Assembly (NCBI RefSeq): GCF_024636815.1
Contig: NZ_JAGXGF010000161.1
Coordinates: 1 to 50,721 of the forward strand
DNA: 50,721 nucleotides
Direction of reading: 5' to 3'
Origin: Marivirga sp.
GTDB taxonomy: Bacteria; Bacteroidota; Bacteroidia; Cytophagales; Cyclobacteriaceae
In this document: positions 1 to 50,721 of the stretch, piece by piece
How positions within the stretch are numbered: position 1 is the stretch's first letter
Layout: each line of letters begins with the position of its first letter
Position numbers and translations under genes: made by a program
The notes under the pieces: generated by a model
Told to the model about the DNA's origin: nothing
The model's input: the letters and a program-made list of their open reading frames with translations, nothing else
Databases searched by the model: none

Positions 1-133
1 AAAAATTGGATGGTTCAGTTGTAGGTTGAAATAAATCGATAGAAAGAGGAAAACTCGAAATACCAATATTGCCCGGTGAGTTCATAGGAACCCACCAGAA
101 GGCAATAATTGATATAACTAAGAAAAACTTCAT
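1..133 (-). CDS. Partial secreted or membrane-anchored protein (5' end only)
   Basis: A minus-strand reading frame opens with ATG at 131-133 and stays open to the window edge, giving 44 residues. The start MKFFLVISIIAFWWVP is a hydrophobic export signal or membrane anchor; the following residues (NSPGNIGISSFPLSIDLF) are polar and resemble no domain I know. The gene is cut by the window boundary, so the function cannot be called. It lies about 100 bp downstream of the murF-alr stop on the same strand and may be read with it. Confidence 0.5.
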   Translation of the reverse strand, partial: MKFFLVISIIAFWWVPMNSPGNIGISSFPLSIDLFQPTTEPSNF

Positions 134-236
134 CCCCTAAATTTTTAATAAAGTTGGATGATATTTTTTCTAATGACAATACCCATAAATAGGTATTTTT
201 AAGTAAAAGTGGATTTAATTAAAAGGAGGGCAATTT

Positions 237-2726
237 TTATTCAGTATAAAACACTCTTTTTACCCGTTCACTAATATTAGTAAGGATTTCATAAGGTATG
301 GTGTCAATAGCTTTTGCCATTTCGGATATATTGGGCTTCTCTCCAAAAACAATTACTTCATCCCCTGCCATACAATCAATATTGGTGACATCCACCATTG
401 TCATATCCATGCATACATTACCTATCACAGGTGCCAGTTTTCCATTTATCATAACCTGTCCAACTCCCTGACTGAATTTGCGATTAAATCCATCAGCATA
501 GCCTATAGAAATGGTTGCTGTCTTCATATCCTCTATCGCGCGGCCCTTTCTTGCATAACCAATGGTGGACCCTTTTGTGATATGTTTTACTTGAGAAACA
601 ACCGTTTTTAGTAGAGAAACTGATTGTAGTTGTCCAGAGTGCAGACCAGTAGGGTCTACTCCATACAAGCCTATGCCAAGCCTGACCATACCAAATTGAT
701 AGTCAGGAAAACGACTAATCCCAGGGCTGTTTAATAAATGTAGCAATGGTTTATATCCTAAAAAATCTATTATTTCATCCGCAGATTTCTTAAATGAAAG
801 GGCTTGTTGAGCTGAAAATCCATTATGGATAGCTTCGTCCGAGCCTGCTAAATGACTAAAAATAGAAGCAACCTTAAGCTGGGGGGTTTCCTTCAACAAA
901 GCTTTTAAGTGATCTAATTCATGGTTTTCGAAGCCAAGCCTATGCATTCCAGTATCCAGTTTCAAATGGATTTTGAGCCGATTATTATAATTTCGGGTAT
1001 AGCTAGCGTAATCCTTAAATATACTTTGGCTGTAGAGTTCCGGTTCAAGATTGTATTGATGTAAAAGTTCAAATGATCGCGGGTCAGGATTCATGACCAT
1101 AATAGGTAATTGGATTCCGTGCTGACGTAAAACAACTCCTTCATCTGCATAAGCAACCGCTAAATAATCCACATTCTGAAACTCCAGCCAATTGGCAATT
1201 TCATGGCTGCTGCTTCCATAAGCAAAAGCCTTAACCATTACCATAGTTTTTACATTTGGCTTCAGTCGTGAACGATAAAAATTAAGATTATGAGTGATTT
1301 TATTTAAATCTATCTCCAATACAGTACCATGGATTTTCTGTTCCAGGCGTTGAACTATGGATTCAAAATTAAATTTCCTTGCTCCTTTAATCAGAATTAA
1401 TGCCTCTCTGAATGCATTTTCTTTTTCATATTTTAAAAATGAACTCGTGTCCGAGAAAACAAGAACTTCTCCATCATAGAATTTTTCCAGCATTTTTATC
1501 TCCTTACCTACACCTACTACTAAGTTTAGGTTTTCCAACGCTATTCTTTCCGCAAGCTGTTGATATAAAACCTCTGAACTTAAGCCGGTTTCTAAAAGAT
1601 CAGATAAAATGAGTACCCTTTTTGGAAACTGTTTCTGTTGTGAGAAAAATTGAAGAGCAGTATCAAGCCCAACTAAATCATTATTGTATGAATCATCTAC
1701 TAAATAGGTGTTATTCTTACCCTTTTTAGTTTCTAGCCTCATATTGAGAGGCCTGATGTCATTAAGAGTATTTTGAATAATCTTGATAGGCAAGCCTTCA
1801 TGCAGTAAGAGCAAAAGACAGTGCGTAATATTTTCCAAAGATGCATAATCCTTGAAGGGTACATGAAAAATATGGAATTGCTCATCGTAAGGTATTCTTA
1901 TAGCTGTTCCAATTTCTCTTTCCTCTGTTTCTACAAAATAGTTGGAAGTATTATCCTCAAAAGACCAGCCAATAAATTCTTTTTCTTCTATTTCCGGAAG
2001 GTTGTGTAAAGCATTTGAAATTTCAGGGAAGTCTTTACAGAAAATAATGGTGGAGGAATTCTTAAATAATTTTGCTTTTTGGTTGGCTTTTTCTTCTAAA
2101 CTTGGGAACCCCTCATCATGTGCTGTACCTAAATTTGTATAAATTCCAATTTTTGGTTTAATGATCGCTTCAAGTTTTCCCATTTCCCCCATTTGGGAAA
2201 TCCCTGCCTCTATGATGGCATAATCTTGATAGTGATTCAAATGCCAAAGAGAAAGGGGAACTCCTACTTGAGAATTATAACTTCTTGGGCTTCTGTAAAC
2301 TGAATAAACCTGTTCTATCAGTTTTCCCAACCATTCCTTCACTATGGTTTTGCCATTACTACCAGTAATACCAATTAAATTTCCTTTAAATATTTTTCTT
2401 TTATAGCCTGCCAAAGCCTGGAGGGCAACTATACTGTCAGTTACTTTAAAAAAATTAGCCTCAGGGTAATTCTTTATGCTAATATCCTGGTCAATTAAAA
2501 AGTTTCTGATTCCTTTAAAATAGAGTTCTTCTATAAAATTATGACCGTTATGCCGCTCACCTTTAATAGCAATAAATAAATTTTTGGAATTGGCTATAGT
2601 ATTTCTACTGTCAATGAAAATATTCTCAATATGATAATCATTCCGGAGTTGGTAGACTTCTCCATTCAGAATATTGGTTAGCGATGAGAATTCAATTTTC
2701 AAGGATAAGTAGGGATGAGGTATCAA
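237..2726 (-). CDS. murF-alr: Bifunctional MurF (UDP-MurNAc-tripeptide:D-Ala-D-Ala ligase) / alanine racemase
   Basis: Fusion of two cytoplasmic peptidoglycan enzymes: the racemase makes D-alanine and the ligase adds D-Ala-D-Ala to the UDP-MurNAc-tripeptide. Residues 1 to about 455 are Mur ligase with the ATP loop GITGSNGKT at 119-127. Residues from about 468 are a fold-III PLP racemase; the Schiff-base lysine is K499 in MVKAFAYG, and the C-terminal half carries GYARKGRA around the catalytic tyrosine. The 829-residue length equals the two enzymes end to end, and the fusion is known across Bacteroidetes. There is no ATG at the N-terminus: an in-frame TAA lies two codons upstream of a TTG at 2726, and a second TTG at 2702 begins MKIEFSSL, the more typical MurF start. 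The true start may therefore be 2702. Confidence 0.95.
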   Translation of the reverse strand: MIPHPYLSLKIEFSSLTNILNGEVYQLRNDYHIENIFIDSRNTIANSKNLFIAIKGERHNGHNFIEELYFKGIRNFLIDQDISIKNYPEANFFKVTDSIVALQALAGYKRKIFKGNLIGITGSNGKTIVKEWLGKLIEQVYSVYRSPRSYNSQVGVPLSLWHLNHYQDYAIIEAGISQMGEMGKLEAIIKPKIGIYTNLGTAHDEGFPSLEEKANQKAKLFKNSSTIIFCKDFPEISNALHNLPEIEEKEFIGWSFEDNTSNYFVETEEREIGTAIRIPYDEQFHIFHVPFKDYASLENITHCLLLLLHEGLPIKIIQNTLNDIRPLNMRLETKKGKNNTYLVDDSYNNDLVGLDTALQFFSQQKQFPKRVLILSDLLETGLSSEVLYQQLAERIALENLNLVVGVGKEIKMLEKFYDGEVLVFSDTSSFLKYEKENAFREALILIKGARKFNFESIVQRLEQKIHGTVLEIDLNKITHNLNFYRSRLKPNVKTMVMVKAFAYGSSSHEIANWLEFQNVDYLAVAYADEGVVLRQHGIQLPIMVMNPDPRSFELLHQYNLEPELYSQSIFKDYASYTRNYNNRLKIHLKLDTGMHRLGFENHELDHLKALLKETPQLKVASIFSHLAGSDEAIHNGFSAQQALSFKKSADEIIDFLGYKPLLHLLNSPGISRFPDYQFGMVRLGIGLYGVDPTGLHSGQLQSVSLLKTVVSQVKHITKGSTIGYARKGRAIEDMKTATISIGYADGFNRKFSQGVGQVMINGKLAPVIGNVCMDMTMVDVTNIDCMAGDEVIVFGEKPNISEMAKAIDTIPYEILTNISERVKRVFYTE

Positions 2727-2741
2727 CTTTTATATTACAAA

Positions 2742-2837
2742 AAAGCTTGCTTAAAAGTTTATTGTTACTTGATAAGTAGACAATATCTATGACCATTATA
2801 AATAAGAAATGGTCATTCAAACTTTTAAACAAGCTTT
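2742..2837. terminator. Nested inverted repeat between the SPOR gene and murF-alr
   Basis: A 19-nt arm at 2742-2760 pairs with 2819-2837 with one mismatch. Inside it, ATGACCATT (2789-2797) pairs perfectly with AATGGTCAT (2808-2816). The structure sits just after the stop of the minus-strand SPOR gene and before murF-alr, so it may terminate or attenuate transcription between them. It lacks a clean U-tract, so the role is inferred. Confidence 0.45.
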
Positions 2838-2843
2838 AATAAT

Positions 2844-3488
2844 TTATTCTCCAGCGTTCTCTGGCTTAGCAGAAAGGTTTTCTAAAACTTCTTTCAACGG
2901 AACTCTCACACCTTCTTTGTAAGGGACAATCCAAGCCTCCTTAACGCCCATATTTCTTAAAGCCTTTTTAAATTTATCAGCTTCCCAATAGTCTCTAAAT
3001 CGGCCTAAAGTAATTCTTTGAAGACCATTTTCTTCTCCACTGAAGTTAGGGTTGTTTTTGAAATACTCAGACATATCTATATTTTCAAAAGCACCTACTT
3101 GTACTTTGAACCAAATACCGCTCTCGTCCAATGCTTGTGGTTCTTGATCATTTGAGCCTTTTGCTTTGCTAGCCATTTCATTGGCTCTCTGTTTTTGAGC
3201 TTCTGCCATTGCTTTAGCCTCTTGCGCCTCGGCTTTCGCAGCAGCGATTTCAGCATTTTTATTACTCAACTGACCTTGCAGGTTCTCTACTTGAGAATTT
3301 AAACTTGCCACTGAACTTTTAAGGCTTTCGTTTTCTTCAATCAATGCCTTCATCTGCTCAGGATTTCTCTTGAGCTCCTTAGCCATTTTTTTCATTTCTT
3401 TTTTTTCTGCTCTACTCAACTGAGCAGAAACTGAAAAAGCCATGCAAAAAATCATAAGGATGGCGATTAAACTTATCTTGCTTTTCAT
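2844..3488 (-). CDS. Secreted coiled-coil protein with C-terminal SPOR domain
   Basis: A 214-residue exported protein. Residues 1-22 form a Sec signal peptide ending AFSVSAQ. Residues about 25-110 are charged and heptad-like (LKSSVASLNSQVENLQ), then an Ala/Glu/Lys-rich stretch, which points to a coiled coil. Residues about 125-195 look like a SPOR domain, with FKVQVGAF, the second strand ITLGRFRDYWEADKFKKAL, and a final VPYKEGVRV strand. SPOR domains bind denuded glycan strands of peptidoglycan, so a periplasmic cell-wall role is likely. It lies between fumC and murF-alr on the same strand. Confidence 0.8.
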   Translation of the reverse strand: MKSKISLIAILMIFCMAFSVSAQLSRAEKKEMKKMAKELKRNPEQMKALIEENESLKSSVASLNSQVENLQGQLSNKNAEIAAAKAEAQEAKAMAEAQKQRANEMASKAKGSNDQEPQALDESGIWFKVQVGAFENIDMSEYFKNNPNFSGEENGLQRITLGRFRDYWEADKFKKALRNMGVKEAWIVPYKEGVRVPLKEVLENLSAKPENAGE

Positions 3489-3563
3489 ATTTTATAATTC
3501 GGTTTATTCAGATTCATATAACTAAAGTAAGTAAATAACTACTATAAAGACAAATAATACTAT

Positions 3564-4964
3564 TTATTGTTTCTTTAAACTCCCAATCATGTCTTCGGGT
3601 TTTACCCATTCATCAAACTCTTCAGCGGTCAAAAATCCTAGGTTAACCGCTTCTTCTTTAAGTCTAGTGCCATTTTCATGGGCAGTCTTAGCAATTTTAG
3701 CGGCTTTTTCGTATCCTATCTTTGTATTTAAAGCGGTAACTAGCATTAAGGAATTATCCAAATGTTCTTTAATTCTCTCATAATTAGGCTCAATTCCAAT
3801 GGCACAATTATCGTTGAAAGAAACACAAGCATCACCAATTAATCGAGCAGATTGCAGGAAGTTGGCAGCCATTACAGGTTTAAAAACATTTAATTCATAA
3901 TGACCTTGCGTCCCGCCTACGGTAATAGCTACATCATTACCCATAACCTGAGCACAAACCATAGTTAAGGCCTCTGCTTGGGTTGGGTTTACTTTTCCCG
4001 GCATAATAGAAGAGCCTGGTTCATTAGCTGGAATAATGATTTCTCCAATCCCCGATCGTGGACCAGAAGCCAATAATCTTATGTCGTTTCCAATTTTATT
4101 TAAAGAAACCGCTATTTGCTTTAATGCTCCATGCGATTCTACAATGGCATCATGAGCCGCTAAAGCTTCAAATTTATTTTCTGCAGTTCTGAAGGGCAAT
4201 CCTGAAAATTCTGCTATTTTCTTAGCGACTAATTCAGAATATCCGTCTGGGGTGTTGATTCCTGTTCCTACTGCTGTTCCCCCCAATGCAATTTCTGAAA
4301 GGTGGTCTAGTGTGTTTTTTAACGCTTTAATGCCGTGATTTAATTGAGACACATAGCCTGAAAATTCCTGACCTATAGTTAATGGAGTAGCATCCATTAA
4401 ATGCGTTCTGCCAATTTTCACAACTTTTTCAAATGCCTTACTTTTCTCATTTAATGTATCCCTTAATTTTTCAATTCCAGGAATTGTTGTCTCGATAACC
4501 ATTTTATAACAAGCAATGTGCATGCCTGTTGGGAAAGTATCATTTGATGACTGAGATTTATTTACATCATCATTAGGATGTACTACTTTTTCATCATCAT
4601 AAGTTTTGCCTGCTAAAATTTGTGCCCTATTCGATACTACCTCGTTTAAATTCATGTTTGACTGTGTACCGGAGCCTGTTTGCCAAATGACCAATGGAAA
4701 TTGATCATTGTGCTGGTTTTCTAAAATCTCATCACAAACTTTAGAGATTAAATCTCTTTTCTCTTGGCTCAAAACGCCTAATTCATGATTTGTGTGAGCT
4801 GCAGCTTTTTTAAGATAAGCGAAGCCTTGAACTATTTCTATAGGCATGCTGGCTTCAGCCCCAATTTTAAAATTATTTCTACTTCTTTCAGTTTGGGCTC
4901 CCCAATACTTATCAGCGGGCACTTTTACATCGCCCATTGTGTCTTTTTCAATCCTATATTCCAT
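3564..4964 (-). CDS. fumC: Class II fumarate hydratase
   Basis: 466 residues, the usual length of the class II (iron-independent) homotetrameric fumarase that interconverts fumarate and malate in the TCA cycle. The fumarase/aspartase signature [11 protein letters not shown] is intact, as are [13 protein letters not shown] and the substrate-loop stretch [14 protein letters not shown]. Aspartase is the closest alternative, but [14 protein letters not shown] and [10 protein letters not shown] fit FumC better. The start ATG begins [16 protein letters not shown], matching family N-termini. It is first in a minus-strand run with the SPOR protein downstream. Confidence 0.95.
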
Positions 4965-5117
4965 TACTAAATATTTTTTCGATTAATAGCGTAAAATTAC
5001 AACTAATCGCATCAATTGCTATGATAAAATGCTAAAATAGACACATTAAAAAATTGATATAATTAAATATAATATTAATTAGTTTATAATTTTTTAGTTT
5101 TTCATAAAAATTCATAA

Positions 5118-5125
5118 TATTTTTG
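5118..5125 (+). promoter_or_regulatory. Bacteroidetes-type -7 element before the 53-residue ORF
   Basis: TATTTTTG fits TAnnTTTG exactly and lies 24 bp upstream of the ATG at 5150. No clean TTG -33 element is found 19 bp further up. Confidence 0.35.
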
Positions 5126-5149
5126 TATTCAAATAATAGAAAAGTTTAA

Positions 5150-5311
5150 ATGAATAACTTATACAGAAGACTTATGATTAGTATACTAATGATTTTTGTA
5201 TGCGTTTTATCCGTAAGCTATTGTCATCAAATTAAAGAAGGGAACAATAAAGTAATTTCATCATTTAATAAAATATCAAATGTATCTGCTGCCTATGCAG
5301 TATTTCCTTAG
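5150..5311 (+). CDS. Tiny secreted peptide, unknown function
   Basis: ATG at 5150 to TAG at 5309-5311 encodes 53 residues. Residues 1-24 (MNNLYRRLMISILMIFVCVL and following) look like an export signal with basic N-region, hydrophobic core and SYC end, leaving a short mature peptide of about 28 residues. A TAnnTTTG element sits at a suitable distance upstream. I recognise no family; chance coding in AT-rich DNA cannot be excluded. Confidence 0.4.
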   Translation: MNNLYRRLMISILMIFVCVLSVSYCHQIKEGNNKVISSFNKISNVSAAYAVFP

Positions 5312-5558
5312 ACCTAATCCACTCCTTATTTTTTATTTGCTCAGATTCTAGAAAGAAAAAGAATAAGTACTTTAATTAATACCAGATATATCTAATAATC
5401 CATCTCTTAGAATTAATTTTCTTATCAATACCTGATAATTTTCTACAACAATTTTAAAGCAAATAGATGTTTTCACCTCTATTTGCCTTATGACCACTAC
5501 TTAATCCTGCACTTCAAATATTGCTATAGGAGTATTTAAACCTCTTTTTTTGATTTTA
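5312..5558. other. Intergenic stretch with one hairpin, no gene seen
   Basis: No ORF with coding character. GCAAATAG (5459-5466) pairs with CTATTTGC (5479-5486) to form a hairpin with a 12-nt loop and no U-tract. Possibly the transcript end of the small ORF upstream. Confidence 0.4.
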
Positions 5559-5646
5559 TTTAAATCTAATCTAAATAAAGTTGAGTTTTTATTTGTAACC
5601 AATCTAAATAAAATTAATTTTGTGTCATCATTAGAATCAATCTAAA
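5559..5646 (+). promoter_or_regulatory. Three 17-bp TTTAGA-N5-TCTAAA operator-like sites
   Basis: Site 1 at 5559-5575 is TTTAAA-TCTAA-TCTAAA, site 2 at 5592-5608 is TTTGTA-ACCAA-TCTAAA, site 3 at 5630-5646 is ATTAGA-ATCAA-TCTAAA. All share the right half TCTAAA followed by TA, and the 5-nt spacer. Centres are 33 and 38 bp apart. Site 2 covers the -33 box and site 3 covers the expected transcription start, the layout expected of a repressor. Placement before a TonB-receptor operon suggests a metal-responsive Fur- or DtxR-family repressor; that identity is inference. Confidence 0.6.
5593..5622 (+). promoter_or_regulatory. Bacteroidetes sigma-ABfr promoter of the DUF4856-imelysin-HTTM-TonB operon
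   Basis: TTG at 5593-5595, exactly 19 nt, then TAATTTTG at 5615-5622 matches TTG-N19-TAnnTTTG perfectly. Transcription should begin near 5629, giving a leader of about 40 nt before the ATG at 5669. Confidence 0.7.
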
Positions 5647-5668
5647 TACAAATATTAATTTTGCACAA

Positions 5669-6766
5669 ATGAAAAATATCAAATTATTAGGATTAGCACT
5701 ATTAACAGTTTTTGCCTTTACCGCATGTGACGATGATAACCCGGGAGGAGAAAATGACAAGAATTATGAAATTCCGACAACTTACGATTTTGAAAACGTG
5801 AGCTATTCTGGCCAAACACAGCGTTTGGATATGTTGGATGAATTGACAGTATATATGAAAACAGCAAATAGTGGAGCCGTATTAGATGCTCAAGCGATGT
5901 TAAATATGTATGCTAACGAAAACAATGCTTTTCAAGACGCTTCTTTAAACGAAGCTGATTCAAAAGAATTAGAAAACAAAACAGTTGAAGGAGACATCAG
6001 CATGTTTAAATCTTTCATCAACAATTTTGCTCAGGCTACTATCAATGCAAACGGTGGTGCTGGTAGTAATGGCACAGCAGGTGTTGTAACTTCAAATGAT
6101 GGCGCAAAACAATATTTTTTCGATGCTAACGGATTTGAGCATATCCAATTAATTGAAAAAGGTTTAATGGGATCTTGCTTCTATTTTCAAGGAACTTCAA
6201 TCTATTTAGGTTCCGGTAAAATGGACGTGGATAATGAAACAATTGAAATGGGTAAAGGTACTGCTATGGAGCATCACTGGGACGAGGCTTTTGGTTATTT
6301 AGGTGTACCAACTGATTTTCCTTCCAACACTGACGGAGCTAGATTTTGGGGTAAATATACAAATGGAAGAGATGCATTATTAGGAACAAATGATGCTTTA
6401 ATGACTGCATTCATTAATGGAAGAGCTGCTATTTCAAATAAAGATTTAGATACAAGAGATGAGCAGATTGAAATCATCAGAAACGAATGGGAAAAAGTTT
6501 CAGCAGCAACCGCTGTTCATTATTTGAATGAAGCTAATGCAAACTTCGCTGATGATGCAATTAGAAATCATACTTTATCAGAAGCTTGGGCATTTATTCA
6601 TGCTTTAAAATATAACACAAACAAAAAATTAACCAATGCGGAAGTTGAAACAATTTTACAGCAATTAGGTGAGAATTTCTATGAAATCACTCCCGATAAT
6701 ATCAATGCTGCAAAAACAATCCTTGTCTCAGCTTACGGATTTGAAGATATTCAGGACCAATTATAA
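5669..6766 (+). CDS. DUF4856-family lipoprotein
   Basis: 365 residues with a lipoprotein signal: MKNIKLLGLALLTVFAFTAC, lipobox cysteine at 20, followed by acidic DDDN. The body (IPTTYDFENVSYSGQTQRLDML, and HHWDEAFGYLGVP in the middle) matches the DUF4856 family of Bacteroidetes, which typically lies beside imelysin-like and TonB-receptor genes. No catalytic motif is obvious; conserved His/Trp/Asp residues in the HHWDEAFGY region could bind metal (inference). First gene of the operon, directly behind the promoter and operators at 5559-5646. Confidence 0.8.
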   Translation: MKNIKLLGLALLTVFAFTACDDDNPGGENDKNYEIPTTYDFENVSYSGQTQRLDMLDELTVYMKTANSGAVLDAQAMLNMYANENNAFQDASLNEADSKELENKTVEGDISMFKSFINNFAQATINANGGAGSNGTAGVVTSNDGAKQYFFDANGFEHIQLIEKGLMGSCFYFQGTSIYLGSGKMDVDNETIEMGKGTAMEHHWDEAFGYLGVPTDFPSNTDGARFWGKYTNGRDALLGTNDALMTAFINGRAAISNKDLDTRDEQIEIIRNEWEKVSAATAVHYLNEANANFADDAIRNHTLSEAWAFIHALKYNTNKKLTNAEVETILQQLGENFYEITPDNINAAKTILVSAYGFEDIQDQL

Positions 6767-6783
6767 AAATATGAAATGAGCAT

Positions 6784-6858
6784 AAATATTCAGCAGACGA
6801 AATTATAACATCCGCCTGCTGAATATTTGTAGCAAATTCCATCCCGATAAATACGGGA
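6784..6858 (+). promoter_or_regulatory. Intercistronic hairpins between DUF4856 and imelysin-like genes
   Basis: AAATATTCAGCAG pairs perfectly (13 bp) with CTGCTGAATATTT across about 6784-6829, followed by CCCG-ATAAATA-CGGG near 6844-6858. No U-tract follows, so it is more likely an mRNA-stabilising or processing structure than a terminator. It could allow the first lipoprotein to be made in excess over downstream products. Confidence 0.5.
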
Positions 6859-6893
6859 CAAGTTGTGGCCATTAAAAAGTAAATAATAAACAC

Positions 6894-8009
6894 ATGAAAT
6901 ATTTAAATTTTTCTTTCTTCATACTACTTATATCTACTTTCACTGCCTGCGATAATAAAACAGGCAGTGAAAAAGTAGATTTTGATAGAGAAGCATTCCT
7001 AATCAATATGGCAGATAATGTTATTCAGCCTTCTATTGAGGATTTCGCTTCTAAAGCTGAAGGGCTTAGTGTTGCCACAAACTCTTTTAATATTAACCTT
7101 TCATTAGAAAGCCTAAATGTTCTGAGAGCTGAGCTTAAAGAAACTTGGTTAAGTTACCAACATTTGGCTTTTGTTCATGTAGGGCCTGTTTCTAGTGTTA
7201 ACTTAAGAGACAGAGTCAATATTTTTCCTACTAAAACAGATGTGATTGAAGAAAATATAAATTCTCAAAATTATGTTTTAGGCTCTGCTTCCAATGTAGC
7301 AGCTAAAGGTTTCCCTGCCTTGGATTATATGCTTTTTGGTACTGCAAATACAGATGAGGAAATTTTAGCTTATTTTGGAGACCCAGATTTTGGAGAAAGT
7401 CGATTGAAATATCTTTCTGATTTAGTAGAAGACATTCAAACTACTTCTAATATAATGTCAGAGGGATGGGCTGATTACAGATCGACTTTTATTGGAAATG
7501 TTGGAACTGACGTTGGAAGCGGCACAAGCCTATTAGTTAACGAATATAATTTTCAATTCGACATTAGAATCAAAAATGCTAAAATAGGATTTCCATCCGG
7601 TGGAAACCCTAGAACCGGAGGGGTCCTATCACCTGAAAGTGTAGAAGCATATTTTTCTGGTTGGTCAGGTGATTTAGCTGAGAAAGCTGTACAATCTTCA
7701 ATCGCTGTTTTTAAAGGTGAACATTTTAATTCATCTGAAGATGGACTTGGTTTAGATGATTATTTAAAGGCCTTTGATGCTAAAGATAGAAATGATGATG
7801 CTTTAGCCATGGCAATTATTAGTCAGTCAAACGCTGCTCTCGAAGAAATGGAAAAAATTGAAGTACCATACAGCGAGGTAGCTACTACGGAAGGAAGCCA
7901 ATTGGTAGATGTTTACAATGCTTTGCAAGCAGTTATTCCATTAATTAAAGTAGATATGACTTCTGCTTTATCTGTTTCCATTACTTTCCAAGATAATGAC
8001 GGTGACTAA
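6894..8009 (+). CDS. Imelysin-like (M75/EfeO-type) lipoprotein
   Basis: 371 residues. Signal MKYLNFSFFILLISTFTAC with lipobox cysteine at 19. The helical body has imelysin marks: LKETWLSYQHLAFVHVGPV, NIFPTKTDVIEENI, and KGFPALDYMLFG. In peptidase-like imelysins the last segment holds GxHxxE; here it reads GFPALD, so His and Glu are replaced by Pro and Asp and peptidase activity is doubtful. Imelysin-like proteins are linked to iron uptake in bacteria, which fits the TonB receptor two genes downstream. The 3' end overlaps the HTTM gene by 14 bp, implying coupled translation. Confidence 0.85.
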   Translation: MKYLNFSFFILLISTFTACDNKTGSEKVDFDREAFLINMADNVIQPSIEDFASKAEGLSVATNSFNINLSLESLNVLRAELKETWLSYQHLAFVHVGPVSSVNLRDRVNIFPTKTDVIEENINSQNYVLGSASNVAAKGFPALDYMLFGTANTDEEILAYFGDPDFGESRLKYLSDLVEDIQTTSNIMSEGWADYRSTFIGNVGTDVGSGTSLLVNEYNFQFDIRIKNAKIGFPSGGNPRTGGVLSPESVEAYFSGWSGDLAEKAVQSSIAVFKGEHFNSSEDGLGLDDYLKAFDAKDRNDDALAMAIISQSNAALEEMEKIEVPYSEVATTEGSQLVDVYNALQAVIPLIKVDMTSALSVSITFQDNDGD

Positions 8010-9333
8010 TTGGTTACCCACATATCGATTGAATCAAGCAAAACACATTGCGCCACTAGCTACTTTCCGAGTAGCTTTTGGTGTTATGATGCTTGCCTCC
8101 ATCATCCGCTTTGGGGCCAATGGATGGATAGCTAAGCAATACATCGAACCTGAATTTTATTTTTCTTACTATGGCTTTGAATGGATACAATCCTGGGGCA
8201 ATCCTGGAATGTATATCCTGTTTGCCTTAATGGGAATTGCTGCCATTGGAATTGCTTTAGGAGCATTTTATAAATATAGTGCTAGCCTATTCTTCTTAAG
8301 CTTTACCTACGTAGAACTAATAGACAAAACCAACTACCTCAATCATTACTACTTTGTAAGTATCATTGCTTTTTTATTAATTCTAGTACCGGCAAATAAA
8401 GCGTATTCCGTAGATGCCTGGCGAATGAAAAAGCAAGACTTCTATGTACCGGCATGGAGCATTCATATTATCATTTTGCAATTAAGCCTGGTGTACTTTT
8501 TTGCAGGCTTAGCCAAATTACAATCTGATTGGCTTTTGGAAGCTCTTCCTTTAAAAATTTGGCTCCCATCAAGAGCGGATACTCCAATTATTGGCGCTCT
8601 TTTAGATTATAAATGGACCGCTTACTTTTTCAGTTGGTTCGGAGCATTTTATGATTTAACAATTCCATTTTTCTTGTTGTGGAAAAGAACGAGAGTTTTT
8701 GCTTATTTAACCGTCATTGCTTTTCATTTTATGACTGCTGCACTTTTCCAAATAGGAATGTTCCCATACATCATGGTGGTCAGCACTTTAATCTTTTTCT
8801 CAGAAGATTTTCATAAAAAATTATGGAATAAGCTTTTCCCACAAAGAACACAAGACCTACAAAAATCTATAGCATATTCTAATCCTGCTGTTTTAAAATA
8901 TTTTATAATCCTCTATTTTGGTTTGCAAATACTTTTACCATTTCGTTATACATTATATCCCGGTAAATTATTTTGGACGGAACAAGGCTACAGGTTTTCC
9001 TGGAGAGTAATGCTAATGGAAAAAATGGGATATTCACAATTTACCGTTACTGTTCCTGAGCAAAATAAATCATATGAAGTCTTTCCGAATCAATACTTAA
9101 CCCCGGTTCAGGAAAAAATGATGAATACGCAGCCTGATATGATTTTGCAATTTGCTCACTTTCTAAGAGATAAATATCAAACTGATTTTGATGCTGAGGT
9201 TGAAGTATTTGTAGAAAGTTATGCAGCAGTAAATGGGAAAGGAAGCCGCCCTTTCATCAATCCTGAGGTGAATTTGGCTACAATAGAAAGAGGTTATCAA
9301 CATAAAAACTGGGTTTTACCCTATAATCAATGA
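7996..9333 (+). CDS. HTTM-domain integral membrane protein (gamma-carboxylase-like)
   Basis: 445 residues with several hydrophobic helices in the first two thirds (for example FRVAFGVMMLASII, MYILFALMGIAAIGIALGAF, YYFVSIIAFLLILVP, SIHIIILQLSLVYFFAGLAK) and a soluble C-terminal third of about 130 residues. FFAGLAKLQSDWLL and the layout fit the HTTM (horizontally transferred transmembrane) family related to vitamin K-dependent gamma-glutamyl carboxylase. Bacterial substrates are mostly unknown. ATG at 7996 lies inside the imelysin-like gene, and the stop overlaps the TonB-receptor start, so the three products are probably made together. A role in modifying an operon lipoprotein is speculation. 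Confidence 0.8.
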   Translation: MTVTNWLPTYRLNQAKHIAPLATFRVAFGVMMLASIIRFGANGWIAKQYIEPEFYFSYYGFEWIQSWGNPGMYILFALMGIAAIGIALGAFYKYSASLFFLSFTYVELIDKTNYLNHYYFVSIIAFLLILVPANKAYSVDAWRMKKQDFYVPAWSIHIIILQLSLVYFFAGLAKLQSDWLLEALPLKIWLPSRADTPIIGALLDYKWTAYFFSWFGAFYDLTIPFFLLWKRTRVFAYLTVIAFHFMTAALFQIGMFPYIMVVSTLIFFSEDFHKKLWNKLFPQRTQDLQKSIAYSNPAVLKYFIILYFGLQILLPFRYTLYPGKLFWTEQGYRFSWRVMLMEKMGYSQFTVTVPEQNKSYEVFPNQYLTPVQEKMMNTQPDMILQFAHFLRDKYQTDFDAEVEVFVESYAAVNGKGSRPFINPEVNLATIERGYQHKNWVLPYNQ

Positions 9334-11762
9334 AGAAACAGTATATCCATATTATCATTCTATTGATTAGTATTTTTTCTAATACCCTATATGCTCAGGG
9401 TATAAAAGGAACTGTGACTGATTCCGAAAGCACCAAAGGCATTGAGTTAGCTGAAATTTTCGTATTAGATAGTAAATATAAAACTACTACTGATTCGGAT
9501 GGTAATTATCAATTAACTCTTCCTGCAGGAGAATATAAAATCGCTGCCTTTTACTTAGGAAGGCAGAGTGAGATAAAAAAAATTCAAATCAAAAGAAAAT
9601 GGGAAACTATAGACTTTTCATTGGCACCATTATTTGAAACATTAGAAGAAGTAAAAGCTATTGGCAAAAAATCAGAGGTGTTTAACATCACAAGACTTAA
9701 TCCAGTGGAAGGCACTCTAATTTATGAAGCCAAGAAAAATGAAGTCATTTCCATTGACCAGATAAACGGAAACCTCGCAACAAATAATGCTAGACAAGTT
9801 TTTGCTAAGGTTCCAGGCCTTAATATTTGGGAAAGTGATGGTGGTGGCCTTCAATTAGGAATTGGCGGAAGAGGACTTAATCCCAACAGAACCTCCAATT
9901 TCAATACCAGACAAAACGGATATGATATTTCAGCTGATCCATTAGGCTACCCTGAAAGTTATTATACTCCACCAGTAGAGGCGCTTTCTAAAATTGAAGT
10001 AGTAAGAGGTGCAGCATCTCTTCAATACGGTTCTCAGTTTGGAGGAATGATAAATTTCCTGTTCAAAAAAGCGCCTGAAGAAACCCCTATTCAGTTCCAT
10101 ACCAGAAACACAATAGGTTCCTTTGGTCTATTAAGTTCTTACAATAGTCTTTCAGGCAATACTGAAAAGATGGACTATTTTGTTTTTTATCAAAGAAAGC
10201 AAGGGGATGGGTTTAGAGATAATGAATCCTTTGAATCCAATACTCTATTTGCAGATGTGAATTTTGATATTGGAGATAAGCTTTATCTCTGTTTTGAATT
10301 TACTCACATGGATTATCTTGCTCAACAAGCAGGTGGTTTAACAGATAGAATGTTTGAAGAAGACCCAAGGCAATCTGTAAGAGAGCGTAACTGGTTCGGG
10401 ATCGAATGGAATATCCCTGCGTTAATTTTAGATTATAGAATCAATGATAAAACTAAGCTAAACTGGAAAACTTTTGGATTAATAGGCTCTAGAAAGGCCT
10501 TGGGAAATCTGGAAAGAGTTACCCAAGTTGATTTCCCGGAAGAAGAAAGAAATTTATTGTGGGATGATTACGAGAATTTTGGCTCTGAATTGCGCTTATT
10601 ACACCGTTACGATTTTATGGGTCAAATTCAAGCCTTAGCAGTTGGAGCAAGATATTTTAAAGGAAATACTCAACAGCGTCAAGGCCTGGGGCCTGCCGGA
10701 TATGATGCAGATTTCCAGTATAATAATCCCGATAATTTAGAAGACTTATCATTTCGATACCCTTCAGAAAATGTGGCTCTATTCGCAGAAAACATCATTA
10801 ATATTAACAGTAAATTGAGTATAACTCCAGGTTTGAGATGGGAATATATTAGTACAAACAGCACAGGATATTACCGAAACATGGTGGAGGATTTAGCTGG
10901 AAATGTCATTTTTGATACCACCATCAATGAATCTAAGAATTTAGATCGTTCCTTTATGCTTGCAGGATTAGGTGTTAGCTATAAAACTCCAGCAGATTTA
11001 GAAGTATATGGAAATATCTCTATGAACTATAGAGGTATTAATTTTAATGATTTAAGAGTTAATAATACCAACATATTAGTCGATCCAAACTTACAGGATG
11101 AAAGTGGTTATAATGCCGATTTGGGGTTCAGAGGAAACTACAGCGACTTCCTAAATTTTGATTGGAGCTTATTCTATTTAGCCTATAATGATAGATTAGG
11201 TGCTTTACTAAGATATGATGATGCAATTGACGGCTTTCCAAGAATTTATCGATATAGAACAAATGTCGGAAATGCGGCCATAGCCGGAGTAGAATCTTAT
11301 ACAGAAATGAATTGGAGCAAATTCTTTAATCCTCAACCTATTCATGAATTTTCCACTTTCCTAAATGCAGCTTTCATCAGAGGCCGTTATGGAGAAGACA
11401 ATATGGAAAGTTCAATTGCTGGAAATAAAGTGGAATTGGTTCCAGATGTGAATATCAAAACAGGTATTAACTATAATTGGAAAAGCTTCTCTTCCACTTT
11501 ACAATTCACCTATTTAAGCGAGCAATTTACAGAGGCCACTAATGCGAAAAGAACAGCCACTGGAGTAGATGGTATTATTCCTGCTTTCCATGTCTTGGAT
11601 TTAAGTGCCAAATACAAATATAAATTTGCTCAACTGGAAGCGGGTATCAATAACTTAACCAACAATTATTATTTTACCAGAAGAGCAACAGGTTATCCTG
11701 GCCCAGGCATTATTCCTTCAGCAGGAAGAAATTTTTATGTGACTCTTGATTTAAAGTTTTAA
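9330..11762 (+). CDS. TonB-dependent outer-membrane receptor, FecA-like, with carboxypeptidase-regulatory-like domain
   Basis: 810 residues. Sec signal ends near residue 23 (SNTLYAQG). Residues about 24-98 form a carboxypeptidase-regulatory-like beta-sandwich (IKGTVTDSESTKGIELAEIF) common in Bacteroidetes receptors. The plug follows, with RQVFAKVPGLNIWE, GIGGRGLNPNRTSNF and IEVVRGAASLQYGSQFGGMI, then a 22-strand-type barrel ending YVTLDLKF with a terminal aromatic. The plug style resembles ferric dicitrate receptors; the ligand is not shown by sequence. Last gene of the operon; its ATG overlaps the HTTM stop by 4 bp (ATGA). Confidence 0.93.
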   Translation: MKKQYIHIIILLISIFSNTLYAQGIKGTVTDSESTKGIELAEIFVLDSKYKTTTDSDGNYQLTLPAGEYKIAAFYLGRQSEIKKIQIKRKWETIDFSLAPLFETLEEVKAIGKKSEVFNITRLNPVEGTLIYEAKKNEVISIDQINGNLATNNARQVFAKVPGLNIWESDGGGLQLGIGGRGLNPNRTSNFNTRQNGYDISADPLGYPESYYTPPVEALSKIEVVRGAASLQYGSQFGGMINFLFKKAPEETPIQFHTRNTIGSFGLLSSYNSLSGNTEKMDYFVFYQRKQGDGFRDNESFESNTLFADVNFDIGDKLYLCFEFTHMDYLAQQAGGLTDRMFEEDPRQSVRERNWFGIEWNIPALILDYRINDKTKLNWKTFGLIGSRKALGNLERVTQVDFPEEERNLLWDDYENFGSELRLLHRYDFMGQIQALAVGARYFKGNTQQRQGLGPAGYDADFQYNNPDNLEDLSFRYPSENVALFAENIININSKLSITPGLRWEYISTNSTGYYRNMVEDLAGNVIFDTTINESKNLDRSFMLAGLGVSYKTPADLEVYGNISMNYRGINFNDLRVNNTNILVDPNLQDESGYNADLGFRGNYSDFLNFDWSLFYLAYNDRLGALLRYDDAIDGFPRIYRYRTNVGNAAIAGVESYTEMNWSKFFNPQPIHEFSTFLNAAFIRGRYGEDNMESSIAGNKVELVPDVNIKTGINYNWKSFSSTLQFTYLSEQFTEATNAKRTATGVDGIIPAFHVLDLSAKYKYKFAQLEAGINNLTNNYYFTRRATGYPGPGIIPSAGRNFYVTLDLKF

Positions 11763-11908
11763 AGTGAAACTTTCCTTGTTGTAAGCATTTCTCGCTGGTG
11801 ACGGATACTTATGACTTTTATACTAATTAAGTTAGATTCAAAGCTGAAAACTTGATAATTAGACTTACCTAGTAAATTCTTTTTCAATCGACACCCCTCA
11901 ATGCTATT

Positions 11909-12171
11909 AACCTGAGTTCGACTCTAATTTGTAAATTCAGATTTTCATATAATTCAATAGACAAGGCGTCTTTGAGAAGATATAGCGGGCTATATCGAGG
12001 GAAGTAACGCAGTATATTGGATTATATGGAAAAGCTTTTCCTATCCCACCTCTAAACAGCGATTTTCTTCCTAAAAATTCCTTACAATAGCCCGCTATTG
12101 CTTCAGAATTTTTAGTTGAACCTCACTATTTACAGGCGTTCTGAATCCTAAATTAGAATCGAACTCAGGTT
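11909..12171. mobile_element. 263-bp MITE-like element with terminal inverted repeats and nested hairpins
   Basis: Ends are imperfect 29-30-nt inverted repeats starting AACCTGAGTTCGA (left 11909-11940, right 12141-12171). Inside: arms 11942-11959 and 12015-12033 pair, enclosing the palindrome GATATAGC-gg-GCTATATC (11979-11996). CTAAAAATTC (12071-12080) pairs with GAATTTTTAG (12106-12115), enclosing CAATAGC-cc-GCTATTG (12085-12100). The two inner palindromes are complementary to each other over 12 nt (11982-11993 with 12087-12098). There is no transposase and I see no clear target-site duplication. It fits a non-autonomous element or a large structured repeat. Confidence 0.6.
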
Positions 12172-12315
12172 TATAAACACAGGCAATCTATATATTTTGA
12201 AGATGAAAATATTAGAGATTTAATATTTAAAGGTTGTACTGTAGTTTACCGTATTAAAAATGATAACATTGAGGTCTTCGGTTTTTTAAAAAACCAAGAC
12301 AAGCCTATTGATTAA
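12169..12315 (+). pseudogene. 3' remnant of a RelE/ParE-type toxin gene
   Basis: A frame running into the right end of the MITE-like element and stopping with TAA at 12313-12315 encodes about 48 residues, including ENIRDLIFKGCTVVYRIKND followed by NIEVFGFLKNQ. This matches the C-terminal strands of RelE/ParE toxins (typical IRELIFGNYRIVYRI). There is no start codon, toxin N-terminus or antitoxin gene upstream; the sequence left of the element (11763-11908) does not translate to the missing part. Decayed toxin gene, possibly truncated by the insertion. Confidence 0.55.
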
Positions 12316-12335
12316 TGGTGAAAATTTAGCTTCCG

Positions 12336-12380
12336 CAAAAAAGAAAAGCACAAGCTGTAGGCCTGTGCTTTTCTTTTTTT
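12336..12380. terminator. Bidirectional intrinsic terminator
   Basis: AAGAAAAGCACA pairs with TGTGCTTTTCTT around a short loop (stem about 12341-12375), flanked by A-run and T-run. It can end the minus-strand aldolase transcript and plus-strand transcripts from the toxin-remnant side. Confidence 0.8.
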
Positions 12381-12449
12381 CCCGATTTCTTCGTCTCGGG
12401 ATCTTCATTTCACTACGACTTGATTCTAGATTCTATACTCTAGAATCTA
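12381..12449. repeat. Two small inverted repeats beside the aldolase stop
   Basis: CCCGA ... TCGGG near 12381-12400, and GATTCTAGA-TTCTATAC-TCTAGAATC at about 12422-12449 (perfect 9-bp arms). Function unknown; the second lies 4 bp beyond the aldolase stop. Confidence 0.45.
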
Positions 12450-12453
12450 TCAG

Positions 12454-13515
12454 TTAAGCTAATTTGTTCATGCAATTCAATTCTTTGAAAGCTTGTTTCA
12501 ATCGAACAATCATGCTTTCTTCACCTTTTCTTAACCAAGCACGAGGATCATAGAATTTTTTATTGGGAACATCCGGATCATCAGCAGTTCCGATTTGCAT
12601 TTGCAATCTGTCTTCGTTATCGTTATAGTAATTTCTTACTCCATTCCAGAACGACCATTGCATATCGGTATCGATATTCATTTTTACAGCACCATAACCA
12701 ATTGCTTCCTCGATTTTCTCTGGCTCAGAACCTGATCCTCCGTGGAATACAAATAGTACTGGCTTATCACCTGTATTATGTTTCTTTTGAATATGATCTT
12801 GAGAATTTTTCAAGATATCAGGACGTAATTCAACATTTCCTGGCTTATAAACACCATGAACATTACCAAATGAGGCCGCAATAGTGAAATTATTGCTGAT
12901 CTCTTTTAATTGCTCATAAGCATAAGCTACTTCTTCTGGCTGCGTATATAATCTACTGCTGTCAATTCCAGTATTATCTACTCCGTCTTCTTCACCACCT
13001 GTGATACCTAATTCGATTTCAAGGTGCATGCCCATCTCTGCCATGGGCTTCAAATATTTCTTACAGATCTCAATGTTCTCTTCCAAAGGCTCCTCAGACA
13101 GATCAATCATGTGAGAACTGAATAATGGTTTACCGTGAGTTTTGTAAAATTCTTTACCTGCCTCCAATAATCCATCAATCCAAGGCAATAATTTCTTTGC
13201 GCAATGGTCAGTATGCAAAATTACAGGAACGCCATACTCTTTTGACATTAAGTGCACGTGGTGTGCACCTGCAACAGCTCCTGCGATTGCTGATTTCTGA
13301 CCGTCATTTGACAAACCTTTACCGGCATTAAATGATGCTCCCCCATTGGAAAACTGAATGAAAACTGGAGAATTTACATCTCTGGCGGTTTCCAATACTG
13401 CATTGATCGAATTGTTTCCAATCACATTCACAGCAGGCATTGCATATTTATTGTCTTTAGCATGATGAAGCAAATTCATCATTTCATCTCCGGATAATAC
13501 TCCTGGTTTAGCCAT
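12454..13515 (-). CDS. fbaA: Class II fructose-1,6-bisphosphate aldolase
   Basis: Zinc-dependent aldolase cleaving fructose-1,6-bisphosphate to DHAP and glyceraldehyde-3-phosphate. Metal and substrate motifs are present: HTDHCAKK (first zinc His), GNVHGVYKPGNVEL (second), and VFHGGSGS (third). The ATG at 13515 begins MAKPGVLSGDEMMNLL, aligning with the E. coli FbaA segment VKPGVITGDDV, and gives 353 residues. A TTG 30 bp further upstream would add ten residues of poor quality (NFNIIKYKN), so I prefer 13515. Single-gene unit with a strong terminator at 12336-12380. Confidence 0.95.
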   Translation of the reverse strand: MAKPGVLSGDEMMNLLHHAKDNKYAMPAVNVIGNNSINAVLETARDVNSPVFIQFSNGGASFNAGKGLSNDGQKSAIAGAVAGAHHVHLMSKEYGVPVILHTDHCAKKLLPWIDGLLEAGKEFYKTHGKPLFSSHMIDLSEEPLEENIEICKKYLKPMAEMGMHLEIELGITGGEEDGVDNTGIDSSRLYTQPEEVAYAYEQLKEISNNFTIAASFGNVHGVYKPGNVELRPDILKNSQDHIQKKHNTGDKPVLFVFHGGSGSEPEKIEEAIGYGAVKMNIDTDMQWSFWNGVRNYYNDNEDRLQMQIGTADDPDVPNKKFYDPRAWLRKGEESMIVRLKQAFKELNCMNKLA

Positions 13516-13676
13516 GTTTTTATATTTTATTATGTTAAAATTCAATTCGAACCCAAAAATGCCAATAATGGTAGAAATATAAAAGTAAAGACGGGATAAT
13601 GTTAATTAAGTTACCATGTTATTGGGTTGATAAATTTACATGAATGGACTGCAAAACATTTATTGTATATGCATAA

Positions 13677-15737
<2,061 letters not shown>

Positions 15738-15809
15738 TTATATAATCTTTTTTAAAAGGCTTAAAATATCGTGATTTTATCTGTATTTTCGTCACAAAAT
15801 TGAAATAAT

Positions 15810-16271
15810 ATGCAAGTAATCACCAACCATAAAGCTATTAGAAAGAATTTCGAAAAGGCTGTTGAAAAGGTAAATGAAGCCGATTTGATAATGATTCCCG
15901 CTGGTTTTAATAATCATATTATATGGAATATCGGGCATGCGGTAGTTACTCAGAATGTGTTGATTTATGGAATGTCAGGACTGGATTTCACGCTCCCTAC
16001 TGATTTTATAAAGCGTTATAAAAAAGGAAGTTTCCCTTCGGATGTAGAAAATCCTAAAACAGAATTAGATACTATTTTTGAATTGGGTGAAATTGCAGAT
16101 GAGCAATTGAGTTATGATATCAAAGAAATGAGGTTCGGTGAGTATCAAAAGTATGAAACTAGTTTCGGAATTACTTTAAATAGCTTTAATGATGCCTTGC
16201 AGTTTAACAATATCCATGAAGCTGTGCATTTAGGGTATGTGATGGCTATTAAGAAGGCTTTGGGGTACTAA
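15810..16271 (+). CDS. DinB/YfiT-like putative metal-dependent four-helix protein
   Basis: 153 residues. Layout matches the DinB superfamily: helix 1 with KAIRKNFEKAV, then NHIIWNIGHAVVTQNVLIYG with a candidate metal His at GHAV, and the last helix with IHEAVHLGYVMAIKKALGY supplying another His pair. The family includes thiol transferases (bacillithiol or glutathione type) and many unassigned members; the substrate is unknown. Monocistronic, divergent from fadH. Confidence 0.75.
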   Translation: MQVITNHKAIRKNFEKAVEKVNEADLIMIPAGFNNHIIWNIGHAVVTQNVLIYGMSGLDFTLPTDFIKRYKKGSFPSDVENPKTELDTIFELGEIADEQLSYDIKEMRFGEYQKYETSFGITLNSFNDALQFNNIHEAVHLGYVMAIKKALGY

Positions 16272-16279
16272 GTTTAACT

Positions 16280-16326
16280 TTAACCACCAAGGGCACAGAG
16301 TTTTTTACGGAGTTACACTAAGAAAA
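16280..16326. repeat. Possible short dispersed intergenic repeat
   Basis: The 63-bp gap between two converging genes contains TTAACCACCAAGGGCACAGA followed by a degenerate second unit ending TTACACTAAG. This resembles the AACCACAAAG...CACAAAG style intergenic repeats seen in many bacterial genomes. Only one copy is in the window, so status as a repeat is from memory. Confidence 0.3.
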
Positions 16327-16334
16327 TGAACAAA

Positions 16335-17408
16335 TCACAATTCCCCCCACTCCTTTGCAGCATCATAAAAAGTTTCACCATTTGCTATGCTAATGGGTGA
16401 TGAAATATTATTATGATACAACTGTCCTGTTCCCAAGCCTTGAGGCATTTCAACTTTTAAAAAGGATGCTAGTTGACAAATCGCATTTAAGCCAATATTG
16501 GATTCGAGCATACTGGTCATCCACCAGCCTATATTCATTGATTCGGCTATTCTAATCCACTCCAAAGTAGATTGTATTCCGCCTATTAAACTGGGTTTTA
16601 ATATTATGTACTGAGGTTTTATATCCTCTAGCAAAGTAATCTTTTTTTCTAGTTTACGGATACCAATCAACTCTTCATCCAAGGCAATAGGCAAAGGAGT
16701 TGACGCACATAGTTTGCTCATCTCTTTAATTTGACCTGCTTTAATAGGCTGTTCAATCGAATGTAAACCCAATTTAGCCAACTCATTTAATTTTTCTAAG
16801 GCTTCATCTGGAGCAAAAGCCCCATTAGCATCCACTCGCAATGTGATTTCACTTTGGCTATATTTGGACCGGATTGATTGTAATAGTTTCAATTCAGTTT
16901 GAAAATCAATTGCACCTATCTTCATTTTAATACAATTGAAACCAGCTTCTAGTTTTTCCTGAATTTGCTTTTGCATGAATTCCTTGCTTCCCATCCAAAT
17001 TAATCCGTTAATCGGAATTCTTTCTTTACCCTGATAAAATGGAGTATTAAAAATGACTTTCTTACCGCCATGAATAGCATCCAATAAAGCAGTTTCAACT
17101 GCAAATCGAATACTGGAAAACCCTTCAGGAGAAATACTCTTAGCAGTTTCAAATGCTTCTTCCATAGATTTTGGTATTTCTAAGCCGATTAATCGCTCAC
17201 AAACCTTTTCCAGCTCTGCTTCCATTTCCTCTAATGGGTCAGTACTTAAGCCTTTTAATGGCCCCGCCTCTCCTATTCCAATCAATTTATTTTCTGAAAA
17301 CAACTTCAAATACCAGGTATCCTTTTCCTTTAGAGTGCCACGGGAGGTGCCCGCTTCGAATTTGAATTGAAGTGTTTGGTGTTTTATGGAGGAAGAGGTT
17401 ATTTTCAT
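16335..17408 (-). CDS. menC: o-Succinylbenzoate synthase (enolase superfamily)
   Basis: 357 residues. MenC dehydrates SHCHC to o-succinylbenzoate in menaquinone synthesis. The muconate-lactonising subgroup residues are in place: K161-x-K163 in IKMKIG, metal ligands D193 (RVDANGAF), E219 (SIEQPI) and D244 (ALDEELIG), and K271 in ILKPSLIGG. Dipeptide epimerases share this frame, but DEELIG and LKPSLIGG are the usual OSBS style in Bacteroidetes. No other men gene is adjacent. Convergent with the DinB-like gene. Confidence 0.85.
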   Translation of the reverse strand: MKITSSSIKHQTLQFKFEAGTSRGTLKEKDTWYLKLFSENKLIGIGEAGPLKGLSTDPLEEMEAELEKVCERLIGLEIPKSMEEAFETAKSISPEGFSSIRFAVETALLDAIHGGKKVIFNTPFYQGKERIPINGLIWMGSKEFMQKQIQEKLEAGFNCIKMKIGAIDFQTELKLLQSIRSKYSQSEITLRVDANGAFAPDEALEKLNELAKLGLHSIEQPIKAGQIKEMSKLCASTPLPIALDEELIGIRKLEKKITLLEDIKPQYIILKPSLIGGIQSTLEWIRIAESMNIGWWMTSMLESNIGLNAICQLASFLKVEMPQGLGTGQLYHNNISSPISIANGETFYDAAKEWGEL

Positions 17409-17557
17409 AATAGAATAATATTTATGCTAATTTAGAAAGCTTTTTTCTTCCATTTCAAATGCATTCTAAATATTTAACCTTATTCTTGATGTTATATAAA
17501 AATTCTTTTTCGAAAACTAAATACCATCTATAGTCGTTCCTTTTGAAAATAAAAATC

Positions 17558-18202
17558 ATGATGATAAGAAATACAGCAATCATAATCTTAAGTTTATTAT
17601 TTTTCGCTTGCGCAGCTGAAAATAAAAAGGCAGAAAATACTAACACAGAAATCCAATCAATTCAAACCACAGAAGCCTTAGATACAGCCTATTTTGCAGG
17701 TGGTTGTTTTTGGTGTGTGGAAGCCTCATTTGAGCAAATAAAAGGAGTAAAAGAAGCTTTTTCAGGATATTCCGGAGGAGAAGAGAAGAACCCATCTTAT
17801 AAAGAAGTGAGTTATGGAAGAACCAATCATGCTGAGGCGGTGATGGTTTTATATGATTCATCTATAATTAGTTACGAAACACTCTTAGATATCTTTTTTG
17901 TTGCTCATGACCCAACTCAGCTGAATAGACAAGGACCTGACGTAGGTAAACAATATCGTTCTGCTATTTTCTACCGAAATTCAACAGAAAAGAATTTAGC
18001 TCTGAAAAAAATGAACGAACTAGCCTCAAAATTTGATAATGAAATCGTAACGGAACTCACTGCTTTTGATAAATTTTGGGAAGCAGAGAAGTATCACCAG
18101 GATTATGAAAAGAAAAACCCTAATGATCGATATATAGTAAATGTTTCTAAGCCTAAAATTGATAAGGTAGCAAAGACTTTTAAGGATTTATTGAAGAAAT
18201 AG
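17558..18202 (+). CDS. msrA: Peptide-methionine (S)-S-oxide reductase, lipoprotein form
   Basis: Reduces methionine-S-sulfoxide in oxidised proteins. The catalytic motif GGCFWCVEASFE places the active cysteine at residue 50. The N-terminus MMIRNTAIIILSLLFFAC is a lipoprotein signal with lipobox cysteine 18, so the enzyme acts in the cell envelope. Family marks YSGGEEKNPSYKEVSYGRTNHAEAV and DPTQLNRQGPDVGKQYRS are intact. I chose ATG 17558 (214 residues) over a TTG at 17543 because it gives a compact signal peptide. Convergent with katG, also an oxidative-stress gene. Confidence 0.93.
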   Translation: MMIRNTAIIILSLLFFACAAENKKAENTNTEIQSIQTTEALDTAYFAGGCFWCVEASFEQIKGVKEAFSGYSGGEEKNPSYKEVSYGRTNHAEAVMVLYDSSIISYETLLDIFFVAHDPTQLNRQGPDVGKQYRSAIFYRNSTEKNLALKKMNELASKFDNEIVTELTAFDKFWEAEKYHQDYEKKNPNDRYIVNVSKPKIDKVAKTFKDLLKK

Positions 18203-18247
18203 TTTTTTAGAGTCTAGATAAGAGAGTTAAGAGGATACATTATATAA

Positions 18248-18279
18248 AAAAAAGACAACCCACACGAGTTGTCTTTTTT
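18248..18279. terminator. Bidirectional terminator between msrA and katG
   Basis: AAAAAAGACAAC (18248-18259) pairs with GTTGTCTTTTTT (18268-18279) around an 8-nt loop; runs of A and T on both sides serve both converging genes. Confidence 0.85.
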
Positions 18280-18301
18280 AATTTCAAGTGATTTTTAATT
18301 G

Positions 18302-20533
<2,232 letters not shown>

Positions 20534-20573
20534 TTACTAATTGTAATTTACGACTTTACTTTCAATTATTTTT

Positions 20574-20643
20574 ATCTATATTATTTATATTAATATAGAT
20601 GATTATTATATGTTGTACTCTTTAAATTCCTTATAATTTAAAG
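20574..20643 (-). promoter_or_regulatory. Two inverted repeats upstream of katG (candidate peroxide-response operators)
   Basis: ATCTATATT-ATTTATATT-AATATAGAT at 20574-20600 has perfect 9-bp arms; CTTTAAAT-TCCTTATA-ATTTAAAG at 20620-20643 has perfect 8-bp arms. They sit 62-131 bp upstream of the katG start. Regulation by a PerR- or OxyR-type factor is inference; AT-rich DNA makes chance palindromes easier. Confidence 0.4.
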
Positions 20644-20774
20644 AATTATCTTATAACTTAAAAGTATCAATTACAGTAACGGTATATTCATCTAACAACT
20701 CAATTTACTTTCAAACTGAGAAAAGTGAGATTCTACTAACCTGAGTTTCTATATAGATTAAGAAAATGAGCATA

Positions 20775-20814
20775 AAAAAAGGTGATAAACATTAAATGCT
20801 TATCACCCTTTTTT
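20775..20814. terminator. Bidirectional terminator after the ArsC-like gene
   Basis: GGTGATAA (20781-20788) pairs with TTATCACC (20800-20807), flanked by A7 and a T-run, just beyond the stop of the minus-strand ArsC-like gene. Confidence 0.8.
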
Positions 20815-20835
20815 CAGATTAATTTGATGGTAAAC

Positions 20836-21174
20836 TCAAATTAATTCCAATACTTTTTCAGGTGGTCTGCCCACCACCGCTTTATCTCCTTTAATAAAAA
20901 TTGGCCTTTCGATTAACTTAGGTTCTGCAATCATAGCCTCAATCCACTTAGAATCGGATAAATCTTTTCCTTTATACATTTCTTTGAAGACCTTCTCATT
21001 TTTGCGCAACAGATCTTCCGCCTTCATGTCAAGTTTCTTAAGTACGTCTTCTAATTCAGCATGAGTGGGGATATTCTTTAAATATTCCACTATTTCAGGT
21101 TCAACTCCTTTTTCCTGTAATAATTTCAAAGCTTCTCTGCTTTTCCCACATCTTGGATTATGATAAAATTTCAT
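20836..21174 (-). CDS. ArsC/Spx-family reductase (arsenate reductase-like)
   Basis: 112 residues with thioredoxin fold and N-terminal active site YHNPRCGKSREAL, catalytic cysteine 9. The distal signature LIERPIFIKGDKAVVGRPPE carries the arginine used by glutaredoxin-dependent ArsC. A single N-terminal cysteine fits the ArsC/YffB family. No ars operon genes (arsR, arsB) are near, so a general thiol reductase role is as likely as arsenate resistance. Downstream of hslV on the same strand. Confidence 0.85.
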   Translation of the reverse strand: MKFYHNPRCGKSREALKLLQEKGVEPEIVEYLKNIPTHAELEDVLKKLDMKAEDLLRKNEKVFKEMYKGKDLSDSKWIEAMIAEPKLIERPIFIKGDKAVVGRPPEKVLELI

Positions 21175-21232
21175 AGTACATGAATTTAAAAGTGTCTTTA
21201 TGAGATATCAAAAAAGACTGCATTTCAAAATA

Positions 21233-21775
21233 TTAACCTATAGTTTCCACTACCAAATTATGGTTCGTGTAAATACAAATATCAGCTGCGATATGTAAGC
21301 TTTCTCTCACGATATCTTCTGCAGATAATTTATCCCCGGCATGCTTTTTCAAAGCCGTTGCCGCAGATTGAGCATACATACTACCGGAACCTATGGTTGC
21401 AATCTGATTATCAGGTTCTAAAACATCTCCCGTACCGGAAATAATTAAAACCTCATCCTTATCGGCTACAATCATCATAGCTTCGAGCTTTCTTAGATAA
21501 CGATCTGTTCTCCAATCTTTTGCTAATTCAATAGCAGAACGTTTCATATTGCCACCAAAAGCATTAAGCTTTTCATCGAATTTTTCTAATAAATTAAAAG
21601 CATCCGCAGTGGAACCGGCAAAGCCCGTTACGATTTTACCGTCTTGAAGCTTTCTGATTTTCTTAACATTACTTTTAGCAACAGTATTCCCCATCGTTGC
21701 CTGGCCATCAGCTCCAATAGCTACTTGGCCTTTGTGCACAACCGCGCAAACGGTAGTTGATCTTATTTTTGTCAT
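21233..21775 (-). CDS. hslV: ATP-dependent protease peptidase subunit HslV
   Basis: 180 residues. N-terminal-threonine peptidase forming the HslUV (ClpQY) proteasome-like complex. The predicted mature N-terminus is T7 of [11 protein letters not shown], so a six-residue propeptide would be removed. Family marks [23 protein letters not shown] and [17 protein letters not shown] are intact. The ATPase gene hslU is not adjacent in this window. Terminators isolate it from the PDH E2 gene upstream. Confidence 0.93.
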
Positions 21776-21804
21776 CTTAATTTTTTGGCTTAAATATCAG
21801 TAAT

Positions 21805-21839
21805 AAAAAAGTCTCGTTATAAAACAACGAGACTTCATT
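21805..21839 (-). terminator. Terminator after the PDH E2 gene
   Basis: AAGTCTCGTT (21809-21818) pairs with AACGAGACTT (21826-21835); on the minus strand it is followed by a T-run. Confidence 0.8.
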
Positions 21840-21858
21840 ATACAAGTTAGTATAATTT

Positions 21859-23568
21859 TTAAATCAATATTCTCACTGGGTCTTCCAACAATCCTTTTAA
21901 GGTTTGTAAGAATGCAGAACCAACTGCTCCATCCACAACTCTGTGGTCGCATGAAAGCGTTACTTTCATTACGTTACCTGGAACCAATTGACCATCTTTC
22001 ACAATAGCCGTTTGTTTGATTCCACCTACTGCCAAAATACAAGCATCAGGCGGATTGATAATGGCTGTGAATTCCTCTACACCAAACATTCCTAAATTAG
22101 AGATGGTAAAAGTATTTCCTTCCCAATCTTTTTGTTCTAATTCTTTATTTTTAGCCTTTTTAGCAAATTCTTTTGCTTCAGTTGCAATGTGAGACAATGA
22201 CTTATTATCTGCAAAACGAATTACAGGAACTAATAAACCTTCCTCAACAGCTACTGCCATTCCAACATGGATATGATTATTTCTTCTGATTTTATCTCCC
22301 ATCCATGAGCTATTCACTTTTGGATGCTGACGCAATGATGCTGCTACCGCTTTTATGACCATGTCATTAAAAGATATTTTAACAGGACTCACCTCATTAA
22401 TACTTTTACGGGCTTCCATGGCTTTATCCATATTGATCTCCATAGTCACATAAAAATGAGGAGCACTGAACTTACTTTCAGCAAGTCTTTTGGCAACTGT
22501 TTTTCTCATCTGAGAAACCTTCACTTCTTCATAGCTCTCCTCTCCCACTACTTGTGGAATACTCATGGCCTGATCGGATGAAGTATCTTGTTTTGAAGCT
22601 TCTTTAGATTTTTGCTTAGGAGTGAAGTTTTCTACATCAGATTTAATGATTCTTCCATTACCACCTGAGCCTTCTACTTCGGCTAAATCAATTCCTTTAT
22701 CTTTAGCAATCTTCTTAGCTAACGGACTTGCAAAAACTCTTCCACTATCTTTGCCATTTTTCTCTTTATTAGCAGCTTCTGCAGGTGGAGTCGGTTTAGG
22801 ACTTCCTGAATCAGATTTACTTTCAGATGATTTTTTATCTTCAGACTTCTCTTTCTTTTCTTCTTTATCTTCTTTCTTGCTTTCTCCACCAGAAGATTTT
22901 TGCTCATGTGCTTTGATTAATTTCTCATAATCAGCACCCTCTTCACCAATCACAGCTATAACGCCATCAATTGGGGCAGCATCTCCTTCTTTAATTCCTA
23001 TATACAATAAAGTACCATCCTCATAAGCCTCTAATTCCATCGTGGCTTTATCAGTTTCAACCTCAGCTAAGATATCTCCGGCTTCTACTTTATCTCCTTC
23101 TTTCTTCAACCATGAAGCAATTACTCCTTCTTCCATGGTATCACTCATTTTCGGCATGGTGATTAAAGTCGCATTCACATCTGAAGCATCAATTTCTTCA
23201 TCGCTACCCTTCTCTGATTTTTTATCCTCAGATTTATCTTTGTCTTCAGACTTACTCTCTTCAGATTTTTCTGATTTATTGGAGTCTCCACCGTTTTCGA
23301 TTTCTTTCAATAAATCATCAATATCTTCACCCTTTTCACCTATGATGGCAATTACTCCATCAACAGGGACAGCATCACCTTCTTTGATGCCTATATGTAA
23401 AATCACTCCGTCTTCGTAAGATTCTAATTCCATTGTGGCTTTATCGGTTTCTACCTCAGCCAATATATCTCCTGATGATACCTCATCGCCCTCTTTTACC
23501 AACCATGAGGCAATTACGCCTTCCTCCATGGTGTCACTCATTTTGGGCATTTTTATTACTTCAGCCAT
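21859..23568 (-). CDS. aceF: Pyruvate dehydrogenase E2, dihydrolipoamide acetyltransferase with two lipoyl domains
   Basis: 569 residues. Two N-terminal lipoyl domains carry near-identical VETDKATMELE motifs with lipoylated lysines K43 and K174. Acidic/Lys/Ser linkers separate them. A peripheral-subunit-binding domain follows (VFASPLAKKIAKDKGIDLAEV; GGNGRIIKSDV), then the catalytic core ending SCDHRVVDG, with H542 and D546 as the acyltransferase pair. It transfers acetyl groups to CoA. The pattern with two lipoyl domains fits pyruvate rather than 2-oxoglutarate dehydrogenase. No E1 or E3 gene is adjacent. Confidence 0.94.
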   Translation of the reverse strand: MAEVIKMPKMSDTMEEGVIASWLVKEGDEVSSGDILAEVETDKATMELESYEDGVILHIGIKEGDAVPVDGVIAIIGEKGEDIDDLLKEIENGGDSNKSEKSEESKSEDKDKSEDKKSEKGSDEEIDASDVNATLITMPKMSDTMEEGVIASWLKKEGDKVEAGDILAEVETDKATMELEAYEDGTLLYIGIKEGDAAPIDGVIAVIGEEGADYEKLIKAHEQKSSGGESKKEDKEEKKEKSEDKKSSESKSDSGSPKPTPPAEAANKEKNGKDSGRVFASPLAKKIAKDKGIDLAEVEGSGGNGRIIKSDVENFTPKQKSKEASKQDTSSDQAMSIPQVVGEESYEEVKVSQMRKTVAKRLAESKFSAPHFYVTMEINMDKAMEARKSINEVSPVKISFNDMVIKAVAASLRQHPKVNSSWMGDKIRRNNHIHVGMAVAVEEGLLVPVIRFADNKSLSHIATEAKEFAKKAKNKELEQKDWEGNTFTISNLGMFGVEEFTAIINPPDACILAVGGIKQTAIVKDGQLVPGNVMKVTLSCDHRVVDGAVGSAFLQTLKGLLEDPVRILI

Positions 23569-23690
23569 ATATGTCGATTTCTATTAAACTTGTCAAAAAT
23601 AATGGGAATTCAACCTTAATTCAAATTAATTGAAGTAAAGTATTAATAATACCCGAAAACTTTCCTAATGTTTTAAATTTAGGCGAAATT

Positions 23691-23719
23691 AAAAAGCCCG
23701 CACCATTTAAGGAACGGGC
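23691..23719 (-). terminator. Terminator after the OmpH/Skp gene
   Basis: GCCCG (23696-23700) pairs with CGGGC (23715-23719); on the minus strand it is followed by TTTTTAATT. Confidence 0.65.
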
Positions 23720-23742
23720 CAATACAAATAAATTAATTTCTT

Positions 23743-24357
23743 TTATTCAGAGGCTTCCGTCTCAGCTTTTTCATTGTAAGCTTTATTCAAACCTTCAATT
23801 ACTTCATTGGTGATTTCCAATCCTTCATTGGCATACAATACATCACTACCTCTTGAGTAAGTCAAAACCAATTGAAGATTGTTTTTATCACCATACACTT
23901 TTAAATAATCACTTATGGTTTTGTATAACTCATTATTCAATTCTGCCTCTTTCTGACGTAATTTCATTGATAAATCTTCCTGATAAACTCTTAAATTCTG
24001 CTGTTTCTTCATCAAGTTTTCTTCCAACGCTTTACCCTGTGCCACTGTTAGGTTTTGAGCTGTTCTCTGGAAATCACTAATTTCATTTTGTAAACCTTGC
24101 GCTCTGTTTTGATATTCTTTCTCATATTTTTGAGAAAGGTCACCTAATTCAGATTGAATTTCTTTCATGAAATCATAATTTGCTAATAAAGAATCAGAAT
24201 GAACATAGGCTATGGCTACATTTTGATATATTTTATCATCTTTTTGCTCAGTTGAGGTATTTTCCTCTGCTTGCTCGCTTCCACTGAATTTGTCAATAAA
24301 TAAATAAGCAACTGCTACAATTAAAATGACATTTAGTACTATTAATAAGTTTTTCAC
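23743..24357 (-). CDS. OmpH/Skp-family periplasmic chaperone
   Basis: 204 residues. An N-terminal hydrophobic helix (MKNLLIVLNVILIVAVAYLF) anchors or exports the protein. IAYVHSDSLLANYDFMKEIQ is the usual Skp entry strand (typical form VAYVNTDSLL), followed by a long charged helical region of about 100 residues, and a closing LQLVLTYSRGSDVLYANEGLEIT strand. Skp proteins hold unfolded outer-membrane proteins in the periplasm. Here the signal may stay uncleaved. The C-terminus is acidic. Confidence 0.83.
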   Translation of the reverse strand: MKNLLIVLNVILIVAVAYLFIDKFSGSEQAEENTSTEQKDDKIYQNVAIAYVHSDSLLANYDFMKEIQSELGDLSQKYEKEYQNRAQGLQNEISDFQRTAQNLTVAQGKALEENLMKKQQNLRVYQEDLSMKLRQKEAELNNELYKTISDYLKVYGDKNNLQLVLTYSRGSDVLYANEGLEITNEVIEGLNKAYNEKAETEASE

Positions 24358-24441
24358 GTGTATTATATTTTAGATTAGGTTTTACAAACGCTTGCAAAGT
24401 TAATCAAACAAATTAAAGTGCAAAGCCTATAATTTTCAGAA

Positions 24442-25161
24442 TTAATCTAAATTTTCACCTTTATTATCTTCCTGCTTTTTCAAATCCTTATACTCATATA
24501 AAAATTGATGGTCTGGGTTGGTGAAATTATAATTCTCTCCATCATCTTCGTATTCTTCTTCCTCCCAATCCTTCTCAAAATACAATTTCAGCTCTGCTTG
24601 TCCTGCAAAATCATTTTTCATCCACAAAGCAACCAAAAGACCGCTTAATAAACCCATCAAATGCGACTCCCAAGAAATGTGGCCATCTTGAGGTAATACG
24701 CCATAAAACATACCTCCATATAAAAGCAGCACCACAAAAGAAAGCGCTAATGAGGATTGGTTTTTACGCAAAAGACCGCTAAATAAAATAAAAGAAGCTA
24801 TGCCGTAAATTACACCGCTAGCTCCAATATGATAGGCTTCTCTGGCTATTATCCAAACGAAAATACCTGTTACTGAATAAATAAAAAGTAATGCTTTAAG
24901 CGGTATTTTATCATAAAAGAAAAACAAAATGATGATCAATAACATCAGAGAAAAGCTATTAGAGAGCAAATGCAAAAAATCACCATGGATAAATGGAGAG
25001 GTAAATATCCCGATAGTTCCCAATAAATGGCGGGGCATAATACCAAAATGAGCGAAATTTGTAGCGAAGCCCCATTCTGCAGCTTTAACAAGCCATAGGA
25101 TTAAGATAATGTAGCTACCAAAGACCACACTCTGCCGAAAAAGTGATTTTTCTTTAGACAT
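24442..25161 (-). CDS. Rhomboid-family intramembrane serine protease
   Basis: 239 residues with about six membrane helices. The serine nucleophile is S115 in HIGASGVIYG and the catalytic base H167 in SWESHLMGLLSG. The oxyanion-helix motif HLLSN (64-68) is intact. Rhomboids cut transmembrane substrates within the bilayer. The C-terminal about 50 residues are cytosolic and strongly acidic (KDWEEEEYEDDGENYNF), a feature I do not associate with the core family. Substrate unknown. 41 bp separate it from the deacetylase-like gene downstream. Confidence 0.9.
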   Translation of the reverse strand: MSKEKSLFRQSVVFGSYIILILWLVKAAEWGFATNFAHFGIMPRHLLGTIGIFTSPFIHGDFLHLLSNSFSLMLLIIILFFFYDKIPLKALLFIYSVTGIFVWIIAREAYHIGASGVIYGIASFILFSGLLRKNQSSLALSFVVLLLYGGMFYGVLPQDGHISWESHLMGLLSGLLVALWMKNDFAGQAELKLYFEKDWEEEEYEDDGENYNFTNPDHQFLYEYKDLKKQEDNKGENLD

Positions 25162-25202
25162 ATAATAAAGATACGAAATTCCTGAAAAAAGGTCGGGATT
25201 TT

Positions 25203-26105
25203 TTAAAAGTAGATGTCCTGAGCCAGGCGATAAGTATTAGCATTTGCTTCAATTATATGAGCTATTTTTTCAGAATAACCTCCTCCCATGCTTGCTACAA
25301 CTGGAATTTCATTTTTAAAACAATGCTCAAAAACAATTTTATCTCTTTCCTTACCTCCGGCTATGCTCATCCCTAATCTACCCAATTTATCTGTTGCCAA
25401 CACATCTACGCCCGATTGGAAAAATATAAAGTCAGGTTGCTGTTCATCAATTAATCGCGGAAGATTTTCTCTTAAAATTTTTAGATAAGTTTTATCATCC
25501 GTCTTATCCTCTAGCTCAATATCTAAATCCGAGTTTTCTTTATGCATAGGATAATTTCCTTTTCCATGCATGCTAAAAGTAAAAACATCAGGATTGTTAT
25601 GGAAAATCTCGGCTGTTCCATTGCCTTGATGCACATCCAAATCAACTACCAATACTTTTTGAGCTTTACTATTTTTCAATAAATAATGAGCTGCAATAGC
25701 TATATCATTTAACAAACAAAAGCCCTCTCCTCTGTCGGTAAAAGCATGATGGGTTCCACCTGCAATATTCATAGCAACTCCATATTCCAAAGCAAAATAG
25801 GCGGCATCAATAGTTCCCTGATTAATAATCCGTTCTCTTTCCACCAAAGCAGCCGATAAAGGGAACCCTGTTCTCCTCTCTTCTTTTCTGCTTAAAGACA
25901 AATTCTTGAGCTTCTGCCAATATTCTTCTTTATGAATAGCTAAAATATCTTCTTCAGATAGTAGGTCGGGTGAAAAGAAATTACTTTCTGTTACAGTCCC
26001 TTCATAAAGTAACTGCTCAGGCAGCAGTTCATACTTCTCCATGGGAAAGCGATGATTTTCAGGTAAGGTATGAGCGTATTCTTTTCTGTAGGCTATTTTC
26101 AACAT
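25203..26105 (-). CDS. Histone deacetylase-family zinc deacylase
   Basis: 300 residues with an arginase/deacetylase fold. Active-site features: GGTHHAF (H119-H120 pair), zinc ligands D157 and H159 in VVDLDVHQGNGTAEIF, and the distal FQSGVDVLATDKLGRLGMS. Bacterial members act on acetylated polyamines, acetoin-type or protein lysines; the substrate cannot be told here. Followed by rhomboid on the same strand. Confidence 0.88.
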   Translation of the reverse strand: MLKIAYRKEYAHTLPENHRFPMEKYELLPEQLLYEGTVTESNFFSPDLLSEEDILAIHKEEYWQKLKNLSLSRKEERRTGFPLSAALVERERIINQGTIDAAYFALEYGVAMNIAGGTHHAFTDRGEGFCLLNDIAIAAHYLLKNSKAQKVLVVDLDVHQGNGTAEIFHNNPDVFTFSMHGKGNYPMHKENSDLDIELEDKTDDKTYLKILRENLPRLIDEQQPDFIFFQSGVDVLATDKLGRLGMSIAGGKERDKIVFEHCFKNEIPVVASMGGGYSEKIAHIIEANANTYRLAQDIYF

Positions 26106-26193
26106 TTAGTAATAATATCTAAAGATAACTCAAGCTAAGTAAGTGTGTTTAATATTTTTAAAGATTAACGTAATCCTTTATTAAAAATAGGAC

Positions 26194-26233
26194 AAAAAAA
26201 ATGCTGACTCATTTGAATCAGCACTTTTTTTAT
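26194..26233. terminator. Bidirectional terminator after the DUF1328 gene
   Basis: TGCTGA (26202-26207) pairs with TCAGCA (26218-26223), flanked by A8 and a T7 run. Separates the DUF1328 gene from the deacetylase-like gene. Confidence 0.8.
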
Positions 26234-26248
26234 TATTTCAAGATCTTG

Positions 26249-26413
26249 TCACTTGCCTCTTACTAATCTAGCAATTACAGATATGACCAGTAGTACCAAA
26301 AATATATAAAAAATAATTTTTGCTATTCCCGCGGCTCCAGCGGCTATGCCTCCAAATCCTAATACAGCTGCTACTAGCGCAACAATTAAGAAAATTACAA
26401 TCCATCGTAACAT
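26249..26413 (-). CDS. DUF1328 small membrane protein
   Basis: 54 residues from ATG at 26413 to TGA at 26249-26251. The sequence [20 protein letters not shown], a glycine/alanine turn [12 protein letters not shown], and a second helix ending ARLVRGK is the classic DUF1328/YtjA pattern: two short membrane helices. Family function unknown, often stress-induced. Its own terminator lies at 26194-26233. Confidence 0.9.
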
Positions 26414-26579
26414 AGTGTAGTTTTAAGGTTTAAAAATGATAGTTAATCAGTATTATACTCTTTTGTACGAAAAGAAATGATAAAAGATTAATTATATAAT
26501 ATAAACAACTACTCCCTAAGAAATTAGATTATTATTTTAGATATGACTGTGATTGTAAATACCAAGCTTGGGATAATTT

Positions 26580-27146
26580 TTAATTCTCGTCAAATTCCTC
26601 TTCATCAGAAACAAAAGAGTAAAGAGTATCATCTAAATTCAGATTATCTTCATTGAAATCAGTCACAAATTTATTCATCACTAAATCATCCACCTCATCC
26701 ACATTTAAACCGATATCCAATCCAATCCCATATTCTCCACCATTGTCCATATCCACATGCTCCTGAACTTTTACCAGTTCCTCATCTTCAATATCATCTA
26801 TCATCTCCGCAATGTAAAGACCAATTTCCTCCTCCACATTATCCAGCGTTCTTAAATCACCATTTTCGTCTTCTTGAAATTTAATGGGTTTGAAATTTGG
26901 GAATTTCTGTGCGGCTTTATGTTCAGCCAATTCGTATACCTCACTGGCATGATGCAATCGTAATGTATAAATTACGGCATCATAAATTACTTCCTTTCCT
27001 TCATACATTCCTGTAAAGCGAAAATGCTTATACTCATCATTATTGTCATCGGTATCAACCAAGACAAATTTGTTTTTCTGCTGAGCAATTTTCTGCTTCA
27101 ATTTCTCGATTTCTAAGGCATCGAAGCCTGGATTTTGAGCACTCAT
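26580..27146 (-). CDS. Conserved acidic hypothetical protein
   Basis: 188 residues, cytoplasmic, very acidic in the C-terminal half (VDEVDDLVMNKFVTDFNEDN, ending SDEEEFDEN). No signal peptide or membrane helix. The N-terminal part has a lysine-rich helix (IEKLKQKIAQQKNKFVL) and a beta-rich segment with aromatic residues. I recognise no domain or catalytic motif. It looks like a genuine gene by composition and by its place in a same-strand run of small Bacteroidetes genes. Confidence 0.75.
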   Translation of the reverse strand: MSAQNPGFDALEIEKLKQKIAQQKNKFVLVDTDDNNDEYKHFRFTGMYEGKEVIYDAVIYTLRLHHASEVYELAEHKAAQKFPNFKPIKFQEDENGDLRTLDNVEEEIGLYIAEMIDDIEDEELVKVQEHVDMDNGGEYGIGLDIGLNVDEVDDLVMNKFVTDFNEDNLNLDDTLYSFVSDEEEFDEN

Positions 27147-27212
27147 AGTTCACTGGTTAGTATTGGGGAAATAAATTACAATTTTTTTTCAGAAATCACA
27201 ATATTTTAAAAT

Positions 27213-27557
27213 TTATTCACTCTTTTTACTAACGGCTTCAAAAATGCTATTTACGATTGCTAGTATTACACCAAATAATAATGCCCACCAAAAGCCATCT
27301 ACGTAAAACCCATCCACCACATAATCTGCTAACATAATCATTAAAGCATTGATTACCAGCAAGAAGAACCCTAAAGTAAATACAGTTACGGGAATGGTTA
27401 ATATAACTAAAAGAGGTTTGAGAGTAGCACTAAATAATGCTAAAAACAATGATACTACAAGAGCATCAAAAAAGCCTTCCACATGGGCTCCTGGGAGTAT
27501 GTAAGAAGCTACTATTACAGCAAGTGAGGATAAAAGTAATTTGATTAAGAAGTTCAT
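27213..27557 (-). CDS. Phage-holin-4-like (YvlD-type) membrane protein
   Basis: 114 residues starting MNFLIKLLLSSLAVIVASYI. Four hydrophobic helices with short loops and LKPLLVILTIPVTVFTLGFFLLVINALMI-like content are characteristic of the YvlD/COG1950 family; despite the holin name most members are chromosomal envelope proteins. The longer frame to 27635 adds 26 residues that overlap the DinB gene and look non-coding, so ATG 27557 is preferred. The gap to the DinB gene is 14 bp, implying cotranscription. Confidence 0.85.
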   Translation of the reverse strand: MNFLIKLLLSSLAVIVASYILPGAHVEGFFDALVVSLFLALFSATLKPLLVILTIPVTVFTLGFFLLVINALMIMLADYVVDGFYVDGFWWALLFGVILAIVNSIFEAVSKKSE

Positions 27558-27571
27558 GCAAAAAAGTTTAA

Positions 27572-28066
27572 TTAAAAATATCTTTTTTCTAACACCTTTT
27601 GGTGGTGCTTCCAATGTCCAACAGTGATATACCATAAACTCATAATAGAAATGGGCTTGCCATCGGCTTCACCTTCTTTTTTGAGAATTTTGTCAGGCAT
27701 TGATTGGAATAAAGATAAGTGACTTTTTCTTAAATGATAAAACTCTTCTGCCATTTTTGATTTATTCTGGCGGGAATATTCTGAAACTGTAGCATAATCG
27801 TTTTCGGAAAACCCTGGGAGAGAGTCCGTTTCGCCTCTAGCGAGGGAAAGTGCACGAAACACCATAATTCGTTCAGTATCTATGCAATGCTGCACTAATT
27901 GAGCAACGGTCCATTTTCCTTTTTCATATCTGTATTTCCATTTTTCATCCGGAATATTATTGATTAACACAGATATCTCACTGACTTGATGTTTAAGTTC
28001 AGTTTCTATATCATCTTTTACTAAATCAACATAACTCTGATAAAAAGGAGCGTGTACTAGATTCAT
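27572..28066 (-). CDS. DinB-family putative metal-dependent hydrolase/transferase
   Basis: 164 residues with the DinB_2 four-helix pattern. Candidate metal ligands are His in LVQHCIDTERIM and the pair in GHWKHHQKVLEKRYF near the C-terminus; EKGKWTVAQLVQH is the usual entry to helix 2. Members act with low-molecular-weight thiols or are uncharacterised. Lies between the Lacal_2735 gene and the holin-like gene, all on the minus strand. A second unrelated DinB-like gene is at 15810. Confidence 0.85.
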   Translation of the reverse strand: MNLVHAPFYQSYVDLVKDDIETELKHQVSEISVLINNIPDEKWKYRYEKGKWTVAQLVQHCIDTERIMVFRALSLARGETDSLPGFSENDYATVSEYSRQNKSKMAEEFYHLRKSHLSLFQSMPDKILKKEGEADGKPISIMSLWYITVGHWKHHQKVLEKRYF

Positions 28067-28077
28067 ATTTAAGTTAT

Positions 28078-28245
28078 TTATTCCTTAATGGCATCCATTT
28101 TTTTGGCTACCTCCTCGGCTTCTGCCATTTTCTGATCAGCCTTCTTTCTGTCAATGCTGCTCAATTTATGATATTCTGCTAGAAGCTTTTTGTATTCTTC
28201 ATTTAACTTTTCTTTTTCTGATTTCTTTTTAAATAATCCAAACAT
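28078..28245 (-). CDS. Lacal_2735-family small protein
   Basis: 55 residues from ATG 28245 to TAA at 28078-28080. The start MFGLFKKKSEKEKLNEEYKK and the highly charged helical remainder match the Lacal_2735 family of Bacteroidetes. Function unknown; composition suggests a helical hairpin or coiled coil. The stop lies 11 bp before the DinB start. Confidence 0.8.
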   Translation of the reverse strand: MFGLFKKKSEKEKLNEEYKKLLAEYHKLSSIDRKKADQKMAEAEEVAKKMDAIKE

Positions 28246-28278
28246 AGTTTTTCTTTAGTTTTGAAAACAGTCCCTTAC

Positions 28279-28875
28279 TCAATTTGTTCGAATTACTTTC
28301 AATCCCTCCAAAAGGAAATTAATCAAATCTTGCTTTCTTTCAGGCATTTCCTCAACTGGAAATTTCATGCTTAGCTTTATAAAATCTGTATTCTCAAGAT
28401 GTTCTTCAATTTCATTCGAACAAAGCCCATTTAAAAGTACGTAATTATTGGATTTATAATCGTATTCCCAGGGAGAACTATTCACACAAAAATAAATTCC
28501 TTCTGAATTTCTATAGTATTCAATCAAAGCTAAGCCATATTCTTTTACATAGTTTCCTTGCAAATGAAGAGTAGAGGAGATGAAATTTCCCCAATAAAAC
28601 ATAGTACGAAATGCCAAAATATCATCTTTTGTAAAAAAAGCAGGGAAATCAAGCATCATATAAGGCAGTCGCTTATAATTTTCACCTTTTGATATTTTAC
28701 CATTAATTAGATTTAATTCGTGAGGTAATTTATCCTGAAAAGGGATTAATTGAATTCTAATTTCCTCTTGCATCTCCTCCAGGAATTCCCATACTTTTTC
28801 CATCATCCGATATTTAATCAATAGAACGGTTGGGTCTGAGGCTAAATCTAATTCTTGGGTGGTAAATTTTGACAT
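28279..28875 (-). CDS. Conserved hypothetical protein (198 residues)
   Basis: Soluble protein with no signal peptide. N-terminal helical part (LIKYRMMEKVWEFLEEMQEE) and a C-terminal alpha/beta part with many aromatics (YFCVNSSPWEYDYKSNNYVL). I recognise no family. It starts 8 bp after a minus-strand terminator and so probably has its own promoter inside 28876-28928. Confidence 0.7.
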   Translation of the reverse strand: MSKFTTQELDLASDPTVLLIKYRMMEKVWEFLEEMQEEIRIQLIPFQDKLPHELNLINGKISKGENYKRLPYMMLDFPAFFTKDDILAFRTMFYWGNFISSTLHLQGNYVKEYGLALIEYYRNSEGIYFCVNSSPWEYDYKSNNYVLLNGLCSNEIEEHLENTDFIKLSMKFPVEEMPERKQDLINFLLEGLKVIRTN

Positions 28876-28878
28876 AAC

Positions 28879-28910
28879 AAAAAAGGGTGAATTAATTTAT
28901 CCACCCTATA
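28879..28910 (-). terminator. Terminator after the 74-residue gene
   Basis: GGGTG (28885-28889) pairs with CACCC (28902-28906); the minus strand continues with TTTTTTG. Confidence 0.6.
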
Positions 28911-28928
28911 AAATTTTATTTGAAATTT

Positions 28929-29153
28929 CTAAACCTGATCAGGCTTTTGAATAATTTTCAAGACCACCTCGTGTTGGTCATTATCTTTATCCGTCAACTT
29001 AACTCTGACCATGGGGTTATCCGCCTTAATATTATCTTCCACGGCTATTATTTTAAATTGACTCAATTTGCCCTCAATTTCTGGAGCTAACTCTTTAATA
29101 GCTTTTGCAAACTCTACTTCAAGCTGACTGGGATTATATTGCTTTGTAATCAT
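28929..29153 (-). CDS. Small conserved hypothetical protein (74 residues)
   Basis: Soluble, MITKQYNPSQLEVEFAKAIK start, a KIIAVEDNIKADNPMVRVKL beta segment and closing EVVLKIIQKPDQV. The pattern helix - strand - strand resembles small regulatory or adaptor folds but no family is recognised. Lies 63 bp downstream of fabH on the same strand with its own terminator. Confidence 0.65.
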   Translation of the reverse strand: MITKQYNPSQLEVEFAKAIKELAPEIEGKLSQFKIIAVEDNIKADNPMVRVKLTDKDNDQHEVVLKIIQKPDQV

Positions 29154-29216
29154 AGTTCTTTCTGTTTTTATAAATCTAATAATTTAAATAGAAAAATCAC
29201 ATCAGATATAAGATAA

Positions 29217-30218
29217 TTACCATCTAATAAGAGCAGATGCCCATGTAAATCCACTACCAAAAGCAGCTAAGCAAACTAAATCCCCCTCTTTAACTTTTCC
29301 TTCATGCCACGCTTCACTTAATGCAATTGGAATAGAAGCTGCAGTAGTATTACCATATTTTTGGATGTTATTGTAAACCTTATCATCTGACAAGCCCATT
29401 TTTGATTGAATAAACTTAGAGATTCGTAAGTTTGCTTGATGCGGTACTAGCATATCAATATCAGAAGCTTTTAGATTATTTGCTTCCAATGCTTCATTGA
29501 TGACTTCCTGGAAACGAACTACCGCATGCTTAAACACCATATTTCCGTTCATATACACTTTATAACCTGAAGTATCTAAAATCTGCTCGGGTTGTCTTTC
29601 TTCTCTTGGCCGACTACTCCCTGGGTCTTTCACATATAATTCCTCAGCATAAGTTCCTTCAGCGTGCAAATGAGTGGACAAAACACCCTGCTGGTCACTT
29701 GCACTCATAATAGCTACTCCTACCCCATCACCGAAAATAACAGCAGTTGAGCGTCCTCTATCTGACATATCTATGGCACTGGACTGAATTTCACCACCTA
29801 CAACCATAATGTTTTTATACATGCCAGTTTTAATAAACTGATCCGCCACAGATAAACTATAAACAAAACCTGAACATGCATTGCGAATATCTAAGCAACC
29901 TATTGTACTCATGCCCATCTCTCGTTGCAGCAAAACACTCGAGCCTGGAAAGAAATAATCAGGCGTAATGCTCGCAAAAATGATAAAATCAATATCATCA
30001 TTTTTCATCTTTGCATTTTCCAAAGCCATATCAGTTGCTTTTTTAGCCATTTTAGCTAAAGAGCCCTCTATTTCAGGATCAAAGAACCGTCTTTCCTTTA
30101 TTCCTGTACGTTCTGTAATCCATTCATCGGTTGTGTCTATCCACTTTGCTATATCATCATTGGTCACCACTGTTTGAGGTACAGCATGACCTAAACCAAC
30201 TATTTTTGAATTTTTCAT
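29217..30218 (-). CDS. fabH: Beta-ketoacyl-ACP synthase III
   Basis: 333 residues, normal for KAS III, which condenses acyl-CoA with malonyl-ACP to start fatty-acid synthesis. Catalytic triad C115 (IRNACSGF), H260 (VPHQANLR) and N290 (YGNTTAASIP). TTDEWITERTGIKERRF is a family mark. Because no fabD/fabG/plsX cluster is next to it, this may be one of several paralogues, including one for branched-chain or flexirubin/aryl-polyene lipids. Confidence 0.92.
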   Translation of the reverse strand: MKNSKIVGLGHAVPQTVVTNDDIAKWIDTTDEWITERTGIKERRFFDPEIEGSLAKMAKKATDMALENAKMKNDDIDFIIFASITPDYFFPGSSVLLQREMGMSTIGCLDIRNACSGFVYSLSVADQFIKTGMYKNIMVVGGEIQSSAIDMSDRGRSTAVIFGDGVGVAIMSASDQQGVLSTHLHAEGTYAEELYVKDPGSSRPREERQPEQILDTSGYKVYMNGNMVFKHAVVRFQEVINEALEANNLKASDIDMLVPHQANLRISKFIQSKMGLSDDKVYNNIQKYGNTTAASIPIALSEAWHEGKVKEGDLVCLAAFGSGFTWASALIRW

Positions 30219-30360
30219 ATTTAATTTACTCGTTTCCGTTTCCTGTTACATTTGAAATAAATGTAGCATTTCAAAATGCGACCCAATATAGAGCAATATT
30301 GGATTCTAATCAAAAATAGTAGTCATGCAGAGTATTTAAACCGACTGATGTCTACACCAA

Positions 30361-30873
30361 TTATTCTTCAAACCAAGTTTTATAAAGCGTGTAATTTTTG
30401 GCTGTCCTAGCAAAAATTTCTTGCATTTCACCTTCTATCTTTTTTACTTTTTTGGCGGGAACTCCAGCATAGATATAACCTGACTCTACAATAGTATTTT
30501 CTAAAACCACAGCTCCTGCTGCCACCATAGCACCAGATTGAACGACTGCGTTATCCATCACAATAGCTCCCATTCCAACCAATGCAGAATCTTCAATTGT
30601 GCAACCATGAACAATAGCTTTATGCCCTATAGATACTTTATTACCTATAGTAGTCGAAGCCTTCTGATAAGTGCAATGGATAACGGCTCCATCTTGTATA
30701 TTGGTTTGGTCACCTATGATAATACTGTTCACGTCACCTCTTACCACAGCACTCCACCAAATGCTGCATTCCTTGCCAATTGTCACATCACCAACAATCA
30801 CTGCATTGTCAGCTATGTAAGTATTTTCTCCAATGATGGGCAATTTCCCTTCGCATTTCTTAATTATTCCCAT
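30361..30873 (-). CDS. Gamma-carbonic anhydrase-family hexapeptide protein
   Basis: 170 residues of left-handed beta-helix hexapeptide repeats (IADNAVIVGDVTIGKECSIWWSAVVRGD). Metal histidines fit AVIHCTYQ and IGHKAIVHGC. The family (YrdA/PaaY type) binds zinc or iron; carbonic anhydrase or CoA-thioesterase activity varies. Divergent from the YceI gene at 30994. Confidence 0.9.
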   Translation of the reverse strand: MGIIKKCEGKLPIIGENTYIADNAVIVGDVTIGKECSIWWSAVVRGDVNSIIIGDQTNIQDGAVIHCTYQKASTTIGNKVSIGHKAIVHGCTIEDSALVGMGAIVMDNAVVQSGAMVAAGAVVLENTIVESGYIYAGVPAKKVKKIEGEMQEIFARTAKNYTLYKTWFEE

Positions 30874-30993
30874 TTTATATTATATTTTTATATGTATCGA
30901 AATTAATAATAATGTACTTTTTATATTACTTCCACAAACTTTATAAAAGTTAAGGCGTTATTCGAGTAAGTCAATAAAAATCTCTAATCTATT

Positions 30994-31755
30994 ATGAAAA
31001 TTTTAAAAACAACAAGCGCATTAGCACTAGCTGTAATATTAACGGTTGCTTGCACTTCCAATCCTAAAGGAGACGAAGCAAAAGTAAGCGAAGCAGAAGA
31101 AGTAACAGAAGCAGAAGGTATCGAAATACTTGTATCCTCTGATGAAGCTGATATGGAATTTGTTGGAACAAAACCTACAGGAAGGCATTATGGAAACATT
31201 GCGCTTTCTGATGGCTCTATTTCTGTAAAAGATGGAAAAGTAACCGGTGGTAAATTCATTTTTGATTTAAATCAAATTACTATTACGGACTTAAAAGATG
31301 ATCGTGAAAATCATAAAAAATTAGTGAATCACTTGCAATCAGATGACTTTTTTGATGCAGAAAATCATCCTCAGGTTATATTCGAGTTAGTTTCCATAAA
31401 ATCACTAAATCCTGAGAAAACAGCCGCTGATTACGATTCCTATCAAGATGATATGGAGCAACCTTCAAAAGATGAAAAAATTATGGAAATACCGGAATAT
31501 GAGTTAGAAAATGCCACTCATGAAGTAACAGGTAATTTAACTATGAGAGGAAAAACTTTAGCTATCACAGTACCCGCAAAAATTAATGTTAATGACAAAG
31601 GAGTTAAAGCTTTTACTAACTTCAGTATTGATAGAACCAAATGGGGTCTAATGTATGGGGATGAATCTAAAGTCGATGATAAATTAAAAGACAAATTTAT
31701 TTATAACATCGTTGGTGTTGGATTTAATATTGATGCTAAAGCTGAAAACATGTAA
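30994..31755 (+). CDS. YceI-family lipoprotein
   Basis: 253 residues. Signal with lipobox MKILKTTSALALAVILTVAC, cysteine 20. The body is a YceI lipocalin-like barrel: KVTGGKFIFDLNQITITDL, DDFFDAENHPQVIFELVSI, TGNLTMRGKTLAITVPAKI, FSIDRTKWGLMYGD. YceI proteins bind isoprenoid or other long lipids in the periplasm. The acidic stretch after the cysteine is a flexible linker. Its own terminator follows. Confidence 0.92.
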   Translation: MKILKTTSALALAVILTVACTSNPKGDEAKVSEAEEVTEAEGIEILVSSDEADMEFVGTKPTGRHYGNIALSDGSISVKDGKVTGGKFIFDLNQITITDLKDDRENHKKLVNHLQSDDFFDAENHPQVIFELVSIKSLNPEKTAADYDSYQDDMEQPSKDEKIMEIPEYELENATHEVTGNLTMRGKTLAITVPAKINVNDKGVKAFTNFSIDRTKWGLMYGDESKVDDKLKDKFIYNIVGVGFNIDAKAENM

Positions 31756-31780
31756 TCCATTTCTTTTAAAAAGAAACTGA

Positions 31781-31812
31781 AGGTTGCTACTATTTTTTAG
31801 CAACCTTTTTTT
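31781..31812 (+). terminator. Terminator after the YceI gene
   Basis: AGGTTGCTA (31781-31789) pairs with TAGCAACCT (31798-31806), then a T-run. Confidence 0.85.
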
Positions 31813-31840
31813 ATGCAATTTTGCCAAAAAATAAGCTCTA

Positions 31841-33127
31841 TTGGAATCTATAAAAATCGAAATATCACAATTCCCAAATTATTGGGAGTCATTAATAGAC
31901 TGGAGCAATCAATTTCCATATGTGGCCATTTTCCATCCGCAACAAGTAGAACAATATCCTTTTGGAGCTTTCCTAAAGTGTATTGCAGTAGGAAATGAAA
32001 AAATAAAACTCAGTACTCCATATTTCCAATCTTTAAAAACTTACGTAAAAGAAAACCCAGATAAAAAGCTATTTGGTTATTTGGGATATGATTTAAAAAA
32101 TGAATTAGAAAAATTAAAAAGCGAAAATCTATCTGTTATCAATTGGGAACCCATGAATTTCTTTATTCCTGATTGTATCATTTCATTTGAAGGAAATCAT
32201 CTCATCATTCAAAGTGAAAATCCCGAACTATTTCAAAATAAAATTAGACACGCACTTTCAAAAAGCATTGCAAAAAATATAGCAAAAGCATCGATTAGAA
32301 ATTTAAAAGTATGGACAAATAAAGCCGAATATATTGACACAGTAAATAAATTAAGAAACCACATTGAAGAAGGTGATATTTACGAAATCAATTATTGCAT
32401 AAACTATTCAGCAAAAGCTAAAAACTTAAATCCTATTCAAGTATTCCAGGAGCTATGCAATAACTCTCCAGCTCCTTTTGCATCATTTCTAAAGATGGGC
32501 AAACAATATATAATCTCTGCTTCTCCCGAACGCTTTATAAAACTCAAAGACAATAAAATTATCAGTCAGCCCATAAAAGGAACTGCAAGCAGAGGTATAA
32601 CGGATTTAGAAGATGAGGAAAACAAAAAACAGCTATCTGAAAGCGAGAAAGAAAGAGCTGAAAATATGATGATAGTGGATTTAGTGAGGAATGATTTAGC
32701 CAAATCAGCCAAAAGTGGAAGTGTGAAAGTTGAGGAGATTTTCGGCATCTATAGCTTCGAGCAAGTACATCAAATGATCAGCACTATTTCAGCAAATAAA
32801 CGCCATGAAATTCACTCTGTTGATACCATTAAAAATGCATTCCCAATGGGAAGTATGACGGGTGCTCCAAAAATCAGAGCTATGAAATTGATTGAAGAAT
32901 ACGAAAACAGCAAAAGAAATGTATTTTCAGGAAGTATAGGCTATTTCAATGGAGAAAATGAATTTGATTTTAATGTGCTCATCCGTAGTATTTATTTTGA
33001 TGAAGAAACCAATGATTTAAATTATCAGGTCGGCAGCGCCATTACATATGATTCTGATGCAGAAGCTGAATATCAAGAATGCCTCCTAAAAGCCAAAGCA
33101 ATAGAAAAAACACTTGGTATTCTATAA
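31841..33127 (+). CDS. pabB: Aminodeoxychorismate synthase component I
   Basis: 428 residues of the chorismate-using family. K246 in QPIKGTASRG is the PabB-type lysine (anthranilate synthase has PIAGT), so it should make aminodeoxychorismate for folate. Other family marks: EGDIYEINYC, SASPERFI, EKERAENMMIVDLVRNDL, GSMTGAPKIRAM and SGSIGYF. The N-terminal half is short. There is no ATG near the start; TTG at 31841 gives MESIKIEI. Neither pabA nor pabC is adjacent. Confidence 0.9.
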   Translation: MESIKIEISQFPNYWESLIDWSNQFPYVAIFHPQQVEQYPFGAFLKCIAVGNEKIKLSTPYFQSLKTYVKENPDKKLFGYLGYDLKNELEKLKSENLSVINWEPMNFFIPDCIISFEGNHLIIQSENPELFQNKIRHALSKSIAKNIAKASIRNLKVWTNKAEYIDTVNKLRNHIEEGDIYEINYCINYSAKAKNLNPIQVFQELCNNSPAPFASFLKMGKQYIISASPERFIKLKDNKIISQPIKGTASRGITDLEDEENKKQLSESEKERAENMMIVDLVRNDLAKSAKSGSVKVEEIFGIYSFEQVHQMISTISANKRHEIHSVDTIKNAFPMGSMTGAPKIRAMKLIEEYENSKRNVFSGSIGYFNGENEFDFNVLIRSIYFDEETNDLNYQVGSAITYDSDAEAEYQECLLKAKAIEKTLGIL

Positions 33128-33193
33128 TCTTACAAATCTTAAATTTCCCAAGGAAAAACTACTGCCATAATGTCATTTTCAAGAATTATTGGC

Positions 33194-33201
33194 TACCTTT
33201 G
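33194..33201 (+). promoter_or_regulatory. -7 element upstream of miaB
   Basis: TACCTTTG matches TAnnTTTG and lies 47 bp upstream of the miaB ATG. The -33 TTG is not at the expected place, so the promoter is only partly supported. Confidence 0.35.
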
Positions 33202-33247
33202 CCTGTTATAAATAAATACAACACAAAGCACTTTATAAATACCAAAT

Positions 33248-34714
33248 ATGAGTGAATTGATTAAAGATCTGGACATCATTGCAGAAGAAACCAAAACGGA
33301 TGAATCTTGTGCTGTTCAGGTATCAAAAGAAGAAAATACAGGCAAAAGCCGAAAATTATATATTGAAAGCTATGGCTGCCAGATGAATTTCTCTGATAGC
33401 GAAATTGTTACTTCCATTATGAAAGAAAATGGTTTTGACACCACCAATGATTTCAATAATGCAGATGTGATTTTCCTGAACACTTGCTCAATCAGAGAAA
33501 AGGCTGAACTGACGGTTAGAAAAAGACTTACGGATTTCAATAAAGTGAAAAAGAGTAAGCCTGAAATGCAGATCGGAATATTGGGATGCATGGCTGAGCG
33601 ACTGAAAACCAAGCTATTAGAAGAAGAAAAGATAGTTGATATAGTAGCTGGCCCTGATTCCTACCGTGATTTACCCAATTTGGTAAAAACAGTAGACGAT
33701 GGTGAAAAAGCAGTCAATACATTCTTAAGTAGAGAAGAAACTTATGCAGACATCAGCCCGGTGCGATTAAATTCCAATGGCGTAACTGCATTTATTTCCA
33801 TCATGCGTGGTTGTGATAATATGTGTTCTTTCTGTGTAGTGCCATTCACTAGAGGAAGAGAAAGAAGTCGTGATCCTTTTTCAATTGTAAAAGAAGCTCA
33901 GGATTTATTTGACAGAGGCTACAGAGAAGTTACGCTTTTAGGTCAGAATGTCGATTCCTATAAATGGTCTGAAGAAATCAATAATAAAGCGAGATTAGAA
34001 AAGATTGAGAAGAAAGAAGAAGTAGAGGTGATCAATTTTGCCAATTTGATTGAAATGGTAGCCAATGTTTCTCCTGATTTGAGAGTAAGATTCTCAACTT
34101 CTCATCCAAAAGACATTACAGATGAGGTATTGCATACAATGAAAAGGTATGACAACATCTGTAAATACATTCATTTGCCAGCTCAAAGCGGTAATTCACG
34201 TATTTTAAAAATGATGAATCGTACCTATGACAGAGATTGGTACATCAACAGAGTGGATGCAATCCGTGATATTTTAGGGCCAGAATGCGGGATTTCATCT
34301 GATATGATTTCAGGTTTCTGCTCCGAAACTGAAGAAGATCATCAGGACACATTAAGCTTGATGGATTATGTGAAATATGATTTCTCTTATATGTTCTTTT
34401 ACTCTGAAAGACCAGGAACTTTAGCCGAAAAGAAATATGAGGATGATATTCCTTTAGAAACCAAAAAAAGAAGATTACAGGAAATCATTAACAAACAAAG
34501 AGCGCATTCATCTGAAAGAAATCATCTGATTGTAAATAAAGTACACAAAGTTTTAGTGGAAGGCACTTCAAAAAGGTCTGATGATCAACTACAAGGAAGG
34601 AATTCAGCCAATAAAGTGGTGATTTTCCCAAGAGAAAATTACAAAAAAGGAGATTATGTTGATGTGTATGTAGATGAATGCACAGGTGCAACATTAATAG
34701 GAAAAGCAGTTTAA
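33248..34714 (+). CDS. miaB: tRNA-2-methylthio-N6-dimethylallyladenosine synthase
   Basis: 488 residues. Radical-SAM methylthiotransferase that modifies i6A37 of tRNA. The N-terminal UPF0004 domain carries the cluster cysteines at C44 (ESYGCQMN), in [12 protein letters not shown] and in ILGCMAERL. The radical-SAM motif is [20 protein letters not shown]. The C-terminal TRAM-like domain ends [19 protein letters not shown] and [12 protein letters not shown]. First gene of the unit that runs through secG; 12 bp separate it from the next gene. Confidence 0.95.
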
Positions 34715-34726
34715 ACACTATTTGCA

Positions 34727-35992
34727 TTGGATATACAAACTATCAAAAATAGATTTGGCATAATCGGTAATTCCGATCATTTGAACTTTGCCATAAAAGT
34801 AGCCATGCAGGTTGCTCCTACTGACATGACAGTGCTTATAACAGGTGAAAGTGGTGTCGGTAAAGAATCATTTTCTAAAATTATTCATCAACTTAGTGCT
34901 AGAAAACATGGGCAGTTTATTGCAGTAAATTGCGGTGCAATTCCTGAAGGGACTATTGACTCAGAACTTTTCGGACATGAAAAGGGCTCATTTACGGGTG
35001 CTTATGATGCCAGAAAAGGTTATTTCGAAGTTACTGACAGTGGAACAATCTTTTTAGATGAAATAGGTGAAATGCCACTCCCTACTCAATCTCGATTATT
35101 ACGGGTGTTGGAAAATGGAGAGTTCATTAGAGTAGGTTCTTCCAAAGTAATGAAGACTGATGTTCGGGTAGTTGCCGCCACGAACGTTAATCTGATTCAA
35201 GCCGTTGAAAAAGGAAAGTTCAGAGAGGACCTATATTATAGATTGAATACAGTTCCCATTTTTGTTCCGCCTTTGCGTGATAGAGGTGAAGACATTGAAT
35301 TGTTATTCAGAAAATTTACATCTGATTTTGCTGAAAAGCACCATGTTAATTCCATAAAACTTACTGAAGGAGCAAAGCAAGCTTTAATGGCTTATCGATA
35401 TCCTGGAAATATTCGTCAGTTGAAAAATTTAGCTGAGCAAATCTCCCTTTTAGAAATGGAAAGAGAAGTCGATAAAGACATTTTGTTGAAATATCTACCA
35501 CAGGAAGGGAATATGATGCCGGCACTTTATAAAAGCCAAGGCAGCAGCAGTGGTGATAAAGACAATTTTTCCGAGAGAGATATTTTATATAAAATTCTAT
35601 TTGATATGCGAAATGATGTGGAAGACCTTAAAAAGTTGGTTCATAACGTATTGAAAAATGAGAATTATGGTGAAGAAATTTTAAAAGATAATGAAGACTT
35701 ATTTGAAGTTAAGCAAAATGAGTTTAAAGAAAATGCCGAAGGAGTAAGAACACCTTATTTATTGGACAGCCGGAAAGATGAGGGGGATGATGCTAATGAT
35801 AGTTTTGATTTGGAAGATTACCAAGACGCTGAGCATGAGGTAGAGGAAGAATCTTTATCATTGGAGAAGAAAGAAAAAGAGATGATTGAAAGGGCTCTTT
35901 CAAAAAATCAGAATAAAAGAAAATATGCGGCACGGGATTTGGGTATTTCCGAGCGTACATTGTATAGAAAAATTAAGCAATATGACCTTTAG
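34727..35992 (+). CDS. Sigma-54-interaction AAA+ transcriptional regulator without receiver domain
   Basis: 421 residues. The AAA+ domain begins at the N-terminus: Walker A GESGVGKE at 40-47, the sigma-54 loop GSFTGA at 87-92 (GAFTGA in most relatives), Walker B TIFLDEIGEM, and NIRQLKNLAEQIS near the sensor region. An acidic linker of about 120 residues follows, then a Fis-type helix-turn-helix (KRKYAARDLGISERTLYRKI). It lacks a phosphoreceiver or ligand-binding domain, so its signal is unknown. TTG start at 34727; no ATG is suitably placed. Coupled to lptE by an 11-bp overlap. Confidence 0.9.
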   Translation: MDIQTIKNRFGIIGNSDHLNFAIKVAMQVAPTDMTVLITGESGVGKESFSKIIHQLSARKHGQFIAVNCGAIPEGTIDSELFGHEKGSFTGAYDARKGYFEVTDSGTIFLDEIGEMPLPTQSRLLRVLENGEFIRVGSSKVMKTDVRVVAATNVNLIQAVEKGKFREDLYYRLNTVPIFVPPLRDRGEDIELLFRKFTSDFAEKHHVNSIKLTEGAKQALMAYRYPGNIRQLKNLAEQISLLEMEREVDKDILLKYLPQEGNMMPALYKSQGSSSGDKDNFSERDILYKILFDMRNDVEDLKKLVHNVLKNENYGEEILKDNEDLFEVKQNEFKENAEGVRTPYLLDSRKDEGDDANDSFDLEDYQDAEHEVEEESLSLEKKEKEMIERALSKNQNKRKYAARDLGISERTLYRKIKQYDL

Positions 35993-36509
35993 AATTATCT
36001 TAATCTTTATGTTTGTAGCGGTATTCACTAGTTCTTGTGGTGTTTACAGCTTTACGGGAGCGTCTATTGCTCCAAACATAAAAACCATGTCAATTCAATA
36101 TTTTTATAATGATTCAGGCAATGGTCCTCCAAATTTACAACAAACTTTTACTGAGGAAATCAGGGATTATTATCAACAAAATACGAGTTTAGAATTAGTG
36201 GATTCAAATGGCGACTTACAATTGGAAGGATCAATAACAGGCTATAGGGTTCAACCAATTGCTGTAACAGCTTCTGGAAATCCAAACCTAGCCGATGCTG
36301 CAGGTGCGCAAAGATTGACAATTACAGTAAAAGTAAGTTATGTAAACACTAAAGATGAGGTTTTCAATTTCGACAATAAATCCTTTTCTTTTTATGAAGA
36401 TTTTGATGCTACATCCACTACTTTAACTGCAGTGGAAGATCAGTTGATTGAAACCATTACAGATCAAATTATTTTAGATATATTTAATGCGTCAGTAGCA
36501 AATTGGTAA
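35982..36509 (+). CDS. lptE: LptE-family outer-membrane lipoprotein (LPS assembly)
   Basis: 175 residues from ATG 35982. Signal MTFRIILIFMFVAVFTSSC with lipobox cysteine 19, then GVYSFTGASI, the usual Bacteroidetes LptE entry. The body (TMSIQYFYNDSG, TFTEEIRDYYQQNTSLELV, DLQLEGSITGY, ending QIILDIFNASVANW) fits the LptE/secretin-associated fold. It plugs the LptD barrel for LPS export. The start codon lies inside the upstream regulator gene, which implies translational coupling. A longer frame from 35886 is a shadow. Confidence 0.88.
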   Translation: MTFRIILIFMFVAVFTSSCGVYSFTGASIAPNIKTMSIQYFYNDSGNGPPNLQQTFTEEIRDYYQQNTSLELVDSNGDLQLEGSITGYRVQPIAVTASGNPNLADAAGAQRLTITVKVSYVNTKDEVFNFDNKSFSFYEDFDATSTTLTAVEDQLIETITDQIILDIFNASVANW

Positions 36510-36544
36510 AATTTTGTAACTTTAATGCTTAAACTTAGGACCAA

Positions 36545-37669
36545 GTGGATAAACAAAGGCTTACAACCCTTATTAATCAACCAGAAAAACTAGAAGAAAC
36601 AGACTTCAAAGATTTAACCAGTCTGAAGAATGAATACCCCTATTTTCAAGCTTTATTACCATTAATCACTATTGGTTCAAAAAAATATTCACCTCAAAGT
36701 GAGAAGGCGTATTTACAATCTTCAGCTATTTATGCTTTAGATAGAAAGCACCTCAAGGAAATCTTAACAAGAGATAATCAATCACTTCCTAGGGAAGAAA
36801 CAAAAGAAAAAACTCAACAGAATAAAGTAATTACAGAGGAGAAAAATAAAGTTGTTGGAGAACCTATACAAGAACACAAAAAGCCAGTAAGAAAAACACA
36901 ACCTTCTGCATATTCTAAAACAGAGGTTACAGAAACTCCAGCTCCTTCTCATCTACCTGATTCCTTTTTTGAAGATTTATTCAAAGAAATGGAGGCATTA
37001 AAGGCTGAAAAGGAAAACTATCAAAAAATTTTAGATAGGTTCGAAGCAAAGAATTCTGAAAAACCAGAACCTAAAGCTGAAACCACAAAAAAAACAACAG
37101 CAAAACCAGGAAATAAGAAAGCAACAGCCACTAAAGCTTCTACTACAAAAAAAAGTACAAGTACAACTAAACCTAAAACTTCTAGTACGACCAAAAAAAC
37201 AACCTCAAAAAAAGCTACTACTAAGAAAACATCGACTACCAAATCAAAAGAAAATACAAAAAAGACTCCTACTACAAAGGCTAAGAAAACAACAAAAGCA
37301 GATGAAAAAAAGCCAAAAAAGGATGAACATGATATAATTGAAGAAATAAATTCAAGAAAAGAATTAAAAATAAGCGATGCCCACAAAAAAGAACAAATAA
37401 GTATAATCAACAATTTTATTGAGAAAGAGCCGGTCTTGACTAAAAGAATAAATGCTGATAATCAGTCTAATAAGCAAGAAGCAGAGGATCTTTCCGCTAG
37501 CAGCACCAATCTTTCGGATGATGTTGTTTCAGAAACTTTGGCGAAATTGATGATAAAACAAGGAAGAAAGCAAAAAGCCATTGATATTTACAAGAAATTA
37601 ATTTGGAAATTTCCACAAAAAAAGACGTACTTTGTCGAAATTATTGGTGAGTTAAAAAAAGAATCATAA
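36545..37669 (+). CDS. Lys/Thr-rich conserved protein between lptE and secG
   Basis: 374 residues from a GTG start. Residues 1-80 are helical (LTTLINQPEKLEETDFKDLT), about 175-265 is a low-complexity tail of Lys, Thr, Ser and Ala (repeats such as TTKKTTSKKATTKK), and the last about 50 residues form a TPR-like helical pair (LAKLMIKQGRKQKAIDIYKK). The middle recalls histone-H1-like basic tails. No catalytic motif. It starts 35 bp after lptE, and secG begins 4 bp after its stop. The position is conserved in Bacteroidetes as far as I recall; function unknown. Confidence 0.8.
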   Translation: MDKQRLTTLINQPEKLEETDFKDLTSLKNEYPYFQALLPLITIGSKKYSPQSEKAYLQSSAIYALDRKHLKEILTRDNQSLPREETKEKTQQNKVITEEKNKVVGEPIQEHKKPVRKTQPSAYSKTEVTETPAPSHLPDSFFEDLFKEMEALKAEKENYQKILDRFEAKNSEKPEPKAETTKKTTAKPGNKKATATKASTTKKSTSTTKPKTSSTTKKTTSKKATTKKTSTTKSKENTKKTPTTKAKKTTKADEKKPKKDEHDIIEEINSRKELKISDAHKKEQISIINNFIEKEPVLTKRINADNQSNKQEAEDLSASSTNLSDDVVSETLAKLMIKQGRKQKAIDIYKKLIWKFPQKKTYFVEIIGELKKES

Positions 37670-37673
37670 ATAC

Positions 37674-38096
37674 ATGTTAACATTATTAATTACTTTAATC
37701 ATTTTAGTTGCCATTTTGTTGGTGTTGGTAGTATTAGCTCAAAACTCTAAAGGCGGTGGTTTATCCAGCCAATTTGGAGGTTCAGGAGCTAGTCAGGTAG
37801 TAGGCGTGAAAAGAACAGGTGATATTCTAGAAAAAATCACTTGGGTATTGGCTATTAGTTTAGTCGTATTAAGCTTGGCTTCTTCTTTTGTTATCAAAAC
37901 TTCGACAACAGATACAGGTTTTACTAGTCCTAACATTGAAAAAGCTCAAGACGAAACTTTACTTCCTGGTATGGAAGGTGGTGGTCAGGAAGAAGGGCTA
38001 TTGCCTCCAACAGAAGGTGAAGGAAATTCAGAAGGCGGAAATCAAGAATTGATTGAAGGACTTGAAGAGTCAGAAGAAGGTAATTCAGAAGAATAA
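37674..38096 (+). CDS. secG: Preprotein translocase subunit SecG
   Basis: 140 residues. N-terminal helix LTLLITLIILVAILLVLVVL, the SecG mark AQNSKGGGLSSQFGGSGASQ, then a second helix WVLAISLVVLSLASSFVI. SecG assists SecYE in protein export. The C-terminal 60 residues are acidic and glycine-rich (EGGGQEEGLLPPTEGEGN), a tail common in this phylum. Last gene of the miaB unit, followed by a terminator. Confidence 0.93.
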   Translation: MLTLLITLIILVAILLVLVVLAQNSKGGGLSSQFGGSGASQVVGVKRTGDILEKITWVLAISLVVLSLASSFVIKTSTTDTGFTSPNIEKAQDETLLPGMEGGGQEEGLLPPTEGEGNSEGGNQELIEGLEESEEGNSEE

Positions 38097-38118
38097 TCTT
38101 TAATTATAGATATTATAT

Positions 38119-38150
38119 TAAAAGGGAATCCGAAAGGCTTCCCTTTTTTT
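38119..38150 (+). terminator. Terminator after secG
   Basis: AAAAGGGAA (38120-38128) pairs with TTCCCTTTT, followed by T-run to 38150. Confidence 0.85.
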
Positions 38151-38600
38151 GTGTACAATTATTTAGGGTGCTCTTGATAAAAGCTTCGAAATCTCCAAAC
38201 CAAATAATATTTCCTCGAAGAGAGCGGGAAGGAGGACAAAAAGGCGGGGAGGGTGCTGGGTTGAAGCGTGGAAGCATCTTTTTGTCTTGACTTTTTCTTT
38301 TTTGTTAAGAAAAAAGAAAGTAAAATAAAATTTGGAAACGGAATACTAGAAACTGAATAAAAAACCTCGTTTTTTAAAGGAAAACCTATTTTATGAGGTT
38401 TTTCACAGCTAAAAAATTTTTATGAAATGCTTTGTAAAAGCAATAGAGAAGAATTTTAATGCAAAATTAATTATCAAGAGGAGCCTATTTAAAAAAGATT
38501 AGTAGGTGAAATATGTAATGAAATAGGTAATCAACAATGAGTAAATTTGAAATACAATTCTGTCAATATGCCAACATAATAACTTGCCAACTTTAACACT
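38151..38600. other. Non-coding gap with degenerate inverted repeats
   Basis: No gene seen. ACTTTTTCTTTTTT near 38288-38303 faces AGAAAAAAGAAAGT, a pattern frequent in intergenic DNA of this phylum. AAAAACCTC (about 38362-38370) pairs with GAGGTTTTT (about 38396-38404) across a 25-nt loop. The G-rich run around 38220-38260 (GAGCGGGAAGGAGGACAAAA) has a composition unlike its surroundings. This may be a worn repeat or the relic of an inserted element. Confidence 0.4.
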
Positions 38601-39101
38601 TTACCCCCTTTTCCCCAATTCAATCACTTCCAACTTCTCCACTTTCCCATTATTAATTTCAAAACGCATCATAGTTCTTATTTTATGAAAGCCTTGATTA
38701 CCAGCTGCTCCAGGATTTAAGTAAAGCAAATTACCATGCTTAGGATCAGGCATTGCCCTAAGAATGTGCGAATGCCCGCATATAAAAACATTTGGTTTTT
38801 CAGATTGGATCAGTTTTTTAACTCGAGGATTGTAAGAAGGCGGCTTGCCTCCTATGTGGGTCATAAATATTTTCACACCTTCTCTCTCAAAGAACAAATT
38901 TTCAGTATAAGTTTTTTGAAATTCGGGGGTATCGATATTGCCATAGACTACTAAGGTTGGTGCAATTTTGCTAAGACTCTCTATTATTTGACCTGCCTCC
39001 CCCACATCTCCCGCATGCCATATTTCATCGCAATCTTCGAAATACTTTGGAATGGCTTCATCCCAAAAACCATGTGTATCGGATATTAAGCCTATTTTCA
39101 T
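38601..39101 (-). CDS. YfcE/MJ0936-type metallophosphoesterase
   Basis: 166 residues, a minimal calcineurin-like phosphoesterase. Metal-site motifs in order: D8 and H10 (ISDTHGFWD), H29 and D32 (WHAGDVGE), N55 (YGNID), MTHIGG and FICGHSH. Acts on phosphodiesters, substrate unknown. Monocistronic on the minus strand. Confidence 0.92.
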   Translation of the reverse strand: MKIGLISDTHGFWDEAIPKYFEDCDEIWHAGDVGEAGQIIESLSKIAPTLVVYGNIDTPEFQKTYTENLFFEREGVKIFMTHIGGKPPSYNPRVKKLIQSEKPNVFICGHSHILRAMPDPKHGNLLYLNPGAAGNQGFHKIRTMMRFEINNGKVEKLEVIELGKRG

Positions 39102-39165
39102 TTGCTGGAGGTAATTATTTTGACAACAGATTTATGAGCTGACAGGTATTTTAATCAGAGATTAA

Positions 39166-39329
39166 AATGGATAGATCCCTGCCTCCCGGCTTTCAGTGCG
39201 GGACAAGTTGCGCAGGGATGACGCACTGACCTTAGATCAAATGATAACAAATATCTTAATCTACTCATTAAATTCTGTGCGTCATCCCTTTGAAGAAAGG
39301 GATCTTGTCTATTGAAACTATGTTTCAAT
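39166..39329. repeat. Composite inverted-repeat element upstream of the phosphoesterase
   Basis: GGGATGACGCAC (39215-39226) pairs with GTGCGTCATCCC (39277-39288). Flanking hairpins: ATCCCTGC (39175-39182) with GCAGGGAT (39212-39219), ATCCCTTT (39284-39291) with AAAGGGAT (39296-39303), and ATTGAAAC-tat-GTTTCAAT (39311-39329). The arms compete, so two alternative folds exist. It resembles intergenic repeat elements; the stretch CGGGACAAGTTG also occurs near 6855. Confidence 0.5.
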
Positions 39330-39334
39330 AACCC

Positions 39335-41056
39335 CTACAAATCCAACCCATCTAAATACGATTTAATGATATCACCCAATTCCGCGAAATCTTTCTCATA
39401 GCTTTCTTTGCTATTCAGTTTACCCTTGACGCTCACATAGAACTTAATTTTAGGCTCGGTGCCCGAAGGTCTGGCAGAAATCTTACTCCCATCTTCCAAG
39501 AAGAATTGTAACACATTTGAAGAAGGGAATTCCAATTTACTTTTCTTACCGCTTTCTATATCCAAAATAGTGGACTTCTGATAATCTCTTACCTCCACAA
39601 CTTTAGTTCCTGCAAGGCTCTTTGGTGGCTCTTCTCTAAATCGGGTCATCATGGCTTTTATTTCCTCGCTGCCTGACTTTCCTTTTTTTGTGATGGAAAC
39701 TAAATCCTCACGGTAAAAACCAAATTTCAAATACATTTCAATAAGGTAATCGTAAAGTGTTTTACCCTGAGACTTTACATAAGCAGTCATTTCAGCAATC
39801 ATGACAATAGCAGCAACAGCATCTTTATCGCGCACATAATCACCTATCATATAGCCGTAACTCTCTTCTCCACCACCAATAAATGTCTTTTCACCTTCCA
39901 ATTCACGAATTACCGCTGCTATATTTTTAAAGCCTGTTAAGGTATCAAAGCATTCTACTTTATAAGCTTCTGCTATTTTTTTGAAGAGTTCAGTGGTCAC
40001 TATGGTTTTCACTATAAATTGATTTCCATCAATTTTTTTCAAATCACTCCATCGGCTCAGTAAATAATAAATCAGCATTGAACCAGTTTGATTACCGTTA
40101 AGCAGTTCAAACTCATTTTTACCATTCTTGATGGCAATCCCAACACGGTCAGCATCTGGATCAGTAGCCATTACAATGTCTGCATTTACTTTCTTTCCTT
40201 TCGCCAAAGCCATGGACATCGCTTCCTTTTCTTCAGGATTTGGATAAACTACAGTCGGAAAATTACCATCAGGCTCAGATTGCTCTTCTACCAGATGTAC
40301 ATTCTTAAAACCATACATCTCCAATGCTTTAGGAACTAAGGTAATTCCCGTTCCATGAATAGAAGAATAAACAATATTGATAGATTTATCCTCCTCACTA
40401 GCTCCTTCGAAGAGTGATAATTTTTTAACCTCATCCAGATATGCTTCATCTACATCCTCACCTATTGTTTCAATCAAGGATTCTTTCCCTTCAAATTGCA
40501 CATCATCAATGGAAGTAATGGATTGCACCTCATTCATCACATTCAAATCATGGGGATCTACCATTTGAGCACCGTCCGTCCAATAAGCTTTGTATCCATT
40601 ATATTCTTTAGGATTATGCGAAGCCGTTAAAACCACCCCACTTTTGCATCCTAAATGACGAATAGCAAACGAAAGAGCTGGAGTTGGTCTCAAACTCTCA
40701 AAGAAAAAAACTTTTATGTTATTAGCTGTAAACACATCTGCTACTACTTTTGCGAATTCTTCAGCATTATTTCTACAATCATGAGCAATGGCTACCGAAA
40801 CGCCTTGTTCAGTGAAGGTTTTATTAAGATAATTACTCAAACCTTGAGTCGCCATTCCCAAAGTGTATTTATTCATTCGGTTACTGCCCACGCCCATTAT
40901 TCCACGTAAGCCACCAGTTCCAAATTCTAAATCTCTGTAAAATGACTCTTCAAATTCTTCCTTATTGTTTTCCTGAAGGTCTTTAATTTGTTTTTTAGTA
41001 GCTTCATCCACTACTTTACTATCTAACCACTGTTTGGCTTTTTCCTGACTTGTCAT
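39335..41056 (-). CDS. Phospho-sugar mutase (phosphoglucomutase/phosphomannomutase family)
   Basis: 573 residues, the long PgcA/PMM2-type of alpha-D-phosphohexomutase. Active serine S146 in LTASHNPKEYNGYKAYW; metal loop ATDPDADRVGIA; sugar-specificity loop GGGEESYGYMIGD; C-terminal phosphate-binding ARPSGTEPKIKFYV. Interconverts 1- and 6-phosphates of glucose or mannose. The hairpin ATTGAAAC-tat-GTTTCAAT lies right after its stop. Confidence 0.92.
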   Translation of the reverse strand: MTSQEKAKQWLDSKVVDEATKKQIKDLQENNKEEFEESFYRDLEFGTGGLRGIMGVGSNRMNKYTLGMATQGLSNYLNKTFTEQGVSVAIAHDCRNNAEEFAKVVADVFTANNIKVFFFESLRPTPALSFAIRHLGCKSGVVLTASHNPKEYNGYKAYWTDGAQMVDPHDLNVMNEVQSITSIDDVQFEGKESLIETIGEDVDEAYLDEVKKLSLFEGASEEDKSINIVYSSIHGTGITLVPKALEMYGFKNVHLVEEQSEPDGNFPTVVYPNPEEKEAMSMALAKGKKVNADIVMATDPDADRVGIAIKNGKNEFELLNGNQTGSMLIYYLLSRWSDLKKIDGNQFIVKTIVTTELFKKIAEAYKVECFDTLTGFKNIAAVIRELEGEKTFIGGGEESYGYMIGDYVRDKDAVAAIVMIAEMTAYVKSQGKTLYDYLIEMYLKFGFYREDLVSITKKGKSGSEEIKAMMTRFREEPPKSLAGTKVVEVRDYQKSTILDIESGKKSKLEFPSSNVLQFFLEDGSKISARPSGTEPKIKFYVSVKGKLNSKESYEKDFAELGDIIKSYLDGLDL

Positions 41057-41202
41057 GATGGTTCTTATATTTTTAAAGTTTTATTTAATTTTTAAAAGCT
41101 AACCCCTTTAATCCATGGATTTCCCAAAGAATTATAAGGCTTAAATTACAGAATTATCAATTAGCAAAAAATAAATACTAATCGAAAAACAGCTGAAAAA
41201 GA
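41057..41202. other. Upstream region of the mutase gene, nothing further seen
   Basis: AT-rich stretch that should contain the mutase promoter. No ORF or clear motif found. Confidence 0.3.
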
Positions 41203-41234
41203 AAAAACCATAGAAATTGATTCCTATGGTTTTT
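41203..41234. terminator. Terminator downstream of the HPPD gene
   Basis: AAAAACCATAG (41203-41213) pairs with CTATGGTTTTT (41224-41234); A- and T-runs on both sides. Confidence 0.8.
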
Positions 41235-41283
41235 AAAATTTTCTATAGCGCACTTGTGTACCTTCATATAAAGTTTGCCTTAT

Positions 41284-41402
41284 AAGTTTCAAAACCTGAC
41301 AGGTTTTGAAACTTGCGGTTTGACGGTTGGAACCGTCTAATCGCTAATCTACAAACATGATGCTTTCATTAATCGGTCAGACGGTTCCAACCGTCTGACC
41401 GA
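41284..41402. repeat. Palindrome cluster 3' of the HPPD gene
   Basis: Three hairpins: AAGTTTCAAAACCT-gac-AGGTTTTGAAACTT (41284-41314, perfect 14-bp stem); GACGGTTGGAACCGTC (41322-41337); and a 14-bp stem with 2-nt loop at 41373-41402 whose core is the reverse complement of the second (GACGGTTCCAACCGTC). The second and third can also pair with each other. Such units are frequent between genes in related genomes as far as I recall. Confidence 0.6.
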
Positions 41403-41461
41403 GATAGCTTTCCTTAAACTGGAGCAAGTTGGCGCAATTGTGTGCCATCGCTAGCTTAAGC

Positions 41462-42556
41462 TTACAAATTCCCTCTCAATTCCTGCTCTCTTTCAATAGC
41501 TTCAAATAAAGCTTTAAAGTTTCCTTTACCGAAAGATTTAGCTCCTTTTCTCTGAATAATTTCATAGAAAACGGTTGGTCTATCCTGAACCGGCTTAGTA
41601 AAGATCTGAAGCAAATAGCCTTCATCATCTCGATCCACCAAAATATTATTCTCCTTTATTGGCTCAATATCTTCTTCAATTTCTCCGACTCTTTCGAATA
41701 AATTATCATAATAAGTGTCTGGAACTCTTAAAAACTCTATTCCCCTTCTGCGCATCTCCGAAACGGTGTCTACTATATCATCAGTAGCAATAGCGATATG
41801 TTGAACACCTGCACCTCTATAGAAATCAATATATTCTTCAATCTGAGATTTCTTTTTACCTTCAGCCGGTTCGTTAATTGGAAATTTAATAAAACCATTT
41901 CCATTAGAAACCACTTTTGACATCAAGGCAGTATAATCAGTAGCAATATCTTTATCATCAAAAGTGATTAGTAGGTTAAAGCCCATCACATCTCTATAGA
42001 AATCAACCCATGTATTCATTTCACCCCAACCAACATTACCAACACAATGGTCTACATATTTCAAACCAATCGGGCTAGCAGGTAACTCACTTGTCTTTTC
42101 TACAAAACCAGGTAAGAATACACCATTGTAATTTTGTCTGTTGACGAAGGTATGAATTGTGTCGCCATATGTATGAATTGAAGCTACCGTTACTTCACCA
42201 TATTCATCCTTAATGGTTTTTGGCGGAGTATGAGATTTCGCTCCTCTTTTAGTGGTTTCATTATAAGATAATTCAGCATCATCCACCCAAAGTGCTAATA
42301 CTTTTACGCCATCTCCGTGAAGATTAACGTGTTGTGCTACTTCAGTATCTGGCGCTAAAGAAGATGTCAAAACCAAACGGATTTTTCCTTGTTGCAACAT
42401 ATAAGAAGCTCTATCTTTAATTCCCGTTTCCGGTCCTGCATAGGCTTTTAACTCAAATCCAAAAGCTGTCTGATAATACATTGCTGATTGCTTTGCATTA
42501 CCCACATAAAATTCGATGTAATCGGTGCCATTAATCGGCAAAAAATCCTGTTCCAT
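41462..42556 (-). CDS. hppD: 4-Hydroxyphenylpyruvate dioxygenase
   Basis: 364 residues, a double vicinal-oxygen-chelate fold. Iron ligands are H170 (LKYVDHCVGNV), H253 (GVQHIAIAT) and E332 (VFYEIIQRKG). Converts 4-hydroxyphenylpyruvate to homogentisate in tyrosine breakdown. The closing SFGKGNFKALFEAIEREQ is the usual C-terminus. Homogentisate dioxygenase is not adjacent. Divergent from the acidic protein at 42717. Confidence 0.95.
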   Translation of the reverse strand: MEQDFLPINGTDYIEFYVGNAKQSAMYYQTAFGFELKAYAGPETGIKDRASYMLQQGKIRLVLTSSLAPDTEVAQHVNLHGDGVKVLALWVDDAELSYNETTKRGAKSHTPPKTIKDEYGEVTVASIHTYGDTIHTFVNRQNYNGVFLPGFVEKTSELPASPIGLKYVDHCVGNVGWGEMNTWVDFYRDVMGFNLLITFDDKDIATDYTALMSKVVSNGNGFIKFPINEPAEGKKKSQIEEYIDFYRGAGVQHIAIATDDIVDTVSEMRRRGIEFLRVPDTYYDNLFERVGEIEEDIEPIKENNILVDRDDEGYLLQIFTKPVQDRPTVFYEIIQRKGAKSFGKGNFKALFEAIEREQELRGNL

Positions 42557-42716
42557 AGTAGTTTAAATCGATTGCATTATTATTTCTAATTCAAAAGTAT
42601 GTTTTTTATGTAGTAATTGAAATAAATATCAAACTATTCCTAAATAGTCTTCCGTTTACTTGGAAGTTATGAGCAATCTAAAGAATTTTACGTTCTGAAA
42701 ATAACAGCACTTAAGC

Positions 42717-43124
42717 ATGATAGATATTAAAAACTTAGACAAGGATTTGACAGCATTAGTAAAAGCAAAAATTGCTTTGAGCAAACTAACATACGCTGAT
42801 CAAGACTATGACAAAATTGAAGAAGAGCTTCATGATATGGAAGACGATTTTCAAGAAAATTATGGCGAATATTTAGAAGAAGCATTGGCCGAGGTTCACG
42901 ATGAATTTTGTCCGGACAATGATGTATTACTTCCGATAGCCTATTTAGCTGATGAGTACATAGTTAAAGACGATACCATAGACGTAGCTCCAGGACAAGG
43001 AGTATTGGTAGAAGCAGATGATTTTGCAAGTGCAAAAGTAACATTAGCTTTAGCTCCACAACCCACTAGGATTGTTTTACAAGCTGGAAACGACCATAAA
43101 GAAGTAGTTTGGAGAGCGGAATAA
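42717..43124 (+). CDS. Conserved acidic protein, unknown function
   Basis: 135 residues, soluble. N-terminal helical part (ALVKAKIALSKLTYADQDYD; EEELHDMEDDFQENYGEYLE), then a beta part (DVLLPIAYLADEYIV; GQGVLVEADDFASAKVTLAL; TRIVLQAGNDHKEVVWRAE). Domain name not recalled. Composition and a strong terminator make a real gene very likely. Shares a 160-bp divergent promoter region with hppD. Confidence 0.75.
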   Translation: MIDIKNLDKDLTALVKAKIALSKLTYADQDYDKIEEELHDMEDDFQENYGEYLEEALAEVHDEFCPDNDVLLPIAYLADEYIVKDDTIDVAPGQGVLVEADDFASAKVTLALAPQPTRIVLQAGNDHKEVVWRAE

Positions 43125-43151
43125 TAAATAATCAATTTTAAATTCTTTTAT

Positions 43152-43186
43152 AAATCCTTCTCTGCTACAGAGAAGGATTTTTTTTG
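43152..43186 (+). terminator. Terminator after the acidic protein gene
   Basis: AAATCCTTCTCTG-cta-CAGAGAAGGATTT (43152-43180) then T-run: a 13-bp stem with 3-nt loop. Confidence 0.9.
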
Positions 43187-43200
43187 TTTAACTGCACATG

Positions 43201-43250
43201 GTATCAAAATTGTAGCGCCAAGGCATGCCTTGGCGCTACAATTTTGATAC
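43201..43250. repeat. Perfect 50-bp palindrome
   Basis: Two 25-nt arms with no loop; the left arm begins GTATCAAAATTGTAGCGCC and the centre is GGCATGCC. Every base is paired. The GC-rich core (GCGCCAAGGCATGCCTTGGCGC) is flanked by AT-rich arms. It has no T-run, and the true terminator lies 15 bp before. Likely a mobile or amplified palindrome, or a protein-binding or cruciform site. Confidence 0.7.
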
Positions 43251-43445
43251 GGTCAGGTTTCCAATTACTAATAAATAGAAATTAATATTTCAAAAATAAA
43301 ATCCTTCCCTAACCTATTATCCGTTTCACCAAATGAAGTATCGCAAACGGTCAGTTAATCAATTCATCATTTTCTTTTAGTAATTATTTCCATTTCCCAA
43401 TCATCCCTCTATATTTGCAGGGTTTTAAAAAAATAAATAAAACTT
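43251..43445. other. Upstream region of hppA
   Basis: No gene. TATATTTG at 43410-43417 is a TAnnTTTG -7 element 29 bp before the hppA ATG; no exact TTG at -33. Otherwise nothing recognised. Confidence 0.4.
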
Positions 43446-45653
43446 ATGAGCAATATTATCTGGATTGTCCCGATACTCGGGATTGTGGGACTGATTGTAA
43501 TGGCTATAAAATCCGCTTGGGTATCAAAACAAGATGCCGGAGATGAAAGGATGACAGAATTAGCCGGCTACATAGCCAAGGGTGCTATGGCATTTTTAAG
43601 AGCCGAATGGAAAGTGATGTTCTACTTTGTCGTAATTGCTGGTATTTTACTGGCTTATTCCGGAACTCTAGTAGAAACTTCTTCTTGGGTAATTTCAATT
43701 TCCTTTGTGATTGGAGCTGTATTTTCTGCATTTGCAGGATATGTAGGTATGAACATCGCAACAAAAGCGAATGTTAGAACTACCCAAGCTGCTAAAACTA
43801 GTTTAGCAAAAGCCCTAAAAGTATCTTTTTCTGGCGGTACTGTAATGGGATTAGGCGTTGCAGGTCTTGCCGTTTTCGGAATGGGTATATTGTTTATTTT
43901 CTTATATAATATGTATGTAATCCAAACAGGCGGTGATGTAAACGGCTTGGAAATGGAGAAAGCTTTGGAAGTATTGGCTGGTTTCTCATTAGGAGCTGAG
44001 TCTATTGCCCTATTTGCTCGTGTTGGTGGTGGTATTTATACGAAAGCTGCTGATGTGGGAGCTGATTTAGTTGGAAAAGTTGAAGCTGGAATTCCTGAGG
44101 ATGATCCAAGAAACCCTGCAACCATTGCAGATAATGTTGGTGATAACGTAGGTGATGTTGCCGGTATGGGTGCTGATTTATTTGGTTCTTATGTAGCTAC
44201 TATTTTAGCTTCTATGGTTTTAGGAAGAGAAATTATTTCTGAAGACCAATTTGGAGGCATTGCTCCTATCCTACTTCCAATGATTATTGCAGGTTTAGGA
44301 TTAGTATTCTCTATAATAGGTACTTTATTCGTAAGAATATCCAAAGAAACTGATAGTGTTCAAAAAGCCCTTAACTGGGGTAACTGGTCATCTATCATTT
44401 TGACCGTTGTAGCTTCTTTCTTCCTAGTAACATGGATGCTTCCTGAAACCATGATTATCAGAGATTATGCATTTACAAATATGGATGTTTTCTGGGCAAT
44501 CTTCACAGGTTTGATTGTTGGAGCCTTGATGAGCATTATTACAGAATATTATACTGCTATGGGCAGAAAACCTGTTTTATCCATTGTAAAACAATCGAGC
44601 ACAGGTGCTGCCACTAATATCATCGGTGGTTTAGCAGTAGGTATGCAATCAACTGTTTTACCGATTTTAGTATTAGCAACTGGTATTGTAGTTTCTTATT
44701 CATTTGCTGGTCTTTATGGTGTGGCAATTGCTGCTGCAGGTATGATGGCCACAACGGCTATGCAATTAGCAATAGATGCTTTTGGACCAATTGCTGATAA
44801 TGCAGGTGGTATTGCTGAAATGAGCGGTTTACCTGAAGAAGTGAGAGACAGAACAGATAATTTGGATGCTGTAGGAAATACAACTGCTGCAGCAGGTAAA
44901 GGATTTGCCATTGCTTCTGCTGCCTTAACTGCATTAGCACTTTTTGCTGCTTTTGTGGGTATTTCTGGTATTGACTCAATTGATATTTATAAAGCTCCAG
45001 TTTTAGCCGCTTTATTTGTGGGTGGTATGATTCCTTATATTTTCTCTTCCTTAGCTATTGCCGCTGTGGGTAGAGCAGCCATGGATATGGTGCAGGAAGT
45101 AAGAAGACAATTCAAAGAAATGCCGGGCATTATGGAAGGCACAACTAAGCCTGAATATGAAAAATGTGTAGACATTTCTACTAAAGCCTCTATCAGGGAA
45201 ATGATTTTACCAGGTGCTATTGCTTTAATTACTCCATTATTGGTAGGATTCGGATTGAAAGGTGTATTTGCAGATACTTCTTCAGCTGAAATCTTAGGTG
45301 GTTTATTAGCTGGCGTGACAGTTTCTGGTGTTTTAATGGGTATTTTCCAGAACAATGCCGGTGGCGCTTGGGATAATGCTAAAAAATCATTTGAAAAAGG
45401 AGTAATGATCAATGGTAAAATGGAGTACAAAGGTTCTGAAGCACATAAGGCTTCTGTAACTGGTGATACTGTAGGTGATCCATTCAAAGATACTTCAGGT
45501 CCTTCAATGAACATTTTGATTAAATTAATGTCAATTGTTGCTTTGGTTATAGCTCCACATATTTCTGTTAAAGATCACAGTACTGCAGAAGTGAAGAAAG
45601 AATCTAAAGAAATAGTAGTGGAAAAAAGCGAAATAATCAAAGCTGAAAAATAA
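43446..45653 (+). CDS. hppA: Membrane-bound ion-pumping inorganic pyrophosphatase
   Basis: 735 residues with about 16 membrane helices. Hydrolyses pyrophosphate to pump Na+ or H+. Catalytic motifs: DVGADLVGKVE, IPEDDPRNPATIADNVGDNVGD, and GDTVGDPFKDTSGPSMN near the C-terminus. GNTTAAAGKGFAIASA has Ala where potassium-independent enzymes have Lys, so K+ dependence is predicted; many such enzymes pump Na+. The charged C-terminal tail (KKESKEIVVEKSEIIKAEK) is extra. Own terminator follows. Confidence 0.95.
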   Translation: MSNIIWIVPILGIVGLIVMAIKSAWVSKQDAGDERMTELAGYIAKGAMAFLRAEWKVMFYFVVIAGILLAYSGTLVETSSWVISISFVIGAVFSAFAGYVGMNIATKANVRTTQAAKTSLAKALKVSFSGGTVMGLGVAGLAVFGMGILFIFLYNMYVIQTGGDVNGLEMEKALEVLAGFSLGAESIALFARVGGGIYTKAADVGADLVGKVEAGIPEDDPRNPATIADNVGDNVGDVAGMGADLFGSYVATILASMVLGREIISEDQFGGIAPILLPMIIAGLGLVFSIIGTLFVRISKETDSVQKALNWGNWSSIILTVVASFFLVTWMLPETMIIRDYAFTNMDVFWAIFTGLIVGALMSIITEYYTAMGRKPVLSIVKQSSTGAATNIIGGLAVGMQSTVLPILVLATGIVVSYSFAGLYGVAIAAAGMMATTAMQLAIDAFGPIADNAGGIAEMSGLPEEVRDRTDNLDAVGNTTAAAGKGFAIASAALTALALFAAFVGISGIDSIDIYKAPVLAALFVGGMIPYIFSSLAIAAVGRAAMDMVQEVRRQFKEMPGIMEGTTKPEYEKCVDISTKASIREMILPGAIALITPLLVGFGLKGVFADTSSAEILGGLLAGVTVSGVLMGIFQNNAGGAWDNAKKSFEKGVMINGKMEYKGSEAHKASVTGDTVGDPFKDTSGPSMNILIKLMSIVALVIAPHISVKDHSTAEVKKESKEIVVEKSEIIKAEK

Positions 45654-45675
45654 CCTTCATTGTAGAAATTTTAGA

Positions 45676-45709
45676 AAAGGTTAGTCAGGATTCTGACTAA
45701 CCTTTTTTT
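45676..45709 (+). terminator. Terminator after hppA
   Basis: AAAGGTTAGTCAG (45676-45688) pairs with CTGACTAACCTTT (45693-45705) around a 4-nt loop, then T-run. Confidence 0.9.
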
Positions 45710-45938
45710 ATTTCTAAGCTGAGCTCTACGAAAATAAAGGACTTATACTTCCCAGAATAGCTACTCCCCTTAAAATCAATCCAATCGCAACTTATTCTAG
45801 CATATTTGCATCAAAATACTCATCTTCTTTTTTTGTTGGTTTAACTGAATTCACAACATTTGTACAAAAAATAAAATAGTTCTAGGACATATTATATGTT
45901 TAGTCTCATCTTTGCAAAAAAATATATAATCTTATAAA

Positions 45939-47689
45939 ATGAAAAGAAAATTACTAGCAATGTTGAGCATTGCAATGATGTTTCAAGCCTGTCAGGAAGA
46001 CAAGGTGTTGGAAAATGAGAACCCCAATCTAAGTATTGAAGAATATTATCAAGAAAATGGATTAACCGAAACAAAGTTAGGTGAGAAACTTGAAAACCCA
46101 TATAGCGTGAGCAATATGAGGGTGGCTTATGAAAGCTTGGCAAAACAAAACAACCGTTTGAATTTTAGCAGCGATATCATTCAAACAACCCATTATTATC
46201 TTAAATTCTTTGTAAGTTCAGCAGAGGATTATGATGAACTCCAATCTGATTCATTGGATTTATTTGAATATCAATTGAATCTTACGGTGATTATTTTATG
46301 GACGAAGAGGACAGTCAGGAAGGCAAGTGGTATTATACTGTTGTATCAAAAGATTATGAATTTCATAACTTAGAGTACGAAATACTGGAAGACTTATTTA
46401 TGGAAGATGGATTGGGAGATGAAAGTGGTAGAGTATCACAAGCACTTACTGGCTTTTATTATCAATTAGAAGACGAATCTTTAAGGCTTACTGGATTATT
46501 ACCTAATGATAAAGATGGTGAAAGTCAAAGAATGCCGCCTTCAAGAACTCCTACAGGCAGATTACAAGTAAGAAATACCGAAGCAAATACTTTAATACCT
46601 GTAGTGGGCGTTAAAGTAAAAACAAGAAGATTGGTAAAGTTAGGACATGGGTGGACAAACGGTGCAGGTAATTATACTGTGAACAAATCCTACCGTTATG
46701 ATGTACACTATAGTGTATCATTTGAAAATCAAAGTGGATTTAAGGTTTGGAATACCTTATTAGATGTAAACCCTGCCAATTTTAATGGTCCTAAACAAAA
46801 TAGAACGGGCTGGAGCTATAATTTTGAAACAAACTCTTTTGGATGGAGATTTGCTACTGTCACCAATGCAGTAAGAAGATACTTAGTGCATGCCTCTGCT
46901 TTTGGTATTGGACATCCCCATTCAAATTTAAGGATTGCGGCATTAAATAGAACTGGAGCAAGTTCTGCACCCATGCTAAGAAGAGTTTGGGGTACTTTTG
47001 GTTTTTCAACTAATTCTGCTTTTGGAAATTTCCTGTTAAGAGCGAATGGGATTAGCTTAGCGGTTAATTACATAGCCACAGTGACCAAATTAGTTCAACC
47101 AGATCTGATCATTTCTGCGGCAGTTGGTAGAGGAACAGCACAAATTTATACCACAACATTCCATGAATTAGCTCATGCAAGTCACCAAACCAAAGTTGGA
47201 AACAATTATTGGGTAAAATATATTAACTATATCATAACCTATGGATCTTATGGCGAAGGTGACGGAAATAATGCTCCATTATGCGCAATAGGTGAAGCCT
47301 GGGGTAATCATATTGGATTTAGTATGAATTTAAGAGAATTTGGAAACCCTAACTCAGTAATATCATTAAATGGTTTTGAAGATTTTAATCCAGAAGAATC
47401 TGGAGTTGGCGATGATCTTATAAGGAGAGTAGATTTAAATGGAAGAATTACTAGCTGGGAAGGCTGGATTCCTGGGGGATTAATGCATGATTTACTTGAC
47501 AATAATGCTGATATAATCCGAGGTGGCATCAGAGATAATGTTACATTATATAATCACCAAGATGTTTTTAATGCATTAGATTCAGATGTTATCTCTCCAC
47601 AATCTTTCAGAGATAGATTGTTATCTGAAAATAATAATAGACAAAGAGCTTTCGTCCTTGATCTATTCGAAGCTTACTTTTGGGATTAA
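45939..47689 (+). pseudogene. Frameshifted zinc-metalloprotease-like lipoprotein
   Basis: The first frame (45939-46373) has a lipoprotein signal MKRKLLAMLSIAMMFQAC and reads well to YYLKFFVSSAEDYDELQSDS, then turns to nonsense after FEYQLN. The second frame continues the protein from about 46280 (YGDYFMDEEDSQEGKWYYTV) to 47689. One missing base near 46272-46284 explains this. The second part holds a possible beta-sandwich (TGRLQVRNTEANTLIPVVGV) and the zinc site HELAH (47162-47176) with a later candidate ligand E in GEAWGNHIG. Joined length is about 580 residues. True mutation and sequencing error cannot be told apart here. Confidence 0.75.
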
Positions 47690-47699
47690 ATAAAAAAAA

Positions 47700-48092
47700 A
47701 TGAAAAACTTAATATTATTATTTGGACTGATTCTTCTTTTTAGCTGTGATCCAGAATACTGTGCTGATTACATCATTGAAAATCAATATAATCAAGATAT
47801 AGAAATTAAATTTTACTCTGATGGAACAGAATCAAATTTTGAAATACCTTCAAAACAAGAAGTATATGTATTAGAAAATGCATGTGGAAATTCTGGCGGA
47901 CCTGATATATTAGATCTTCAAAATGAAGATTCAATTTTAGTATTTTCTAATAATGTAAACTTAGCTACTTTTTATCCGGGTGATCCTATATATCAAACTG
48001 AAAATGAAGAGATTTGGCAAATGACTACTGATGGAACATATGATTACACTTTTAGATTTAAAATTTCTGAAGATAATTTAAGTGTAGAATAA
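47700..48092 (+). CDS. Small lipoprotein, unknown function
   Basis: 130 residues. Signal MKNLILLFGLILLFSC with lipobox cysteine 16; the mature part starts DPEYCADYIIENQYNQDIEI and is beta-rich and acidic. No known domain. It starts 10 bp after the metalloprotease stop, so probably in the same transcript, and ends at a strong terminator. Confidence 0.75.
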   Translation: MKNLILLFGLILLFSCDPEYCADYIIENQYNQDIEIKFYSDGTESNFEIPSKQEVYVLENACGNSGGPDILDLQNEDSILVFSNNVNLATFYPGDPIYQTENEEIWQMTTDGTYDYTFRFKISEDNLSVE

Positions 48093-48125
48093 AATCTCAT
48101 TCTAACGCTAAAATGATTTTAAACT

Positions 48126-48163
48126 AAACCTTCCAGCATTCAAAAATACTGGAAGGTTTTTTT
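48126..48163 (+). terminator. Terminator after the small lipoprotein gene
   Basis: AAACCTTCCAG (48126-48136) pairs with CTGGAAGGTTT (48149-48159), then a T-run. Confidence 0.9.
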
Positions 48164-48301
48164 ATGATTTATAACGAAATGAATGTTCTTAATTTGAGCA
48201 TATAGAATAATCTCCCCCCAATTCCCAAAGCTTTTATTGTATTTAAAGCAAATCATTTATATTTTGCTGTTACTTTTTGAAGTAATACAAATACAAATCT
48301 A

Positions 48302-50230
48302 ATGGCAGAAAAAAATTCTCAAGAAAACCAGCATAAGAAGAAATCTTCGGTTAACAAATATATCCGTGTAGATTTTAAAACCCTCCAAGGAAGAATCACT
48401 ATTGGTTTTTTATTGATGGGAGCTTTTGCCATTATCATGTTGATTAGCAGTAATTATTCATGGAACAAACAAATAAATAAAGGAAAGGAATTAATTGCGC
48501 TCAACAAAAATAGTAGCAGACTTGCTGCTGAAATTCAGCAGCTAGTTGATTTAACCACCATATTATCATTTCGATATATGAGTACAGAGGATGAATTCTT
48601 CAAAAATGATATAGAAAACCGCTGGTTTAATGACATATATCCAAAAGTAGATGAGTTAGATAGTTTAGTAAGAGAATTTGGTGATCAAGATGTGATTGCC
48701 TTCACAGAAGAATTGAATGCCCATTTACCAAAAATCAAAAGCAAGCAAAAAGAAGCTACTTCTGATTTGAGTTATGACAAATTAAATAGAGAAGAAGTCA
48801 TTGATGATATAATGCATTTGACTTTTCTGATTAATAATATCAAAAAAGAATTGGCAAAATCTGAGAACCAATCAATTCAAAGTATAGAAGAAGCAGAAAG
48901 TAATATTCCGGTGATGCTCAGCATTGAATTTATCATTGCTTTCATCATCAGTACAATTATTGCGCTCTACATTATCCGTTCTGTCTTATTAAGAATCAAA
49001 TACTTAAAAGTCAACATTCGTGAACTTGCGCATGGAAACCTTCCTGAGGAAATGAATGAATCGGAAGATGAATTGAACTCCATAATAAAAGCTATTAATG
49101 AACTGACCACAAACCTAAAAGGAATCACAAGATTTGCTGATGAGGTTGGGAAAGGAGATTTTAGTACTGACATCACAGTATTCGAAAATCAAGGTCATTT
49201 AGGACAATCTTTGGCAGAAATGCGCAATAAACTTCAGAATGTAGCGGAACAGGATAAAAGACGAGTATGGTTTAATGAAGGGATTGCAAAATTTGGAGAT
49301 ATACTCCGTAAAAATGATGATAATATAGAAGACTTGTCTGCTAATTTAATATCAGAATTAGTAGAATATACTGACTCTATTCAGGGTTCGCTTTTCATAG
49401 TAAATAAAGAGGATGAACAAAATATTAAGATTGTTCTCAAAGGTGCATATGCTTTCCACAGACAAAAATTCTTAGAAAAAGAATTGGCTCCTGGACAAGG
49501 ATTGGTAGGACAATGTTATTTAGAAAAAGAATATATCTATTTATCTGAAATTCCTGAGAATTATGTTTCTATTCGATCTGGATTGGGCGAAGCAAATCCA
49601 ACACACATTTTGATAAGTCCAATGAAATTGAATGAAGAAGTATTCGGCATCATTGAATTAGCTTCTTTCCACCCTTATGAAAATTATCATACTGAATTTA
49701 TTGAAAAAGTTGGGGAAAGTATAGCTTCCGCTATTCAAGGCTTGCAAGTTTCATTAGAGACTAAAAAATTGTTGGAAGAGTCTCAAATGAAAGCTGAGCA
49801 ATTGCAAGCACAGGAAGAAGAAATGAGGCAAAATGCAGAGGAATTAGAAGCTACACAAGAGGAAATGGAAAGACAAAGCCGAGAAATGGGAGCTTTCAAT
49901 CAAGCCGTTAGCATTTCAACTATGGTAGCTGAATTTGGTAAAAATGGTGAAATATTGGATATCAATAGCCAATTAGAACTGCAAACAGGCTGGAATAGTG
50001 ATGATTTAATTAACTTAGACAGAAAAAAATTATTTTTAGATGAAGAAGATGTTGATTGGAAACAAACTTGGATTGACATCACAGACAATATGTCAATGAG
50101 CAAATCAGCTAAATTGATTAACAAACAAGGGCAAGAGATGCCTATCATTGCGCATTGCATGCCTGTTTCTGATGAACATGGAAATGCAGTGAAAATTGCT
50201 TGCATATTTATCAAGAAAGAGAAATTTTAA
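48302..50230 (+). CDS. Membrane sensor protein with HAMP, GAF and PAS domains, no output domain seen
   Basis: 642 residues. TM1 at 32-52, periplasmic helical domain about 53-202, TM2 at 203-228, HAMP-like helices 229-312 (LRIKYLKVNIRELAHGNLPEE), GAF 330-482 (APGQGLVGQCYLEKEYIYL; FGIIELASFHPYE), a coiled coil 483-530 (EEEMRQNAEELEATQEEMER), then PAS 535-640 (GAFNQAVSISTMVAEFGKNG). It has no histidine kinase, GGDEF or methyl-accepting segment and stops just after the PAS core. It may signal by binding partners, or its 3' part may be lost: the next DNA is a decayed ligase gene. Confidence 0.85.
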   Translation: MAEKNSQENQHKKKSSVNKYIRVDFKTLQGRITIGFLLMGAFAIIMLISSNYSWNKQINKGKELIALNKNSSRLAAEIQQLVDLTTILSFRYMSTEDEFFKNDIENRWFNDIYPKVDELDSLVREFGDQDVIAFTEELNAHLPKIKSKQKEATSDLSYDKLNREEVIDDIMHLTFLINNIKKELAKSENQSIQSIEEAESNIPVMLSIEFIIAFIISTIIALYIIRSVLLRIKYLKVNIRELAHGNLPEEMNESEDELNSIIKAINELTTNLKGITRFADEVGKGDFSTDITVFENQGHLGQSLAEMRNKLQNVAEQDKRRVWFNEGIAKFGDILRKNDDNIEDLSANLISELVEYTDSIQGSLFIVNKEDEQNIKIVLKGAYAFHRQKFLEKELAPGQGLVGQCYLEKEYIYLSEIPENYVSIRSGLGEANPTHILISPMKLNEEVFGIIELASFHPYENYHTEFIEKVGESIASAIQGLQVSLETKKLLEESQMKAEQLQAQEEEMRQNAEELEATQEEMERQSREMGAFNQAVSISTMVAEFGKNGEILDINSQLELQTGWNSDDLINLDRKKLFLDEEDVDWKQTWIDITDNMSMSKSAKLINKQGQEMPIIAHCMPVSDEHGNAVKIACIFIKKEKF

Positions 50231-50277
50231 GAACATAATAAAATTGGAGCTGTTATAGAATTCTTAAAGGATACAAC

Positions 50278-50564
50278 TTGAAAGAATTTGCACAACTCAT
50301 AACATCACTTGATCAAAGCAATAAAACCAATGATAAGGTTAGTGCCTTACAAAACTATTTCCGGACAGCTGATGACCAAGATAAAATATGGACATTGGCA
50401 CTTTTCAAGCATCGGAAACCTAAAAAGGACCATAAATAGGTCATGATAAAAAATGGAAAAATGAGGGGCTTATAGTACCAGAATGGCTTGCTCAGAAAAC
50501 CTACTGCGTAGTAGTTTACTTAGCAGAAACCATTGGACTTTGGACTATTGTTTGCATGGAGTGA
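50278..50564 (+). pseudogene. Remnant of an ATP-dependent DNA ligase
   Basis: From TTG 50278 a frame reads LKEFAQLITSLDQSNKTNDK, then ALQNYFRTADDQDKIWTLAL and FKHRKPKK, ending at TAG 50437-50439. This matches the N-terminus of the ATP-dependent ligases found beside ligase-associated helicases (typical FAQLI..LD.TNKTNEKV..L..YF). A second frame (about 50439-50564) continues with EWLAQKTYCVVVYLAETIGL, like the expected WLFEESYHVVGDLAETIAL. Frameshifts and stops separate the pieces, and the AMP-binding lysine motif is absent: a decayed gene. Confidence 0.6.
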
Positions 50565-50721
50565 AGAGTGAAATCAAAAAAAATCAGTATCTCGAAATTA
50601 ATGTATAAGAAAACGGTTATCCTCTCTCCGCTTGTCTATCTGATTATATTAGAAAAGATGATAGAAAAATTGCATCGAAACCATAGAGGAGAGGGCACCG
50701 AAAATACAGATACAATTAGAA
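50565..50721. other. Window end, no gene recognised
   Basis: Short frames only. CCTCTCTCCGC and its near-reverse GAGGAGAGGGC occur about 60 bp apart. May hold further decayed ligase sequence, but I could not read any family motif. Confidence 0.3.

Follow-up and report, generated by a model that had tools for sequence, protein, structure and literature searches.

Among the closest described relatives of the locus reported here is the imelysin operon ICMP-DHOR-IPPA, which is under Fur control (PA4370-PA4373; Xu et al. 2011, PMC3143127); recombinant IPPA and PIBO are described, in the portion of that paper available, as showing no specific haem or ferric ion binding by thermofluor (PMC3143127). 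In Riemerella anatipestifer, four genes with consecutive tags (RAYM_09779-09794), namely a TonB receptor, a VKGC, an imelysin and a hypothetical gene, are tabulated as iron-repressed, with wild-type -Fe/+Fe values of 2.11-3.07 (PMC5609570, Table 4). Their iron response persists without fur (2.70-3.07), and the Fur gel shifts in the available part of that study were done on promoters other than the cassette's (PMC5609570). For vitamin K gamma-carboxylase, we take the residue roles (base, Glu site and quinone contacts) from PMC12589487.

The window, by which we mean the whole stretch of 50,721 nucleotides from Marivirga sp. that was analysed, carries a related set of genes in a different combination (Table 1). 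The four open reading frames of the initial annotation were confirmed in position and strand, as were the two overlaps, of 14 bp between the imelysin and HTTM genes and of 4 bp between the HTTM and receptor genes; a gap of 127 bp lies at the first junction. A single operon is supported. The calling of two lipoproteins was likewise upheld, as a lipobox-like Cys is invariant in both of the 38-sequence cassette alignments. The first gap region (6764-6893) has a hairpin z score of -4.5 against dinucleotide shuffles, and among the 71 cassettes whose gap is at least 40 nt, 63 have a z of -2 or lower against mononucleotide shuffles; of 113 loci, 22 were left out of this count for want of a clear start, and 20 of the remaining 91 for a gap of less than 40 nt.

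Table 1. Features of the four-gene cassette in the Marivirga sp. window
Feature	Position	Strand	Description
DUF4856 lipoprotein gene	5669-6766	+	365 aa; Pfam DUF4856 5.8e-47; lipobox ..FTAC; all-helical model
IPPA-type imelysin lipoprotein gene	6894-8009	+	371 aa; Pfam Peptidase_M75/imelysin 2e-20; GFPALDY replaces GxHxxE; C-terminus ...DNDGD
VKGC-type integral membrane enzyme gene	7996-9333	+	445 aa; Pfam HTTM 1e-83 + VKGC_lumenal_dom 1.1e-51; K/N/H catalytic residues retained
TonB-dependent receptor gene	9330-11762	+	810 aa; TonB barrel + plug + CarbopepD_reg_2 (N-terminal); cassette-specific plug motif
Candidate Fur-type box ATTTAAATCTAATCTAAAT	5558-5576	+	upstream of cassette; 15/19 to Riemerella Fur box
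Intercistronic RNA hairpin, stem ~17 pairs	6780-6833	+	between DUF4856 and imelysin genes; z score vs shuffles

This four-gene cassette is carried by many Bacteroidota. Of the 51 loci around VKGC matches in a sample of 198 genomes, 37 have all four genes in order, and so do 76 of a further set of 80 named loci (the best 80, most like the window enzyme, counting matches on the + strand only). Starting from the DUF4856 side, 31 of 33 genomes with a match also have one to VKGC, on the same contig and at most about 3.5 kb away, as counted by eye. The order is thus kept far beyond chance. The initial annotation had allowed that its proposal would fall if the four families did not co-occur elsewhere; they do, so that half of the objection fails. 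There was no constant fifth gene to be seen, the commonest flanking family occurring in 25 of 113 loci. The cassette alignments, and the counts that follow from them, cover loci with all four genes. We found no description of the cassette in the literature searched, and the initial statement that no characterised pathway combines these families holds there for mechanism; it does not hold for the genes as such, given the iron-repressed receptor, VKGC, imelysin and hypothetical gene of the Riemerella table (PMC5609570).

The cassette is apparently iron-regulated, to judge from a conserved Fur-type box. In the window the upstream box is the best site (taken by itself, the window gives p = 0.06 against shuffles), and 34 of 38 cassettes have an upstream box with p <= 0.05 against shuffles. 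A box matching at least 15 of 19 positions precedes DUF4856 in 32 of 35 cassettes, compared with 14 of 266 unlabelled neighbouring open reading frames (Fisher p about 1e-28); in the same loci it precedes 6 of 38 imelysin, none of 36 VKGC and none of 42 receptor frames. This survey used a greedy list, in which frames that overlapped were discarded and each frame began at its first start codon; frames with less than 250 bp upstream were dropped from it. Within its own genome, the window box is among the three best matches (two mismatches) to the cassette-type consensus. Because the count there (26 matches, as against 41 in the reversed control) is not above control, the support for the box rests on the comparison across species; four other matches (L095, L106, L107 and L113) had no obvious iron genes nearby by reading. 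Control by iron is backed by the conserved box and by the iron-repressed genes of the Riemerella table (PMC5609570, Table 4). Iron acquisition is well supported, and the acquisition system first suggested for this locus is likely.

The membrane enzyme had been called gamma-carboxylase-like, and this proved sound. In sequence the HTTM protein is homologous to VKGC, matching the Pfam HTTM and VKGC lumenal domains at 281 and 175 bits (curated cut-offs 27.7 each) and human GGCX at 3.7e-38 by phmmer. The human catalytic residues are conserved: the base K218 (K174 in the window) and the Glu-site residues N159 and H160 are invariant in the window and in all 39 cassette VKGCs, as are, in those 39, the ring contacts W223, F286, F294 and F299 together with A214 and G259, with V210 kept in 38. 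The position of human Y395 is Y in 30 and F in nine, human N158, K217, M401, N290 and R436 are not retained, and the isoprenyl-tunnel residues V254, V255 and G258 are variable. The bacterial enzyme ends by about human residue 504, so that part of the propeptide-binding domain is absent. A vitamin K cycle through VKOR was rejected, as VKOR shows no association with VKGC genomes (nine of 46, against 32 of 152 others; p = 1), and none was found in the window's own genome (88% complete). The VKOR cycle is a feature of the animal system and not a strict requirement of the enzyme family.

VKGC homologues also occur on their own. One of them (L066) lies between the genes for FAD synthetase/riboflavin kinase and seryl-tRNA synthetase, and the idea that such solitary homologues form a second cassette was dropped, no partner being found at this locus. 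Their existence would suit a reading in which the linkage is an iron-regulated convenience and the enzyme an epoxidase or of unrelated function, with no role in uptake, as would a Leptospira VKGC homologue that is reportedly altered in carboxylation. We consider this quite improbable, however, as the cassette-type VKGC is set apart from the solitary homologues by identity, though not by a tree (11 of 12 are 34-41% identical to the nearest cassette enzyme), and pairs one to one with IPPA across genomes, also where the two genes are unlinked.

This co-occurrence makes the IPPA imelysin, by gene content, the steadiest partner of the VKGC-type enzyme. By hand count, the genomes with IPPA and those with cassette-type VKGC are the same 41 of the 198; in 40 of them the two genes are linked or lie on a contig that is cut. 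G108 has a VKGC that stands alone behind a box and shares 70% identity with a cassette VKGC; its IPPA is in a DHOR operon, and it has no DUF4856 match and no cassette receptor. An 11-kb plasmid stretch of Persicobacter (L215) has imelysin, DHOR, IPPA and VKGC in a row, with DUF4856 and cassette receptor absent from that stretch; in three other split cassettes the IPPA is elsewhere in the genome.

The neighbourhoods of the other imelysins raise a further reading, to which we give a low probability: that the enzyme works as a redox partner linked to menaquinol, such as a ferric reductase, which replaces the DHOR of classical imelysin operons and carries out no carboxylation. All 13 non-IPPA imelysins in the sample adjoin DHOR (GxHxxE was seen in 11 of the 13, the narrow pattern giving none in G007 and G126; one PF09375 match below cut-off, G105:C3, was disregarded), whereas the cassettes have VKGC by IPPA instead and the window's own genome has no DHOR match. 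The conserved quinone ring contacts and the want of a VKOR link would also fit. Yet because Persicobacter has both in one row, DHOR and VKGC are not simple substitutes, and the conserved Glu-binding N159/H160 and base K218 point to chemistry of the carboxylase type.

The window imelysin has the imelysin fold (Z 33.5, 31.9 and 31.1 to 7xrx, 4ecg and 3pf0; rmsd 2.4-2.6 over 300-320 aligned residues). It is without the GxHxxE motif of the ICMP/IrpA families: the motif His is lost, with Pro there as in IPPA, and the Glu of GxxxxE is Asp, as in other cassette imelysins save some with Glu or Gly. The suggestion that a lipoprotein Glu is carboxylated to make metal ligands found no support in residue conservation or gene content: in neither IPPA nor DUF4856 is there a conserved Glu specific to the cassette, and VKOR shows no co-occurrence; the conserved acids of both are shared with the few homologues without neighbouring VKGC that served as outgroups (only two for DUF4856 and three for IPPA). 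The C-terminal DGD tail was weakened as a VKGC-specific substrate tag, since it also ends IPPAs outside VKGC operons, in Psychrobacter (3pf0), in Shinella (no VKGC match on the plasmid, the only part searched) and in three Bacteroidota DHOR loci (L127-L129), whose genomes (G108, G187 and G182) do have a cassette-type VKGC. Tails were read in all of the 41 IPPA genomes but G079 and G136.

The DUF4856 lipoprotein has acidic residues after the lipobox Cys (in a survey that omits seven of 114 sequences without an aligned Cys) and is probably surface-exposed. Its predicted model had no Foldseek match at E <= 0.001, and the best VIA-align 2 match, a catenin M domain at Z 7.9, may reflect a mere common helical arrangement. 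That it might be a divergent or circularly permuted imelysin, an idea prompted by the stretch EHHWDEAFGYLG, found no support: hhalign aligned only the signal peptide, or gave P 0.17; searching the PDB by profile gave no match up to E 10, and there was no imelysin among the 50 matches listed in the fold comparison.

The receptor had been termed FecA-like, a label that fits only loosely, as it scores 96 bits with the NCBIfam FecA model NF041676 (cut-off 1100); among solved proteins, sequence comparison at E <= 0.001 relates it to YncD/PqqU alone (3.5e-8). It has many cassette-specific conserved residues that are absent from seven other receptors, acids included (E209 in 112 of 114 and E702 in 108 of 114), and by the criterion of conserved acids it is therefore as good a substrate candidate as the lipoproteins. 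With mean pairwise identities of 0.54 and 0.49, enzyme and receptor are also the most conserved parts of the cassette, against 0.36 and 0.36 for the two lipoproteins (two of the 114 receptors are omitted, as they fall below about 500 residues). These features, together with the lack of a Glu target that stands out in the lipoproteins, would agree with an enzyme that acts on an imported small molecule such as an iron-chelating ligand, on its release, or on the receptor, and not on a lipoprotein. We think this unlikely, as both G108 and the Persicobacter plasmid stretch keep enzyme and IPPA without the cassette receptor.

The reading that we favour, and that we see as evenly poised between right and wrong, is an iron-uptake cassette in which a menaquinol-using VKGC-type enzyme acts with, and perhaps on, the IPPA lipoprotein, most likely by carboxylation. 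The four genes would together serve Bacteroidota and relatives as a single envelope uptake system that responds to iron, in which the TonB receptor would carry an iron ligand across the outer membrane, while the DUF4856 lipoprotein and the IPPA-type imelysin would capture iron or pass it on. The HTTM protein would be an inner-membrane, menaquinol-using member of the vitamin K gamma-carboxylase family, with a presumably periplasmic active site, and would use reduced menaquinone, O2 and CO2 to produce a carboxylated acidic residue, a hard-oxygen iron ligand, on an envelope partner, most likely the IPPA. In its fullest form, menaquinone (vitamin K2)-dependent protein carboxylation in Bacteroidota, with an iron-regulated VKGC modifying an acidic residue or the invariant DGD tail of IPPA to give an iron site for TonB-dependent uptake, the proposal is possible but doubtful; if true, vitamin K-dependent carboxylation has a role outside animals, in metal acquisition. 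For a widespread cassette this provides a class of function (iron uptake), a defined enzyme whose catalytic residues are intact and a partner that can be named, and the role of bacterial vitamin K carboxylase homologues can be tested directly in Bacteroidota that grow in culture. The proposal may also be relevant to the lack of a known ligand for IPPA-type imelysins in the account available (PMC3143127).

Compared with known systems, the window enzyme resembles human GGCX in the homology of its HTTM and lumenal domains, in the catalytic base, in N159/H160 and in most of the ring-contacting quinone residues, but has 445 residues where GGCX has 758. HmuYR-type systems pair a surface lipoprotein with a TonB receptor for an iron-containing ligand; that pairing is common to both, but HmuYR has no membrane enzyme or imelysin. 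In MbnP/MbnH-type systems an enzyme modifies a metal-binding partner, the metal being copper; the idea of an enzyme-made metal site on a partner is shared, whereas the enzyme family is different and the metal is not iron. Riemerella RAYM_09779-09794 is apparently the same cassette, compared by its table entries and with the hypothetical gene not equated with DUF4856; it is there a table listing, with no mechanism given in the part of the paper available (PMC5609570). With the ICMP-DHOR-IPPA operon, as far as the available description goes, the cassette has in common an IPPA-family protein in which Pro takes the place of the motif His and whose solved member ends in DGD, as well as iron-regulated envelope proteins (PMC3143127), but the usual cassette has DUF4856, VKGC and the receptor in place of ICMP and DHOR. 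The Persicobacter locus is a hybrid, of the ICMP-DHOR-IPPA type with VKGC added.

The four genes of the candidate acquisition operon lie exactly where the initial annotation had placed them, as an ORF check of the window showed. Pfam assigns their products to DUF4856, imelysin, HTTM together with the lumenal domain of vitamin K-dependent gamma-carboxylase (VKGC; GGCX in humans), and TonB receptor, the last with an N-terminal carboxypeptidase-like domain. The HTTM and VKGC lumenal domains together make most of the third protein homologous to vitamin K-dependent carboxylase; the protein's closest named locus among the matches listed is that of Marivirga sericea (83% identity), which makes a relative of that genus the probable source of the window. 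The genome holding the window (88% complete) has one HTTM match, one imelysin match, and no match to VKOR, the partner enzyme of the animal vitamin K cycle, or to di-haem oxidoreductase (DHOR).

Features of the cassette and its surroundings in the window
Feature	Positions	Strand	Remarks
Upstream gene	3564-4964	-	Fumarase-like by eye; one relative in the loci taken for comparison (L088)
Fur-type box	5558-5576		19 positions
DUF4856 lipoprotein	5669-6766	+	
RNA hairpin	6780-6833		DUF4856-imelysin gap; z -4.5
Imelysin lipoprotein (IPPA type)	6894-8009	+	
VKGC-type HTTM enzyme	7996-9333	+	
TonB receptor	9330-11762	+	

That these families belong together, as first proposed, is borne out by gene neighbourhoods elsewhere. 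A phylum-wide sample of 198 genomes had the VKGC lumenal domain in 46 and DUF4856 in 33, with the two close together in 31 of the latter (counted by eye; Fisher p ~1e-22 for genome co-occurrence). The loci examined were the 51 surrounding every VKGC match beyond the window itself and, in addition, two with DUF4856 but no VKGC; each was scanned with profiles built up from the proteins of the window. The full same-strand order DUF4856-imelysin-VKGC-receptor was found in 37 of the 51; one locus had no recognised DUF4856 (L071), one was cut by a contig end (L081) and 12 had no cassette partner. In named genomes the full cassette was present at 76 of 80 loci, a set biased to window-like enzymes because it comprises the best 80 of 571 relatives listed. 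One of the four exceptions had no recognised DUF4856 (L146), and the others (L164, L191, L140) are split cassettes, all three with the imelysin elsewhere in the genome, where it adjoins the receptor in two Roseivirga genomes and DUF4856 in two of the three. Genes flanking the cassette vary between loci. One Roseivirga genome (G198; L164 and L228) has two DUF4856 genes, one in each half of its split cassette. DUF4856 also occurs without nearby VKGC or imelysin at L091 and L092, the latter copy adjoining a TonB receptor.

The cassette probably serves iron uptake. A study of the Fur regulon in Riemerella anatipestifer lists four consecutively tagged genes as iron-responsive (PMC5609570). They are annotated as TonB receptor (wild-type -Fe/+Fe ratio 2.11), vitamin K-dependent gamma-carboxylase (2.64), imelysin lipoprotein (3.07) and hypothetical protein (2.41). 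On these data the four genes depend only partly on Fur, since deleting fur leaves the iron response in place (2.70-3.07) and fur has little effect in iron-rich medium (1.36-1.93). Of the 35 cassettes for which 250 bp of DNA ahead of DUF4856 was available, 32 match the Fur box reported there, ATTTAGAATTATTCTAAAT, at no fewer than 15 of 19 positions; for other ORFs in the same loci the tally was 14/266 unlabelled ORFs (some of these 14 probably sharing the same intergenic DNA), 6/38 imelysin, 0/36 VKGC and 0/42 receptor genes. Against shuffled sequence, 34 of 38 cassettes reached p<=0.05. For the window alone p was 0.06; its box is one of the three best matches in its genome, where a genome-wide search found no overall excess of box-type sites. 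Of the six split-cassette halves inspected, five have a box (14-17/19) shortly upstream; before VKGC at L140 none was seen. For imelysin genes at large, irrespective of this cassette, two that lie three tags apart in Tenacibaculum maritimum have been given a possible role in iron acquisition (PMC5561996), and an imelysin-like gene is reported among the most down-regulated in a Bizionia iron-homeostasis regulator mutant (PMC9478572). In the open-access literature that we searched, neither the cassette nor a mechanism for it was found described.

The window enzyme's solved relatives were of one kind only, human GGCX (3.7e-38). With residue roles from a 2025 cryo-EM paper (PMC12589487; human numbering), the base K218 and Glu-site N159 and H160 are invariant in 39/39 cassette enzymes, as are quinone contacts F286, F294, F299, W223, A214 and G259 (V210 in 38/39); H287, W390 and W399, for which no such role was taken, are invariant as well. 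Y395 is Tyr in 30 and Phe in nine; N158 is always Leu, K217 Ala, N290 Thr and M401 Val, R436 is mostly Gln, and the isoprenyl-tunnel positions V254, V255 and G258 vary. The alignment stops near human residue 504, which leaves the enzyme without part of the propeptide-binding domain. With catalytic and quinone residues kept and that part missing, the chemistry looks intact and substrate recognition different, judged from alignment. From the general biology of Bacteroidota, menaquinone would be the cofactor. Solitary VKGC homologues with a gene of ~308 aa upstream occur at L066, L067, L072, L074, L075, L083 and L084, that of L066 lying between FAD synthetase/riboflavin kinase and seryl-tRNA synthetase genes; human Y395 is His in 11 of 12 non-cassette enzymes.

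Several observations speak against carboxylation of a protein. No Glu or Asp was conserved solely in the cassette in DUF4856 or IPPA (two and three outgroups, respectively); D205 and E305 of DUF4856, and E251, D369 and D371 of IPPA, occur in those outgroups as well. The receptor has cassette-specific acids, such as E209 and E702, missing from seven other receptors, and is thus a possible carboxylation target. Enzyme and receptor are the most conserved (mean identity 0.54 and 0.49; both lipoproteins 0.36), and VKOR occurrence does not track VKGC across the 198 genomes. We accordingly regard iron uptake as well supported, lean slightly towards carboxylase-type quinol chemistry, and place low confidence in IPPA as the substrate.

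Acidic residues after the lipoprotein Cys are a surface-export signal in Bacteroidota. At least two at +2 to +6 were found in 83 of 107 DUF4856 proteins and 50 of 114 imelysins, a signal that on sequence grounds fits DUF4856 better. DUF4856 was modelled with high confidence (pLDDT 91.8), and fold comparison matched the model to no known fold. Among the 71 cassettes whose DUF4856-imelysin gap spans at least 40 nt, 63 share a hairpin with z<=-2 (median z -4.2; slightly lenient, being from mononucleotide shuffles); it may let DUF4856 be produced in excess of the other cassette proteins.

The window imelysin is modelled with an imelysin fold (pLDDT 92.5) and has GFPALDY at the position of the canonical GxHxxE, with Pro for the His and Asp for the Glu. 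Cassette imelysins end in DGD (38/38, and 77/77 in named loci); in the window model this tail has no secondary structure (mean pLDDT 76 for residues 361-370, 54 for residue 371). The solved Psychrobacter IPPA (3pf0) also ends in DGD; it carries Pro at the motif His position, and its last six residues show no order in the crystal (PMC3143127). This common tail, with Pro for the motif His, places the window imelysin with the IPPA type, known from ICMP-DHOR-IPPA operons. Present as well in L127-L129 of Bacteroidota and, outside that phylum, in Psychrobacter and Shinella L213, the DGD end seems to characterise IPPA-type imelysins in general. Non-IPPA imelysins, unlike that of the cassette, adjoin a DHOR gene (13/13 of the sample).

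Of the 198 genomes, 41 carry a cassette-type VKGC, and these are the very ones with IPPA (tallied by hand); in 40 of them the two genes are linked or lie on a truncated contig, so the cases are not independent. Unlinked and rearranged cases point to IPPA as the enzyme's steadiest partner. In genome G108 a cassette-type VKGC (70% identity to a cassette enzyme) stands alone with its own box (16/19), and IPPA sits in a DHOR operon; a genome search gave no DUF4856 match, and the best receptor match (1.5e-8) was not a cassette receptor. In the Shinella operon DUF1513 follows in place of VKGC, and the stretch has no VKGC. A Persicobacter psychrovividus plasmid (L215, 1198-6311; the plasmid only was covered) carries imelysin-DHOR-IPPA-VKGC in a single row, a hybrid of the classical imelysin operon and a vitamin K-type enzyme.
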